A stretch of DNA of 46,501 bases from Lysobacterales bacterium (GTDB lineage: Bacteria > Pseudomonadota > Gammaproteobacteria > Xanthomonadales > SZUA-36). This document shows positions 1 through 46,501 of this stretch, one piece after another (position 1 is the stretch's first letter; the number at the start of each line of letters is the position of its first letter). The position numbers were made by a program, and so were the translations under genes. Where the stretch lies: positions 1 to 46,501 of the forward strand of contig JANQPM010000017.1 in assembly GCA_028289465.1 (NCBI GenBank). Direction: 5' to 3'. Below the pieces are notes generated by a model. That model did no database searches and was not told the origin of the DNA. It saw nothing but the letters and a program-made list of their open reading frames with translations.

Positions 1-162
1 CGCAACCGCACGCCCTAACGGCTTCCCAGTCTAGCTTCTTTCCTTCGGAAAACCGCCAGACTGTCCAGCCGGGGCTACAGCGTACAACTAACGCACGACC
101 CCTCTGGTGCCGCTCGCGCTGCTCGCTCACCCAACCGGGGTCGGCGGGTCGCCTGTGGCTCC
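1..162. repeat. Dispersed repeat, copy 1 (left end cut by window edge)
   Basis: This stretch is nearly identical to 17730-17955, differing by a few substitutions, a short indel near position 48 and an internal gap of about 60 bp near position 140. It replaces the 3' end of the endonuclease V gene: sequence homologous to the enzyme resumes at about 163. No transposase or long open frame is seen in it, so it looks like a non-autonomous or REP/MITE-like element. The left boundary is outside the window. Confidence 0.75.
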
Positions 163-663
163 ATTACCCCGGTCAACCAGCGGCTCCCATTGTCCTTTGT
201 CTTCCGGCACAGTGCCGTGGCAGCCAGTGAGCCGGGATTTCGCAACGCCGATGGTCGGATAGCCGGTCAGCACACCCAGGTGCGAGGCAATGCCCAGACG
301 CCGCGGATGAGCGATGCCCTGGCCGTCGCAGAGGATCAGGTCCGGTCGGGTTTCCAGGCTTTTCAGCGCCTGCAGAACCGCCGGCAGTTCCCGAAACGAC
401 AACAGCCCCGGAATATACGGAAATTCCGTTGGCAGGCGGGCGACGCGCCAGTCCAGCAGTGCCAATTCCGGCCAGGAAAGCAGTACCACCGCGGCTCTGG
501 TAATGCTGCCTTGCGCTTCAAAGCCGACATCGGTGCCGGCAACGGTTCGGACCGGCCCGAAATCGTCCTCGGTGACCACATTCCGGGCCAGGCGTGTCTG
601 TTCGCGGCGCGCATCGGCTGGCGATAGACCGGATAGCCGGCCTGGATTCGTATCGGCGTTCAT
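127..663 (-). CDS. nfi: Endonuclease V, C-terminally truncated (probable pseudogene)
   Basis: Endonuclease V cleaves DNA near deaminated bases such as inosine. The 178-residue frame keeps the N-terminal two thirds of the family: an AGTD motif (D45), the [12 protein letters not shown] block (E92) and the [16 protein letters not shown] block (D113), which are the expected metal ligands. Family members run to about 220-230 residues. Here homology stops near residue 165, and the last 13 codons are read from dispersed repeat copy 1, so the C-terminal part with the conserved histidine is gone. The start overlaps the stop of the glycosyltransferase gene by 4 bp, so it is last in the purC operon. Family assignment is firm; activity is doubtful. 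Confidence 0.8.
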
Positions 664-1547
664 TTCACCAGTTTGAAATGGCGTTTGGAAAAGTCATGCC
701 CGGTGAGTTTTTCCAAATAGCTTAGCAACCGGTGTTTCTTATCTCTCGGCGTGAGCTGGTAGTCGGGATTGATGTGCAATGCCGGGTTCGCGTGTTCGGC
801 CAGCCACGGGCGGATCACGGCCGGATGACTGCCGGTGAACCGTCCCAATGCCTTGGCATCGACATTGCCGTAAACGCTGGGCCAGCCGCCATCGTTCCAG
901 TATTGATTGGCGATTTCGGCTTTGGCAGCCAGGTAGTGCTCTGCCCGGCAGTTGCCGTAGTGGTAGATGGCCGCGCCGGTTTCGGCCGCCCGTGGATAGC
1001 GATTGCGGCGCTTGTTTCTGCGCCTGAACCAGGTCTGATCCTTGATCACGGCCCAGTACAGCCCGTCCGGCGCAATGCTGCGCACGGTATTTTTGATGAT
1101 CCGTGCCGCTTTGCGGTAGAACTGGGCATTGGCATATACGGTATGCGGGTCGCCGTAGAAATGATGGTAGTCGAAGGTCAGGGCTTCGACACGGTCATCG
1201 TGGAGATAGCGCTGCATGGCCTGCCGAATGGTGTGCAGTTCATCTTCGTGCAGGACTTCGTCGCCTTCCAGGTAAAATGCCCAGTCGCCGGTGCAGTTGT
1301 ACTGGGCAACCATTTTTTGCTGGCCGTAAACGAAGCCATGCTGGCGCATGTTTTCGTTCCAGGAGGTTTCGATAATTCGCAGTTTGGGCTCTTGAAGTGC
1401 CCGCAGGCGCTCCAGGCTGTCGTCTTGCCCCCGGTCGACTGCAACGACGAACTCATCGCAGATCGGCAATGCGGATTGCAGGCTTTCGATAAACGGGTAG
1501 CCCAGGCGCACGCCGTCACGCAGAAAGGAAAACCCGCTGACTTTCAT
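660..1547 (-). CDS. Glycosyltransferase family 2-like protein
   Basis: A 295-residue soluble protein with a GT-A-like N-terminus: an opening beta strand ([11 protein letters not shown]), a [14 protein letters not shown] segment and an acidic [13 protein letters not shown] segment near residue 95 that would hold the metal- and nucleotide-sugar-binding acidic motif. The C-terminal half is basic and aromatic and has no membrane segment. The acceptor is unknown; lipopolysaccharide or another surface glycan is possible. It starts 3 bp after the stop of the Mpo1-like gene and overlaps endonuclease V by 4 bp, so it is inside the purC operon. The superfamily call is reasonably sure, the substrate is not. 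Confidence 0.7.
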
Positions 1548-1550
1548 AAT

Positions 1551-2021
1551 TCAGTAGGGCAGACCCAACTTTCGGTACACGGCGGACAGCAGCCAGGCCG
1601 GGCCCACCAGTAGAAACTGAACGTCCTTGAAAAAAGACGGGCGCTTGCCTTCCACGTAGTGGCCGATGAACTGTACGATCCATGCGACGACGAATACCGC
1701 TACGCCGACCATCCACAGGGGCGTCGCGACATTCACCGCGACCCAGTGCGCCAGCCACAGCATCGCCAGATTGACCAGCAGCAGGCCGAAGCCCAGCGAC
1801 CAGGATTTGCTGAAGTAGTAAATCTGTGCCAGTACCAGCACGACGATGGCCCAGTTCAGCGGGTAGCCGCCGAGGCCAAAGCCGTCCGGGAACGGGATCG
1901 ACCAGAGCAGTGCGACAACGCTCCAGACAATCGCCGGGACGCAGATCCAGTGAATGATCTTATTGGTCTTGTTCTGATGGCTTTCGCCATATTCATCGAG
2001 CAATGCCTGTATCGTTGCCAT
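1551..2021 (-). CDS. Mpo1-like (DUF962) membrane protein
   Basis: A 156-residue integral membrane protein with about four hydrophobic segments. It has the DUF962/Mpo1 hallmarks: an N-terminal HQNKTNKIIHWICVP stretch and a C-terminal FIGHYVEGKRPSFF motif followed by GPAWLL. The yeast homologue Mpo1 is an Fe(II)-dependent dioxygenase acting on 2-hydroxy fatty acids; the conserved histidines in both motifs fit a metal site here too. The role in bacteria is not established. The ATG lies 2 bp beyond the purC stop, and a GAGGAA ribosome site lies inside the end of purC, so the two are co-transcribed. Confidence 0.8.
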   Translation of the reverse strand: MATIQALLDEYGESHQNKTNKIIHWICVPAIVWSVVALLWSIPFPDGFGLGGYPLNWAIVVLVLAQIYYFSKSWSLGFGLLLVNLAMLWLAHWVAVNVATPLWMVGVAVFVVAWIVQFIGHYVEGKRPSFFKDVQFLLVGPAWLLSAVYRKLGLPY

Positions 2022-2023
2022 GG

Positions 2024-2923
2024 CTATTCTTCCTCTGAATTCGCGGTCAGCCGCCGGTAAGCCTCCCGGTACTTGGCCGCGGTGGCTTCAATAATAGCAT
2101 CGGGAATCCGCGGGCCGGGAGGCGTTTTGTCCCAATCCAGGGTTTCCAGGTAGTCACGGATGAATTGCTTGTCGTAGCTGGGCGGACTGATGCCGGTGGC
2201 ATAGGAGCTTTGCGGCCAGAAACGCGATGAATCGGGAGTCAGCATTTCGTCCATCACCATCAGCCGCCCGTCAGCATCCAGGCCGAATTCGAACTTGGTA
2301 TCGGCGATCAGAATACCGCGGCGCCGAGCATAGTCGGCCGCAAATTCGTAGATGGCCAGGCTGGCCGCTTTGACCTCCGCCGCCAGACCGGTGCCCAGGC
2401 TGGCTTCGATCTGTTCAAAGCTGATGTTCTCATCGTGATCGCCGACCGCGGCCTTGGTCGATGGCGTGAAAATCGGCTGTGCCAGGCGTTCGGCCTGCTG
2501 CAGCCCGGCTGAAAGGCGTATTCCGCTGACCGCGCCGGTCCGCCGATAGTCCTTCCAGCCCGAACCGATCAGATACCCTCGAACGATGGCTTCCAGCGGC
2601 AGGGCCTGCAGCTTTTTAACGATCACCGCCCGCGGTTTCAGGCGCGCGCGCAGCTGGGCATCTTCGATCACATCCTGCAACGGCACGTTCGACAGGTGGT
2701 TGGGACACAGCTTGCGGGTCCTGCGGAACCAGAAGTTGGAAATGCGGGTGAGCAGCTCACCCTTGCCGGGTATCGGCTGCGGCAGCACTACGTCAAAGGC
2801 CGATAGGCGGTCGGAGGCGACGATCAGCAGTGCATCGTCGCCCACAGCGAAGATATCGCGGACTTTTCCCTGGTGGATCAGTGGCAGATCGGTGATCCAG
2901 CTCGCATCGTATTGCAAACTCAA
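2024..2923 (-). CDS. purC: Phosphoribosylaminoimidazole-succinocarboxamide synthase (SAICAR synthetase)
   Basis: It catalyses ATP-dependent ligation of aspartate to CAIR in purine biosynthesis, in the cytosol. The 299-residue protein is of the longer, yeast-like form and shows GKVRDIFAV near residue 19, [25 protein letters not shown] and DTKFEFGLD, all typical of the family. The start used is TTG at 2923; no in-frame ATG lies close, and the protein begins as family members do. It is first in a minus-strand operon with the Mpo1-like gene, the glycosyltransferase and endonuclease V. A consensus -10 box lies at 2959-2964. Confidence 0.95.
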
Positions 2924-2958
2924 GGCCCTTTTATTGCAGGTGTTGAACGGCGCGTGAG

Positions 2959-2986
2959 ATTATAAAATATTCCGCGTTAATGTCTC
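2959..2986 (-). promoter_or_regulatory. Putative sigma-70 promoter of purC operon
   Basis: Reading the minus strand, GAGACA (4 of 6 matches to the -35 consensus) is followed after 16 bp by a perfect TATAAT, about 36 bp upstream of the purC TTG start. It lies in the 109-bp divergent gap between purC and djlA. Confidence 0.5.
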
Positions 2987-3032
2987 GTATTGAAATATCG
3001 CTTTTAGATTGGGTTCAGGATAAACGCCTCTT

Positions 3033-3815
3033 ATGCAGTCATTCCCGTTGCACTGGCTCGGCAAGATCATCGGTGGATTGCTGGGTCTGTTAAAAGGCGG
3101 CTACGTCGGGCTCGCTATCGGTGCGTTTGTCGGCCACTGGGTCGATCAGTGGCTGTCCGGAGACCGAACGGCGAAAAAGGTTCAAGGCCTGTTCTTCGAT
3201 GCGCTGTTCGCGTCGATCGGGCATCTGGCCAAGGCCGACGGGCGCGTATCGGAGGCCGAAATCGCGATGGTCGAATCGCTGTTTGACCGAATGGCCTTGT
3301 CGGCCGCCGAGCGGCAGCGGGCGATAGCGCAGTTCAACCGCGGCAAACGATCGGATTTTGTGCTGGAAGACGAGCTGGGCCAGTTTCTGCAGCGGACCAT
3401 TTTGCGCGCCGATTTACGGCGGATGTTCATGGAGATCGTGCTGGAAGCCGCGTTCTCGGATGGCCAACTGACCGAACCGGAACGTCAGGTGATATTGCGC
3501 ATTGCGGCCGGCCTCAGAATTCCGCGCATGCTGCTGGAGCGTCTGCTGGCCGCCTTTCAGCCCGCCTCGGCCGGCCGCGGTCGCGCGCCGGGCGCGGCGC
3601 GGTCCGAACCGAGTCCGTACCGGGTGCTGGGCGTGTCGCCGAACGACAGCCCTGCGCAAATCAAGCGCGCTTATCGTAAACTGATGAGCCAGCACCATCC
3701 GGATAAACTGGTCGCGCGCGGTCTGCCGCCCGAAATGGTGGAAATGGCCAAGCAAAAGGCACGCGATATCAATGCGGCCTATGACCGCATCAAGGAACTG
3801 AAAAGCTTTAAATAG
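3033..3815 (+). CDS. djlA: DjlA-like co-chaperone (TerB plus DnaJ domain)
   Basis: A membrane-anchored J-domain protein that would stimulate the DnaK ATPase at the inner membrane. The N-terminus has a glycine-rich hydrophobic segment (about residues 8-35, with the GxxxG-like pattern GKIIGGLLGLLKGGYVGLAIG) as in DjlA. A TerB-like helical domain follows (about 50-165). A C-terminal J domain (about 195-260) carries YRVLGVSPNDS and the HHPDKL motif with the essential HPD. Its 260 residues match the family. It is transcribed divergently from purC, and rpe starts 8 bp after its stop. Confidence 0.88.
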   Translation: MQSFPLHWLGKIIGGLLGLLKGGYVGLAIGAFVGHWVDQWLSGDRTAKKVQGLFFDALFASIGHLAKADGRVSEAEIAMVESLFDRMALSAAERQRAIAQFNRGKRSDFVLEDELGQFLQRTILRADLRRMFMEIVLEAAFSDGQLTEPERQVILRIAAGLRIPRMLLERLLAAFQPASAGRGRAPGAARSEPSPYRVLGVSPNDSPAQIKRAYRKLMSQHHPDKLVARGLPPEMVEMAKQKARDINAAYDRIKELKSFK

Positions 3816-3823
3816 GTGAGTGA

Positions 3824-4492
3824 ATGAAACAGTCCGACGTCATTGCGCCATCCATTCTGTCTGCCGATTTCGCTCGTTTGGGCGAGGAAGTGGATGCAGT
3901 GCTCGCTGCCGGTGCCGACTGGATTCATTTCGATGTGATGGACAATCACTACGTGCCGAATCTGACCATCGGGCCGATGGTCTGCAAGGCTCTGCGCGAG
4001 CACGGCGTGCAGGCGCCGATTGACGTGCATTTGATGGTCAAGCCCGTGGACCGCATCATTCCCGACTTTGCCGATGCCGGCGCCAGTCTGATCAGCTTTC
4101 ATCCGGAAGCCAGCGAGCACATAGACCGGACCATTCAACTGATCAAGGAGTGCGGCTGCGAGGCCGGGCTGGTTTTCAATCCGGCAACCGAGCTGGATAT
4201 TCTGGATTACGTGCTGCCGCAACTGGATCTGGTCTTGCTGATGTCGGTCAATCCGGGGTTTGGCGGGCAGAAATTTATTCCGTATGTGCTGAATAAGATC
4301 GCTACGGTGCGGCGGATGATCGACGACTCCGGCGCTACCGCACGTCTCGAAGTCGACGGCGGCATCAAGGTGGACAATATCCGCAAGGTTGCGGATGCCG
4401 GTGCCGATACCTTTGTCGCCGGTTCGGCGATCTTTGGCACCAAAGATTATGCGCGGACTATCGACGCATTTCGGGCCGAACTGACCGTCTGA
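3824..4492 (+). CDS. rpe: Ribulose-phosphate 3-epimerase
   Basis: It interconverts ribulose 5-phosphate and xylulose 5-phosphate in the pentose phosphate pathway. The 222-residue TIM barrel shows [16 protein letters not shown] at the start, [30 protein letters not shown] and VDGGI, which hold the metal ligands and phosphate-binding loops of the family. It begins 8 bp downstream of djlA with a GGTGAG ribosome site and is probably co-transcribed with it. Confidence 0.96.
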
Positions 4493-4571
4493 ACCCAGGG
4501 ACCGCATCCATTCCGTTTTGAACCGGCGTCAGACCGGTGCGGGTCGAAGCCAGGAACTTGATGACTGGACA

Positions 4572-4594
4572 TTTGTCTGATATTTTACGACAAA
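4572..4594. promoter_or_regulatory. Inverted repeat, candidate autoregulatory operator of the Xre/RES pair
   Basis: TTTGTC (4572-4577) and GACAAA (4589-4594) form a perfect 6-bp inverted repeat with an 11-bp A/T-rich spacer, ending 18 bp before the antitoxin ATG. That position suits an operator for an autorepressing antitoxin. There is no clear Shine-Dalgarno before the ATG at 4613, so the transcript may be nearly leaderless. Confidence 0.45.
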
Positions 4595-4612
4595 ATACCA
4601 ATAACTCTTGTT

Positions 4613-5056
4613 ATGGCGACACCGCAAGCACAACTCGACATCGAACAGTCTGCCGTTCATCTGCTGGTTAGCAGCCCGCTGGCGGACGATTATCAGGTGG
4701 TTGAAACCCTGCAGGACGGGCTGCGCTGGCGGAATGCCGAGCAGTTGCGGCAGTTCGCCGGGTTAACCACCCATGAATTTGCCGATGCGCTGAATGTCTC
4801 GGAGCGCACCTATCAGCGTCGCCGCAATGCGCTGTTGAGCGCCGGCATGTCAAACCGGGCGTATCGTCTGGGCCAGTTGGTGGATCAGGCTATCGAACTT
4901 TATAACGGCGATCTGGAAACAGGGCTGCGTTGGTTAAAGACGCCGAATGCCGCACTGGACCATAAAACGCCGTTTACGGTCTTACAGTCTGAGGTCGGTG
5001 CGGACCAGGTTGAACGGCTGATCGGTCAACTGCGCGCCGGTATCAATCCGGCCTGA
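4613..5056 (+). CDS. Xre/MbcA/ParS-type antitoxin of a RES toxin-antitoxin pair
   Basis: A 147-residue protein with an N-terminal helix-turn-helix region (about 45-80, AGLTTHEFADALNVSERTYQRRR) and a C-terminal DUF2384-like toxin-binding domain (about 90-145, ending in a LKTPNAALDHKTPFTVL segment), the standard layout of Xre antitoxins paired with RES toxins. It should neutralise the downstream RES protein and bind its own promoter; an inverted repeat sits just upstream. The toxin gene begins 2 bp after its stop. Confidence 0.88.
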   Translation: MATPQAQLDIEQSAVHLLVSSPLADDYQVVETLQDGLRWRNAEQLRQFAGLTTHEFADALNVSERTYQRRRNALLSAGMSNRAYRLGQLVDQAIELYNGDLETGLRWLKTPNAALDHKTPFTVLQSEVGADQVERLIGQLRAGINPA

Positions 5057-5058
5057 GC

Positions 5059-5520
5059 ATGATCGTCTGGCGGACGGTCTCGCTGGACTGGACTTACGAT
5101 CACCTCGGCGGCCACGGCGCCGCTGCTTTTCCAGGACGCTGGAACCAGCGCGGTGAACGGACGATCTATACCGCGGGTTCTTTGTCGCTGGCAATGCTGG
5201 AAACCTTAATCTACCTGCAACCGCCGTATCCCACGCGGCTGCTGTTGGAAATGGAAGTTCCCGACAACCGTATTCACTCGGATACCAACCTGTTTAATAG
5301 TCCGGATATCGTCCGCGACAAGCGGCGTTCCAGGCCGTATGGCTCAGGATGGCTGCGCGAACAAAAACACCTGGCTATTCGGGTACCGTCGGTCTTGTTT
5401 CCCGACAAGTACAGCGCTGCGGAACACAATCTGCTGATTAATCCCGAGCATCCGGACATTCGGCAGGTCACCATTCGGTCAACCGGCGAATGGAACCCGG
5501 ATCAACGATTCCAGCGGTGA
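5059..5520 (+). CDS. RES-domain toxin (NAD-degrading family)
   Basis: A 153-residue RES-domain protein. The family is named for conserved Arg, Glu and Ser residues and includes toxins that deplete NAD+. Visible here are WRTVS at the start, GRWNQRGERTIYTAGSLSLAMLETL (split over residues 29-53), and a C-terminal VPSVLFPDKYSAAEHNLLINPEH with the expected serine/asparagine-rich end. Length fits the family. It directly follows its antitoxin, which supports function as a bicistronic type II module. Confidence 0.88.
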   Translation: MIVWRTVSLDWTYDHLGGHGAAAFPGRWNQRGERTIYTAGSLSLAMLETLIYLQPPYPTRLLLEMEVPDNRIHSDTNLFNSPDIVRDKRRSRPYGSGWLREQKHLAIRVPSVLFPDKYSAAEHNLLINPEHPDIRQVTIRSTGEWNPDQRFQR

Positions 5521-5593
5521 GAATCCGGCCGCTTGCTTCGCAATACGCACCGTTTGGCGCGTTGGCCTGTCGCGTGAGCCGCCGGCCGAACAC

Positions 5594-6223
5594 CTAAAGT
5601 ACGGCTGTTTGCCGGGCTGCTGCCGAAGGGCGAGGCAGGTCGGCTGCCGACGGCAGTGCAGTGACCACATAACGCAGCGGGCTCGTCGCGCGGAGCGCGT
5701 TAAACGGGTAGCAGGTGACCAGTGTCAGGCGCGGTACTCCGGGTTCCAACAACAGGTCCTGGCGCGTCGAATCGACGATTTCCATTTGGCTGATTTCAAA
5801 GCTCAGGCGCCGATCCGGCGTGGTCAGCAAAATGCGGTCGCCGGCCCGAAGCGCGTTCAAGCCGGCAAAATGCGTATCCCGATGGCCGCTGAGCACCGTA
5901 TCATCCAACCCGATCGGCCCGCCGGCCGATGCCGCAACCGGCCCCCAGGCGAGATTGCGCCCTGAAGTCCCGGAAAGCACGAACTGCCGCACGCCAAGCC
6001 GCGGGATTTCCAAAATGCCGACAGGCGACGTATCGGCCCATGGCCATGGTCTGGCATCGGTCCGGCCGGCCAGCACCTGGTGCCAGGCGCGTTCGACCAA
6101 TACTTGTCCGAGCGCCGCTTTGGCCGGAATCCACAGTGCCTGCAAAGTAAAAAAGACGGCGGCTAGCAAGCTAGCCGCCCAAACGGCACGTGGAGGCCGG
6201 TCAATGATCTTGCGGATCATCAT
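5594..6223 (-). CDS. Class GN sortase (proteobacterial dedicated sortase)
   Basis: A membrane-bound cysteine transpeptidase of the Gram-negative class. With the start at the double ATG near 6223 it has 209 residues: a signal anchor (about 12-33), then the sortase barrel with catalytic H114 in LSGHRDTHF, C171 in TLVTCYPF and R184 in SPLRY. A longer frame exists upstream but would overlap the target gene, whose stop is at 6238. The gene sits 14 bp after that VIT/VWA target gene, the usual arrangement for this dedicated one-substrate system. It converges on the RES toxin gene. Confidence 0.9.
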   Translation of the reverse strand: MMIRKIIDRPPRAVWAASLLAAVFFTLQALWIPAKAALGQVLVERAWHQVLAGRTDARPWPWADTSPVGILEIPRLGVRQFVLSGTSGRNLAWGPVAASAGGPIGLDDTVLSGHRDTHFAGLNALRAGDRILLTTPDRRLSFEISQMEIVDSTRQDLLLEPGVPRLTLVTCYPFNALRATSPLRYVVTALPSAADLPRPSAAARQTAVL

Positions 6224-6237
6224 CGGAGTGCCAGTCC

Positions 6238-8346
6238 TCAGGAGTAGGAAAGCCTGCAGCGTGCACTGCGCCGGTACAGCCAGCCGGCCGCCAGCAGACC
6301 GGCCAGGCTCAGCAGCAGCTGCCATTGCCAGCCGGCGGCTGTGGCCGCGAAAGCCACAGCCGGGCCGCTGCCGGCCGGCAACAGGCTGCCGATGGTCTGG
6401 CTGTCCAGCGTTTCATGCTGAAAGCGCACCGGCGTCTTGTCCACGGCGACCATGCTGGTGTATTGCGTCAGTAAACGGTGTTTCAGGGCCAGGCCGATCA
6501 CCGCCGCCTTGATCTCTTCCGGCGGCTGGCCGAACAGCAAATTGTCTTGCAGCGCGGCGATTTTCGATCGGGCCCACAAGGTTGCGATATTTTCGCTTTG
6601 CAGGCGCGGCTGCACATCGTAGGTCTGCTGCCAGTAGCGGCCGTCATACTGGCCGCAGATGGTTACCGCGGACGGCAGCGAATCGAATCTGGCGGTCAGC
6701 CATAGCGGTTCCCCGGCATACAGGTCCGGAATCACCTGTGGATAGGTTTCGGCCGGCTGCCCCCAGTCGACGCAGATATCCGACAAGGCCGGGCGCTGGA
6801 TACGATCCCATAGGGCCGCCATTTCCACTTCCACTTCGCCCAGGTGCCCGATATGGGTGAAAGTGCCGCGTCCGATTTCGGCGGCTTTACGCATGAAATA
6901 GCTGTTCGGCGCGGAGCCGATGCCGACGGTAAACAGCCGGCTGTCATTAAGCCAGGTTTCGATTTGCCGGAACAATTGATCCTCGTTGCCGACCGCGCCG
7001 TCGGTAATGAAGATCACCTGGCGCAGGTCCGCATCTACCGGATCGGACTGGAGCGACATTTGCAGCGCTGGCAGCATATTGGTGCCGCCGTCGGAATCCA
7101 GATTGCCGATGAATTTCCGGGCTTGGCGCAATGCATCGCCGGAGGCCGGCGCGGACTCGGGAAACAAGCTTATGGCATCGTCATCGAAGTCGATAATATT
7201 GAAGTAGTCAGCTGGCTGCAGATTGTCCAGCGCCTGAATCAGCGCGGCACTGGCCTGTTCCAGCGAGCTGCCGGCCATGGAACCGGAGCTGTCGATCACG
7301 AAAATCACTTCGCGTGCTATTAATTGCACGGATTCCGCTGCCGGTGGCACCAGCATCAGCAGTGCATATGCCGCGTCGCCATCGTCCCAGGACAAGACTG
7401 CCGGCGCCGGATCGGTTTGTCGTTCCGGTGACCAGATCAGCTCGAAATCGCGATCGGTCACCGGCCATGGGCCGTCCAGCGCAATATGGTATCCATTGGC
7501 CAGCGGATGCACGTTGACGCCATGATAGCGGCTTTCCACAAAGCTCATCTCCAGATCGCTTTTCAAGTGCGCGTTCAAGGTCAGGCCATGCTGCTGTTCG
7601 GCGGCATTGCCGGTGAAAACGACCCGGGCGGCGGCCTGCTGCGGTGGATCGGCGCGATCGCCCCAGCGGGGGGTAAAGGTCATCGGCAGGCGCAGGCTGA
7701 ATACGCCGTCACGTATCTGGACCGGCTGCAGAAAGCTGATGGATACCAGGATTTCTTCGCCGGGGCCGATATTCGCCAGGCGGGTCTGAAACTGATTCGG
7801 CCGCTGCTGTTCGACCAGGGACGCGGTCTGGCCGTTCTGGCGGGCCTGCTGGTAGACGCGTTTGGCTTCGGCTTTTTCCTGTATTTCCCCTTCCAGAACG
7901 CGGTCGCCGACAACGATCTGCATACGGTCGACCGCCGCGTCATGAGGCAGCGGAAAACGATAGGTGCCTTCCATCCAGTGCAGGCTGTCATTTTTGAAGA
8001 CCTGAGTGACCCAGACCCGGGAGACCAGCCCGGTGATTTCGATTTCCACATCGGTGTTCAGCGCCAGCGCCAGGCTGTCGCCGTGCTCTGACGCCATTTC
8101 CAGCCCGTAGGCTTCATCGGCCGATGCCGATCCGGTCCGCAGCAGAAACAATGCGAGTAGAATGCTGGCCACGATCAGCAGGTAGCGGTCCTGCCAGCGC
8201 AGACTGCGGGTTTCGCGGATGATGATTTTCTGATTCCGCGACGCCAGACGGTCGGCCAGATCAGGGTCCTGCCGCCGCAGCGCCCGGTCCAGACGACTGC
8301 GAATCTGCCGGCTATCGGTTGGGTTGTCATTCAAGGTCAGCGCCAT
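6238..8346 (-). CDS. Sortase target protein with VIT and VWA domains
   Basis: The 702-residue partner of the downstream sortase. The start is set by a GGAGG 5 bp upstream of the ATG at 8346; upstream in-frame codons lack such support. Order: a basic cytoplasmic N-tail (1-52), a signal-anchor/signal segment (about 53-75, with SASA before DEA), a VIT domain (about 85-210), a VWA domain with MIDAS motif DSSGS, then a C-terminal sorting signal: LPAGS (bases 6367-6381), a hydrophobic helix and a basic tail YRRSARCR. Proteins of this type are described as the sole sortase substrate in marine Proteobacteria. The sorting motif is not canonical LPXTG. Surface or envelope anchoring is inferred. Confidence 0.88.
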   Translation of the reverse strand: MALTLNDNPTDSRQIRSRLDRALRRQDPDLADRLASRNQKIIIRETRSLRWQDRYLLIVASILLALFLLRTGSASADEAYGLEMASEHGDSLALALNTDVEIEITGLVSRVWVTQVFKNDSLHWMEGTYRFPLPHDAAVDRMQIVVGDRVLEGEIQEKAEAKRVYQQARQNGQTASLVEQQRPNQFQTRLANIGPGEEILVSISFLQPVQIRDGVFSLRLPMTFTPRWGDRADPPQQAAARVVFTGNAAEQQHGLTLNAHLKSDLEMSFVESRYHGVNVHPLANGYHIALDGPWPVTDRDFELIWSPERQTDPAPAVLSWDDGDAAYALLMLVPPAAESVQLIAREVIFVIDSSGSMAGSSLEQASAALIQALDNLQPADYFNIIDFDDDAISLFPESAPASGDALRQARKFIGNLDSDGGTNMLPALQMSLQSDPVDADLRQVIFITDGAVGNEDQLFRQIETWLNDSRLFTVGIGSAPNSYFMRKAAEIGRGTFTHIGHLGEVEVEMAALWDRIQRPALSDICVDWGQPAETYPQVIPDLYAGEPLWLTARFDSLPSAVTICGQYDGRYWQQTYDVQPRLQSENIATLWARSKIAALQDNLLFGQPPEEIKAAVIGLALKHRLLTQYTSMVAVDKTPVRFQHETLDSQTIGSLLPAGSGPAVAFAATAAGWQWQLLLSLAGLLAAGWLYRRSARCRLSYS

Positions 8347-8405
8347 GGGTTCCTCCAATCTTCGCTTCGATCCGCCCGTAAGGCAGATGCGGTGGTGTTC
8401 ATGCT

Positions 8406-8433
8406 TGTCTATTGGAGCAGCGCGAAAGGTCAA
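8406..8433 (-). promoter_or_regulatory. Putative promoter of the target/sortase operon
   Basis: On the minus strand TTGACC (5 of 6 to -35 consensus) is followed after 16 bp by TAGACA (weak -10), about 60 bp upstream of the target-protein ATG. It faces away from the PdsR promoter within the same 235-bp divergent gap, so the regulator could control both sides. Confidence 0.35.
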
Positions 8434-8503
8434 GACGGCGCCGGAATCGGGCCCGGCGGCGCATAAATTATGGCAATTCGGTGGCGACATCCCGTGCCGG
8501 TGC

Positions 8504-8531
8504 TTGTCAAAGGCAGTGACGCGGCTATCAT
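8504..8531 (+). promoter_or_regulatory. Putative sigma-70 promoter of pdsRS
   Basis: TTGTCA (8504-8509), a 16-bp spacer and TATCAT (8526-8531) lie about 50 bp before the response-regulator ATG at 8582, whose ribosome site is GGGGAG. Both boxes match consensus at 5 of 6 positions. Confidence 0.55.
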
Positions 8532-8581
8532 GGCGCTACGGGTTTTGCAGCGCCGGTATTGCAGCCGGGGAGTGACGATTC

Positions 8582-9295
8582 ATGCAGCGACATATCGCAA
8601 TCGTGGAAGACGAGGCGGCCATCCGCCAGAACTATCAGGATGCACTGAGGCATTACAACTATCGAGTCAGCGGTTATGCCGACCGCTATTCCGCATTGCA
8701 GAATTTCCAGCGCCAGATTCCGGACTTGGTCATCATTGATGTCGGGCTGGGTGACGAAGCCGAAGGCGGTTTTACGCTGTGTCGGGAATTGCGCGCGTTG
8801 TCGCGCACCGTGCCGATTATCTTCCTGACTGCCCGGGATTCGGATCTGGATGTGATTTCCGGGCTGCGGCTGGGCGCGGACGACTATCTGACCAAGGACA
8901 TCAGCATTAATCACCTGATCGCACGCGTGGTGGCCCTGTTTCGTCGTGTCGAAGCCTTGTCATCCAATACCAAAGAGGAGGAATGGCGACGCGGCCACCT
9001 GACCGTGCGGCCCTCGCGCATGGAAGTGATCTGGAAGGAGCAATTGGTGCCGTTGACGGTTACGGAGTTCTGGCTGATCCATTCGCTGGTACATCATCCG
9101 GGCCATGTGCGCAGCCGGCAGCAATTGATGGATGACGCCAATGTGCTGGTCGACGGCCAGACCATTACCAGCCATATCAAGCGTATTCGGCGGAAATTCC
9201 AGCAGTTGGACAAGGAATTTGACGAACTGGAAACCGTCTACGGTGCCGGTTATCGCTGGCGTCCGCAGACCGAAACGGAAAGCCATGCATCATAA
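8582..9295 (+). CDS. pdsR: Dedicated sortase system response regulator (PdsR type, OmpR family)
   Basis: A 237-residue two-component regulator. The receiver domain (1-120) has the acidic pair E9/D10, phospho-acceptor D53 (IIDVGLGD), T83 and K105. A winged-helix OmpR-type DNA-binding domain follows (about 140-230) with VYGAGYRW at the end. Its position divergent to a class GN sortase and its target, next to a matching kinase, is the basis for assigning it to the proteobacterial dedicated sortase system rather than a generic OmpR. It probably regulates the sortase operon and itself from the shared gap. Confidence 0.85.
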   Translation: MQRHIAIVEDEAAIRQNYQDALRHYNYRVSGYADRYSALQNFQRQIPDLVIIDVGLGDEAEGGFTLCRELRALSRTVPIIFLTARDSDLDVISGLRLGADDYLTKDISINHLIARVVALFRRVEALSSNTKEEEWRRGHLTVRPSRMEVIWKEQLVPLTVTEFWLIHSLVHHPGHVRSRQQLMDDANVLVDGQTITSHIKRIRRKFQQLDKEFDELETVYGAGYRWRPQTETESHAS

Positions 9296-9319
9296 AAGCC
9301 GCCAGCGCCGAATCTGACC

Positions 9320-11347
9320 GTGACCCTGCGCCAAAAGCTGCTGTTACTGGCCGGAGTGACCTTGCTGCTGCCGGTGTCCGCCTGGCTGCTGCTGCGCGAA
9401 CTGGAAGGGTTTTTACGTGACGGCCATCAGCAATCGCTGCAGGCGACCGCTGAAACCGTCGCCCGATCGGTCTCGCCGCTGCTTGAACCGAAGGAAGCGC
9501 CGGTCGCGCTGTATGCAACACCGCTGACCAACGGTTCAAGCCTTGACGGGTTTTCCGATGACTGGCCGGAAATACAAGCGGATGGCGTTTTGAGGCGCGG
9601 CACCGAAGACGGTGCGCTGTCGTTTGAACTGCAGGCGGGGGCGGCGAATCAGCAAATCTACTTGCTGTTTACTGTCAAAGACCGTTACCCGGTGCGCCGA
9701 AATCTGAATCTGCTGAACCGCGACAGCGGCCAGATCGAGGGCGCAATGGACGGTATTCAGCTCAGCGTCACCGGGCATCGCGGTCTGTTCCAGTTTCTGG
9801 TGACTTCGGCCGGCAGCGGACCGTTGACCCTGCAGGCGGCCGGCAGCCAGGGACAGCAAATTTCCGGTTATTGGCTGGACCGCTCCGACGGCTATCGACT
9901 GGAACTGGCGCTGCCGGCGTTTATGGCCGATCGCGGTCTGTCGTTTCGGCTGGTCGATGCGGACGATCCGGCGGTGCCGATTATCGAGCGCGAAATCAAC
10001 CAGCCGTTTATTCCGCTGGTCGGCCGTGCGGGGCCGGTCCAGGCGCAATTAGAGACCTTGATTGCGGCCGGGCAAAAGGCCTGGGTTGTCGATACGCATC
10101 GCTGGGTCAAGGCGGTCGGCGGCGCCTTGGACGACTTGCCCTCGCCGAATCAGGCGAGCTGGGCGCAACGGCTGTTTCACCGCCTGCTGACGGTCGATCA
10201 GTCACCGGCGCGGTCGGCATTGCCGGACCATTCGTCCCGGCTCGGCGAACCGCTGCTGGGTCCGGCGCTGCAAGGCCGCGCGGCCGGCGCATGGCGGCAG
10301 ATACCCGATACGGCCGCGTTGCTGAATACGGTTGCCGTACCGCTGCTTAAGGAAGGCAGGATTACCGGCGCGCTGTTGCTGGAGGCCCCGAGCGACGGCT
10401 TGCTGCTATTAACCAATCGCGCGCTGATCCGGGTTCTGGCGGTTTCCGTCGCAACGATGCTGGTTCTGGCCCTGGCGCTGTACCTGTTTGCCAGCCGCCT
10501 GTCCGCGCGGGTGTTGCGGCTGAATCGCGCGGTGGCCGATGCGAGTACCGATCCGGCCCAGCCGCAGCCCGAACTGCCGCTGCTGAAAGACCGCGACGAA
10601 CTCGGGCAACTGGCCCGCGGGCATGGGGAGCTGCTGCGCGCGGTGCGGGAATACAACACTTATCTGAAGACCCTGGCCGGCAAGCTCTCCCATGAGCTTA
10701 AAACACCGTTGGTCATCGTCCAGTCTTCGCTGGAGAATCTGGAGCGCGAACACGGCCAGCTCGATGCGGCGCCGGGAGGGGTTTACCTGAAGCGGGCGCA
10801 GGAAGGCAGTTCGCGGCTGGCCGGCATTCTTCGAGCGATGGGCGATGCGAGCCGGCTGGAGCAGGCAATCGCTTCGATGGAGCGCGAGCGCTTCGATCTG
10901 GTCAGTGTCGTGACCCAGGCGGCCAATGCGTACCGGCAGGCATTCGCCAATCGCCGCATCACGACCGATATTGCCGAACCGCCCATGCTGATCGACGGCG
11001 CGCCCGAGTTGATCTCCCAGTTGCTGGACAAACTGGTCGACAACGCGGTCAGTTTTACCGGTCCGGACGATACCATCACCATTGCGCTGAGGCCGCACAA
11101 CGACTGGGCCTGGCTGTCGGTAGCCAACAGCGGTTCGCGTCTGCCGCAGACCATGCAGGGGCAATTGTTCGAATCCCTGGTCACGGTTCGTGACAGTAAA
11201 GGCGAGCAGCCCCATCTGGGGCTTGGCCTGTACCTGGTGAAATTGATTGCCGATGCTCATGACGGCAAGGTATCGGCGTACAATCGGGAAAATGACGGCG
11301 GCGTTGAATTCAGGGTTGGTATACCGTTGCAGAAGACTTCACAATAG
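9320..11347 (+). CDS. pdsS: Dedicated sortase system sensor histidine kinase (PdsS type)
   Basis: A 675-residue inner-membrane kinase starting at GTG, 24 bp after pdsR. A first transmembrane helix (about 7-25) is followed by a very large periplasmic domain (about 30-368), a second helix (about 370-392), a HAMP-like linker, the H box KLSHELKTPL with H458, an N box with N575 (LVDNAVSF) and a GLGLYLVK G box. The big periplasmic region with a carbohydrate-binding-like beta-rich section (about 70-225) is characteristic of this kinase family and may sense the envelope state. It should phosphorylate the upstream regulator. Confidence 0.85.
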   Translation: MTLRQKLLLLAGVTLLLPVSAWLLLRELEGFLRDGHQQSLQATAETVARSVSPLLEPKEAPVALYATPLTNGSSLDGFSDDWPEIQADGVLRRGTEDGALSFELQAGAANQQIYLLFTVKDRYPVRRNLNLLNRDSGQIEGAMDGIQLSVTGHRGLFQFLVTSAGSGPLTLQAAGSQGQQISGYWLDRSDGYRLELALPAFMADRGLSFRLVDADDPAVPIIEREINQPFIPLVGRAGPVQAQLETLIAAGQKAWVVDTHRWVKAVGGALDDLPSPNQASWAQRLFHRLLTVDQSPARSALPDHSSRLGEPLLGPALQGRAAGAWRQIPDTAALLNTVAVPLLKEGRITGALLLEAPSDGLLLLTNRALIRVLAVSVATMLVLALALYLFASRLSARVLRLNRAVADASTDPAQPQPELPLLKDRDELGQLARGHGELLRAVREYNTYLKTLAGKLSHELKTPLVIVQSSLENLEREHGQLDAAPGGVYLKRAQEGSSRLAGILRAMGDASRLEQAIASMERERFDLVSVVTQAANAYRQAFANRRITTDIAEPPMLIDGAPELISQLLDKLVDNAVSFTGPDDTITIALRPHNDWAWLSVANSGSRLPQTMQGQLFESLVTVRDSKGEQPHLGLGLYLVKLIADAHDGKVSAYNRENDGGVEFRVGIPLQKTSQ

Positions 11348-11387
11348 CGCTTTGTCCGGATCGGTTTTGGTCCAGGCTGCAAGTTTG

Positions 11388-11495
11388 CCCATGGTTGTCA
11401 ATTAGCCCTGGGTTGTCAGTTAACCCAGAATTTTCAGTTGACCCGGGGTTTTCAGCTAACCTGGTATTGTCAATTAATCTGAATCGTCAGTTGCC
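11388..11495 (+). repeat. 18-bp tandem repeat array upstream of the aquaporin gene
   Basis: Five consecutive 18-bp units and a sixth, 1 bp shorter and degenerate, end right before the aquaporin ATG. The rough consensus is CCCNGGGTTGTCAGTTAA; the TTGTCA/TTTTCA core and TTA end are best conserved. The units are contiguous, without spacers, so this is not a CRISPR. Because 18 is divisible by 3 the array keeps an open frame of six-residue repeats in phase with the aquaporin, but there is no ATG in it. It may be a set of regulator sites or a translational element. Confidence 0.75.
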
Positions 11496-11496
11496 T

Positions 11497-12180
11497 ATGA
11501 AACGCTCCAAAACGCTGCAGAATTTTCTGGCCGAAGCGATCGGTACCTTTGCGCTGGTGTTCGTCGGCTGCGGTGCGATTGTCAGCGACAGCCAGGGCGG
11601 GTCGCTGGGATTGATCGGCATCTGCGTGGCCTTCGGGCTGGTTGTTGCGGCGATGATTTATTCGCTGGGAAACGTCTCGGGTGCGCATATCAACCCGGCT
11701 GTCAGCATCGCGTTCTGGATCGCCAGACAGTTGCCGGCGACGCAGCTCCCGGTTTATATCAGCGCTCAGTTAATCGGTGCACTGGCCGCAGCGGGTCTGT
11801 TGTTATGGCTGTTCCCGGGCGCCGAGCAGCTCGGCAGCACTCACCCGGCCGGTAGCTGGAGCCAGTCGTTTTTGCTGGAAATCGCGATGACCTTCTTGTT
11901 GATGTTCATTATCCTGAACCTGTCCACCGGCCATCGGAATAAACGTCTGATGGCCGGTCTTGTCATCGGCGCAACGATCACCGTGCTGGCGTTGTTCGGC
12001 GGGCCGGTCAGCGGCGCGTCCCTGAATCCGGCACGGTCCATCGCGCCTGCGCTGGTCGAGGTGAATCTGGTGGATTTGTGGATCTACCTGACAGCGCCGG
12101 TCATCGGCGCCGTGCTGGCCGTCCCGTGTTGCCGCTGGGTACAGGGTTCACCCTGCTGTACAGAGGCTGGCTGTGACTGA
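11497..12180 (+). CDS. Aquaporin/MIP channel, likely metalloid-permeable (AqpS-like)
   Basis: A 227-residue major intrinsic protein with six membrane helices and both NPA boxes (HINPAVS at 64-70, SLNPARS near the end). Compared by eye with E. coli AqpZ, the selectivity-filter His and Thr positions are both Ala here while the Arg after the second NPA is kept, suggesting a wider, less water-specific pore. The arsenate reductase gene overlaps its end by 8 bp, the arrangement of aqpS-arsC operons, where the channel lets arsenite leave the cell. The start is the ATG at 11497; a longer frame with a TTG start would only add the tandem repeat. Confidence 0.82.
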   Translation: MKRSKTLQNFLAEAIGTFALVFVGCGAIVSDSQGGSLGLIGICVAFGLVVAAMIYSLGNVSGAHINPAVSIAFWIARQLPATQLPVYISAQLIGALAAAGLLLWLFPGAEQLGSTHPAGSWSQSFLLEIAMTFLLMFIILNLSTGHRNKRLMAGLVIGATITVLALFGGPVSGASLNPARSIAPALVEVNLVDLWIYLTAPVIGAVLAVPCCRWVQGSPCCTEAGCD

Positions 12181-12610
12181 TCGAGTATCGATACTGTTTT
12201 TATGTACCGGCAATTCCTGCCGCAGCCAGATGGCCGAAGCCTGGGTCCGTGCGCTTAACGACGATAACGTTCGGGTTGCGTCCGCCGGTATTGAAACGCA
12301 CGGTATGAATCCGTATGCCGTTCGTGCGATGGCTGAATGCGGCATCGATATGTCGAAGCACTACTCGAAGAGCGTGGACCGGCTGGCACACGCCGATTTC
12401 GACTATGTGGTGACCGTGTGCGGCCATGCAAACGAGACCTGCCCGGTATTTCCGGCAAAGGTGCGTGTGATTCATCACGGTTTTGACGACCCGCCGAAGC
12501 TGGCCGAAGGGCTGACCGATGACGACGCGATCATGGATTGCTACCGGCGCGTTCGCGACCAGATTCGGGGCTTTGTCGATACCTTGCCCGCGCGGTTGGC
12601 GCAGGCTTGA
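12173..12610 (+). CDS. arsC: Arsenate reductase, thioredoxin-coupled LMW-phosphatase type
   Basis: A cytosolic 145-residue enzyme reducing arsenate to arsenite. The P-loop CTGNSCRS (C11, R17) and the redox pair C83/C90 (VCGHANETC) correspond to the C10/C82/C89 triad of the pI258-type ArsC family. The GTG start at 12173 overlaps the aquaporin stop, indicating translational coupling. No arsR regulator or dedicated efflux pump is visible nearby, so arsenite may leave through the channel. Plain low-molecular-weight tyrosine phosphatase activity is less likely because of the extra cysteines. Confidence 0.9.
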   Translation: MTDRVSILFLCTGNSCRSQMAEAWVRALNDDNVRVASAGIETHGMNPYAVRAMAECGIDMSKHYSKSVDRLAHADFDYVVTVCGHANETCPVFPAKVRVIHHGFDDPPKLAEGLTDDDAIMDCYRRVRDQIRGFVDTLPARLAQA

Positions 12611-12733
12611 CGGCAACGCGGTACGGCGCATTCGAGCAATAACCTGTTAATTTGCAACAAACCCGATAGAATTCGTCTTTTTATCTCCCCGTATACCGTG
12701 GCAAAGTGACCGGTGCGGGGTCGGGACAGAGAT

Positions 12734-14206
12734 GTGGACCAGAACAGTTTTAACGAACTCGCAGCATCAGGCTACAACCGGATTCCGGTTTGGCGCGCGG
12801 TGCTGGCCGATCTGGACACCCCGCTGTCGGTTTATCTGAAACTGGCCGACGGTCCCGATGCTTATCTGTTCGAGTCGGTGGAAGGCGGCGAGACCTGGGG
12901 TCGTTATTCGTTTATCGGTTTACCCTGTGCGAAGCGCATTGAAGTCCGCGGGCAGGAAGTCACTGTCTACCGGCACGGCCGCATCGCAGAGCAGATCAGC
13001 ACACCCGATCCGTTGCAGTGGATCGCCGAACGGAAGCAGCGCTACCGTGCGCCGGAGCTGGCTGATTTACCGCCGTTTACCGGCGGCCTGGTCGGTTATT
13101 TCGGGTATGAGACCGTTCAATACCTGGAGCCGCGTCTGGCCACTGGCGACAAGCACGATCAGCTCGATACGCCGGATATCGTGCTGCTGGAGTCGATGCA
13201 GGTCGCGGTATTCGATAATCTGGCCGGGCGTCTGTATCTGATCGTCAACGCCGATCCGGCCGAGGCGGATGCGTGGGAGAAAGCCCAGCGCCGTCTGGAT
13301 CAACTGACCCACCGGCTGCGCTGCGGCAGCCCGGGATATAACGATGTCGTGACCGGTGGCGGTCTGGACGAATCCGATTTCCGGTTCGTCTTCAACCGGT
13401 CGGACTTTATCGCCGCGGTGGAACGATCCAAAGAACTGATTTTCGCCGGCGATATTTTCCAGGTGGTGCTGTCCCAGCGCATGTCGGTACCGTTCAATGC
13501 ACGGCCGTTGGATGTTTACCGTGCGCTGCGCGCATTAAACCCGTCACCGTATATGTATTTTCTGCATCTGGGCGCGACCCAGATCGTCGGGTCGTCGCCC
13601 GAAGTGCTGATTCGTGTGCAGGACGGTGAGGCGGTGCTGCGGCCGATTGCCGGAACCCGGCCGCGCGGCGGCGATGCGGAACAGGATGCGGCGCTGGCCC
13701 GCGAGCTGATTAACGACCCGAAGGAGCGCGCCGAGCACTTGATGCTGATCGACCTGGGCCGCAACGATATCGGCCGCGTCTGCGAGACCGGTTCGGTCGA
13801 ACTAACCGACCATATGGTGATCGAACGCTACTCGCATGTCATGCATATTGTCAGCCAGGTCAAAGGCCGGTTGCGCGAAGGCCTGGGCGCAATGGATGCC
13901 ATTCGGGCCGCGTTTCCGGCCGGCACGCTATCCGGCGCGCCGAAAATCCGCGCAATGGAAATTATTAATGACCTGGAGCCGGTCAAACGCAATATCTACG
14001 CCGGCGCGGTTGGCTACATCAACTGGCACGACAATGCCGACCTGGCGATTGCCATTCGCACCGCGGTGATCAAAGACGGCCAGCTCCATGTGCAGGCCGG
14101 GGCCGGTATCGTGGCCGATTCCGATCCGCAAAAGGAATGGGACGAGACCATGAACAAGGGCCGGGCGCTGATCAGTGCAGTCAGCAGCGCGTCGAAAGGA
14201 CTATAA
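12734..14206 (+). CDS. trpE: Anthranilate synthase component I
   Basis: It makes anthranilate from chorismate with ammonia supplied by TrpG, the first step of tryptophan synthesis. From the GTG at 12734 it is 490 residues, beginning [20 protein letters not shown] as in close family members; a further in-frame GTG at 12713 is possible but adds only seven basic residues. Family signatures include [39 protein letters not shown] and [12 protein letters not shown]. It leads a tight trpEGDC cluster. No trp leader peptide with tandem Trp codons is obvious in the upstream gap (12611-12733). Confidence 0.96.
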
Positions 14207-14216
14207 GGCACCGTCT

Positions 14217-14804
14217 ATGCTGCTGATGATCGACAATTACGATTCGTTTACCTACAACCTGGTGCAGTATCTGGGCGAACTGGGTGCCGAAGTGGCCGTG
14301 CACCGCAACGACCAGATCACGGTCGATGAAATCCGTGCGCTGCGGCCCGAGCATATCGTGATTTCCCCGGGCCCGTGCACGCCGAATGAGGCCGGTATCT
14401 CGCTGGAAGTGGTCAGTGAACTGGCCGGGGAGGTGCCGATACTCGGCGTATGCCTGGGCCACCAGGCTATCGGTCAGGCATTCGGCGGCAAAGTGGTGCG
14501 CGCACGGCAGGTCATGCACGGCAAGACCTCGCTGATGCACCACGACGGCAACGGGGTGTTCGAGGGCCTGGAAAACCCGTTTGAAGCCACCCGCTACCAT
14601 TCGCTGATCTTGGAGCAGGCGTCGATGCCCGATTGCCTGCAAGTCACGGCGTGGACCCGCCGCGAGGACGGCAGCAATGACGAGATCATGGGGCTGCGGC
14701 ACAAAACGCTGGCGCTGGAAGGCGTGCAGTTTCACCCCGAGTCGATATTGACCCATTGCGGCCATGAGCTGCTGCGTAATTTTCTTAAGAAGAAGCCGGG
14801 TTGA
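14217..14804 (+). CDS. trpG: Anthranilate synthase component II (glutamine amidotransferase)
   Basis: The 195-residue class I glutamine amidotransferase subunit feeding ammonia to TrpE; such subunits can be shared with p-aminobenzoate synthase. Visible motifs are [11 protein letters not shown] at the start, the oxyanion loop [11 protein letters not shown], the nucleophile Cys in [10 protein letters not shown] and the His-Glu pair in VQFHPESI. It starts 10 bp after trpE; its stop overlaps the trpD ATG by 1 bp. Confidence 0.95.
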
Positions 14805-15844
14805 TGGATATCAGGCAGGCACTGGACCGGCTGGCCGCGTCGCGTCATCTGAGCGAGGCTGAAATGGGCGCGGTTATGCGCCAGATCATGTCCGGTGAGG
14901 CGCATGATGCGCAGATCGGTGCGTTTTTGCTGGCGCTGCGCGTTAAAGGCGAGACCATAGATGAGATCACCGGTGCGGTGCGCGTAATGCGTGAAATGGC
15001 CAGCGGCGTTGCGGTCAGCGGCGACCATTTGGTCGATATCGTCGGTACCGGCGGTGACGGCGCCAATTTATTCAATGTTTCCACCGCAAGCTGCTTTGTT
15101 GTCGCCGCCGCCGGCGGCCAGGTCGCAAAGCACGGCAATCGAGCGGTCTCCAGCAAATCCGGCAGTGCAGACGTACTGGAATCCGCCGGTATCCGCCTGG
15201 ACCTGAATCCGGATCAGGTTGCCCGCTGCGTTCGCGAAACCGGCGTCGGCTTTATGTTTGCCCCGGTGCATCACAGCGCGATGAAGCATGTGATCGGCGC
15301 GCGCCGTGCGCTGGGCCTCAGAACCGTTTTCAATATTCTCGGGCCGATGACCAACCCCGCCGGCGTCAGTCGCCAGTTGATCGGCGTCTACGAACGCCGG
15401 CTTTGCCGGCCGATGGTCGAGGTATTGCAGCGCCTCGGCGCCGAGCATGTGATGGTTGTGCACGCCGATGACGGCCTGGACGAAATCAGCCTGGCTGCAG
15501 CGACTCATGTCGTCGAGGCCAAGGCCGGACATATCCGCGAATTTCAGATTTCACCCGAGGACTTCTCGCTGGACCGTGCCGACCTGGAACCGCTCAGCGT
15601 ACAGGATGCAGCGCAGTCGCTGGCGTTGATTCGGCTCGCGCTGACCGGCGACGGTTCGGACCGCGCGCGCCGGGCAGCCGATGTGATTGCGTTAAACGCC
15701 GGTGCAGCGCTTTATGTGGCCGGCCTGGAAGCCACGCTGGCCGCCGGCGTTGAACGTGCCGGTGCCGTCATTGCGGACGGCAGTGCGTGGCAGCGCTTGC
15801 AGCAGTTGGCCGCGTTAAGCCAGTCTTTTCGGGCCGATGGCTGA
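14804..15844 (+). CDS. trpD: Anthranilate phosphoribosyltransferase
   Basis: It transfers phosphoribose from PRPP to anthranilate. The 346-residue protein has the PRPP loop [14 protein letters not shown], the [18 protein letters not shown] block and a GPMTNPAG motif. I use the ATG at 14804, which overlaps the trpG stop, instead of the adjacent in-frame TTG at 14801. The 3' end overlaps trpC by 8 bp. Confidence 0.96.
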
Positions 15845-16637
15845 ACTGCCGTCGATACTGAAGAAAATCCTGGCCACCAAGGCCGGCGAGGTTCGGCAGC
15901 GTGCGCAGGCCAGACCGCTTGCCGAATTGTCTGCGATGGCGGCGGATTTACCGGATACCCGGGGTTTCTGCCGCGCGCTGGCCGATAGCGCCCGCCGGGG
16001 CGTTGCGGTTATTGCGGAAGTGAAAAAGGCTTCCCCCAGCGCCGGTGTGATTCGGCCGGATTTCGATCCGCCGGCGATTGCCCGGAGTTATGCTCAGGCC
16101 GGTGCGACCTGCCTTTCGGTACTGACCGACGAACGGTATTTTCACGGCCATGACACTTACCTGCAAGCCGCTCGTGCGGCCTGCGAGTTGCCGGTGCTGC
16201 GCAAGGATTTCACCATCGACGCCTGGCAGGTCTACGAGGCACGTACCCTCGGTGCGGATGCAATCCTGCTAATCGTTGCGGCGCTGGGCGATGCCGCGCT
16301 GTTCGAATTGTCGACGCTGGCACTGGAGCTGGGGATGGACGTTCTGGTCGAGGTGCACAATCAAACGGAACTGGAGCGCGCGCTGCAAACGGCATCGCCG
16401 TTGATCGGCATCAATAACCGCGACCTGCACAGCTTCAGCACCGATCTGGCAACTACCGAAGAGCTGGTCATGCGAATACCGCAGGACCGGCTGGTCGTCA
16501 CCGAGAGCGGGATTCACACTCGGGACGATGTCCGCCGCATGCAGGCGGCCGGAGTCGGCGCTTTTCTGGTTGGCGAAGCCTTTATGCGTGAAGACGATCC
16601 GGGTTCAGCCTTGCGGCGGCTTTTTCCCGGTCATTGA
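15837..16637 (+). CDS. trpC: Indole-3-glycerol phosphate synthase
   Basis: It cyclises CdRP to indole-3-glycerol phosphate. The 266-residue TIM barrel shows [19 protein letters not shown] (catalytic Lys), [25 protein letters not shown] and [12 protein letters not shown]. It is monofunctional: no TrpF domain is fused. It overlaps trpD, closing the trpEGDC block; trpF, trpB and trpA are not in the window. speD follows after 51 bp. Confidence 0.96.
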
Positions 16638-16688
16638 GCGAAGCATGGTCTTTGCACACACTAAGCGCGTTGAATAAGGATCGTGCCG

Positions 16689-17489
16689 GTGTCCAAGCAC
16701 AAGAAACTCAAGCTGCACGGTTTTAATAATCTGACCAAGTCGCTGAGCTTCAATATCTACGATATCTGCTATGCCGAAGCACCCGCGGAAAGGCGGCGCT
16801 ATCTCGACTATATCGACGAGGAATACAACGCCGAGCGGCTGACCAATATTTTGACCGACGTTGCGCACATCATCGGCGCCAATATTCTGAATGTCGCCCG
16901 GCAGGACTACCAACCGCAGGGTGCCAGCGTCACGATGCTGATCGCCGAGGAACCGACCGCCCAGGCCGACGGCATGGAGCGTGCGAAACCGGGACCGCTG
17001 CCGGAGACCGTGCTGGCCCATCTGGACAAAAGCCATATTACCGTGCACACCTACCCGGAATCTCATCCGCATAACGGCATCTGCACCTTTCGTGTCGATA
17101 TCGACGTTTCCACCTGCGGCGTGATCTCACCGTTAAAGGCGCTGAACTATCTGATTCACAGTTTCGATTCCGACGTGGTCGTGCTGGATTACCGGGTGCG
17201 CGGCTTTACCCGCAATGTACGCGGCCGCAAGCACTTTATCGACCACCGAATCGAATCTATTCAGGATTTTCTATCCAGGGACACGCGCCATGCCTATCAG
17301 ATGGTGGACGTCAACGTGTACCAGGAAAACATGTTTCATACCAAGATGCTGCGAAAGGACTTCGATTTGCAGCAGTATCTGTTTGGCCGTTCGGCAGAAG
17401 AGCTGGCCGGCCGCGACCGCCGGCGCGTCGAGCGGCATTTGAAACGGGAAATGCAGGAATTGTTCTACGGCCGCAACATGTCGGGCTGA
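16689..17489 (+). CDS. speD: S-adenosylmethionine decarboxylase proenzyme, E. coli type
   Basis: It provides decarboxylated AdoMet for spermidine synthesis. The 266-residue proenzyme closely follows E. coli SpeD from [17 protein letters not shown] to FYGRNM. Self-cleavage between K114 and S115 ([15 protein letters not shown]) would create the pyruvoyl cofactor. Of two in-frame GTG codons, 16689 is chosen because AAGGA lies 8 bp upstream; 16683 would leave only 2 bp. A repeat-rich spacer of 528 bp follows. Confidence 0.94.
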
Positions 17490-17538
17490 AAAGGAGTCTC
17501 GCGCCCGCTTCTTTCGTAGCGTAGGTGGAGTCAGATGG

Positions 17539-17719
17539 GCGGTTTCACGATAGTGAAGAAGCCTTCTGGCGAAACCGTTAAGCGCGTGCAGGCTAAGCCA
17601 GACGTGCTTAACGGTGCCTGCTGGCCGGCTTCTTTGCCGTTGGCAAAACCGCCAGCCAAGTCACCTGCACTGCGATTTCGCGATAGCGAAGCCTTCTGGC
17701 GCAGCCGTTAAGCGCGTGT
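17539..17719. repeat. Imperfect direct repeat pair with long hairpin
   Basis: Two related units at about 17539-17590 and 17672-17719 share a hairpin (TTCAC or TTCGC, loop GATA, then its complement), GCCTTCTGGCG and CCGTTAAGCGCGTG. After the first unit GTTAAGCGCGT (17577-17587) can pair with ACGTGCTTAAC (17602-17612), an 11-bp stem with one wobble. No coding sequence is supported here. The block adjoins dispersed repeat copy 2 and may be part of the same element. Confidence 0.6.
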
Positions 17720-17729
17720 GGACGAAAAC

Positions 17730-17955
17730 CGCAACCGCACACCCTAACGGCTTCCCAGTCTAGCTTCTTTCCTTCGAAACCGCCAGACTGTGCAGCCGGG
17801 GCTACAGCGTACAACTAACGCGCGACCCCTCTGGTGCCGCTCGCGTTGCTCGCTCACCCAACCGGGAGAGCAAGCCTAGAGAAGCTTGGCGGTTTGCGCA
17901 GCGCGCAAGAAGCCATGCTTCACGGCGCCCGCTCCGGCGGGTCGCCTGCGGCTCC
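17730..17955. repeat. Dispersed repeat, copy 2
   Basis: It matches positions 1-162 nearly base for base from CGCAACCGCAC to the final GGCTCC, but has about 60 extra bases near 17863-17925 that include a TTTGCGC/GCGCAAG hairpin. It fills the speD-ABC transporter gap (17490-18017), which otherwise holds the direct repeats and no gene. Confidence 0.75.
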
Positions 17956-18017
17956 AAGTGGTCTAGGTACCGCCTCGCTCCTGGCTTCGGGCGTGCGTCG
18001 ATAAGGATTCCAACGAT

Positions 18018-18956
18018 ATGGATGCATTGTCCATCAACCAGCTTCGAAAGACCTATGCCAACGGTGTGGAGGCACTGAAAGGCATCAGCCTGCGCGTGGA
18101 GGAAGGGGATTTCTTCGCGCTGCTGGGTCCGAACGGCGCCGGCAAGTCCACACTGATCGGCATCGTCTCCTCCCTGGTCAATGCGACCGGCGGTGAAGTC
18201 AAGGTTTTTGGCACCAGCGTGCAAGCCGACCGCTCCCGCGCGATGAGTCATATCGGACTGGTGCCGCAGGAAATCAATTTCAATCAGTTCGAGCGGCCCT
18301 GGGACATTCTGCTTAACCAGGCCGGCTACTACGGCATTCCTCGAAAGCTGGCCAGGCAGCGCGCCGAGCGGTATTTGAAACAGCTTGATTTATGGGACAA
18401 GCGGGATACATCGTCGCGCACGCTGTCCGGCGGCATGAAACGCCGGCTGATGATTGCCAGAGCCATGGTGCATGAGCCCCGGCTGCTGATCCTGGATGAG
18501 CCGACAGCCGGGGTGGATATCGAGATTCGCCGGTCGATGTGGGAATTTATCCAACAGATCAACGATGCCGGTACCACCGTGATTCTGACGACTCACTACC
18601 TGGAGGAAGCCGAGCAGTTGTGCCGCCATATTGCGATTATCGACCACGGCGAAATCATTGAGAACACCACGATGAAGTCGTTGCTGTCCAAGCTGGATGT
18701 GGAAACCTTTGTGCTGGACTTGCGCGAATCCGTCTTCGAGCCGCCGCAAATCGACGGTATGCAGATCGCCCAGCGGGACGAAAACACGCTGGAGGTTTCG
18801 CTGCCGAAGCAGAAGTCCCTGAATGCCTTGTTCGGCGCGCTGGACAGCCGCGGCCTGCATGTACTGTCCATGCGCAACAAGGCCAATCGGCTGGAAGAAT
18901 TGTTCCTACGCCTGGTCGACAAGAATGCGCAGCAGAACGGCGGGGGTTCGCAATGA
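18018..18956 (+). CDS. ABC-2 type transporter ATP-binding protein (YadG-like)
   Basis: A 312-residue ATPase subunit of an exporter, cytoplasmic face of the inner membrane. Walker A GPNGAGKST (37-45), signature LSGGM (136-140), Walker B LLILDEP (156-162) and the switch-region TTHYLEEAE are all present; a C-terminal accessory region of about 90 residues follows. It overlaps the permease gene by 4 bp (ATGA), so the two form one unit. The pair resembles YadGH; the substrate is unknown. Confidence 0.9.
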   Translation: MDALSINQLRKTYANGVEALKGISLRVEEGDFFALLGPNGAGKSTLIGIVSSLVNATGGEVKVFGTSVQADRSRAMSHIGLVPQEINFNQFERPWDILLNQAGYYGIPRKLARQRAERYLKQLDLWDKRDTSSRTLSGGMKRRLMIARAMVHEPRLLILDEPTAGVDIEIRRSMWEFIQQINDAGTTVILTTHYLEEAEQLCRHIAIIDHGEIIENTTMKSLLSKLDVETFVLDLRESVFEPPQIDGMQIAQRDENTLEVSLPKQKSLNALFGALDSRGLHVLSMRNKANRLEELFLRLVDKNAQQNGGGSQ

Positions 18957-19726
18957 ATGCGCGGGTCATCTGGGTCGGCTACAAGACCCTGGTCATCAAA
19001 GAGGTGACCCGCATTCTGCGTATCTGGAGCCAGACCATCATTCCGCCTGCCATTACCATGACGCTGTATTTCGTCATCTTCGGCAATCTGATCGGCAGGC
19101 GCATTGGCGATATGGGCGGGTTCGACTATATGCAGTTTATCGTGCCGGGCCTGGTAACGATGTCGGTCATCACCAACTCCTACGGCAATATCGTTTCTTC
19201 GTTTTTCGGCGCGAAATTCGGTAAATATATCGAGGAGCTGCTGATTTCGCCGCTGCCAAGCTGGGTAATCATGGCCGGCTATGTCACCGGGGCGGTGGTG
19301 CGCGGGCTGATGGTCGGCGCTGTGGTGACATTGATCGCGCTGTTTTTCACCAAGCTGGAAGTCCATAGCTGGCCGGTGACCTTGTCGGTCATTTTGCTGA
19401 CGGCGATATTATTTGCACTGGCCGGGCTGATTAATGCGATTTTTGCGCAGAAGTTCGACGATATCGCGATTGTTCCGACTTTTGTGCTGACCCCGCTGAC
19501 CTACCTGGGCGGCGTATTCTATTCCATCAGCCTGCTGCCCGAATTCTGGCAGCGGGTATCCGCGTTTAATCCGATCCTGTATGTGGTTAACGCGTTTCGC
19601 TGGGGTGTGCTCGGGGTCTCGGATGTGCCGCTGACCCATGCCTACGGCATTATAATACTGGCAGTGGCGGTGCTTGGCGCAGCCTGTCTGTATCTGTTGC
19701 ACCGCGGAACCGGACTGAGGACCTGA
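18953..19726 (+). CDS. ABC-2 type transporter permease (YadH-like)
   Basis: A 257-residue membrane protein with six hydrophobic segments and the ABC-2 permease pattern (FVIFGNLIGRRIG, FDYMQFIVPGLV, TYLGGVFYSISLLP). It is the membrane partner of the ATPase encoded just upstream with overlapping stop and start. The 2OG oxygenase gene begins 4 bp after its stop, so the three genes are probably co-transcribed. Substrate unknown. Confidence 0.9.
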   Translation: MNARVIWVGYKTLVIKEVTRILRIWSQTIIPPAITMTLYFVIFGNLIGRRIGDMGGFDYMQFIVPGLVTMSVITNSYGNIVSSFFGAKFGKYIEELLISPLPSWVIMAGYVTGAVVRGLMVGAVVTLIALFFTKLEVHSWPVTLSVILLTAILFALAGLINAIFAQKFDDIAIVPTFVLTPLTYLGGVFYSISLLPEFWQRVSAFNPILYVVNAFRWGVLGVSDVPLTHAYGIIILAVAVLGAACLYLLHRGTGLRT

Positions 19727-19730
19727 CAGC

Positions 19731-20462
19731 GTGGCGACTACCTCAAAGCCATTCAAGCCGCAGCGGCGCGACCCGTGTTTCTGTAACAGCGGCAAGCGCT
19801 TTAAATCCTGTTGCGGCAGTCTGGCCGTGCCTCGCAAGCCGCCGCACGGCGTACATGTCGTACACGATTTTCTGGACCCGGAGAGCTGTGCCGACCTGAC
19901 CGCGTTCGCCGAGCGGCAGCAACGCGACTGGCTGACGGTGGTCGATGTGGAAAACAGCACTCCGGATAAAATCGTCAGAAAGCGCGATGACCGCCGCATC
20001 ACCGAATCGGTGGAAATGGGCGAGCGCCTGGACGATGTAAAGCAGTGGCTGCGCAGGGCTGTCACCGATCATATTCAGCCGGCCTATGGAAATACCATCG
20101 AATGGTTCGAAAAACCGCAGCTCCTGCGCTATACACCGGGCGGCTACTACGCCGGGCATGCGGACAATGCCCATTACGACGTTGACCAGGATGTCTGGGT
20201 CAAGACGCTGGACCGGGAAGTCAGCGTGCTTATCTACATCAACGACGAATACCAAGGCGGCGCGCTGAACTTCCAGAAATTCAACTACTGCTACCGGCCT
20301 CAGGCCGGCGATTTGGTGTTTTTTCCGTCCGATCACCGCTATTTGCACGAAGCGGAAAAGCTGACCTCGGGGCTGCGCTACGCTATCGTAAGCTGGATGG
20401 CGGAATCCGGTCTGGAACGAGTCCGCTCGGCGCCGCCCTCGATCGCCGTATTCATGTCATAA
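19731..20462 (+). CDS. 2-oxoglutarate/Fe(II) oxygenase with N-terminal SEC-C zinc motif
   Basis: A 243-residue protein starting at GTG. An SEC-C zinc knuckle (C16, C18, C27, C28 in DPCFCNSGKRFKSCCG) precedes a prolyl-4-hydroxylase-type double-stranded beta helix (about 40-225) with H143-x-D145 (GHAD), distal H206 (YLHEAE) and R216, the expected iron and 2-oxoglutarate ligands. It could hydroxylate a protein or free amino acid; the substrate is unknown. It lies 4 bp after the ABC permease. Confidence 0.82.
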   Translation: MATTSKPFKPQRRDPCFCNSGKRFKSCCGSLAVPRKPPHGVHVVHDFLDPESCADLTAFAERQQRDWLTVVDVENSTPDKIVRKRDDRRITESVEMGERLDDVKQWLRRAVTDHIQPAYGNTIEWFEKPQLLRYTPGGYYAGHADNAHYDVDQDVWVKTLDREVSVLIYINDEYQGGALNFQKFNYCYRPQAGDLVFFPSDHRYLHEAEKLTSGLRYAIVSWMAESGLERVRSAPPSIAVFMS

Positions 20463-20504
20463 TGCACGCCTAAACGAGAACTCTACGCGCTACTGGATTC
20501 AATA

Positions 20505-21647
20505 ATGACTGATCAACACGCGAGCAAAGCTCCGCGCCATTGGGGCGTAATCACGGTATTCGTACTCACCGCTCTAATCTCTGTCACGCTGGTGCCCTGG
20601 TATGGCTTCAGCGAGGGCTATAGCGGCTGGGCCTGGGTTTTTGCAGTGCTTTTTTTGTACCTGAACGGCATCGGCATCGGCAGCGGCTATCACCGTCTGT
20701 GGTCGCACCGGGCCTATAAGGCGCACTGGAGCCTGCGGCTGTTCCTGGCTGTCTGGGGTGCCCAGGCGCTGCAGAACAGTATTCTGGTCTGGTCGGCGCG
20801 CCACCGCATGCACCACCGGCATGTGGACGACAACGATCAGGACCCGTATTCGATCGGCCGCGGCTTCTGGTATGCCCATATCGGCTGGATGCTGCGGAAT
20901 TATCCCGCGGGGGCGGTGAATATGGATCTGGTCAAGGACCTGCAGCGCGATCCGATTGCTGCCTGGCAGCACCGCTGGTACTGGCCGCTGACGCTGTTTA
21001 TGAATGCCGGCGTTCCGCTGCTGCTCGGCTGGGCCGTCGGGGATTTATGGGGCGTGTTCCTGCTGGCCGGCGTGCTGCGCCTGTTCGTCAACCACCATTT
21101 CACCTTCTTCATCAATTCGCTGGCCCATATGTGGGGGCGGCAGCCGTACAGCGATGAGCATACGGCCAAGGACAACTGGTTCATTTCCATATTGACCTAT
21201 GGCGAGGGTTATCATAATTTCCATCACACCTTCCAGAACGACTACCGCAACGGCGTACGTTGGTGGCAGTTCGATCTGAACAAGTGGTTTATCTCATTGT
21301 GCAGCATGGCCGGTCTGGCCAGCGAGCTGAAGCGGGTTCCGCACTTTAAGATTCTGCGTGCGCGGCTGGCGATGGAATTCAAGCGCGCCAATCGAAGGCT
21401 GCAGGTCGAGAAGGACCACAACTGGCGCGATCACCTGGAGCGCGAATACGCCCAATTCATGGATACGGTCAAACAGTGGCAGGCGCTGCAGATGGAAAAA
21501 GTCAGTGTCGGCAAGCAGCGTTTGCTGCAGCGCTGGGAGCGGGTGGATTTCCGTACCCGGCTGAAATCACTGGAGTATCTGCTGAAGATGCAGCACAAGC
21601 GGGTGGCTCACCTGGCACTGCTGGTGAAGTTGCCGAAGACTTTGTAA
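20505..21647 (+). CDS. Membrane fatty acid desaturase (acyl-CoA delta-9 type)
   Basis: A 380-residue di-iron membrane desaturase. Four hydrophobic segments flank the three histidine boxes: HRLWSH (63-68), HRMHH (100-104) and a later HNFHH in GEGYHNFHHTFQND. This is the stearoyl-CoA-desaturase-like layout; no cytochrome b5 domain is fused. A helical, charged C-terminal tail of about 100 residues is longer than the minimal family. It would introduce a double bond into membrane acyl chains. It ends 12 bp from the convergent tatD. Confidence 0.9.
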   Translation: MTDQHASKAPRHWGVITVFVLTALISVTLVPWYGFSEGYSGWAWVFAVLFLYLNGIGIGSGYHRLWSHRAYKAHWSLRLFLAVWGAQALQNSILVWSARHRMHHRHVDDNDQDPYSIGRGFWYAHIGWMLRNYPAGAVNMDLVKDLQRDPIAAWQHRWYWPLTLFMNAGVPLLLGWAVGDLWGVFLLAGVLRLFVNHHFTFFINSLAHMWGRQPYSDEHTAKDNWFISILTYGEGYHNFHHTFQNDYRNGVRWWQFDLNKWFISLCSMAGLASELKRVPHFKILRARLAMEFKRANRRLQVEKDHNWRDHLEREYAQFMDTVKQWQALQMEKVSVGKQRLLQRWERVDFRTRLKSLEYLLKMQHKRVAHLALLVKLPKTL

Positions 21648-21659
21648 TCGACCCGCCGC

Positions 21660-22508
21660 CTACGCAGCGGCCTGCGATTCAATCCGCGGCAGTTTGAAAA
21701 AACGCCGGGCGTTCCGAGTGGTCAGTCTGGCGGTCTGCGGCGGGGTTTCGTCGCGGCACGCCGCCAAGGTGCCAATGATCCACGGCAGCCATTGCGGTTC
21801 ATTGCGGTGTGTCCTGACCTTGGGCCTGAGGCTGCGCGGTTTCAGGTATGGCGCATCGGTTTCCACCATCAGCCGGTTGGCCGGAATGTCGGCGACAATC
21901 TCCTTCAAGTGCTCGCCGCGCCGTTCGTCGCAGATCCAGCCGGTAATGCCGATATGGCAGTCCAGTTCCAGATAATCGTGCAGTTCCTCGCGGCTGCCGG
22001 TGAAGCAGTGCACGACAGCGTTGGACAGCCGGCTGCGGAACGGCTTCAGGATTTTCAGGAAGTCGTGATGCGCGTCGCGTTGATGCAGAAAGACCGGCAA
22101 GCCGGTCTCAGCCGCTATTTCTAGCTGCTGCGTAAACGCAAGGCGCTGACGCTCCCGGGAAGAAAAATCACGGAAGTAGTCGAGTCCGGTCTCGCCGAGT
22201 GCGACCACACCATGCTGGCCGGCCAGTTTTTGCAGCAGCTTGCTGGTATGGTCGTCATAGCTGTCCGCGCGGTGCGGGTGAACGCCCGCGGTTGCAAACA
22301 ATTCGCCAGGGTAGGACTGAGATAGCCGCAGCGCGGCTTTCGAACCATCCTCGCTGGCGCCGGTGACGATGAGCTGCACGACCTCCGCCGCCCGGGCCCG
22401 CTGCAGCACTTCGCTGCGGTCTCCGTCGAAAGAATCGTGGGTCAGGTTGCAACCGATATCCACCAGTTCGCCGGTGGTAAAATGGTATTCCGTTTCAGCC
22501 GATTCCAT
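21660..22508 (-). CDS. tatD: TatD-family metal-dependent DNase
   Basis: A 282-residue TIM-barrel metallohydrolase. Family motifs are DIGCNLTHDSFDGDR at the start, AGVHPHRAD, ALGETGLDYFRD, HQRDAH, VHCFTGS and ETDAPYLKPR, holding the metal-binding His, Glu and Asp residues. TatD enzymes are 3'-5' exonucleases implicated in DNA repair and turnover. It is not linked to tatABC here. It is transcribed divergently from ubiA. Confidence 0.93.
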   Translation of the reverse strand: MESAETEYHFTTGELVDIGCNLTHDSFDGDRSEVLQRARAAEVVQLIVTGASEDGSKAALRLSQSYPGELFATAGVHPHRADSYDDHTSKLLQKLAGQHGVVALGETGLDYFRDFSSRERQRLAFTQQLEIAAETGLPVFLHQRDAHHDFLKILKPFRSRLSNAVVHCFTGSREELHDYLELDCHIGITGWICDERRGEHLKEIVADIPANRLMVETDAPYLKPRSLRPKVRTHRNEPQWLPWIIGTLAACRDETPPQTARLTTRNARRFFKLPRIESQAAA

Positions 22509-22693
22509 AAGTTGTAGGTCCGCGTGACTACCGCTAGGCGACTGGCGCGCATTGTAAGGCTTTTTTTCGAGAAAGGCAGCCCGTCACCGGTATAAACCAC
22601 CAAAAATATTCGGTGGCTGAGGTATATTTTACCGGGTCAGCCATGCTTGGCGGCAGCAAACCGGCAGCGGGCAAACGGGAGTACCATGGCACC

Positions 22694-23566
22694 GTGGAAA
22701 CAACACAGCATAAGAGCCGTCTGAACGCATACTGGCGCCTGATGCGCTTCGACAAGCCGATCGGGATACTGCTGCTGTTGTGGCCGACCTACTGGGCGCT
22801 GTGGATTGCCGGATACGGTCGTCCGAGCATCGAGCATATTCTGATATTTGGCGCAGGTGTGGTGCTGATGCGGGCTGCCGGCTGCATCATGAACGACGTC
22901 GCCGACCGGAATTTCGACCCGCATGTGGAACGCACCAGACACCGTCCTGTCGCAACGGGAGAAATCTCGGTCCGGCAGGCCCTGGGCGCCTTTCTGCTAT
23001 TGCTGGCTGTGGCTTTCGGCCTGGTACTGCTGACCAACCCCTTGACCGTTCAACTCGCCTTTGTCGGCGCCGCGCTGGCTGCCAGCTATCCGTTCTTCAA
23101 GCGTTTTACCCATTTGCCGCAGGTGGTTTTGGGCGTGGCTTTCGGCTGGGGCATGATCATGGCCTTCTCGGCCGAGCGCAATGCGGTTCCGGAGATCGCA
23201 TGGTGGCTGCTGGCGGCCAATGTGGTCTGGTCGGTCATCTACGATACCTTGTACGCCATGGTGGACCGCGAGGACGATCTGAAGGTTGGCGTAAAATCCA
23301 CCGCGATTCTGTTCGGCCGGCACGACTTGCTGGTGCTGCGTCTGCTGAAGATCGCATTTCTGCTGCTGCTGGCCGTGGTCGGTGTGAAGCTAACGCTGGG
23401 CTGGACCTACTGGCTGGGCCTCGCGCTGGCCGCCGGCCTGATGCTGCGCCAGCAATGGCAGGTCCGTGACCGCCAGCCCGAGGCCTGTTTTCGAGCCTTT
23501 TTGAATCATAACTGGGTCGGGGCGGTCATTTTCTGCGGCCTGCTGCTTCACTACTGGCTTGGCTAA
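22694..23566 (+). CDS. ubiA: 4-hydroxybenzoate octaprenyltransferase
   Basis: It attaches a polyprenyl chain to 4-hydroxybenzoate in ubiquinone synthesis, in the inner membrane. The 290-residue protein from the GTG at 22694 has eight or so hydrophobic segments and both aspartate motifs, NDVADRNFD and DTLYAMVDREDD. That start has GGGAG 11 bp upstream and gives the family's usual length; earlier in-frame starts at 22613 (GTG) and 22643 (ATG) add unconserved residues and lack good ribosome sites. No ubiC is adjacent. Confidence 0.92.
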   Translation: METTQHKSRLNAYWRLMRFDKPIGILLLLWPTYWALWIAGYGRPSIEHILIFGAGVVLMRAAGCIMNDVADRNFDPHVERTRHRPVATGEISVRQALGAFLLLLAVAFGLVLLTNPLTVQLAFVGAALAASYPFFKRFTHLPQVVLGVAFGWGMIMAFSAERNAVPEIAWWLLAANVVWSVIYDTLYAMVDREDDLKVGVKSTAILFGRHDLLVLRLLKIAFLLLLAVVGVKLTLGWTYWLGLALAAGLMLRQQWQVRDRQPEACFRAFLNHNWVGAVIFCGLLLHYWLG

Positions 23567-23617
23567 TCGGCAAGTTGACGCGCCGGCCGCATCACCCGAT
23601 CGCATTACAAAGCCGCA

Positions 23618-24328
23618 TCACAGGGCCCGCGCGACGACCCAGGCATCCACCGTTTCGGCCCCGCCGGCCTTCAGTGCCTTGGCGCATTCGTGCAGGGTCG
23701 AACCCGTTGTCATCACATCATCCACCAGCGCGATATGTGCGGGCAGCGGCGGGCGGTGTTTTACGGAAAACGCCTTGCGAAGGTTGCGTTGCCGCTGGCG
23801 GGCGGATAGTTCGGCCTGGGCGGGTGTCGCCCGGGTTTTTCCGAGCGCTTGGGGCAATACCGGACAATGCAGCCGGGAGCCGGCGTTCACGGCCAGTTCC
23901 AGCGACTGGTTAAAGCCGCGCCGGATCAGTTTCATTCGGCTCATCGGCACCGGCACCAGCGCATCAGGCACGCGCTGTCCGGTTGCGGCGACCCAGTCCG
24001 CCAGCAGCGAACCGAGCACGCGGCCGGCGGCAAGCTGCCGGCGGAATTTGAAGTGTTGAATCAAACCGTTGACCGGATAGGTATAGATATACGGCGCCAG
24101 CGTCTGATCAAACGCCGGTGAACGGTGCAGACAGGCGCCGCAGCGCGTCTGATCGGACCCTTCTAGCGGCCGCGCGCACTGCCGGCAGGCGGGGCCGGTT
24201 ACCGTCAGGTCGGCCAGGCAGGGATCGCAGATATCGCGCGCGGTAGCCGGGCCGCGGCATAATATGCAGCGACCCGGGAAGAACCGGAACGACAGCCGTT
24301 CCAGCCAACCGCTTTGCTTGTCAACCAT
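23618..24328 (-). CDS. comF: ComF-family phosphoribosyltransferase-like protein
   Basis: A 236-residue double-zinc-ribbon plus PRTase-fold protein of the ComF/GntX family, linked to DNA uptake or use of DNA as a carbon source. Four-cysteine knuckles (CILC, CDPC, CRQCARP, CGAC) come first, then the PRTase part with RRGFNQS and the PRPP-binding VDDVMTTGSTL. It is divergent from bioB. The ATG at 24328 is preferred; an ATG at 24370 is also possible. Either start lies in or next to the BirA-type operator, so biotin repression may affect comF too. Confidence 0.88.
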   Translation of the reverse strand: MVDKQSGWLERLSFRFFPGRCILCRGPATARDICDPCLADLTVTGPACRQCARPLEGSDQTRCGACLHRSPAFDQTLAPYIYTYPVNGLIQHFKFRRQLAAGRVLGSLLADWVAATGQRVPDALVPVPMSRMKLIRRGFNQSLELAVNAGSRLHCPVLPQALGKTRATPAQAELSARQRQRNLRKAFSVKHRPPLPAHIALVDDVMTTGSTLHECAKALKAGGAETVDAWVVARAL

Positions 24329-24351
24329 TGCTGGTGGAATTTGGTTGACAG
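24318..24351. promoter_or_regulatory. BirA (biotin repressor) operator
   Basis: TTGTCAACC (24318-24326), 16 bp, then GGTTGACAG (24343-24351): a near-perfect palindrome with the arm sequence and spacing described for BirA operators (TTGTAAACC-type arms, 14-16 bp apart). It lies 67 bp upstream of bioB and overlaps the -35 box of the bioB promoter. Biotin-dependent repression of the bio operon is inferred. Confidence 0.85.
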
Positions 24352-24373
24352 GCGATTCACCCCTTTTCATACT
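24345..24373 (+). promoter_or_regulatory. bioB: Sigma-70 promoter of the bioBFHCD operon
   Basis: A perfect TTGACA at 24345-24350, which is also part of the BirA half-site, is followed by a 17-bp spacer and CATACT at 24368-24373 (4 of 6). The bioB ATG is at 24418 with a GGGAG ribosome site. Occupancy by BirA would block polymerase directly. Confidence 0.7.
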
Positions 24374-24417
24374 GCCCGCTCTGTGACCTTCGCATTGGTT
24401 TTCCGGGAGATTTCACT

Positions 24418-25407
24418 ATGGCAAAGCCCTCGGCGGAACGCAATCCGGGCACCGCGTGGACGCTTGACCGCGCACGGGCCTTGTTTCAACAGCCGTTCAA
24501 CGATCTGCTGTTCGATGCGCAGACGGTGCATCGCCGGCACTTTCCGGCCAATCAGGTGCAGATCAGTACGCTGCTCAGCATCAAAACCGGTGGCTGTCCC
24601 GAGGATTGCAAATACTGCCCGCAGAGTATTCGCTACGACACCGGCTTGGAAAAACAGGCCCTGATGCCGGTCGAAGAAGTGGTCGAGGCCGCGCGCGCAG
24701 CACGCGCCAGAGGGGCTACGCGCTTTTGCATGGGGGCTGCGTGGCGACGGCCCAAGGACCGCGATATCGACGCGGTGATCGAACGGGTTGCGGCAGTGCG
24801 GGATCTCGGCATGGAAACCTGCCTGACGCTGGGCATGCTGACCCGAGAACAAGCCGACCGGCTGGCCGGGTCCGGGCTGGACTACTACAACCACAACCTC
24901 GACACCTCGCCGGAATACTATTCGGAAGTCATCACCACCCGCAGTTATGAAGACCGGCTCGAAACCCTGGCCAACGTCCAGCAGGCCGGCATGAAAGTCT
25001 GTTGCGGCGGTATCGTCGGCATGGGCGAGAAGCGCGATGACCGGGTCGGCCTGCTGGTGCAACTGGCGAATCTGTCGCCGCAGCCGCAAAGCGTGCCGAT
25101 CAATCAGCTTGTCCAGGTGAAAGGTACGCCGCTCGACGGCAGCGACCCGCTGGACCCGCTGGAATTCGTCAGAACCATTGCCGCGGCGCGCATCATGATG
25201 CCGAAATCGGTTGTCCGGCTGTCTGCCGGCCGTACGGATATGACCGATGAGCTGCAGGCCCTGTGTTTCTTCGCCGGCGCTAATTCGATTTTTTATGGCG
25301 ATAAGCTACTGACCACCGATAACCCCGAAGCGCAGCATGACCGGCAGTTATTTGAACGTCTGGGCCTGGCAGCCACCGCGGACGGTGATCCGGTCCAGCT
25401 CGCCTAG
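24418..25407 (+). CDS. bioB: Biotin synthase
   Basis: A radical SAM enzyme inserting sulfur into dethiobiotin, the last step of biotin synthesis. The 329-residue protein has the 4Fe-4S motif C60-x3-C64-x2-C67 ([10 protein letters not shown]) after an IKTGG segment, plus [16 protein letters not shown] and the C-terminal RLSAGR region. It is the first gene of bioBFHCD, under the BirA-type operator upstream. Confidence 0.97.
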
Positions 25408-25440
25408 CCGCCGGCATTCGCCCGGCAGGATTCGCTCACG

Positions 25441-26613
25441 GTGAAAACCGATTCGCTGACCCGGACATTGCAGCGCCGGCTCGAAGGCACCGCGCAGACC
25501 GGCCTTAGGCGTCGGCGTATTCCGCTCGCCGCTGCCGGCCCGGCGGCGGCACGGCTGGATGGCCGTACGCTGACCGATTTTTGCAGTAACGACTATCTGG
25601 GGCTGTGGTCCGATCCGGCGCTGATTGCGGCGTTCAAAAAAGGCGCGGACGAATACGGCGTCGGCAGCGGGGCATCGGCCTTGATCTCCGGTTACAGCGA
25701 TGCGCATCGCGAGCTGGAGGCCGCGCTGGCGAATTATTTGCAGCGCGATGCCGTCGTGCTCTTTTCCAGCGGTTATCTGGCCAATCTGGCTGTCGCGACC
25801 GCACTGGTCGGGCGCGGCGATACGATCATCGAAGACAAGCTCAACCACGCGTCGCTGATCGACGGGGGCCGGCTAAGCGATGCCCGCATGCGCCGCTACC
25901 GGCATGCCGATTCGAATGCGCTGCGGCAGCGGCTGAAAAGCGCGCCGGACGGACAGCGGCTGGTGTTGACCGATGGCGTGTTTTCCATGGACGGTGACCT
26001 GGCGCCACTGACCGATCTGGTCGAGTACTGTCACCGCTACCAAGCCTGGCTGGCCGTAGACGACGCGCATGCGCTGGGCGTGCTCGGTCCTGCCGGCCGG
26101 GGTACGGTCGCCGGCCGCTGGTCTCAGCAGCAGGTACCGGTATTGATCGGCACCCTCGGCAAGGCCTTTGGAACCGCCGGTGCGTTCGTTGCCGGCAGCC
26201 AGGTGCTGGCCGATGCGCTGGTGCAGTGGGGCAGAACCGGCATCTATACCACGGCGATGCCGCCGGCGCTGGCCGTAGCGACCCGTGCGGCACTGGACCT
26301 GGTCAGGAAGGCCGACGACCGGCGGCGCCGGCTGAGCGAACATGTTGACCGGTTTCGCCACGGAGCAGCGCAAGCCGGTCTGCCGCTGCTGCCTTCCGAG
26401 ACGCCGATCCAGCCGCTGCAGGTTGGTGATGCGCAGGCCGCCGTGAATCTGGCCCGGCAATTGCGGCAGCGGGGCCTGCTGGTCAGCGCCATTCGTCCGC
26501 CGACCGTGCCCGAAGGTACCTCGCGTCTGCGGATTACCTTGTCCGCGGCCCATCGCTCGGCGGATATCGAACGCCTGCTGCAGGCGCTGGCAGAATGCCT
26601 GGCGTTAGGGTGA
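25441..26613 (+). CDS. bioF: 8-amino-7-oxononanoate synthase
   Basis: A PLP enzyme condensing pimeloyl-ACP (or -CoA) with alanine. The 390-residue protein has CSNDYLG, GSGASALISGY, the DDAHALGVLG motif and the PLP lysine K241 in GTLGKAFGTAG. It starts at GTG, 33 bp after bioB. Its stop overlaps the bioH start. Confidence 0.96.
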   Translation: MKTDSLTRTLQRRLEGTAQTGLRRRRIPLAAAGPAAARLDGRTLTDFCSNDYLGLWSDPALIAAFKKGADEYGVGSGASALISGYSDAHRELEAALANYLQRDAVVLFSSGYLANLAVATALVGRGDTIIEDKLNHASLIDGGRLSDARMRRYRHADSNALRQRLKSAPDGQRLVLTDGVFSMDGDLAPLTDLVEYCHRYQAWLAVDDAHALGVLGPAGRGTVAGRWSQQQVPVLIGTLGKAFGTAGAFVAGSQVLADALVQWGRTGIYTTAMPPALAVATRAALDLVRKADDRRRRLSEHVDRFRHGAAQAGLPLLPSETPIQPLQVGDAQAAVNLARQLRQRGLLVSAIRPPTVPEGTSRLRITLSAAHRSADIERLLQALAECLALG

Positions 26614-27434
26614 GCAACGAACTGAACATCGACGTGTGCGGCCGTGGCCGCGATGTGGTGATGCTGCATGGCTGGGCGACGCATTCGGCCGTTTTCCAGC
26701 CGCTGGTCGATGTGCTGCAGCGCGAATTCCGGCTTCACCTGGTCGATCTGCCCGGACATGGCAGAAACCGGGACTGCGGTCTGCCGCTGTGCCCGGAAAC
26801 CGTCGCCGCGGCGCTGATCGACCGGCTGCCGAATGCGGTATGGCTGGGCTGGTCCCTCGGTGGCTTGATTGCGCTGACAGCAGCGCTGAAAAATCCGGAC
26901 AGCGTGGAACGCCTGGTCTTGATGAACGCCAGCCCGTGTTTGATTGCTCAGCCCCACTGGCCGGCCGGCGTCGGCGCCGACTGGTTTGCGGAATTCCTGG
27001 CCGGTGTCAAACATCGAAAAAGCCATGCGCTGCAGCGATTCTACGCGCTGTGTGCAGCCGGTTCGGCATCGGCTGTCACCCAGCTACGCTATCTGAAAAC
27101 CGTTTGCGGCCCGAAGACCATTGGCAGCCCGAAAACCGCCAGCAGAGCGGCGTTGCCGCGCCGGCAGGCGCTGATCGAAGGCCTTAAGGCGCTGCGGGAC
27201 TACGATTACAGTCGGCATTTGCACCGGATTCGAATACCGGTTCTGATCCTGGGCTCGGAACAGGACAAAGTCGTACCGGCAGCCGCAACTGATATGCTGG
27301 CCGGGCATCTGGTACGCGGTCAGGGACATATGATTGCCGGCGCCGGCCATTTGCCTTTTCTGAGCCACACTGACGTTGTGCTGGACCATCTGCGGCGTTT
27401 TCTGTCCCCGGAACGGAAGCTTGCACATGGTTGA
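26610..27434 (+). CDS. bioH: Pimeloyl-ACP methyl ester esterase
   Basis: It hydrolyses pimeloyl-ACP methyl ester to end the BioC-BioH route to pimelate. The 274-residue alpha/beta hydrolase has MLHGW near the start, nucleophile S82 in LGWSLGG, an acidic residue in GSEQDKVVP and the His in GAGHLPF. The GTG at 26610 overlaps the bioF stop (GTGA) and gives the natural N-terminus; an ATG at 26595 would add five residues. Confidence 0.93.
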   Translation: MSNELNIDVCGRGRDVVMLHGWATHSAVFQPLVDVLQREFRLHLVDLPGHGRNRDCGLPLCPETVAAALIDRLPNAVWLGWSLGGLIALTAALKNPDSVERLVLMNASPCLIAQPHWPAGVGADWFAEFLAGVKHRKSHALQRFYALCAAGSASAVTQLRYLKTVCGPKTIGSPKTASRAALPRRQALIEGLKALRDYDYSRHLHRIRIPVLILGSEQDKVVPAAATDMLAGHLVRGQGHMIAGAGHLPFLSHTDVVLDHLRRFLSPERKLAHG

Positions 27435-28305
27435 TCAGCGGCTGGACAGTTTCCGGGTGCGGCAGTCATTCGACCGTGCGGCAGCGGACTATGAAGCCAA
27501 TGCGGTGCTGCAACGGGAAGTCGGCGAGCGGCTGCTGGAGCGGCTGGGCTATCTGGACATCGACCCGAGCTGCATTCTCGATCTCGGTTGCGGCACCGGC
27601 TTGCAGGCCGGGGCTCTAAAAGAGCGTTATCAATCCGCCGCCGTTATCGCGGCGGACTTCGCACCGGCAATGCTCAAACAGGTGCGCAAACACAGCCGCT
27701 GGCGCCGGCCGCTGCTGCCGGTTGGTGCCGATGCGCTCAAACTGCCGTTCGCCGCACGCAGCGCCGATCTGATTTTTTCCAACCTGGCCATGCAGTGGTG
27801 CGATACATTGCCGGACTTGTTCAATGAATGCCGCCGCGTTCTGAGGCCCGGTGGGCTGCTGCTGTTTTCCACCTTCGGGCCGGACACGCTACATGAGCTG
27901 CGCAACGCCTGGGGTGCGGTCGATCGCCAGGTGCATGTGAATCAGTTTTTGGATATGCACGATATCGGCGATTTTCTGTTGCTGGCCGGTTTTGCAAATC
28001 CGGTGATGGATGCCGAGCGTATTTGTCTGGAATACGGGACTGTCGGCCAACTGATGAAGGAACTCAAGGCGATCGGCGCCCATAATCTGAATGCGGGCCG
28101 CCCGGCCGGTTTGACCGGGCGGTCCAAAATGCAGGCCATGGTGCGCCACTACGATCAGTTCCGCCGTAACGATCGCTACCCGGCAACCTATGAGGTGCTT
28201 TACGGTACCGCCTGGGAACCGGCAGAAGGACAGCCGCGCCGGGTGGGGGATGGCGAAGTCGTGCATTTTTCGGTCGAACACCTCAAGGGCAGCCGCAGGG
28301 GATAG
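27427..28305 (+). CDS. bioC: Malonyl-ACP O-methyltransferase
   Basis: It methylates malonyl-ACP so that it can enter fatty acid synthesis as a biotin precursor. The 292-residue class I methyltransferase has the SAM-binding ILDLGCGTG motif, LIFSNLAMQWC and LRPGGLLLFSTFGPDTL, typical of BioC. The ATG at 27427 overlaps the bioH stop by 8 bp; a longer frame from 27376 would lie within bioH. Confidence 0.95.
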   Translation: MVDQRLDSFRVRQSFDRAAADYEANAVLQREVGERLLERLGYLDIDPSCILDLGCGTGLQAGALKERYQSAAVIAADFAPAMLKQVRKHSRWRRPLLPVGADALKLPFAARSADLIFSNLAMQWCDTLPDLFNECRRVLRPGGLLLFSTFGPDTLHELRNAWGAVDRQVHVNQFLDMHDIGDFLLLAGFANPVMDAERICLEYGTVGQLMKELKAIGAHNLNAGRPAGLTGRSKMQAMVRHYDQFRRNDRYPATYEVLYGTAWEPAEGQPRRVGDGEVVHFSVEHLKGSRRG

Positions 28306-28995
<690 letters not shown>

Positions 28996-29100
28996 CACGT
29001 TTTATCTTTGTCAAAAGATTTAACAATACGTAACAGTATGGTGGCCCGGTTTTCGCTATGCTTGCATCGTTGGTGTTGCAGCGACGCCAACATACCCCTC

Positions 29101-29133
29101 AAAGGGCCGGTTTCCCCCCCGAGCCGGCCCTTT
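29101..29133 (+). terminator. Strong hairpin terminator downstream of bioD
   Basis: AAAGGGCCGG (29101-29110) pairs perfectly with CCGGCCCTTT (29124-29133) around a 13-base loop, followed by ACTTTAT, a weak U-rich tract. It lies between bioD and the convergent zapE. It probably ends the bio operon, or a short transcript starting just after bioD. Confidence 0.7.
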
Positions 29134-29258
29134 ACTTTATCCAGAAGCTTTTTCAGCCCGCCCGAGTCCATTAGCTCAAGTTCATTAATCCGGGTACGTT
29201 ACTCATTGCTTAACCCTGTACGGGTAGTCGCGAACCATGATCGCTGTGGCTTCAAACC

Positions 29259-30350
29259 TTATGGCCGGTGCGGCAATGCGAGATAGTCCAACGACTGCAT
29301 TTCCTGCAAGCGGCTGACGGTGCGCCGAAATTCGAACTGCAGACGCTGACCGCGATACAGATTCTCCAGATCATCGGCCGCGGTAATGATCAGCTTTACC
29401 TGGCGGTCGTAAAACTCGTCCACCAGCGTGATAAAGCGCCTGGCCTGATCGGACTGCGGTTCGTCGAGCTGCGGGACATTTGACAGTAGTACCGTGTTAA
29501 AGGCCCTGGCCAGTTCGATATAGTCCGCGGCACCGCGGGGTTTCGCACAAAGCTCGGCGAAATCGAACCAGATCACGCCGTCCCCGCGACAGCGGCTGTG
29601 GAAATTCCGGCCGTTAATCACCAGTTTCGGATCATCCAGGCATTCTCCGGGCGCGATCTCACGAAAGTAGCGCTGCAACTGGTCGTCGGCGCGCTGATCC
29701 AGCGGCCAGTGATAGATTTCGGCTTTTTTCAGGATTCTCAGCCGGAAATCGACGTTGCCGGTCAGCTCCAGGACCTGGGTATGCGCTTTGATCAAGTCGA
29801 TCGCCGGCAGGAATTTGGCCCGCTGCAGGCCGTCCCGATACAGTTCGTCGGGTGGAATATTGGACGTTGCGATCAGTGTCACGCCGTTTTGAAACAGACC
29901 GTCCAGCAGCCCTCCCAGCAACATTGCATCGGCGATATCGGTAACAAAGAATTCGTCGAAGCACAGCACCCTGGCCCGTTCTGCCCACGCTTTGGCGATT
30001 TGCGGCAACGGGTCCCGTTGTTTCGCCCGCATCCTCAGCGCATCGTGCACGCGCTGCATGAAGCGATGGAAATGCAGCCGGGTTTTGTTCTGCTGCGGCA
30101 GGGTGTCGAAAAACAAGTCCATCAGAAAGGTCTTGCCGCGACCGACCCCGCCCCATAGATAGAGGCCCTGAACCGGGTCCGGCTGACGCCGGGCGAACCG
30201 GGAAAACAGATTACGGTCGGGGCGTTCGGCGGTCGCCAGTTGGCGGTAAATACGATCCAGTGCCTCGGCCGCGCGATCCTGGGCCGGATCGGGTTCAAAA
30301 CCCCGTGCTGCGACAGTGTCCCGGTAATGCTGAAACAGATGACCGGGCAT
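29259..30350 (-). CDS. zapE: Cell division protein ZapE (AFG1-family ATPase)
   Basis: A 363-residue AAA-type ATPase that associates with the Z ring in gammaproteobacteria. Walker A is GGVGRGKTFLMD near residue 84, Walker B is VLCFDEFFVTDI, and the family's FHRFMQRVH and LVDEFYDR segments are present. The ATG at 30350 shares its first base with the stop of the upstream hydrolase gene (TGATG), suggesting coupled translation. Confidence 0.94.
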   Translation of the reverse strand: MPGHLFQHYRDTVAARGFEPDPAQDRAAEALDRIYRQLATAERPDRNLFSRFARRQPDPVQGLYLWGGVGRGKTFLMDLFFDTLPQQNKTRLHFHRFMQRVHDALRMRAKQRDPLPQIAKAWAERARVLCFDEFFVTDIADAMLLGGLLDGLFQNGVTLIATSNIPPDELYRDGLQRAKFLPAIDLIKAHTQVLELTGNVDFRLRILKKAEIYHWPLDQRADDQLQRYFREIAPGECLDDPKLVINGRNFHSRCRGDGVIWFDFAELCAKPRGAADYIELARAFNTVLLSNVPQLDEPQSDQARRFITLVDEFYDRQVKLIITAADDLENLYRGQRLQFEFRRTVSRLQEMQSLDYLALPHRP

Positions 30351-31051
30351 CAAGCGGTTTTAGATACCGCTGCCTGCAAGGGTAGCTGAGCGCGGACACC
30401 GTTTTTAACTAAACCGCGCAGGTCCATCAGTCGGCGGTGGAAAAAGTGCCCGGTTTGCTCCATGACCAGTAGTTCCACGGCCGGTTCCAGGCCGGCAGCC
30501 CATTCGTATACCGCGTCCGGCGAGACCACGTCGTCCTCATCGCCTTGTACCACCAGCCACGGGCAGCCGGGATGGTCGAGCCGGGTGAACTCGAAGCGCT
30601 GGACCGGAGGCGCGATGGAGATCAACTGACCCAGCTCCAGGTTTTGTGCCGCTCTCAGGCTGACGTACGCGCCGAATGAGAAGCCGCCGAGCCACAGTTT
30701 GTCTTCCGGACGGACGCGGCGAACCCAGTCCACTAGCGCCAGTACATCGTCGGTTTCTCCGTAGCCGTCGTCGTACTGCCCTTCGCTTTCGCCGACGCCG
30801 CGATAATTGCAGCGTACGGTGCGCAGGCCGAGTTCGCGCAAGGAGCGGTCCAGGATGGTCACCACTTTGTTGTGCATGGTGCCGCCATGCTGCGGATGCG
30901 GATGGCACAGGACCGCGGTCACCGGCTGCGCGGAGGCGCCATCGGCAACGTCAGTAATGCATTCAAGCAGGCCGGCCGGCCCGCGCAGGCGGATATCCTG
31001 GCGTTTTTCGGGGAAATACTCAGGATGCTTTAGCGGTTCCTCGGGTACCAT
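30350..31051 (-). CDS. Alpha/beta hydrolase (COG2945-like)
   Basis: A 233-residue serine hydrolase without signal peptide. Visible are CHPHPQHGGTMHNKV (oxyanion region), NYRGVGESEG, nucleophile Ser in GGFSFGAYVS, Asp in GDEDDVVSP and His in TGHFFHRR. The frame is open much further upstream to 31543, but that part is antisense to acpH and unconserved; the ATG at 31051 fits the family start (the ATG at 31081 is also possible). It is upstream of and coupled to zapE. The substrate is unknown. Confidence 0.82.
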   Translation of the reverse strand: MVPEEPLKHPEYFPEKRQDIRLRGPAGLLECITDVADGASAQPVTAVLCHPHPQHGGTMHNKVVTILDRSLRELGLRTVRCNYRGVGESEGQYDDGYGETDDVLALVDWVRRVRPEDKLWLGGFSFGAYVSLRAAQNLELGQLISIAPPVQRFEFTRLDHPGCPWLVVQGDEDDVVSPDAVYEWAAGLEPAVELLVMEQTGHFFHRRLMDLRGLVKNGVRAQLPLQAAVSKTA

Positions 31052-31201
31052 AGGCTGCCTGTCGGTTTTCGGACTGACCATGATACCCCAGCGCCGCGCG
31101 GGGCAGCAAAGCATGGCAATACCGCGCCCAGTGCACCGGAACGTCGGTTCGGCCGGCGTATCAGGAGTGGTTTTGAATTGTCGAGCTAGGAATAGTCTAC
31201 G

Positions 31202-31843
31202 GTGAACTTTCTGGCCCACCACATGTTGGCCGGGCCTGATCCGGGCTGCCAGCTCGGCAGCTGGCTTGGCGACTTCGTTCGCGGCACCAGAGGCGTCGAC
31301 GACTATCCGCCACCGGTACGGACCGGTATACGACTGCATCGGGCATTGGATACCTGGGTCGACCGGCATCCGCTGACCCTGGCGGTCAAGACGCAATTGG
31401 GATCGATCTACCGCCGCTACGGCGGCATCATCCTGGATGTTGCGCTGGATTGGCAGCTCGCCGTTCACTGGCCGCGCTGGCACGCCGAAGAACTGGACCG
31501 GGTCGAGGACCGGGCGTATGCGCTGCTGGAGAAGCACTGGCAAATATTGCCGGCGGGTCTGAAACGCTTCGTCGGCTATGCCAGGCCGAAGAAACTGTTA
31601 TCGAACTATGGTTCGGCAGCGGTGGTTCAGTCGGTGCTGGCCGGAATCGGCCGGCGCCTTAGGCACGACAATCCCCTGAACGATACCGCTTCGCTGCTTG
31701 CGGATATGGAAAACCGGTTTACCGACTACTGCCTGCTGATTTACCCCGAGGCTCAAGGGTTTGCATTCGGCTGGCTGTCGGAAAACGCGATGTCCACCAC
31801 CACCGGGTCGTGGTCGGAAGAACGGAAAACGCCGGCCGGGTAG
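31202..31843 (+). CDS. acpH: Acyl carrier protein phosphodiesterase
   Basis: It removes the 4'-phosphopantetheine group from ACP. The 213-residue protein starts at GTG with MNFLAHHMLA, followed by GSWLGDFVRG and the HRALDTWVDRHP block typical of AcpH (HD-like). The family usually ends near the IYPEAQ segment at about residue 186; the last 20-odd residues are extra and overlap, tail to tail, 91 bp of the convergent nuclease gene including codons for its SDHDP motif. Confidence 0.87.
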   Translation: MNFLAHHMLAGPDPGCQLGSWLGDFVRGTRGVDDYPPPVRTGIRLHRALDTWVDRHPLTLAVKTQLGSIYRRYGGIILDVALDWQLAVHWPRWHAEELDRVEDRAYALLEKHWQILPAGLKRFVGYARPKKLLSNYGSAAVVQSVLAGIGRRLRHDNPLNDTASLLADMENRFTDYCLLIYPEAQGFAFGWLSENAMSTTTGSWSEERKTPAG

Positions 31844-33567
31844 CCGGGCGGGTATTCGGGATAGCCGGAATTAATATGCCAGACACCGGCCCAGGCCAGC
31901 CGGTCGGTCAATGCCGGGCTGAAGAATGCATAGTCCAGACTGCCCAGTTCGCCGCGGTAGTTATAGCTGTAGTAGGGCGATGAGGAGAAGACTTCCACCG
32001 CGTCCTGCCAGCCTAAAGCTTTCAGACGGGTAATCGGATCTTCCAGGCGGTAGGCATTGAAGTCGCCGAGCATTAACTGCTTGTTTACATCGTACTGCTG
32101 CGCCAGTTGGCTCATCCACTCATGCACGCGAACGGCCGCATCGAGCCGCGATTGATTCCAGCAGCCCTGACCGTCGGACTGGTCGGCGTCGGGACCCCCA
32201 GCCGGGCAGCGTCCCTTGGACTTCAAGTGGTTGACCGCGATCAGCAGTTTCTCGCCGGATTGTCGATGCGTGAATAGCTGCGCGACCGGCGGGCGCGAGA
32301 GCTCGGTAAACAACGGGCCGGTCAACACCTCGGCCGGTGCTGCCGGGGCGACCACATCGGCCCGGTACAGAATGCCGACCCGTATCGGACCGCTGGCCGC
32401 GTAGCCCTCGACAACGACGGCCTGCCATGCATTCGATGCCCCGGCACTGTTCAGCCCGGCGGCCAGGTCCTGAATTGCGCTGGCCGGCCCGAAGCCGTCG
32501 TTTTCCAACTCGGTCAGCGCCAGCACATCGGCTGCCGATTGCTGCACGGCAGCCAGCAGGCGGCGTCGCTGTTCCTGAAACGCCTCAAGCGACCGGGCGC
32601 CGCGCAGGCCCGGAAAGCCACCGCCCGCGCCGTCGCCGTTGAAATAGTTTTCCAGGTTGAAACCGACAACGCGCAAAGCCGCTTTCTGCGGCAGTTTTGG
32701 CACGCCGCCGGGGTTATCGCTGGCGGCGATGGACTCCAGGATGACTTCGTAACGGCCTGACGCCTGTGTCAGCACACCGGACAGGTCGAACACCCGGTCA
32801 CCGACCGCATCAATGTCCTGTGGGCCGCCACTCCCGGGAAACACCAGGTTCAGCCGGCGTTCGCGGTTGCGCTTGGCAGCGGCTACTGCCGCCGGTCCGG
32901 GCAGCCGGTATTCCGTCGGCGCCCGCAGCGGGTGCTCCAGCGACACGCCGAAGCGTCCGTTTGACACCAGCGAGTAGACATCGGTCACCGCAAGATCCTG
33001 GCGGACCTGAATCCGCATGCCTTCCAGTGCTTCGCGTTGTTCTGTGTTCAGCGGCAGGCCGACATCGTGCAGCGGCAGCGGCTGATCCTGCGCGCAGCGC
33101 CGGTAACCTTCGATTTGCGTCAGCGCGGTCAGGCTGTGTGGCTGCTGGCCGAGTTCGGCGACGTTGCCGGCAAGCGCAACTTCATCGCCAGCGCGAAATC
33201 GCTCGGATAACGGTGCACTGTCCACATACAGCGCATCGGATGTCTGCGGGTCCGAATCGGACAATATCTCTTCGAGATAAAATCCGGTGCCGGGCACAGC
33301 CCAGGTCACGATGCCGCGGATGAATACGCTGGTGCCGGGGCGGGGCGACTGCGCCCCGCTACCCTGAATGCCGGCGATCGGTGTGGGTTCCGCGGTGCAA
33401 AACAATGCTGACAACTGCCGCAGCGGAGGGGCGGCGGGTCCGGATTCGTCGGGCGTGCCGCAGGCCGCGACAAGCACGGTACACAGCATCGCAAACCAGA
33501 GCCGCGCATAAAAAACGCCGCAGGCAGCGGCGTTTCGGTCGATACGGCCTTCGTTCCGGCGCAACAT
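31753..33567 (-). CDS. ExeM/NucH-type extracellular endonuclease, predicted lipoprotein
   Basis: A 604-residue protein. The N-terminus has a lipoprotein signal with lipobox LVAAC (Cys about residue 36), so it should be tethered to the outer membrane. An OB-fold-like region (about 70-200) precedes an endonuclease/exonuclease/phosphatase domain (about 300-595) with NLENYF, LTELENDG, AVNHLKSKG, LGDFNAY and SDHDP, the full catalytic set. It resembles secreted nucleases acting on extracellular DNA. The start is directly after the cytochrome c5 stop, so the two are in one operon. Confidence 0.88.
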   Translation of the reverse strand: MLRRNEGRIDRNAAACGVFYARLWFAMLCTVLVAACGTPDESGPAAPPLRQLSALFCTAEPTPIAGIQGSGAQSPRPGTSVFIRGIVTWAVPGTGFYLEEILSDSDPQTSDALYVDSAPLSERFRAGDEVALAGNVAELGQQPHSLTALTQIEGYRRCAQDQPLPLHDVGLPLNTEQREALEGMRIQVRQDLAVTDVYSLVSNGRFGVSLEHPLRAPTEYRLPGPAAVAAAKRNRERRLNLVFPGSGGPQDIDAVGDRVFDLSGVLTQASGRYEVILESIAASDNPGGVPKLPQKAALRVVGFNLENYFNGDGAGGGFPGLRGARSLEAFQEQRRRLLAAVQQSAADVLALTELENDGFGPASAIQDLAAGLNSAGASNAWQAVVVEGYAASGPIRVGILYRADVVAPAAPAEVLTGPLFTELSRPPVAQLFTHRQSGEKLLIAVNHLKSKGRCPAGGPDADQSDGQGCWNQSRLDAAVRVHEWMSQLAQQYDVNKQLMLGDFNAYRLEDPITRLKALGWQDAVEVFSSSPYYSYNYRGELGSLDYAFFSPALTDRLAWAGVWHINSGYPEYPPGYPAGVFRSSDHDPVVVDIAFSDSQPNANP

Positions 33568-34071
33568 TTACTGCTGGACTTGACCCAGCATGTAGGCAAC
33601 CGACGCCTCGATCTGTTCATCGCTCAAATCCGAGCGTCCACCCTTGGCCGGCATCAGACCGACGCCGCTGATCGCATTGGCAGCCAGCGCTTCCTGGCCT
33701 TTGGTCAGCCGCTCAGTCCAATCCGCCGCTTCCAGGCGCGGTGCGCCGGCAGCACCGGAAGCGTGACAGGCGGCGCAGACCTGGTTGTACAGCATTTCGC
33801 CATCCAGGGATCCGTCGAAAGCCGCCGGCCGGGATGCCGCAGCGGCAGCCTGCGCCTCGGCGATCGCAGCCCGTCCTTCCTCGCCGGCGTAAACGCTGCT
33901 GATGGGCTTGATGCGCTCCTGAATTCTCGCATCATGGCTCGGGTTTTCGCCCGGCGCGAGCTGGCCGTGGATGTAAAGGGCCAGCAGTGCGATGGCGACG
34001 GTAAATACCACTAAGGCCGCGATAATGCTGCTGAAATGCTTGATGAATACTTTATCGTCGTGTTGACTCAC
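33568..34071 (-). CDS. Cytochrome c5-type membrane-anchored cytochrome
   Basis: A 167-residue electron carrier with an N-terminal membrane anchor (about 15-35) and a periplasmic Ala-rich linker. A monohaem domain with CAACH (about residue 98) and the distal Met in GLMPAKGG matches the cytochrome c5 family. It is first in an operon with the ExeM-type nuclease; an inverted repeat lies 40-77 bp upstream. Confidence 0.9.
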   Translation of the reverse strand: MSQHDDKVFIKHFSSIIAALVVFTVAIALLALYIHGQLAPGENPSHDARIQERIKPISSVYAGEEGRAAIAEAQAAAAASRPAAFDGSLDGEMLYNQVCAACHASGAAGAPRLEAADWTERLTKGQEALAANAISGVGLMPAKGGRSDLSDEQIEASVAYMLGQVQQ

Positions 34072-34110
34072 TACACACCTCGAAAACCGGCTGACATTTC
34101 GCCATCAAGT

Positions 34111-34148
34111 GAGGGCTAATCGGCCGCTTAGTATACCGGCTAGCCCTC
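34111..34148. repeat. Inverted repeat upstream of cytochrome c5 gene
   Basis: GAGGGCTA (34111-34118) and TAGCCCTC (34141-34148) are perfectly complementary across a 22-base centre that can extend the stem (TCGG/CCGG). No U-run follows on either strand, so a regulator site or 5' UTR structure for the minus-strand gene is more likely than a terminator. Confidence 0.45.
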
Positions 34149-34323
34149 TGCTGTGGAACCCGTCGAATGCGTCGAAAACTGGCAACCGGCCACTATTTTC
34201 AATACAATGCGCAGCCTCGCGGAAGCCGTTCATTCGGCCCGGTATTCTCGCTGCAAGAGGAGATCGGGTGGGAAGTCAGCGAAGTTCACCCCACCAGGGG
34301 CGAAGGGCAGGCTGCCCTCAGCC

Positions 34324-34347
34324 ATCCTCTCGATAGCGAGAGGATGA
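34324..34347. repeat. Perfect 10-bp hairpin just upstream of tRNA-Arg
   Basis: CATCCTCTCG, loop ATAG, CGAGAGGATG: a perfect 10-bp stem ending 19 bp before the tRNA. There is no U-tract. It could be in the tRNA precursor leader or be part of a REP-like element. The rest of the 34072-34366 gap has no gene that I can support. Confidence 0.5.
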
Positions 34348-34359
34348 GACCGTAAACCA

Positions 34360-35492
34360 TTACCAGCGCCCGTAGCTCAGCTGGATAGAGTACTGCCCTC
34401 CGAAGGCAGGGGTCAGAGGTTCGAATCCTCTCGGGCGCGCCATTTTACATTTCGCGTTGTTGGAATCCCGTAAGAGTTTGAAAGGCAAGGCGATTTGGGG
34501 TGTTCGAAACCCTTCTTTGCGGTGATAGGTCAAACGCTTTGAAAAGGTAAGCTTTAGCACCATTCTTTTATGCTTCAATCGCTCTGATGACCAGAGTTTA
34601 TGCGGGTTTGAAAGAAAGGCGAGCGCGTGTTCGAACAATTCCTCCAGGGTGCCTTTCGGTTGAGTACTATTTTTCGATTTTTCGCCAGAATTGCTTTTTC
34701 TCTTTCCAGTTTAATAATCTGCTGTTCATAGGTATTGATCACCCGATCATTGGACGCCCGCACAATCCGACTGAGGAATTGATCAATCCTGGTTTCAACG
34801 GTTTTAAGCTGCTTCTTAGCCGCTTTCACTGACTCTGTGGCTTGGGACAGTCTATGGTTCCATGCGCCCTTAAACATGGCGCGGAATACCTTGAGTAACC
34901 CTTTTGTGGGAGTGAGTTGTTTAAGCAGCGTTTCAAAAGCATCTTCAATCCGGTCACGGGGAATAGACTTACCTTTACTGATGCAGCTCTGGTTGCGACA
35001 TAAATAATAAGCATAACGTTTGCTTTTGCCTTTCGACCAACACGCCGTTAAAGGCTTGTCACAATCACCGCATAAAACGAAGCCCCGAAGCGGAAAGTCC
35101 TTATTCAGGTCTTTGCGTGCCGGGGCTTTGGCTCCCTGTGTCAGCCGGTCTTGAATGCGTTGCCATGTAGCCAGAGAAACAAGCCCTTCATGCTGGCCTT
35201 CGGTGAGAGGGATTTTCCATTTCGGTGCTTCGACATAACCCGCATAGGCCACACGGGTTAATAATTCAGTGATGCGCTGGTTGCGGATTTGTCCATTCGG
35301 CAAATCTTTGGGATACACAGGCTGGCTTTCCAGAAAGCGTTTGACCTCAACCTGCGTTTCAAACCGCCCGGAGGCAAAGCCTTCGAGGGCTTCTTGAATA
35401 ATGGAGGCAATCGCATAGATTCCCCCCTTGTCTGTGCTGACAGCAAGGATGCCCATTCCAGGAGGCGCGTCAGCCGCGCCCCCACTTCTCAA
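34360..35492 (-). pseudogene. Large serine recombinase remnant (lacks catalytic domain, frameshifted)
   Basis: The main frame (34575-35492) holds the PF07508-like recombinase domain (ALEGFASGRFETQVEVKRFL), a zinc-ribbon (CGDCDKPLTACW ... CRNQSC) and a coiled coil, but no N-terminal resolvase catalytic domain with its serine. Near 34640 homology moves to another frame (EHALAFLSNPHKLWSSERLK), so one base has been lost or gained. This second frame ends in MARPRGFEPLTPAFGGQYS, which is tRNA-Arg read antisense, and stops at 34360. It would have driven integration of the island; it should now be inactive. Confidence 0.85.
34367..34442 (+). tRNA. tRNA-Arg (anticodon CCG), CCA encoded
   Basis: A complete cloverleaf: a 7-bp acceptor stem (GCGCCCG with CGGGCGC), a D arm, an anticodon stem CTGCC/GGCAG with loop CTCCGAA (anticodon CCG, codon CGG), a T arm AGAGG-TTCGAAT-CCTCT, discriminator G and an encoded CCA. 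It is the probable integration target of the island to its right: the recombinase remnant reads antisense into it. Confidence 0.95.
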
Positions 35493-35705
35493 TTTCTCCG
35501 AATTCTTGCCTCAATCAGGCGAAATGCAGGCAATCCGCATGGGGTTCTTACCTTTTGTGAAAAAGGGTGTGATAGGCTTGCGCTTCGTGGTTTAAAGGGG
35601 TTAAGGGCGGATCGTTTTGGCAACCCATTTTCAAAGACAACCTAACCCCGTGAGCCAGATGGCTCCGTTTATCGTTATTGTCGGATGTTTAAAGGAGGGC
35701 GCTTC

Positions 35706-38690
35706 GTGAAATCGTTCCTGTTGGCCGGCCTGTTGGGCCTAATTCAATTCACTCCCGATACACTCAATGCAGCCCCTGAAGTCGCCCCGATCTTGAAGGG
35801 CCAAGTCGATCTGCTCAATGAGCTGACCGAACGCCGGCGGGTGAACACGTTTTTCTCGAATGAGCAGTCGATTTTCCACGGTGTGCAAAAAGGCTTTGTT
35901 AACGTGGGTACGGGGAACCTGACCTTTGTGCGCCGGGATTTGGCCACTGTGGGACGTATTCCGGTGGTGTTCGCCCGCGTCTACGATAGCCGCTATAGCG
36001 GTGCTTCCGATTTTTCCCCTGGCTGGCGATTGAGTCTTGCTGAGATCATTGAAGAGTTGCCGGATGGCACTCTGGTCTATACCGACGACAGCCTGACTCA
36101 GACCCGCTTTGCACCGATCGGTTCGGGTTATGCCATCACACCAGCTCAGCCTTCCGATATTCGCGCAGTAGCACTCACCAACAGCGACACCCTCAAAGTC
36201 GATTACCGCAACCAATGGCAAAAGACATTCAAACGTCATGGCGAGGGGTATCGGCTGAAAAAAGTGAAAGATAACAACGGTAATAGTCTGGCCCTCAAGT
36301 ATCAAAATGGCCAATTGGCCTCGATAGCGGGGCAAAACGGCCGTTTTGTTGCCATCACCCGACACCCCAGTGGCCAGATCACGCAGGTGATGGACGACCA
36401 AGGCCGGACCGTGAACTATCACTACAATACCCAAGGCCAGCTCTCCAAAGTCATTGATCTGGGCGGCAATGCCTGGACCTACCGCTATACCGAGGACGGC
36501 CAACTGCGCCAGGTCAAAGACCCACGGGGTCATGAAGCCCTGAACGTGACCTACGACGATGACCAGGTCACACGCACCCGCATTCGCGGGGCCAAGTACC
36601 GCTATACCTACGATGATGAGACCACAACCGTCAAAGACGAAGCCGGCAATAAGAGCACGTTCACTCAGAACGAGGATGGGATCACGATCAAGGTGAAGAA
36701 CGCCGAAGGCTTTGTCAGCAAAATCCAGTTGGATGAAAATAACCAGGTCACGCAGCTCAAGCACAACGGCCAGAAACGGGGCACCTTCACCTATGATGAC
36801 TTCGGCAATCCCGCCCGGATGGTGCGCTATGACCAAGAAGGACTGGTTGAGCTGACCTATTTATTCGATTGGGAAGACCGGGTTGTTGAAATTGAGGGGA
36901 CGGACGGGACCACTCAAACCTTAAGCTACGATGAGAAGGGCAATCTCTTGTCCCAGAGCGAAAATGGTCAAGCCATCCAGTACCGCTACAATACTGACGG
37001 CGACTGGACCAGCCAAACGCTTGACGGGGAGACCATCGAATACCGGCATAATGCCGATGGGCTGTTAACCCGAATCACACAGAACGGATCCATCACCCGC
37101 TTTCGTTACAACGCCACCGGCCGTTTGGACCGGATTACGTTTCCGAATGGTAACCGCCACACCTATCAATACGATGCCCTGGGCTTTAGAACCCGAACCG
37201 AACGTAGTGACGGCAGTCATATGAACTATCAGTACGATAGTGCGGGCAATATGATCGAAAATGACGGTCAGCATGCGGATGGTGACACCTATGGCGAGCG
37301 GTTTACCCTGGATGCGGAAAACCGGGTAAGCCGGATGGATTTTCCCGAAAACCAGGGGCTGGATATCACTTATGATGATAAGGGTAATCCTATCACCCTG
37401 GACTGGGGTGATCGCACAATGTCTTGTGAATACGACCCAGAAGGCCGCTTGACCAAGGTCACGGACAGCGAAAAAGGAACCAGTGAATATACTTATCAGC
37501 CGGGTGAGGCCGATATCCGCAGGCAGCTAGATGACCGAACGGCAGGCACCCAGAGCAATCAGCGAAAGGCTTCGGCTACATTGCAAGCCCTGAACAACAC
37601 CAGCTACACCCGACCAGGCGGGACGCCGTGGCCTGTGCTTACTTTGGATAGCAATCTGGCGGTGATGGATTTACCGACCAATATCGGTTTGGTCGATCCT
37701 GGTGCGATCCAGCAATCCGCCAATCAACGCCGGCGGCTCTATAACGCTACAGCCTTTGACGATATTACCCAAAGGAGGTTCGATAAGGCTTCCAACAGCT
37801 TTTTCCTTCCGGCTGAATACGCAGCAGTCAATTGTGCGCTGGGGTGTTTTTTGGGAAGTATTACGCTAAATATACCATCAACGGTAAATGCGGGGTCATC
37901 GTTCACCATTGTCGCCGCAGCCAGCAACATTGGCCCTACCTGTGAGGCCATTACCTACGATTGGTACATCAACGGTGCTTATGTTCCAGGAGGGGCAAAT
38001 GGAACATTAACCACAATACTAACCGCGCTTGGAACGGTGGATATTGTTGGTCAAGCAGAAGGCGCTTGTGATCAATGTACGAGTATTGTGGCTGACACAG
38101 TTCAATCTAACTGTAATGATACTAATTACAATCATCATAGAAACGATCCAACCGAAAAATTTAACAACAACGATCAATGGGTTGATAATATTGGTAAGGC
38201 AGTAAATCCGTCTAATAATGACGTTAGAATTATCGGTACAATTAAGGCAAGAGTTTATGACTTTCCTAATCATACCGGCACCTTTGAACCCACAGCGCAG
38301 GAACTTGATAATGTTGTAGCAGGTATTGATGAATTCTGGGGGCTAGACAACTATGAGTATGCTTGTTCTGCTTACCGATATAAATCTGACTTAACGATAT
38401 CATCCCTCCATAATGCGGGATCAACGCTTTCTGATTATCTTCTCGTTGGGAAAGGTGGTGTTCCCGTAATTTATTCGGCAATAGCTGGTACAGGCGGAAG
38501 GACTATAAGAATTGGTGAATTTGAAGGCATATGGACGGGGGATGAAGAAGAAGTGGTAGGTCATGAGTTCGGTCACAATCTTGGATTCAGACACAATGAC
38601 AATACTACAAGCGATATTATGTACCCGGTCTATGTTACAAGCGGTGATGTGCATGGATATCACGCGCGTATTCTATCGGAAGATTATTAG
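35706..38690 (+). CDS. Secreted RHS-repeat protein with C-terminal metzincin protease domain
   Basis: A 994-residue protein; the GTG at 35706 has AGGAGG 7 bp upstream and gives a clean Sec signal peptide (1-22, ending LNA). A DUF6531-like region follows, then about 400 residues of RHS/YD repeats (many YxYDxxGN-type units). Next come a linker, a cysteine-containing Ig/PKD-like segment (about 720-800) and a C-terminal zinc protease with H953-E-F-G-H957-N-L-G-F-R-H963 and a Met-turn at D-I-M972-Y-P. This is the layout of a polymorphic toxin with a metzincin warhead. No DPxG auto-cleavage motif is clear. The ankyrin-repeat gene follows 5 bp later. Toxicity is inferred, not shown. Confidence 0.85.
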   Translation: MKSFLLAGLLGLIQFTPDTLNAAPEVAPILKGQVDLLNELTERRRVNTFFSNEQSIFHGVQKGFVNVGTGNLTFVRRDLATVGRIPVVFARVYDSRYSGASDFSPGWRLSLAEIIEELPDGTLVYTDDSLTQTRFAPIGSGYAITPAQPSDIRAVALTNSDTLKVDYRNQWQKTFKRHGEGYRLKKVKDNNGNSLALKYQNGQLASIAGQNGRFVAITRHPSGQITQVMDDQGRTVNYHYNTQGQLSKVIDLGGNAWTYRYTEDGQLRQVKDPRGHEALNVTYDDDQVTRTRIRGAKYRYTYDDETTTVKDEAGNKSTFTQNEDGITIKVKNAEGFVSKIQLDENNQVTQLKHNGQKRGTFTYDDFGNPARMVRYDQEGLVELTYLFDWEDRVVEIEGTDGTTQTLSYDEKGNLLSQSENGQAIQYRYNTDGDWTSQTLDGETIEYRHNADGLLTRITQNGSITRFRYNATGRLDRITFPNGNRHTYQYDALGFRTRTERSDGSHMNYQYDSAGNMIENDGQHADGDTYGERFTLDAENRVSRMDFPENQGLDITYDDKGNPITLDWGDRTMSCEYDPEGRLTKVTDSEKGTSEYTYQPGEADIRRQLDDRTAGTQSNQRKASATLQALNNTSYTRPGGTPWPVLTLDSNLAVMDLPTNIGLVDPGAIQQSANQRRRLYNATAFDDITQRRFDKASNSFFLPAEYAAVNCALGCFLGSITLNIPSTVNAGSSFTIVAAASNIGPTCEAITYDWYINGAYVPGGANGTLTTILTALGTVDIVGQAEGACDQCTSIVADTVQSNCNDTNYNHHRNDPTEKFNNNDQWVDNIGKAVNPSNNDVRIIGTIKARVYDFPNHTGTFEPTAQELDNVVAGIDEFWGLDNYEYACSAYRYKSDLTISSLHNAGSTLSDYLLVGKGGVPVIYSAIAGTGGRTIRIGEFEGIWTGDEEEVVGHEFGHNLGFRHNDNTTSDIMYPVYVTSGDVHGYHARILSEDY

Positions 38691-38695
38691 TAACA

Positions 38696-40540
38696 ATGCT
38701 TCGCCTTTCAGTAAAAGCACTTTTAGTATTGTCCGTGGTCTACGTTGGCCAAGGACTTGCTGACATCAGTCAAAGTTGCGAAGAAATAGACTCTCTGGAA
38801 TGCGCCATACATGCGGGAAGTTTGGATGATGCCGAAAGGCTTTTGACTTCCGGGGCTGATCCAAATTCTGAAATTCGTATTGCGCTGGACCCTGGCTCTA
38901 AATCAAAAAACAGAAAATGGCCGGCGCTTTTGTTCTCTATAGCAAATGGCAACGAAGATATTGCCCTGCTGTTACTCAAGCATGGCGCAGACCCCCTTTA
39001 TGACAACCGAGGTCGAATCCTTTATTCAGCCATAAATGCCGAAATGAATGGAGTGGTTGAATTCATTACGTCTCAACCTAATTTTAAGTCGACCGTCGAA
39101 GTATATGAAGCGGCGAATATCGGCCTGATTAATTTAGCAGTAAATCGTGGCGATTTTGATCTTGTAAATTTTTTGCTAGGTAGCGGGTTTGATCTATATA
39201 AGCAGACGAAATCCGCTTCATATTTAAGGGAGTCGCTTCATGCCGGAAATGAGTCCATGTTGAGGCTATTTCTTGCTCATGGGATAGAAATTACAAAAGT
39301 TAATGACAAAGATTCTCTAATACTCCACGCATCAAATAGCACCTACCCAGGAATGATGGCAGAGCTGATCAAGCGAAATATGCCACTAGCTAATTACAAT
39401 AGCGCCGAATCAACGCCGTTTCACCAGGCTTCGCTGAATTGCCGTCATCAGGAGTGGTTAATGAGTCTTCTGCTAAAGCAGAATATACCCGCATGTGAGG
39501 AAAGCCATGGCGGTGGTAGCGTTGTCAATCAGGAACTGCTTTTACGCAAAGCAGGCAAAAGCGTTCTGTCAACTTTTTCACTAAAGTTATTAGAAGAAAA
39601 ATGGGGAAGTTGTGAAACTGAAAATCAGTTTGACGATGTTTTTGCATTGGATGTAGTAAATGCTACTTCCAATGGTGCTTATGTCATTAATGACTGCGCT
39701 GATGTTCAATGTGCACTTTTGTCTTCGGATGATAAAAAAGCCGCCAAAGTCATTAAAGATCAATCACTGCGTTATGATACTAGCGTTACATTCAATGGGG
39801 TTGAGTTTCCTTTAATTCGCTGGATGCTTGCTTTAGGGGAAAATGATTCAGCCATTAATCTAGTGAGTTCTGATTTCTCTTGCTCCGCCTCTAATCAGTT
39901 ATCCCTTTTTCATGAGGGATTATCGCTCGGCCGGTTTCGTTTCTTGAACTACTTGTTGGCAAACGACCCACAATTTGATCAATATGTTTGTGCTGACGAA
40001 TTTGAACTGAACCCACTTCATCAATCAGTTCTTGCTGGCGATTATTCTATGGCAGAGAAACTGCTCAGCTCAGGTCAGAGTGTCAATCAAAAAGATGCCT
40101 TTGGGCTGCCGCCCGTCGCCTATGCTTTAGCCTTTGGTATGGAAGACTTCGTGACACTGTTTCTCGATCACGACGCAGACATGACCTTTACCAGCAGTCA
40201 CAATCAAAATGCTTCCCATATGGCCGCACTGGGTGATGTCGATTTAGATCACTTTATGACAATGGAAGAGATAGCTCCCTTGCTAGGTGCAATTGATTCC
40301 GTATTTGGTCGGAATTCAGTACTTACTGGTATGGCTAGTGATTGCCCCTACGGATATCCAGCCTTGTCGGTAAAATGGGGGAGCGCTGATGATGTAGAAG
40401 ATAAATTTGGCTTGGGCTATTCAAGCTATACCACTGTTTACGAGAGCGAATATGAGATAGATTCTCACGTATACAGTAAATCACTGCAAGATTTTTGCTC
40501 TGAGGACGATCACGCCGCGAAGTGCAGGCCGCCAGAGTAA
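38696..40540 (+). CDS. Exported ankyrin-repeat protein, candidate immunity partner
   Basis: A 614-residue protein with a signal peptide (about 1-22, ending GLA) and no lipobox, so it is predicted to be periplasmic. Ankyrin units lie near residues 33-60 (AGSLDDAERLLTSGADPN), 75-135, 145-175, 180-210 and 440-510 (AGDYSMAEKLLSSGQSVN; DFVTLFLDHDADM); the middle is more divergent with scattered cysteines. It begins 5 bp after the RHS-metzincin stop. Ankyrin proteins are a recognised immunity class in polymorphic toxin loci, and a periplasmic address would suit a secreted protease. Codon and base use are A/T-rich like the toxin tail. Confidence 0.75.
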   Translation: MLRLSVKALLVLSVVYVGQGLADISQSCEEIDSLECAIHAGSLDDAERLLTSGADPNSEIRIALDPGSKSKNRKWPALLFSIANGNEDIALLLLKHGADPLYDNRGRILYSAINAEMNGVVEFITSQPNFKSTVEVYEAANIGLINLAVNRGDFDLVNFLLGSGFDLYKQTKSASYLRESLHAGNESMLRLFLAHGIEITKVNDKDSLILHASNSTYPGMMAELIKRNMPLANYNSAESTPFHQASLNCRHQEWLMSLLLKQNIPACEESHGGGSVVNQELLLRKAGKSVLSTFSLKLLEEKWGSCETENQFDDVFALDVVNATSNGAYVINDCADVQCALLSSDDKKAAKVIKDQSLRYDTSVTFNGVEFPLIRWMLALGENDSAINLVSSDFSCSASNQLSLFHEGLSLGRFRFLNYLLANDPQFDQYVCADEFELNPLHQSVLAGDYSMAEKLLSSGQSVNQKDAFGLPPVAYALAFGMEDFVTLFLDHDADMTFTSSHNQNASHMAALGDVDLDHFMTMEEIAPLLGAIDSVFGRNSVLTGMASDCPYGYPALSVKWGSADDVEDKFGLGYSSYTTVYESEYEIDSHVYSKSLQDFCSEDDHAAKCRPPE

Positions 40541-41018
40541 AATATCTTTCCTCGTGTAGCGATATATCTCTAAGCCACAAGCGGTTTTCCGGCTGCTTAC
40601 GTCCAGTCTAGGCAGACTATGGTGGCCTAAACAAAATAGGTAGCTTAAAACAATCGTGATCTGTTTAAAGGCGCAGGTTTCCAGACAAAGCTGGAATAGA
40701 TTGGCTGCTATAAATCCTTTAGCAGTCGGTCAGGTGATGCAAGCTCGGTAGGCAGTAGTGTGCCTGGAGCGGCCACCGAAAAATTAGGTAAATACTATGC
40801 AGTAGCGTATTGCCGCAACCCAATATCGGGACAGATTCCACTTCTGTTTCTGCAATTTTGGTAGCATCAAAAATTCTTATGGTATAGTTAATGATTGCCC
40901 TGGCCAGTTCTATTTGATTATCGCCAAGTGTTATTCACTGGCCATAAGAAGACGATTCTGGCCTAGGAACTTCAATCAAAGTGATCGCTGAGGCCATCGC
41001 TACGATAGGAGACATATA
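40541..41018. other. 478-bp non-coding spacer with hairpins
   Basis: No gene is supported. Two consecutive hairpins occur near 40679-40717: TTCCAG/CTGGAA (40679-40696), then GGCTGCT/AGCAGTC. A 40-odd-codon open stretch follows without start or recognisable homology. Nearer the next gene is a long-spaced inverted repeat (40901-40944). It may be a decayed cassette remnant or a structured RNA. Confidence 0.4.
40901..40944. promoter_or_regulatory. Inverted repeat upstream of the GHKL ATPase gene
   Basis: TGGCCAGT (40901-40908) and ACTGGCCA (40937-40944) are perfect inverted copies 28 bp apart, 75 bp before the ATG at 41019; a TATAGT box lies just upstream (40883-40888). It could be a paired operator or a leader hairpin. 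Confidence 0.4.
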
Positions 41019-42878
41019 ATGTCTGATAACCACACCCCATTGGGCGGGACTAAGTCCTTGCCCATGTCCGTTGATAATGTTGGCTTTCTTCTGGACCGAT
41101 TAGGAGAAGATTGTGCGCCGCTGCAATACCTTCGGGAGCTGACCCAAAACTCTATAGAAGCTATAGAACGAACTGGTAAACCAGGAACAATTACATGGGA
41201 CGTCGATTGGATTTCCTATGATCTTGGTGGTGGTCCGATGAAGCTTTGCATCACTGACACCGGCGATGGAATGACTGGTGAGGAAATGGAGAAGTTCATT
41301 AATCAACTGTCGTCAAGTGGAAGCGAACAGTCGTTTTCATCAAACTATGGTGTCGGTGCTAAAATCGCCGCAGCAACAAAAAATCCTGCGGGTGTAGTTT
41401 ACCAATCCTGGAAAGACAGTAACGGCTATATGATCCAGCTTGATAAGAACTTAGATACAGGAAATTACGGGCTACGACAATGGGAAATAAATGACGGCAC
41501 TTACTCATTTCATTTCCCTCTCGAAGATGATGTGAAACCTAAGCAAATAGGTGAGCACGGCACTAAGGTTATCCTTCTGGGTAATGACAACAGCGCATCT
41601 ACTATTGAGCCTCCAAAAGAGGCAGCAGCCCCATCACGTTGGATATCGAAATACTTAAATACACGGTACTTCAAATTCCCAGAAGACATTACGGTGCAAG
41701 CCCGTGAGGGCTGGGATTTTCCTCGTTCAGATAGCGACCGTAATAAGCTTCGTACAATAATAGGCCAGAAACGATACCTAGATCAGCATTGCGAGATATC
41801 GGGAGTCCATGAATTGGAGTCTGCCCGCGTGCATTGGTGGATACTCAAGGATGAATCAGCGATAAGCAATAACAGCGGTTATATAGAGTCCGCAGGGCAT
41901 GCTGCTGCGCTTTATCAAAATGAGTTATACGACCGTGCTACTGCGAGAGCTGGAACGGCAATGCTTCAGCAGTTTGGCATTTTATTTGGCGTTAAGTATG
42001 TCGTTCTTTATGTCGAGCCTATCGCAGGGGATCTAAATACATTGACGACTAACACAGCTCGTACTACTTTATTGCTCAATAAAGACAAGCTGCCATGGTC
42101 AGATTGGGCATATGAGTTCCGCCAGACCATGCCTTCAGAACTTGCCGAGTTCGTTAAGTCTCAAGCCTCTGCAGCAACTGATAAAGACCATCTTAAAAGC
42201 ATCAAAGAACGTTTAAAAAATGTTATGGATCTTTACAAAGTCAGCAGGTACAGGCCCTCGCCTGAAGGGATGTATCTTGCCGACCAATCGTCATCCGTAA
42301 CAGCAGGCGATGCCCCGTTTTCGGGCAATGAATCGAAAACTAAGGGTGGTAGTGGGAATTCGCTTAATACGGTCACGCCAGGGGTACGCGATGGCGAAAT
42401 AGGTAATATATATCAACTGTTTGAGAAGAGCGGCGGCACACCAAGCAAGAAAGAAAAAACCGATCCTTTCCCAGTTGTGAAGTGGTTGAGCATCAAGGAC
42501 GGCACACGAAGTGAAGGTGATATGGAGGACAAAGCAGCAAAGTATCTTGCCGACCAGAATACGTTGCTTGTGAACGCAGATTTCCGTGTCTTTTCTGATA
42601 TGGTGAATCGCCTTGTCAAGGAAAAAAATCCCGGTAATACAATTGAGATCGGTGAAATTGTTACAGATGTGGTCCACCAATGGTTCGAACAAGCATTAAT
42701 TGAAACTGTAATAGGTGTGCAGCAGCTTAAGGGTAGCAAGGAGTGGCCCCCTAATGACATCGAGCGTGCGCTATCTTCTGAAGCGCTAACGTCTGCACTT
42801 ATGCAGCGTTACCATGTGTATATTGCCTGCAAGCGTGAGCTTGGTGCGAAGCTAGGAAAAGCAATGAGCCAGCAATGA
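41019..42878 (+). CDS. GHKL-fold (Hsp90-like) ATPase of unknown function
   Basis: A 619-residue soluble protein. The N-terminal ATP-binding domain has the N box E40-LTQN44-SIEA, G1 box D80-TGDGM and G2 motif GVGAK (111-115), with a flexible SSSGS lid between, as in MutL/Hsp90/topoisomerase VI. No histidine-kinase H box and no known transducer domain is evident; a Ser/Gly-rich low-complexity linker (about 425-460) separates a helical C-terminal domain. A GGAG site lies 7 bp before the ATG. It is a lone gene on the island. Stand-alone GHKL proteins occur in phage-defence and DNA-processing settings, but I cannot place it in a named system. Confidence 0.7.
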   Translation: MSDNHTPLGGTKSLPMSVDNVGFLLDRLGEDCAPLQYLRELTQNSIEAIERTGKPGTITWDVDWISYDLGGGPMKLCITDTGDGMTGEEMEKFINQLSSSGSEQSFSSNYGVGAKIAAATKNPAGVVYQSWKDSNGYMIQLDKNLDTGNYGLRQWEINDGTYSFHFPLEDDVKPKQIGEHGTKVILLGNDNSASTIEPPKEAAAPSRWISKYLNTRYFKFPEDITVQAREGWDFPRSDSDRNKLRTIIGQKRYLDQHCEISGVHELESARVHWWILKDESAISNNSGYIESAGHAAALYQNELYDRATARAGTAMLQQFGILFGVKYVVLYVEPIAGDLNTLTTNTARTTLLLNKDKLPWSDWAYEFRQTMPSELAEFVKSQASAATDKDHLKSIKERLKNVMDLYKVSRYRPSPEGMYLADQSSSVTAGDAPFSGNESKTKGGSGNSLNTVTPGVRDGEIGNIYQLFEKSGGTPSKKEKTDPFPVVKWLSIKDGTRSEGDMEDKAAKYLADQNTLLVNADFRVFSDMVNRLVKEKNPGNTIEIGEIVTDVVHQWFEQALIETVIGVQQLKGSKEWPPNDIERALSSEALTSALMQRYHVYIACKRELGAKLGKAMSQQ

Positions 42879-43221
42879 GTTTATAGCCTTTGGTTGTGCC
42901 GATTGCAGTGATGTCCATCCTCCGAAGAGAGTGGAGTAGAATGGCGGAAATCTAACCCGGATTATTGGTGCCTAACCCAGCCGCATCTAGCTCCCATGAC
43001 TAGCGGCGCCCGCTCCGGCGGGCTGCCTGCGGTCCCATAGACCGGGGACTCAGCGAGGAGGAATACGCCGGGTTGGTCGAATCAAGCGGTTATGGCGAAA
43101 TTATCCATTTCTGAAGAACGTGCTCAGTAGGTGTTTGCCGGTGCATCCGACGCAACGGTGGCAAAAATCGACCGATATCACTCTACAATATGGGTGAGAT
43201 GCCGTATCGGTATCGCTAGTT
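42879..43221. other. 343-bp spacer at the probable island edge
   Basis: It holds a short copy of the dispersed repeat (42994-43036) and, directly after it, a 22-codon open remnant (43046-43114, GLSEEEYAGLVESSGYGE) that may be the end of a decayed gene. GC content rises from left to right. The region just before the sigma factor gene should hold its promoter, but no clear boxes are seen. Confidence 0.4.
42994..43036. repeat. Dispersed repeat, short fragment (copy 3)
   Basis: It corresponds to 17913-17955 of copy 2: CCATG, then CGGCGCCCGCTCCGGCGGG, then GCCTGCGG with a few differences. Only this 3' end of the element is present. Confidence 0.6.
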
Positions 43222-43779
43222 GTGGTTTTGGAGAATCAGGATTTGAGTCGGGAGTCGCGAGCACGGGTCGCCCAGTTGTTTAGTGATCATCGTGATCGCT
43301 TGCGGCAGTACCTGTCCGCTCGCCTTGCGAATCCGGACGATGCGGCCGAATTGGCTCAGGAGGCCTACCTGCGACTCCTGCACACCAAACGGGCAGACCT
43401 CGTCCGCCACCCGCAGGCCTATCTGTTTCGAATTGCACGGAACCTGTTGCATGAGCTGTACACAGGGCGGCAGATGCGGATTGATGCAGGCGTGGCGGCG
43501 GAAGTCGAGCTTGACGATCTGGAATCGGCGGAACCATCGCCAGACGACTTCGCGGTGCTCGCAGCGCGGCGGCGGATGATTGGAAAAGCGATTAACGGAC
43601 TCCCGGCCAAATGCCAGGCGGCGCTGGTGCTGCACCTGCGCGAAGGATTGACGCAAAAGGAAATTGCCGCACGTATGGACCTTTCACGACAAATGGTACA
43701 AAAATACTTGGCGCGCGGACTGGCGCATTGCCGGAAGCGCTTGCGGCACGTTGCCGCCGAAGAGCGAGGTCAGCGATGA
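43222..43779 (+). CDS. FecI-type ECF RNA polymerase sigma factor
   Basis: A 185-residue ECF sigma factor with region 2 (about 12-80, LAQEAYLRLL, HPQAYLFRIARNL) and region 4 (about 118-170, LREGLTQKEIAARMDLSRQMVQKYLARGL). It should direct transcription of the receptor gene downstream when released by FecR signalling. GTG at 43222 is taken as start; a TTG at 43243 is an alternative. Its stop overlaps the fecR-like start (ATGA). Confidence 0.9.
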   Translation: MVLENQDLSRESRARVAQLFSDHRDRLRQYLSARLANPDDAAELAQEAYLRLLHTKRADLVRHPQAYLFRIARNLLHELYTGRQMRIDAGVAAEVELDDLESAEPSPDDFAVLAARRRMIGKAINGLPAKCQAALVLHLREGLTQKEIAARMDLSRQMVQKYLARGLAHCRKRLRHVAAEERGQR

Positions 43780-44861
43780 GCCGCCGGCAGGACAGAATCA
43801 CAGACGAGGCGGCCAATTGGCTGGTCCGGGCGCAGGATTCCGGATTTTCGATGGCCGACAGGAAGGAGTTTGCTTCCTGGCTGGCGGGATCCGCGGAGCA
43901 TGTGGAAGAGTACCTTTCGCTGGTCGCGATCGCCGGTGAGATCAGCGAGGTCATCAAGGACTTCGACATCGACGAACTAGTTGCGCTGGCGCGTAGCGAG
44001 TCATTCGGAGCTGATGTGGTTGCGCTGCCGGGTTCGGACAGATCCGTACCGGGTGTGGAGGCGATTGAGAGCAACTTGGAAACAGTCGATCGGGGAGCGC
44101 GCCGCCGCCCATTGATGTGGGCTATTGCGGCCACGGTGCTGATTTCAGTATCGGTCTCGATGCTTCAATTCTTGTCGCCAGCCGCCGGCCTCTACGAAAC
44201 CGGCGTCGGAGAGCAAATCTCGTTTCCGCTGGAAGACGGCTCCGTCGTCAGCCTGAATGCGCAGTCTACGCTTCGTGTTGAATTCAATGACGAGAGGCGT
44301 GAGGTCTGGCTGGTGTCCGGCGAGGCAATGTTCGATGTGTCGAAGGACCCGGACCGACCATTTCGGGTTGTCACCGAACGGGCGGTTGTCGAGGCGGTCG
44401 GCACCCAGTTCAATGTGCGGTACCGGGGTGCGGATATGACAGTTACGGTTGTCGAAGGCCTGGTCGATGTGCAGTCGACCGCAGGTACTTTGCCATCCTC
44501 AAATGCAGCGGGCTCCGCATTGCCGAGCAGCGCGCTGCTGGGGGTGGGACAGCAGGCGCGAGTGACAAGCGGCGAAGTCACGGTCTTTGAAACGGATGTC
44601 CAGGAAGCGACGTCGTGGCGCGAGAGGCGCCTGGTGTTCGAGGCCAGGCCGCTCTCGGAAGTTGTCGCTGAGTTCAATCTCTACAACGATCATCGAATCG
44701 TCATTTCCGACCCGGAGCTGGCGAGTCGCGCCATCAGCGGGACATTCGGCGCCGACAATCGGGAGTCGTTCGCGTTGTTCCTGTCCGAGGTTGGTTTGGC
44801 CGATTATGAGAGGCGAAGTGACGGTGCAATCGTGCTCCGCAGCGCGCAGGCGTCGGACTAG
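43776..44861 (+). CDS. FecR-family anti-sigma factor/signal transducer
   Basis: A 361-residue inner-membrane protein. A cytoplasmic DUF4880-like N-terminus (ITDEAANWLVRAQD, about 5-60) binds sigma, then one transmembrane helix (about 112-132), a periplasmic FecR domain (GEQISFPLEDGSVVSLNAQS onwards) and a C-terminal STN-like segment (PLSEVVAEFNLYNDHRIVI). The ATG at 43776 overlaps the sigma gene stop; the frame upstream of it is inside that gene. It should relay signals from the receptor's STN domain. Confidence 0.9.
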   Translation: MSRRQDRITDEAANWLVRAQDSGFSMADRKEFASWLAGSAEHVEEYLSLVAIAGEISEVIKDFDIDELVALARSESFGADVVALPGSDRSVPGVEAIESNLETVDRGARRRPLMWAIAATVLISVSVSMLQFLSPAAGLYETGVGEQISFPLEDGSVVSLNAQSTLRVEFNDERREVWLVSGEAMFDVSKDPDRPFRVVTERAVVEAVGTQFNVRYRGADMTVTVVEGLVDVQSTAGTLPSSNAAGSALPSSALLGVGQQARVTSGEVTVFETDVQEATSWRERRLVFEARPLSEVVAEFNLYNDHRIVISDPELASRAISGTFGADNRESFALFLSEVGLADYERRSDGAIVLRSAQASD

Positions 44862-44978
44862 CCCCGAGGCGCGATCGCATCATTCCACAAAATTCCGGTG
44901 GCATTTTTCTTCCGTATCCCCTCTAGGCTCTTCGAGACGTGCGGAAAGCACTAACAGAGCAAAACCCAGGGAGCGACC

Positions 44979-46501
44979 ATGAATCGACACAACATTCTTG
45001 CTGCGCTGATAGGAATCACTGTCTTCATAGGCAGTTCTGCGATCGCACAAGAAGGGGGTGACAAAGGCATTACGATCGAAGCACAACCGCTCGCTGCCGC
45101 GCTGCGGGAGTTCTCCGAGCAGACCGGATTGCAGATTGGTTACGCGGCCGAGCTTGCCAACGGAAAGATGAGCCATGAGGTATCGGGTATCAGCGACCCC
45201 GGTAAGGCGCTCGAGATCGTCCTGCGGGACTCAGGTTTGGAGCACCGTTTCATCAATGACGGCACCGTGGTGATCCGTGCAATCACCAGCACGACGGGTT
45301 CATCGGTGGATCAAGAAGCCGGCCGGTCAGGCAATGGGCCTGCCGCTGCGGACATCGAAAGCGCCGGGCAGGCAGCCGGTCCGGCCGGCGACCGGGAAAT
45401 CTCCTCGCTGCAGGATCTCCGCAGCCTGGACTCGATCCTCGACGACGAGGCGGCTGCGAAGGAGTCGCGGGGATTGCTGGATGTGATTGTCGTCACGGGC
45501 AGCCGAAACGTGGGGATTCGCCGATTCGAGGACGATGCCCAGCCCTACGTCGTTTTCAACGCCGAAGATCTGGAACGCTCATCGGCGACCAATCTTGAGG
45601 ATTTTCTGCGCACGCGCCTGCCGCAAAATACCGCGCAGACTTCTAATCAGCAATTCACGTCCATCGACGGTTCGCTTGGCAATACCAGCTCGGTGAATCT
45701 CCGCGGCCTGGGCGCGAATCAGACCCTGATTCTGGTAAACGGACGTCGCGCACCGCGTGTCAGTTTCAACAATGGCGTCACTTCAGATTTTCAGCAGGCG
45801 GACATCAACGGCATACCGATCTCGGCGGTAGAGCGAATCGAAGTTCTGCCGGCTACGGCGTCCGGTATTTATGGTGGCGGTGCTACCGGCGGCGTGATCA
45901 ACATTATCACGCGACGCGACTACTCGGGCGGTGAGGTTCAATTGCGCTATGGCGATACCACTGACAGGTCATTCAGTGAATACGGCGTCGATGCGAGTTA
46001 TGGATTCTCGCTTGAAGGGGGCAGGACGCGCATTCTGCTTTCCGGAAGTTATTCCGATTCCGGTTCACTGCTAACCGGCGAGCGCCCGTTCGGCGAGCGC
46101 AGCCTGCAGTTGCTCCTGGAAAACGACCCGGATGCCCTGTTTGGCTCGTTCACGCCGCCGCTGGCGGGGACGACGAATATTCGCTCGACATTCGGCAACC
46201 TGATTCTGCTCGACGGCACCGATTTGGGGAGCGCCGTTACGCACGTTCCGTTCGGATATGCCGGTGTGGGTTCCGACAACGGTCAGGCGCTGGTCGACAA
46301 CGCCGGTACTTATAATTTGTCGCCATCGCCGGATTTTGACGGCTTGCTCCGGCCCATCCGCCAGTCGCCGGCCGTATTTAACGGATCATTTTCCGCACGC
46401 CGCGAATTTTCCGACAAGTTCGAAGCGTACCTGGACGGGTGGTTCAGTCGGAACGAGGCGCAACGGCGCGTTGCGACCCTGCCGCAAATCGCCGTTATTC
46501 C
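44979..46501 (+). CDS. TonB-dependent receptor with STN signalling domain (partial, 3' end outside window)
   Basis: The open frame runs from ATG at 44979 (AGGGAG ribosome site) to the window end, 507 codons with no stop. It has a signal peptide (about 1-26, ending AIA), an STN domain (about 30-100, PLAAALREFSEQTGLQIGYA), a spacer, a TonB-box-like DVIVVTGSR near 170 and the plug domain (about 190-310) with VNLRGLGANQTLILVNGRR and GGVINIITRR; the barrel start follows. Together with the sigma and anti-sigma genes it forms a FecIRA-like cell-surface signalling unit. The ligand is unknown. Confidence 0.9.
   Translation, partial: MNRHNILAALIGITVFIGSSAIAQEGGDKGITIEAQPLAAALREFSEQTGLQIGYAAELANGKMSHEVSGISDPGKALEIVLRDSGLEHRFINDGTVVIRAITSTTGSSVDQEAGRSGNGPAAADIESAGQAAGPAGDREISSLQDLRSLDSILDDEAAAKESRGLLDVIVVTGSRNVGIRRFEDDAQPYVVFNAEDLERSSATNLEDFLRTRLPQNTAQTSNQQFTSIDGSLGNTSSVNLRGLGANQTLILVNGRRAPRVSFNNGVTSDFQQADINGIPISAVERIEVLPATASGIYGGGATGGVINIITRRDYSGGEVQLRYGDTTDRSFSEYGVDASYGFSLEGGRTRILLSGSYSDSGSLLTGERPFGERSLQLLLENDPDALFGSFTPPLAGTTNIRSTFGNLILLDGTDLGSAVTHVPFGYAGVGSDNGQALVDNAGTYNLSPSPDFDGLLRPIRQSPAVFNGSFSARREFSDKFEAYLDGWFSRNEAQRRVATLPQIAVI

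What the first reader, a model, noticed from the sequence alone, without database searches (positions are those of the whole stretch)
38696..40540. Periplasmic ankyrin-repeat protein as cognate immunity to the RHS-metzincin
It starts 5 bp after the RHS gene, has a Sec signal and ankyrin repeats, and shares the A/T-rich composition of the toxin tail. Ankyrin proteins are one of the described immunity classes in polymorphic toxin loci. Periplasmic location would protect against a secreted protease arriving from a sibling.
Basis: inference. Interest (0 to 1): 0.6.

Follow-up and report, generated by a model that had tools for sequence, protein, structure and literature searches.

The report
Periplasmic ankyrin immunity beside RHS metzincin
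A gene for a secreted ankyrin-repeat protein sits directly behind a secreted RHS protein that ends in a metal-dependent protease, and an independently found relative with the same pairing makes it likely that the ankyrin protein is the antidote that keeps the maker from being digested by its own toxin.

Summary
ORF 38696-40540 (+, 614 aa) starts 5 nt after the RHS gene (35685-38690), has a Sec-type N-terminus and significant ankyrin repeats, and shares the A/T-rich composition of the RHS tail. The tail is a metzincin-type zincin by motif (HEFGHNLGFRHND, then Met-turn SDIMYP). The ankyrin protein has only generic ankyrin matches elsewhere, so I tested the claim from the RHS side. A profile of the RHS core/tail junction, blind to toxin and ankyrin, found 12 further core copies in the order and one Algicola MAG: constant core, swapped tails. 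Nearly every complete tail is followed, overlapping or within 9 nt, by a different gene with a Sec-type signal. In another family (G062) the tail is a metzincin relative and the next gene again encodes a Sec-signal ankyrin protein. A third locus pairs a different HExxH tail with a weak Sec-ankyrin protein. One metzincin-like tail (G139) lacks a partner. Periplasmic ankyrin immunity is known (Bd3460, Tli, Imm-ank); I found no description of its pairing with an RHS metzincin. Binding and protection are untested. Protection probably acts first during the producer's own export, since the RHS protein carries a Sec-type signal.

The parts
35685..38690 (+). RHS polymorphic-toxin-like gene, 1001 aa: Sec-type signal, DUF6531, RHS/YD repeats, variable tail
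   Evidence: DUF6531 1.8e-9, RHS_repeat 5.7e-25, YD_repeat_2x 2.9e-23; translation
35685..35771 (+). Sec-type signal peptide of the RHS protein (MFKGGRFVKSFLLAGLLGLIQFTPDTLNA|APEV)
   Evidence: Read from the sequence; not run through a trained predictor
37779..37835 (+). Core/tail junction motif FDKASNSFFLPAEYAAVNC; core conserved before it, tails swapped after it
   Evidence: Alignments A1, A2, A4; 12 further core copies
38187..38687 (+). Metzincin-type metallopeptidase tail; zinc motif HEFGHNLGFRHND at 38562-38600, Met-turn SDIMYP following
   Evidence: relative in G062
38696..40540 (+). Sec-signal ankyrin-repeat protein, 614 aa: predicted periplasmic immunity protein
38696..38761 (+). Predicted Sec signal peptide of the ankyrin protein
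   Evidence: Read from the sequence; crude rule also positive, with a later cut site
34366..34442 (+). tRNA-Arg (CCG) at the low-GC island border
   Evidence: ARAGORN; GC profile
34575..35492 (-). Large serine recombinase remnant (Zn-ribbon and Recombinase domains, no N-terminal catalytic domain matched), sign of a mobile island
   Evidence: Zn_ribbon_recom 1.1e-10, Recombinase 1.9e-4

Best explanation
The ankyrin protein is the cognate immunity protein of the metzincin tail of the RHS protein next to it. The RHS protein is exported through Sec and carries its protease tail out of the cell. The ankyrin protein is exported to the producer's own periplasm, where its solenoid is proposed to bind the metzincin domain and cover its active-site cleft. 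This would protect the producer while the toxin passes through, and protect siblings that receive it. Shown here: gene order, domains, signal-like N-termini, swapping of tail and next gene around a constant core, and an independent metzincin plus Sec-ankyrin pair. Inferred: periplasmic location, binding, inhibition, antibacterial use, and the route across the outer membrane.
For: A 5-nt gap and shared low GC. Copies of the same RHS core share one junction and then diverge. Of the 10 next genes found, 9 pass a crude signal test against 28% of 131 control ORFs (binomial P about 9e-5), and the tenth has a signal-like stretch at a later possible start. In G062 the metzincin relative (34% over 68 aa, shared C-terminal YHAxILxExY) is followed by a Sec-ankyrin gene overlapping it by 29 nt. 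In G025:C4 an HExxH tail has a Sec-signal protein with weak Ank (Ank_2 E=0.0065) 3 nt behind. Ankyrin genes are rare: 2 loci in G000, 2 in G062. No ankyrin partner was seen behind the non-HExxH tails. Precedents: Bd3460, a periplasmic ankyrin protein that inhibits endopeptidases (PMC4686830), Tli (PMC11470151), Imm-ank (PMC3482391).
Against: G139 has a metzincin-like tail (HELGHALGL, third ligand unclear) with no same-strand gene behind it. The HEKEHE tail in Algicola has a non-ankyrin partner. The ankyrin-HExxH link across tails is only suggestive (3 of 5 against 0 of 6, Fisher p=0.06). The G062 RHS reading frame is interrupted between core and tail. The window and G025:C4 ankyrin proteins show no direct similarity. 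No usable structure model was obtained.
Confidence: 0.8

Rival explanations
1. The pair is a secreted protease with its own periplasmic inhibitor, used for nutrition, matrix remodelling or processing of the RHS shell, not for killing competitors. The ankyrin protein is an inhibitor of self-digestion, not a polymorphic-toxin immunity protein.
For: The RHS protein has a Sec-type signal and no T6SS sheath gene was found in G000 and four other carrier genomes. Metzincins are commonly secreted proteases (general knowledge).
Against: The same core carries many unrelated tails, each with its own Sec-signal partner, which fits competition toxins better than a single digestive enzyme.
Confidence: 0.1
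2. The ankyrin protein is an accessory or second effector (chaperone, activator, exported partner) of the RHS protein instead of, or besides, being its immunity protein.
For: In E. cloacae the ankyrin protein Tli has both roles, neutralising and activating its effector (PMC11470151). At 614 aa the window protein is larger than Bd3460 or the G062 ankyrin protein.
Against: The genes in this position change together with the tail, as immunity genes do, while an export chaperone for the constant core would be expected to stay constant.
Confidence: 0.06
3. The ankyrin gene is a passenger of the mobile island with no functional tie to the RHS gene.
For: The island holds other cargo: a recombinase remnant, a HATPase gene and low GC. 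G139 shows a metzincin-like tail with no partner.
Against: The same arrangement recurs in G062, another family, where ankyrin genes are rare.
Confidence: 0.04

Closest known systems
Bd3460 of Bdellovibrio bacteriovorus (PMC4686830)
   Same: Signal-peptide ankyrin protein encoded directly downstream of the secreted peptidase it inhibits; protects the producer; complex structures place ankyrin repeats over the active-site cleft.
   Different: Its targets are DD-endopeptidases acting on peptidoglycan, not a zinc protease on an RHS protein; it is far smaller (about 220 aa against 614 aa).
Tli, ankyrin-repeat immunity lipoprotein of T6SS lipase Tle6 in Enterobacter cloacae (PMC11470151)
   Same: Exported ankyrin-repeat protein encoded with an antibacterial effector and neutralising it in the periplasm.
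   Different: Lipoprotein, T6SS effector, phospholipase; Tli also activates its effector. The window protein shows no lipobox and no T6SS sheath gene was found.
Imm-ank of polymorphic toxin systems (Zhang et al. 2012, PMC3482391)
   Same: Ankyrin-repeat protein as the adjacent immunity gene in polymorphic toxin loci.
   Different: Listed there with nuclease (Tox-AHH, Tox-GH-E) and deaminase toxins; the peptidase toxins Tox-MPTase1-5 are listed with no immunity protein.
Sec-dependent RHS toxins (T2SS/Sec route in PMC3482391; Bcn-A of Xanthomonas perforans, PMC7259588)
   Same: RHS-repeat protein; Bcn-A activity is found in the culture supernatant and a predicted immunity gene lies downstream.
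   Different: Different core: this one has DUF6531 and an FDKxSNS...PxEYxxxNC junction followed by a linker that resembles an Ig/PKD domain.

Membership tests
Polymorphic toxin system (RHS type) | Constant N-terminal region with unrelated C-terminal domains in different copies | tested here: met
   Alignments A1, A2 and A4 against tails
Polymorphic toxin system (RHS type) | Immunity-type gene immediately downstream that changes with the tail | tested here: met
   10 next genes, from 34-nt overlap to 9-nt gap, different from one another; one tail (G139) lacks it
Polymorphic toxin system (RHS type) | Tail is toxic to bacteria and neutralised by the downstream protein | not testable with these tools
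   Needs expression experiments
Metzincin metallopeptidases | HExxHxxGxxH/D zinc motif followed by a Met-turn | tested here: met
   HEFGHNLGFRHND and SDIMYP; aligned to MMP-1; Pfam M10 slightly below cut-off
Metzincin metallopeptidases | Metzincin fold | tested here: inconclusive
   Single-sequence model unusable, pLDDT 29.6
Imm-ank / periplasmic ankyrin immunity proteins | Ankyrin repeats above curated cut-off | tested here: met
   Ank_2 1.9e-21; G062 partner 6.6e-10
Imm-ank / periplasmic ankyrin immunity proteins | Export signal | tested here: met
   Sec-type N-terminus, by reading and a crude rule only
Imm-ank / periplasmic ankyrin immunity proteins | Binds and inhibits the cognate toxin | not testable with these tools
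   No complex prediction available; models of single chains unusable
T6SS-delivered Rhs effector | T6SS in the genome and PAAR-type N-terminus | tested here: not met
   No TssB/VipA (PF05591) in G000, G025, G062, G139, G053; N-terminus is a Sec-type signal and no PAAR match

The most novel reading that the evidence does not exclude
A so far undescribed family of Sec-exported RHS toxins, with its own core/tail junction and mostly without a T6SS, whose cassettes carry signal-peptide immunity proteins. Its tails, several of them metallopeptidase-like, would act in the periplasm or at the envelope, and ankyrin solenoids would be recruited as metzincin inhibitors.
Probability: 0.5. Interest if true: 0.55.

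Novelty: new variant of a known kind. Interest (0 to 1): 0.45.

Why it matters
Metallopeptidase tails of RHS toxins were catalogued in 2012 without immunity proteins (PMC3482391). A recurring metzincin plus periplasmic ankyrin pair would give a candidate antidote for such a tail, and a natural ankyrin inhibitor of an MMP-like protease. The rare junction motif also gives a handle to collect more envelope-acting tails with their partners.

Tried and rejected
Direct homologue searches with the ankyrin protein gave only generic ankyrin matches or nothing (own genome, family, order, plasmids, viral and genome contigs), so co-occurrence could not be tested from the ankyrin side; I switched to the RHS junction. 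The full RHS tail found nothing in plasmids or viral contigs, and the junction nothing in plasmids or viral contigs. AlphaFold models of both proteins without alignments were unusable, so no fold search was run. Other ankyrin genes in the carrier genomes that I inspected lie in unrelated contexts (not all were inspected). A T6SS route was considered and dropped. Samples of the class and phylum found no further members.

Full report
Observation. The ORF at 38696-40540 (+) is real: 614 codons, ATG start, 5 nt after the stop of the RHS gene 35685-38690. Pfam gives ankyrin repeats far above cut-off (Ank_2 1.9e-21, four stretches). The N-terminus has the charged, hydrophobic and small-residue pattern of a Sec SPase I signal and no lipobox (crude rule and reading by eye, no trained predictor was available). 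The RHS tail is 40.7% GC, the ankyrin gene 43.6%, the RHS core 53.8% and the chromosome flank 60.7%. The whole stretch lies on a low-GC island beside a tRNA-Arg and a serine recombinase remnant.

The toxin side. The RHS protein (1001 aa) has a Sec-type signal, DUF6531 and RHS/YD repeats. Its last 170 residues contain HEFGHNLGFRHND followed by SDIMYP, the zinc motif and Met-turn of metzincins. Peptidase_M10 scores 22.7 bits against a cut-off of 24, and phmmer aligns this stretch to MMP-1 at E=0.0014. The fold itself could not be modelled.

The ankyrin protein has no traceable full-length relatives. Searches of the own genome, 39 genomes of the family, 299 of the order, plasmids, viral contigs and genome contigs gave only generic ankyrin matches or nothing. 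The co-occurrence test therefore had to start from the RHS gene.

Cassette structure. The RHS tail query found relatives that share the core up to a junction, FDKxSNSFFLPxEYxxxNC, and part of a linker that resembles an Ig/PKD domain (my reading), but end in different domains. One is in the same genome (C119), two in G025. Junction profiles found more: six in an Algicola MAG (G663), one each in G053, G062 and G139, and a fragment with a stop in G042. Leaving out that fragment, there are 13 copies with the window, of which two (L033, L034) are cut off by a contig end or partial. The family is rare: samples of the class and phylum gave no further members.

Next genes. Behind the complete tails, the next same-strand gene overlaps by up to 34 nt or starts within 9 nt; for G053 the true start codon is uncertain. 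Of 10 such genes, 9 pass a crude signal-peptide rule, against 37 of 131 control ORFs (28%), and the tenth (L031) has a signal-like stretch only at a later possible start. They look different from one another: HEAT-like (weak), ankyrin, helical proteins of about 310 aa, and others. This is the polymorphic-toxin pattern, with partners that carry export signals.

Direct test of the finding. In G062 (another family of the order), the tail is metzincin-like (HEFGHILGFND, then DIM, ending YHAQILFETY against YHARILSEDY in the window; 34% over 68 aa, E=3e-5 for that single comparison). The next gene, overlapping the tail by 29 nt, encodes a Sec-signal ankyrin protein (288 aa, Ank_2 6.6e-10), with 29% identity over 110 aa to the window protein (part of this is shared by all ankyrins). 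This RHS gene has its core and tail in different frames, so the copy may be decayed or the assembly may be in error. In G025:C4 an unrelated tail with THEGVHISE is followed after 3 nt by a Sec-signal protein with weak ankyrin repeats (Ank_2 E=0.0065). The search that found G062 was keyed on the RHS junction and knew nothing of ankyrin or protease. Ankyrin genes are rare in these genomes: two loci in G000, two in G062; by inference, adjacency by chance is of the order of one in a thousand per locus.

Evidence against. G139 has a metzincin-like tail (HELGHALGL, third ligand unclear) and no same-strand gene behind it. An Algicola tail with HEKEHE has a 169-aa partner with a lipobox-like IGAC and no ankyrin match. 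Over all tails, ankyrin partners go with HExxH tails in 3 of 5 cases and with other tails in 0 of 6 (Fisher p=0.06). The partners of L028, L031, L035 and L036 were judged non-ankyrin by reading, not by a family scan.

How it probably works. The RHS protein carries a Sec-type signal, and no T6SS sheath gene was found in G000, G025, G062, G139 or G053, though the Algicola MAG has two. The protease tail would therefore cross the producer's own periplasm. A periplasmic ankyrin solenoid that binds the tail would be needed there first, and would protect siblings too. Bd3460 of Bdellovibrio is a close working precedent: a signal-peptide ankyrin protein encoded behind the endopeptidase it inhibits, with repeats over the active-site cleft (PMC4686830). 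Tli of E. cloacae is a second one (PMC11470151). Binding, inhibition and killing are inferred here.

Known or new. Imm-ank is an established immunity class, listed with nuclease and deaminase toxins, while Tox-MPTase1-5 are listed without immunity proteins (PMC3482391). Three literature searches in the open library turned up no title or abstract reporting an RHS metzincin with an ankyrin partner; absence there is weak evidence. I file it as a new variant of a known kind.

Noticed in passing
L007 (G000:C119:66000-74399), 5317-8399 (-): Second copy of the same RHS core in the own genome, with a different tail of unknown type and an overlapping 260-aa Sec-signal gene with weak HEAT-like match.
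   Followed up: partly
window 41019-42878 (+): Protein of 619 aa with a weak HATPase_c (Hsp90/histidine-kinase-like) match in the same low-GC island, downstream of the ankyrin gene; no PADLOC match.
   Followed up: no
L008 5161-8148 (-) and L028 (G053:C7): Two similar tails with an HTHP motif (DUF4329-like in L028, weak), each followed by a Sec-signal protein of about 300 aa; the partners themselves are not alike.
   Followed up: partly
L031-L036 (Algicola MAG, G663): Six copies of the same core in one 9.2-Mb MAG, with several tails including an HEKEHE tail and a cysteine-rich tail; the MAG also has two T6SS sheath genes.
   Followed up: partly
L029 (G062:C75) 1786-4927 (-): The RHS core and its metzincin tail lie in different reading frames, so this copy may be decayed or the assembly may hold an error.
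   Followed up: no
L030 (G139:C11) 5820-9056 (-): Metzincin-like tail (HELGHALGL) with no same-strand gene behind it: an orphan cassette.
   Followed up: partly

Follow-up and report, generated by a model that had tools for sequence, protein, structure and literature searches.

The locus considered here raises the question of what a GHKL-type ATPase does when its gene stands on an island beside a tRNA gene, with no partner named for it. An earlier note, made from the DNA letters alone, had suggested that the gene might be a single-gene defence or chaperone-like system. In the window (the whole stretch of 46,501 nucleotides of Lysobacterales DNA that was analysed), the gene and the features that define its setting are as follows.

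34366..34442, + strand: tRNA-Arg (CCG), at the left edge of the low-GC region
34575..35492, - strand: serine recombinase remnant, with Recombinase and zinc-ribbon domains only
41007..41011, + strand: ribosome-binding site AGGAG, 7 bases 5' of the ATG
41019..42878, + strand: GHKL-S5 ATPase gene, 619 aa, ATG start, complete ORF

It will be argued that the window gene is probably part of bacterial immunity, because its relatives often adjoin anti-virus genes.

Genomic setting of the window gene

The gene lies in a low-GC stretch at 34-43 kb, where GC is 0.41-0.54, compared with about 0.60 in both flanks. The serine recombinase that adjoins the tRNA-Arg gene is 5'-truncated and lacks the N-terminal catalytic domain, and is likely a remnant of the element that delivered the island. 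An island beside a tRNA, as described in the earlier note, is therefore present, with ends left undefined because attachment repeats are only weak or absent: the anticodon arm of the tRNA is matched only weakly (81% over 16 bases) at 42919-42934, and no exact shared stretch of at least 10 bases was found between 34366-34560 and 42879-43400.

The GHKL gene is stand-alone in the window, because its start is 478 bp from the ankyrin-repeat gene that precedes it and the next same-strand frame of at least 80 aa after it starts at 43222. Pfam searches of the five neighbouring proteins revealed RHS, ankyrin, recombinase, sigma and FecR domains, and neither HamA/HamB nor GajA/GajB was found among these five beside the window gene, so that the lack of a named partner is true within the window. 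A sigma factor and FecR gene, then a TonB-type receptor frame (assigned by eye), lie beyond the GHKL gene, where GC is normal. A promoter and terminator scan of 40400-43300 returned fewer promoter-like sites than were found in shuffles, with none on the gene strand.

As a separate observation, the segment at 35685-40540 holds two genes: the first encodes an RHS-repeat protein in which DUF6531 was recognised, together with a weak metallopeptidase-like match at the C-terminus, and the ankyrin-repeat gene begins 5 bp further on. Both proteins have N-terminal stretches that, by eye, resemble signal peptides, and the pair may represent a secreted protein and its partner.

ATPase and S5 modules

The catalytic and transducer elements of the protein are positioned as follows.

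41133..41150, + strand: N box, R39-E40-L-T-Q-N44, with R39, E40 and N44 kept in 41 of 41 alignment rows
41256..41273, + strand: G1 box, D80-T-G-D-G84-M85, from motif and alignment
41349..41363, + strand: G2 box, G111-V-G-A-K115, from motif and alignment
41688..42179, + strand: S5-type transducer domain, about residues 224-387, from VIA-align matches to Hsp90, SMCHD1 and MORC ATPases through about residue 387
42051..42065, + strand: N345-T-A-R348-T motif of the S5 domain, with R348 in 40 of 41 rows

With its N, G1 and G2 boxes and its ATPase fold, the window protein is a member of the GHKL ATPase superfamily. The alignment of 41 rows comprises 11 close, 8 distant bacterial and 22 viral sequences, without L002 (a broken copy) and L010 (whose row starts late); R39, E40, N44, G84 and G113 are identical in all 41 rows, position 80 is occupied by D in 28 rows and by N in 13, and K115 is retained in 37. 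On the window protein, the Pfam HATPase_c model reaches 26.1 bits, just below its cut-off of 26.4, and a profile built from 35 relatives matched Hsp90 N-domains in the PDB with E of about 1e-8. No full-length family for the protein was found in Pfam, NCBIfam, PADLOC or PHROGs, and none of the 5027 models of PADLOC-DB 2.0.0 matched it at E<=10. A match to SKIP_SNW was also seen and was judged to be chance.

The AlphaFold2 model of the protein has a mean pLDDT of 78.6, with low confidence at residues 1-17, 98-110 and 409-480, the second of which is the expected ATP lid, just before the G2 box. When compared by VIA-align, residues of about 8-387 match Hsp90 (Z 19.8, rmsd 4.5 A, 303 residues), SMCHD1 (Z 19.8, rmsd 4.7 A, 319 residues), MORC3 (Z 18.7, rmsd 4.0 A, 296 residues) and MORC2 (Z 18.4, rmsd 4.4 A, 320 residues), and the four matches are nearly tied. 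Judged from the S5 match of this predicted structure and the conserved R348, the protein is of the GHKL plus S5 type that includes MORC, MutL, topoisomerase and Hsp90. R348, which we take to parallel the catalytic arginine of Hsp90, is a candidate catalytic arginine. The modelled fold fits Hsp90 as well as MORC, and the protein may have a chaperone-like role.

Linker and C-terminal domain

Two further regions follow the ATPase-S5 module.

42243..42458, + strand: disordered low-complexity linker, residues 409-480, pLDDT <50
42471..42866, + strand: C-terminal domain, about residues 485-616, modelled as three strands followed by five helices

When folded separately, the C-terminal domain reached a pLDDT of 94.7. 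It is not covered by any match in Pfam or NCBIfam at E<=10, Foldseek against the PDB gave a best E of 1.0 and a probability of at most 0.11 in the best 50 of 145 rows, and the best VIA-align match in the PDB (Z 4.9) was a designed protein. The domain as modelled thus has no convincing match by Foldseek or VIA-align, which is not in itself proof of a new fold. A sequence-profile match to RNF8 is weak (E 0.009) and extends over 44 positions. Among the C-terminal positions counted, only P485 (36 of 41 rows) and N519 (38 of 41) are widely conserved, and no shared catalytic site is visible for this reason; E503, D521, D527, R597 and H599 do not vary among the 11 close rows and may have a functional role in the close family.

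Together, these results agree with the reading frame, the intact boxes, the low-complexity linker and the new-looking C-terminal domain that had been noted from the DNA alone. The statement that the protein is not MutL, HtpG or gyrase also holds at the level of families, with the ATPase-S5 fold being closest to Hsp90 and MORC/SMCHD1.

Distribution of the family

The close family consists of 12 loci besides the window, 45-67% identical and from several phyla, and these relatives are located in bacterial genomes and one plasmid. Nine were obtained from a one-genome-per-species scan of 84,980 genomes with six exact peptide patterns, a scan that is far from exhaustive, one from a plasmid collection, and two from alignment searches. 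Occurrence of the gene is rare and patchy. No match at E<=1e-8 was found in 20 relatives of the host, placing the gene in 1 of 21 genomes with the host included, and the host alone among 398 genomes of its own phylum has a close match. Six weaker matches (E<=0.001) were found in that phylum, two of which were full-length and were used; G345 (residues 16-231) and G151, G194 and G197 (ATPase part only) were left out. In five phylum samples, each including its centre genome, close matches were found in 1 of 288, 2 of 297, 2 of 294, 1 of 297 and 1 of 296 genomes, with 3 further, more distant matches in the third (2 of 294). G1167, matched in two pieces, was left out.

A quick tree, which has several long branches and includes 22 viral relatives, recovered the close family as one clade (SH-aLRT 99). 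Within this clade Acidobacteriota appear in three places and Planctomycetota in two, and because these phyla recur in separate places, the tree suggests that the close family has spread horizontally. No dN/dS ratio is given because dS was saturated in three pairs, for which dN was 0.10-0.19. One member of the close family, at L002:10001-12393, is a 67%-identical relative disrupted beyond residue ~556 by the insertion of a reading frame, presumably that of an IS200-type transposase from its appearance; an integrase-like gene and phage-like genes were seen by eye in its surroundings.

Distant relatives, 21-24% identical over their full length, are present on plasmids of Alphaproteobacteria and in two genomes that belong to the host's phylum. 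With the wider alignment, 44 further distant relatives were located in metagenomic viral contigs, of which 25 entered a subsequent alignment and 22 the tree. A tblastn search of the window protein against 50,697 phage records gave no match, the L064 and L025 proteins likewise had none among phage records, and the close-family alignment matched a single viral contig, 35% identical. Ten relatives (nine of them viral) were compared with PHROGs, and apart from two weak matches for L037, none was found at E<=0.001.

Neighbours of the close family

With neighbouring genes predicted by a simple ORF caller, five of the 12 close loci (L003, L004, L009, L077 and L078) were found to carry a gene with a PADLOC match (E<=1e-10) no more than 200 bp away, and at two of these five the defence neighbours are unmistakable. 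At L004, HamA is located 200 bp downstream of the GHKL gene and is followed by HamB, with PADLOC scores of 397 and 788 bits, and the two constitute a Hachiman system. At L077, Vsr is located 133 bp upstream on the opposite strand, with a C5-methylase beyond it. An OLD/AriAB-like ATPase 12 bp downstream at L078 and an SMC-like ATPase 171 bp downstream at L009, for which LmuB is the best PADLOC model, match PADLOC only as generic SMC/OLD types. DUF3800 genes are found 63 bp downstream at L003, where PADLOC DUF3800_VII also matches, and 16 bp downstream at L010, where the match is just below the Pfam cut-off and PADLOC gave none at 1e-10. L007 has a DUF5677 gene 122 bp downstream, with no PADLOC match, and L006 has a UvrD-like helicase 817 bp upstream, divergently oriented. 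A defence-type, DUF3800 or DUF5677 gene is thus located within 817 bp at eight of the 12 close loci other than the window. The remaining four (L002, L005, L008 and L011) have no recognised defence neighbour: nothing recognised adjoins the broken L002 copy, a DUF2971 protein being about 1 kb away, and no gene was recognised among the neighbours scanned at L005, L008 and L011.

Two of these loci provided additional observations. In the divergent cluster at L006:4268-9132, the UvrD-like helicase is accompanied by a methyltransferase-like protein and by a protein that weakly matches ADP-ribosyltransferase, and the cluster is possibly an undescribed system. At L008:11859-12602, a same-strand frame of 247 aa begins 31 bp beyond the GHKL gene; it is, by eye, possibly membrane-associated, and no match to it was found in Pfam or PADLOC.

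The 77 proteins within 5 kb of the 12 family genes matched 148 PADLOC models at E<=1e-10, with HamA, HamB, methylase, DruM, PtuA, mad3 and ATPase models among the matches listed. As a control, 105 proteins from 14 arbitrarily placed 10-kb segments matched 10 models at the same threshold: mad3 in six proteins, and CARF regulators, TPR, SAVED_CHAT, LmuB, mad8 and BovA in one protein each. For this control, segments starting from round coordinates were chosen by hand in seven genomes, four of them on a contig bearing a family gene; one of the genomes, G1055, holds only a distant relative, and five test-set genomes and the plasmid are unrepresented. PADLOC models are not genes, large systems having many models, and the difference between 148 and 10 is indicative rather than a statistical test. 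A lack of defence enrichment, which the earlier note had set against its own suggestion, did not occur within this small sample and rough control.

Neighbours of distant and viral relatives

Among the distant relatives, the plasmid locus of Agrobacterium (L012) has GajA and then GajB directly next to the GHKL gene (733 and 592 bits), and the plasmid locus of Dinoroseobacter (L013) has a 461-aa gene, then GajA (731 bits), then an annotated UvrD helicase. A restriction endonuclease is located about 1.1 kb upstream in L086 (Rhizobium, conjugative plasmid), a TPR protein is encoded next after the GHKL gene in L014 (Acidisoma), a C5-methylase lies alongside at L079, and type I R-M genes are near at L080. 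Apart from these assignments, the 461-aa protein between the GHKL gene and GajA (L013:11929-13314) has no PADLOC match and is absent in the Agrobacterium version. On three plasmids (L012:9788-9985, L013:9757-9987, L086:7769-7990), a short ORF, about 65-76 codons long, precedes the GHKL gene with a gap of 10-12 bp, and is possibly a small regulator or partner.

For the viral relatives L024, L025, L031, L033 and L041, a PD-(D/E)XK-like gene follows directly in all five (E 2.7e-5 to 1e-3), with only those of L025 and L033 exceeding the Pfam cut-off. The GHKL gene and the PD-(D/E)XK-like nuclease gene are seen as a recurrent pair in these five related viral contigs. Terminase (L022), C5-methylase (L057) and 5'-3' exonuclease (L064) genes are also found nearby in viral contigs. 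Because viral contigs carry distant relatives, the function of the family may not be purely defensive.

Comparison with known GHKL proteins

MORC and SMCHD1 have the ATPase and transducer fold in common with the window protein (Z about 18-20 over ~300 residues), but the C-terminal domain differs, and the window protein is without a Pfam CW or hinge domain. A strict regular expression for the MORC S5 motif, GhXhhpXXRhl, found no S5 match in the 41 rows, the sole match being at residue 51 of v36, outside S5. To our knowledge, few bacterial MORC relatives have been experimentally tested.

According to a prediction published in 2008, MORC and paraMORC proteins would be ATP-driven engines that operate with nucleases and helicases in R-M loci (PMC2292703). 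In the same paper, paraMORC1-5 likewise combine GHKL and S5 modules with a C-terminal extension of their own, have a scattered distribution, and share C5-methylase, Vsr and nucleases as kinds of neighbour. The comparison with paraMORC1-5 was made by published descriptions. Many neighbours of the present family are Hachiman, Gabija, OLD-like or DUF3800, in contrast to R-M for paraMORC; the R-M trait is seen as C5-methylase and Vsr at L077 and as methylase or type I R-M at the distant L079 and L080, and the other loci differ. The ExxxH trait of paraMORC2 is present at residues 281-293 in seven of the 11 close rows and absent from the other four. The paraMORC3/Shedu type I-D nuclease domain (RE fold, DUF4263) has no Pfam match in the protein at E<=10, no TIR domain (the paraMORC4 trait) is fused to the window protein by Pfam, and the HxH of paraMORC5 was found after residue 400 in none of the 11 close rows, with HxH present in three of the 22 viral rows.

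The type I-D Shedu protein VcSduA, as described in PMC12137116, is likewise a GHKL ATPase tied to defence and a nuclease: GHKL is fused to the nuclease, the protein protects against phage, and the ATPase mutant E27A and nuclease mutants do not. However, VcSduA has a DUF4263 nuclease domain and the window protein is without one. The HEF_HK/Response_reg_2 elements near R-M (PMC8011034) are alike in having an N-terminal HATPase-type domain and C5-methylase neighbours, whereas no HEF_HK was found in the window protein (Pfam, E<=10) and no Response_reg_2 in the five neighbours scanned. Hsp90/HtpG provided the best PDB profile matches and a similar fold for residues ~8-387, but the NCBIfam HtpG model scores 21.3 bits against a cut-off of 371, far below threshold, and fold searches with the window C-terminal domain gave no Hsp90 match. 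Tiamat is another GHKL protein of defence.

T4 rIIA has the GHKL core with N, G1 and G2 boxes in common with the window protein. Membership in the rIIA family was set aside, as the hhalign match covers only profile columns 27-136, i.e. the GHKL core, and the close-family HMM scores rIIA at no more than 2.5 bits. An annotated rIIB follows rIIA in five of nine phage regions. No description of the present family was found in the accessible parts of a mostly open-access literature on GHKL, Hsp90 and MORC proteins in defence.

Proposed function and alternatives

The defence role suggested at the outset is favored by context, in the five of 12 loci with a PADLOC match within 200 bp and in the Gabija genes of distant relatives, but is not favored by the four of 12 without a defence neighbour. 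The further proposal of a single-gene system found no support, in that relatives have varying, often same-strand neighbours.

Tentatively, and with somewhat less than even confidence, the family is regarded as mobile defence cargo that encodes a MORC/paraMORC-type clamp or switch, one that dimerises and depends on ATP. Several of the neighbouring defence genes are, we presume, known or predicted nucleases. As the protein is the same kind of ATPase, has no recognisable nuclease of its own, and has relatives whose neighbours include nuclease genes of several kinds, the simplest proposal is that it serves as a clamp or switch by which a separate nuclease is licensed; a paraMORC-like ATPase acting on separately encoded nucleases in defence is accordingly the best reading, held with the same reserve. 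Going beyond the ATPase-S5 module and the defence neighbours, we infer that ATP would close the N-terminal gates of a dimer around DNA or nucleoprotein, with the lid (residues 98-110) closing and R348 completing the ATP site. The linker might set the size of the cavity, the C-terminal domain might dimerise or recruit a partner, and closure would then license a nuclease encoded by a separate gene to act on invading DNA. The slot for the partner would be interchangeable, accommodating HamA/HamB, GajA/GajB, an OLD-like ATPase, DUF3800, or Vsr with a methylase. This slot is empty in the window, and the protein would therefore act alone, act with an unlinked partner, or have lost its partner.

An unlikely alternative is a phage or mobile-element ATPase with a part in phage DNA metabolism, superinfection exclusion or counter-defence (an rIIA-like role), present as island cargo. 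Such a role is consistent with the 44 viral-contig relatives, some of them beside terminase, 5'-3' exonuclease or PD-(D/E)XK-like nuclease, and with rIIA models among the structural matches; T4-type rIIA, also a GHKL protein, is listed with counter-defence systems in PMC7824862. It is opposed by the location of the 12 close relatives in bacterial genomes and one plasmid, by the phage records, which gave no tblastn match, and the lone viral contig found by alignment, by the restriction of rIIA similarity to the GHKL core, and by the Hachiman, methylase/Vsr and DUF3800 genes that adjoin close-family loci.

Less likely still is a single-gene, chaperone-like defence protein whose C-terminal domain would sense a phage protein, with the cell then killed or arrested. 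The window gene is stand-alone, the fold is Hsp90-like, and L002, L005, L008 and L011 are without a recognised partner; however, the neighbours at the other eight close loci argue against it, and the C-terminal domain has no recognisable effector motif. It is improbable that the gene is the orphan of a two-gene system, drifting after loss of its partner: the missing partner, the truncated island recombinase and the insertion in the L002 copy would fit, but the window copy is full length, with all examined catalytic residues, and is preceded by a good ribosome-binding site. That the protein is a housekeeping GHKL enzyme, of DNA repair or otherwise, is very improbable in view of the rare and patchy occurrence of the gene (1 of 21 in the host and its relatives, 1 or 2 genomes per phylum sample), even with MutL and topoisomerase ATPase domains having the same fold and L005 and L011 lacking a defence neighbour, and the housekeeping family that the earlier note had named as counting against its idea did not emerge within the small sample.

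In summary, the reading preferred here, a clamp or switch ATPase that would license separately encoded nucleases, concerns a family that is outside all defence models searched, has its own C-terminal domain, and is found beside Gabija and Hachiman genes in bacteria and beside nucleases in viral contigs. MORC-type GHKL-S5 ATPases are described as silencing transposons in plants and animals. A broader possibility, which is doubtful at present, is that an unrecognised superfamily of ~600-aa GHKL-S5 proteins in bacteria and phages provides an interchangeable head, a common licensing or trigger subunit of different nuclease systems. If that were true, the same ATPase with its own C-terminal domain would serve Gabija, Hachiman, OLD-like, DUF3800, Vsr/methylase and phage PD-(D/E)XK systems alike. 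The gene is short and tractable and has a clear catalytic glutamate, and a role of a MORC-like clamp for a nuclease would be directly testable with it.
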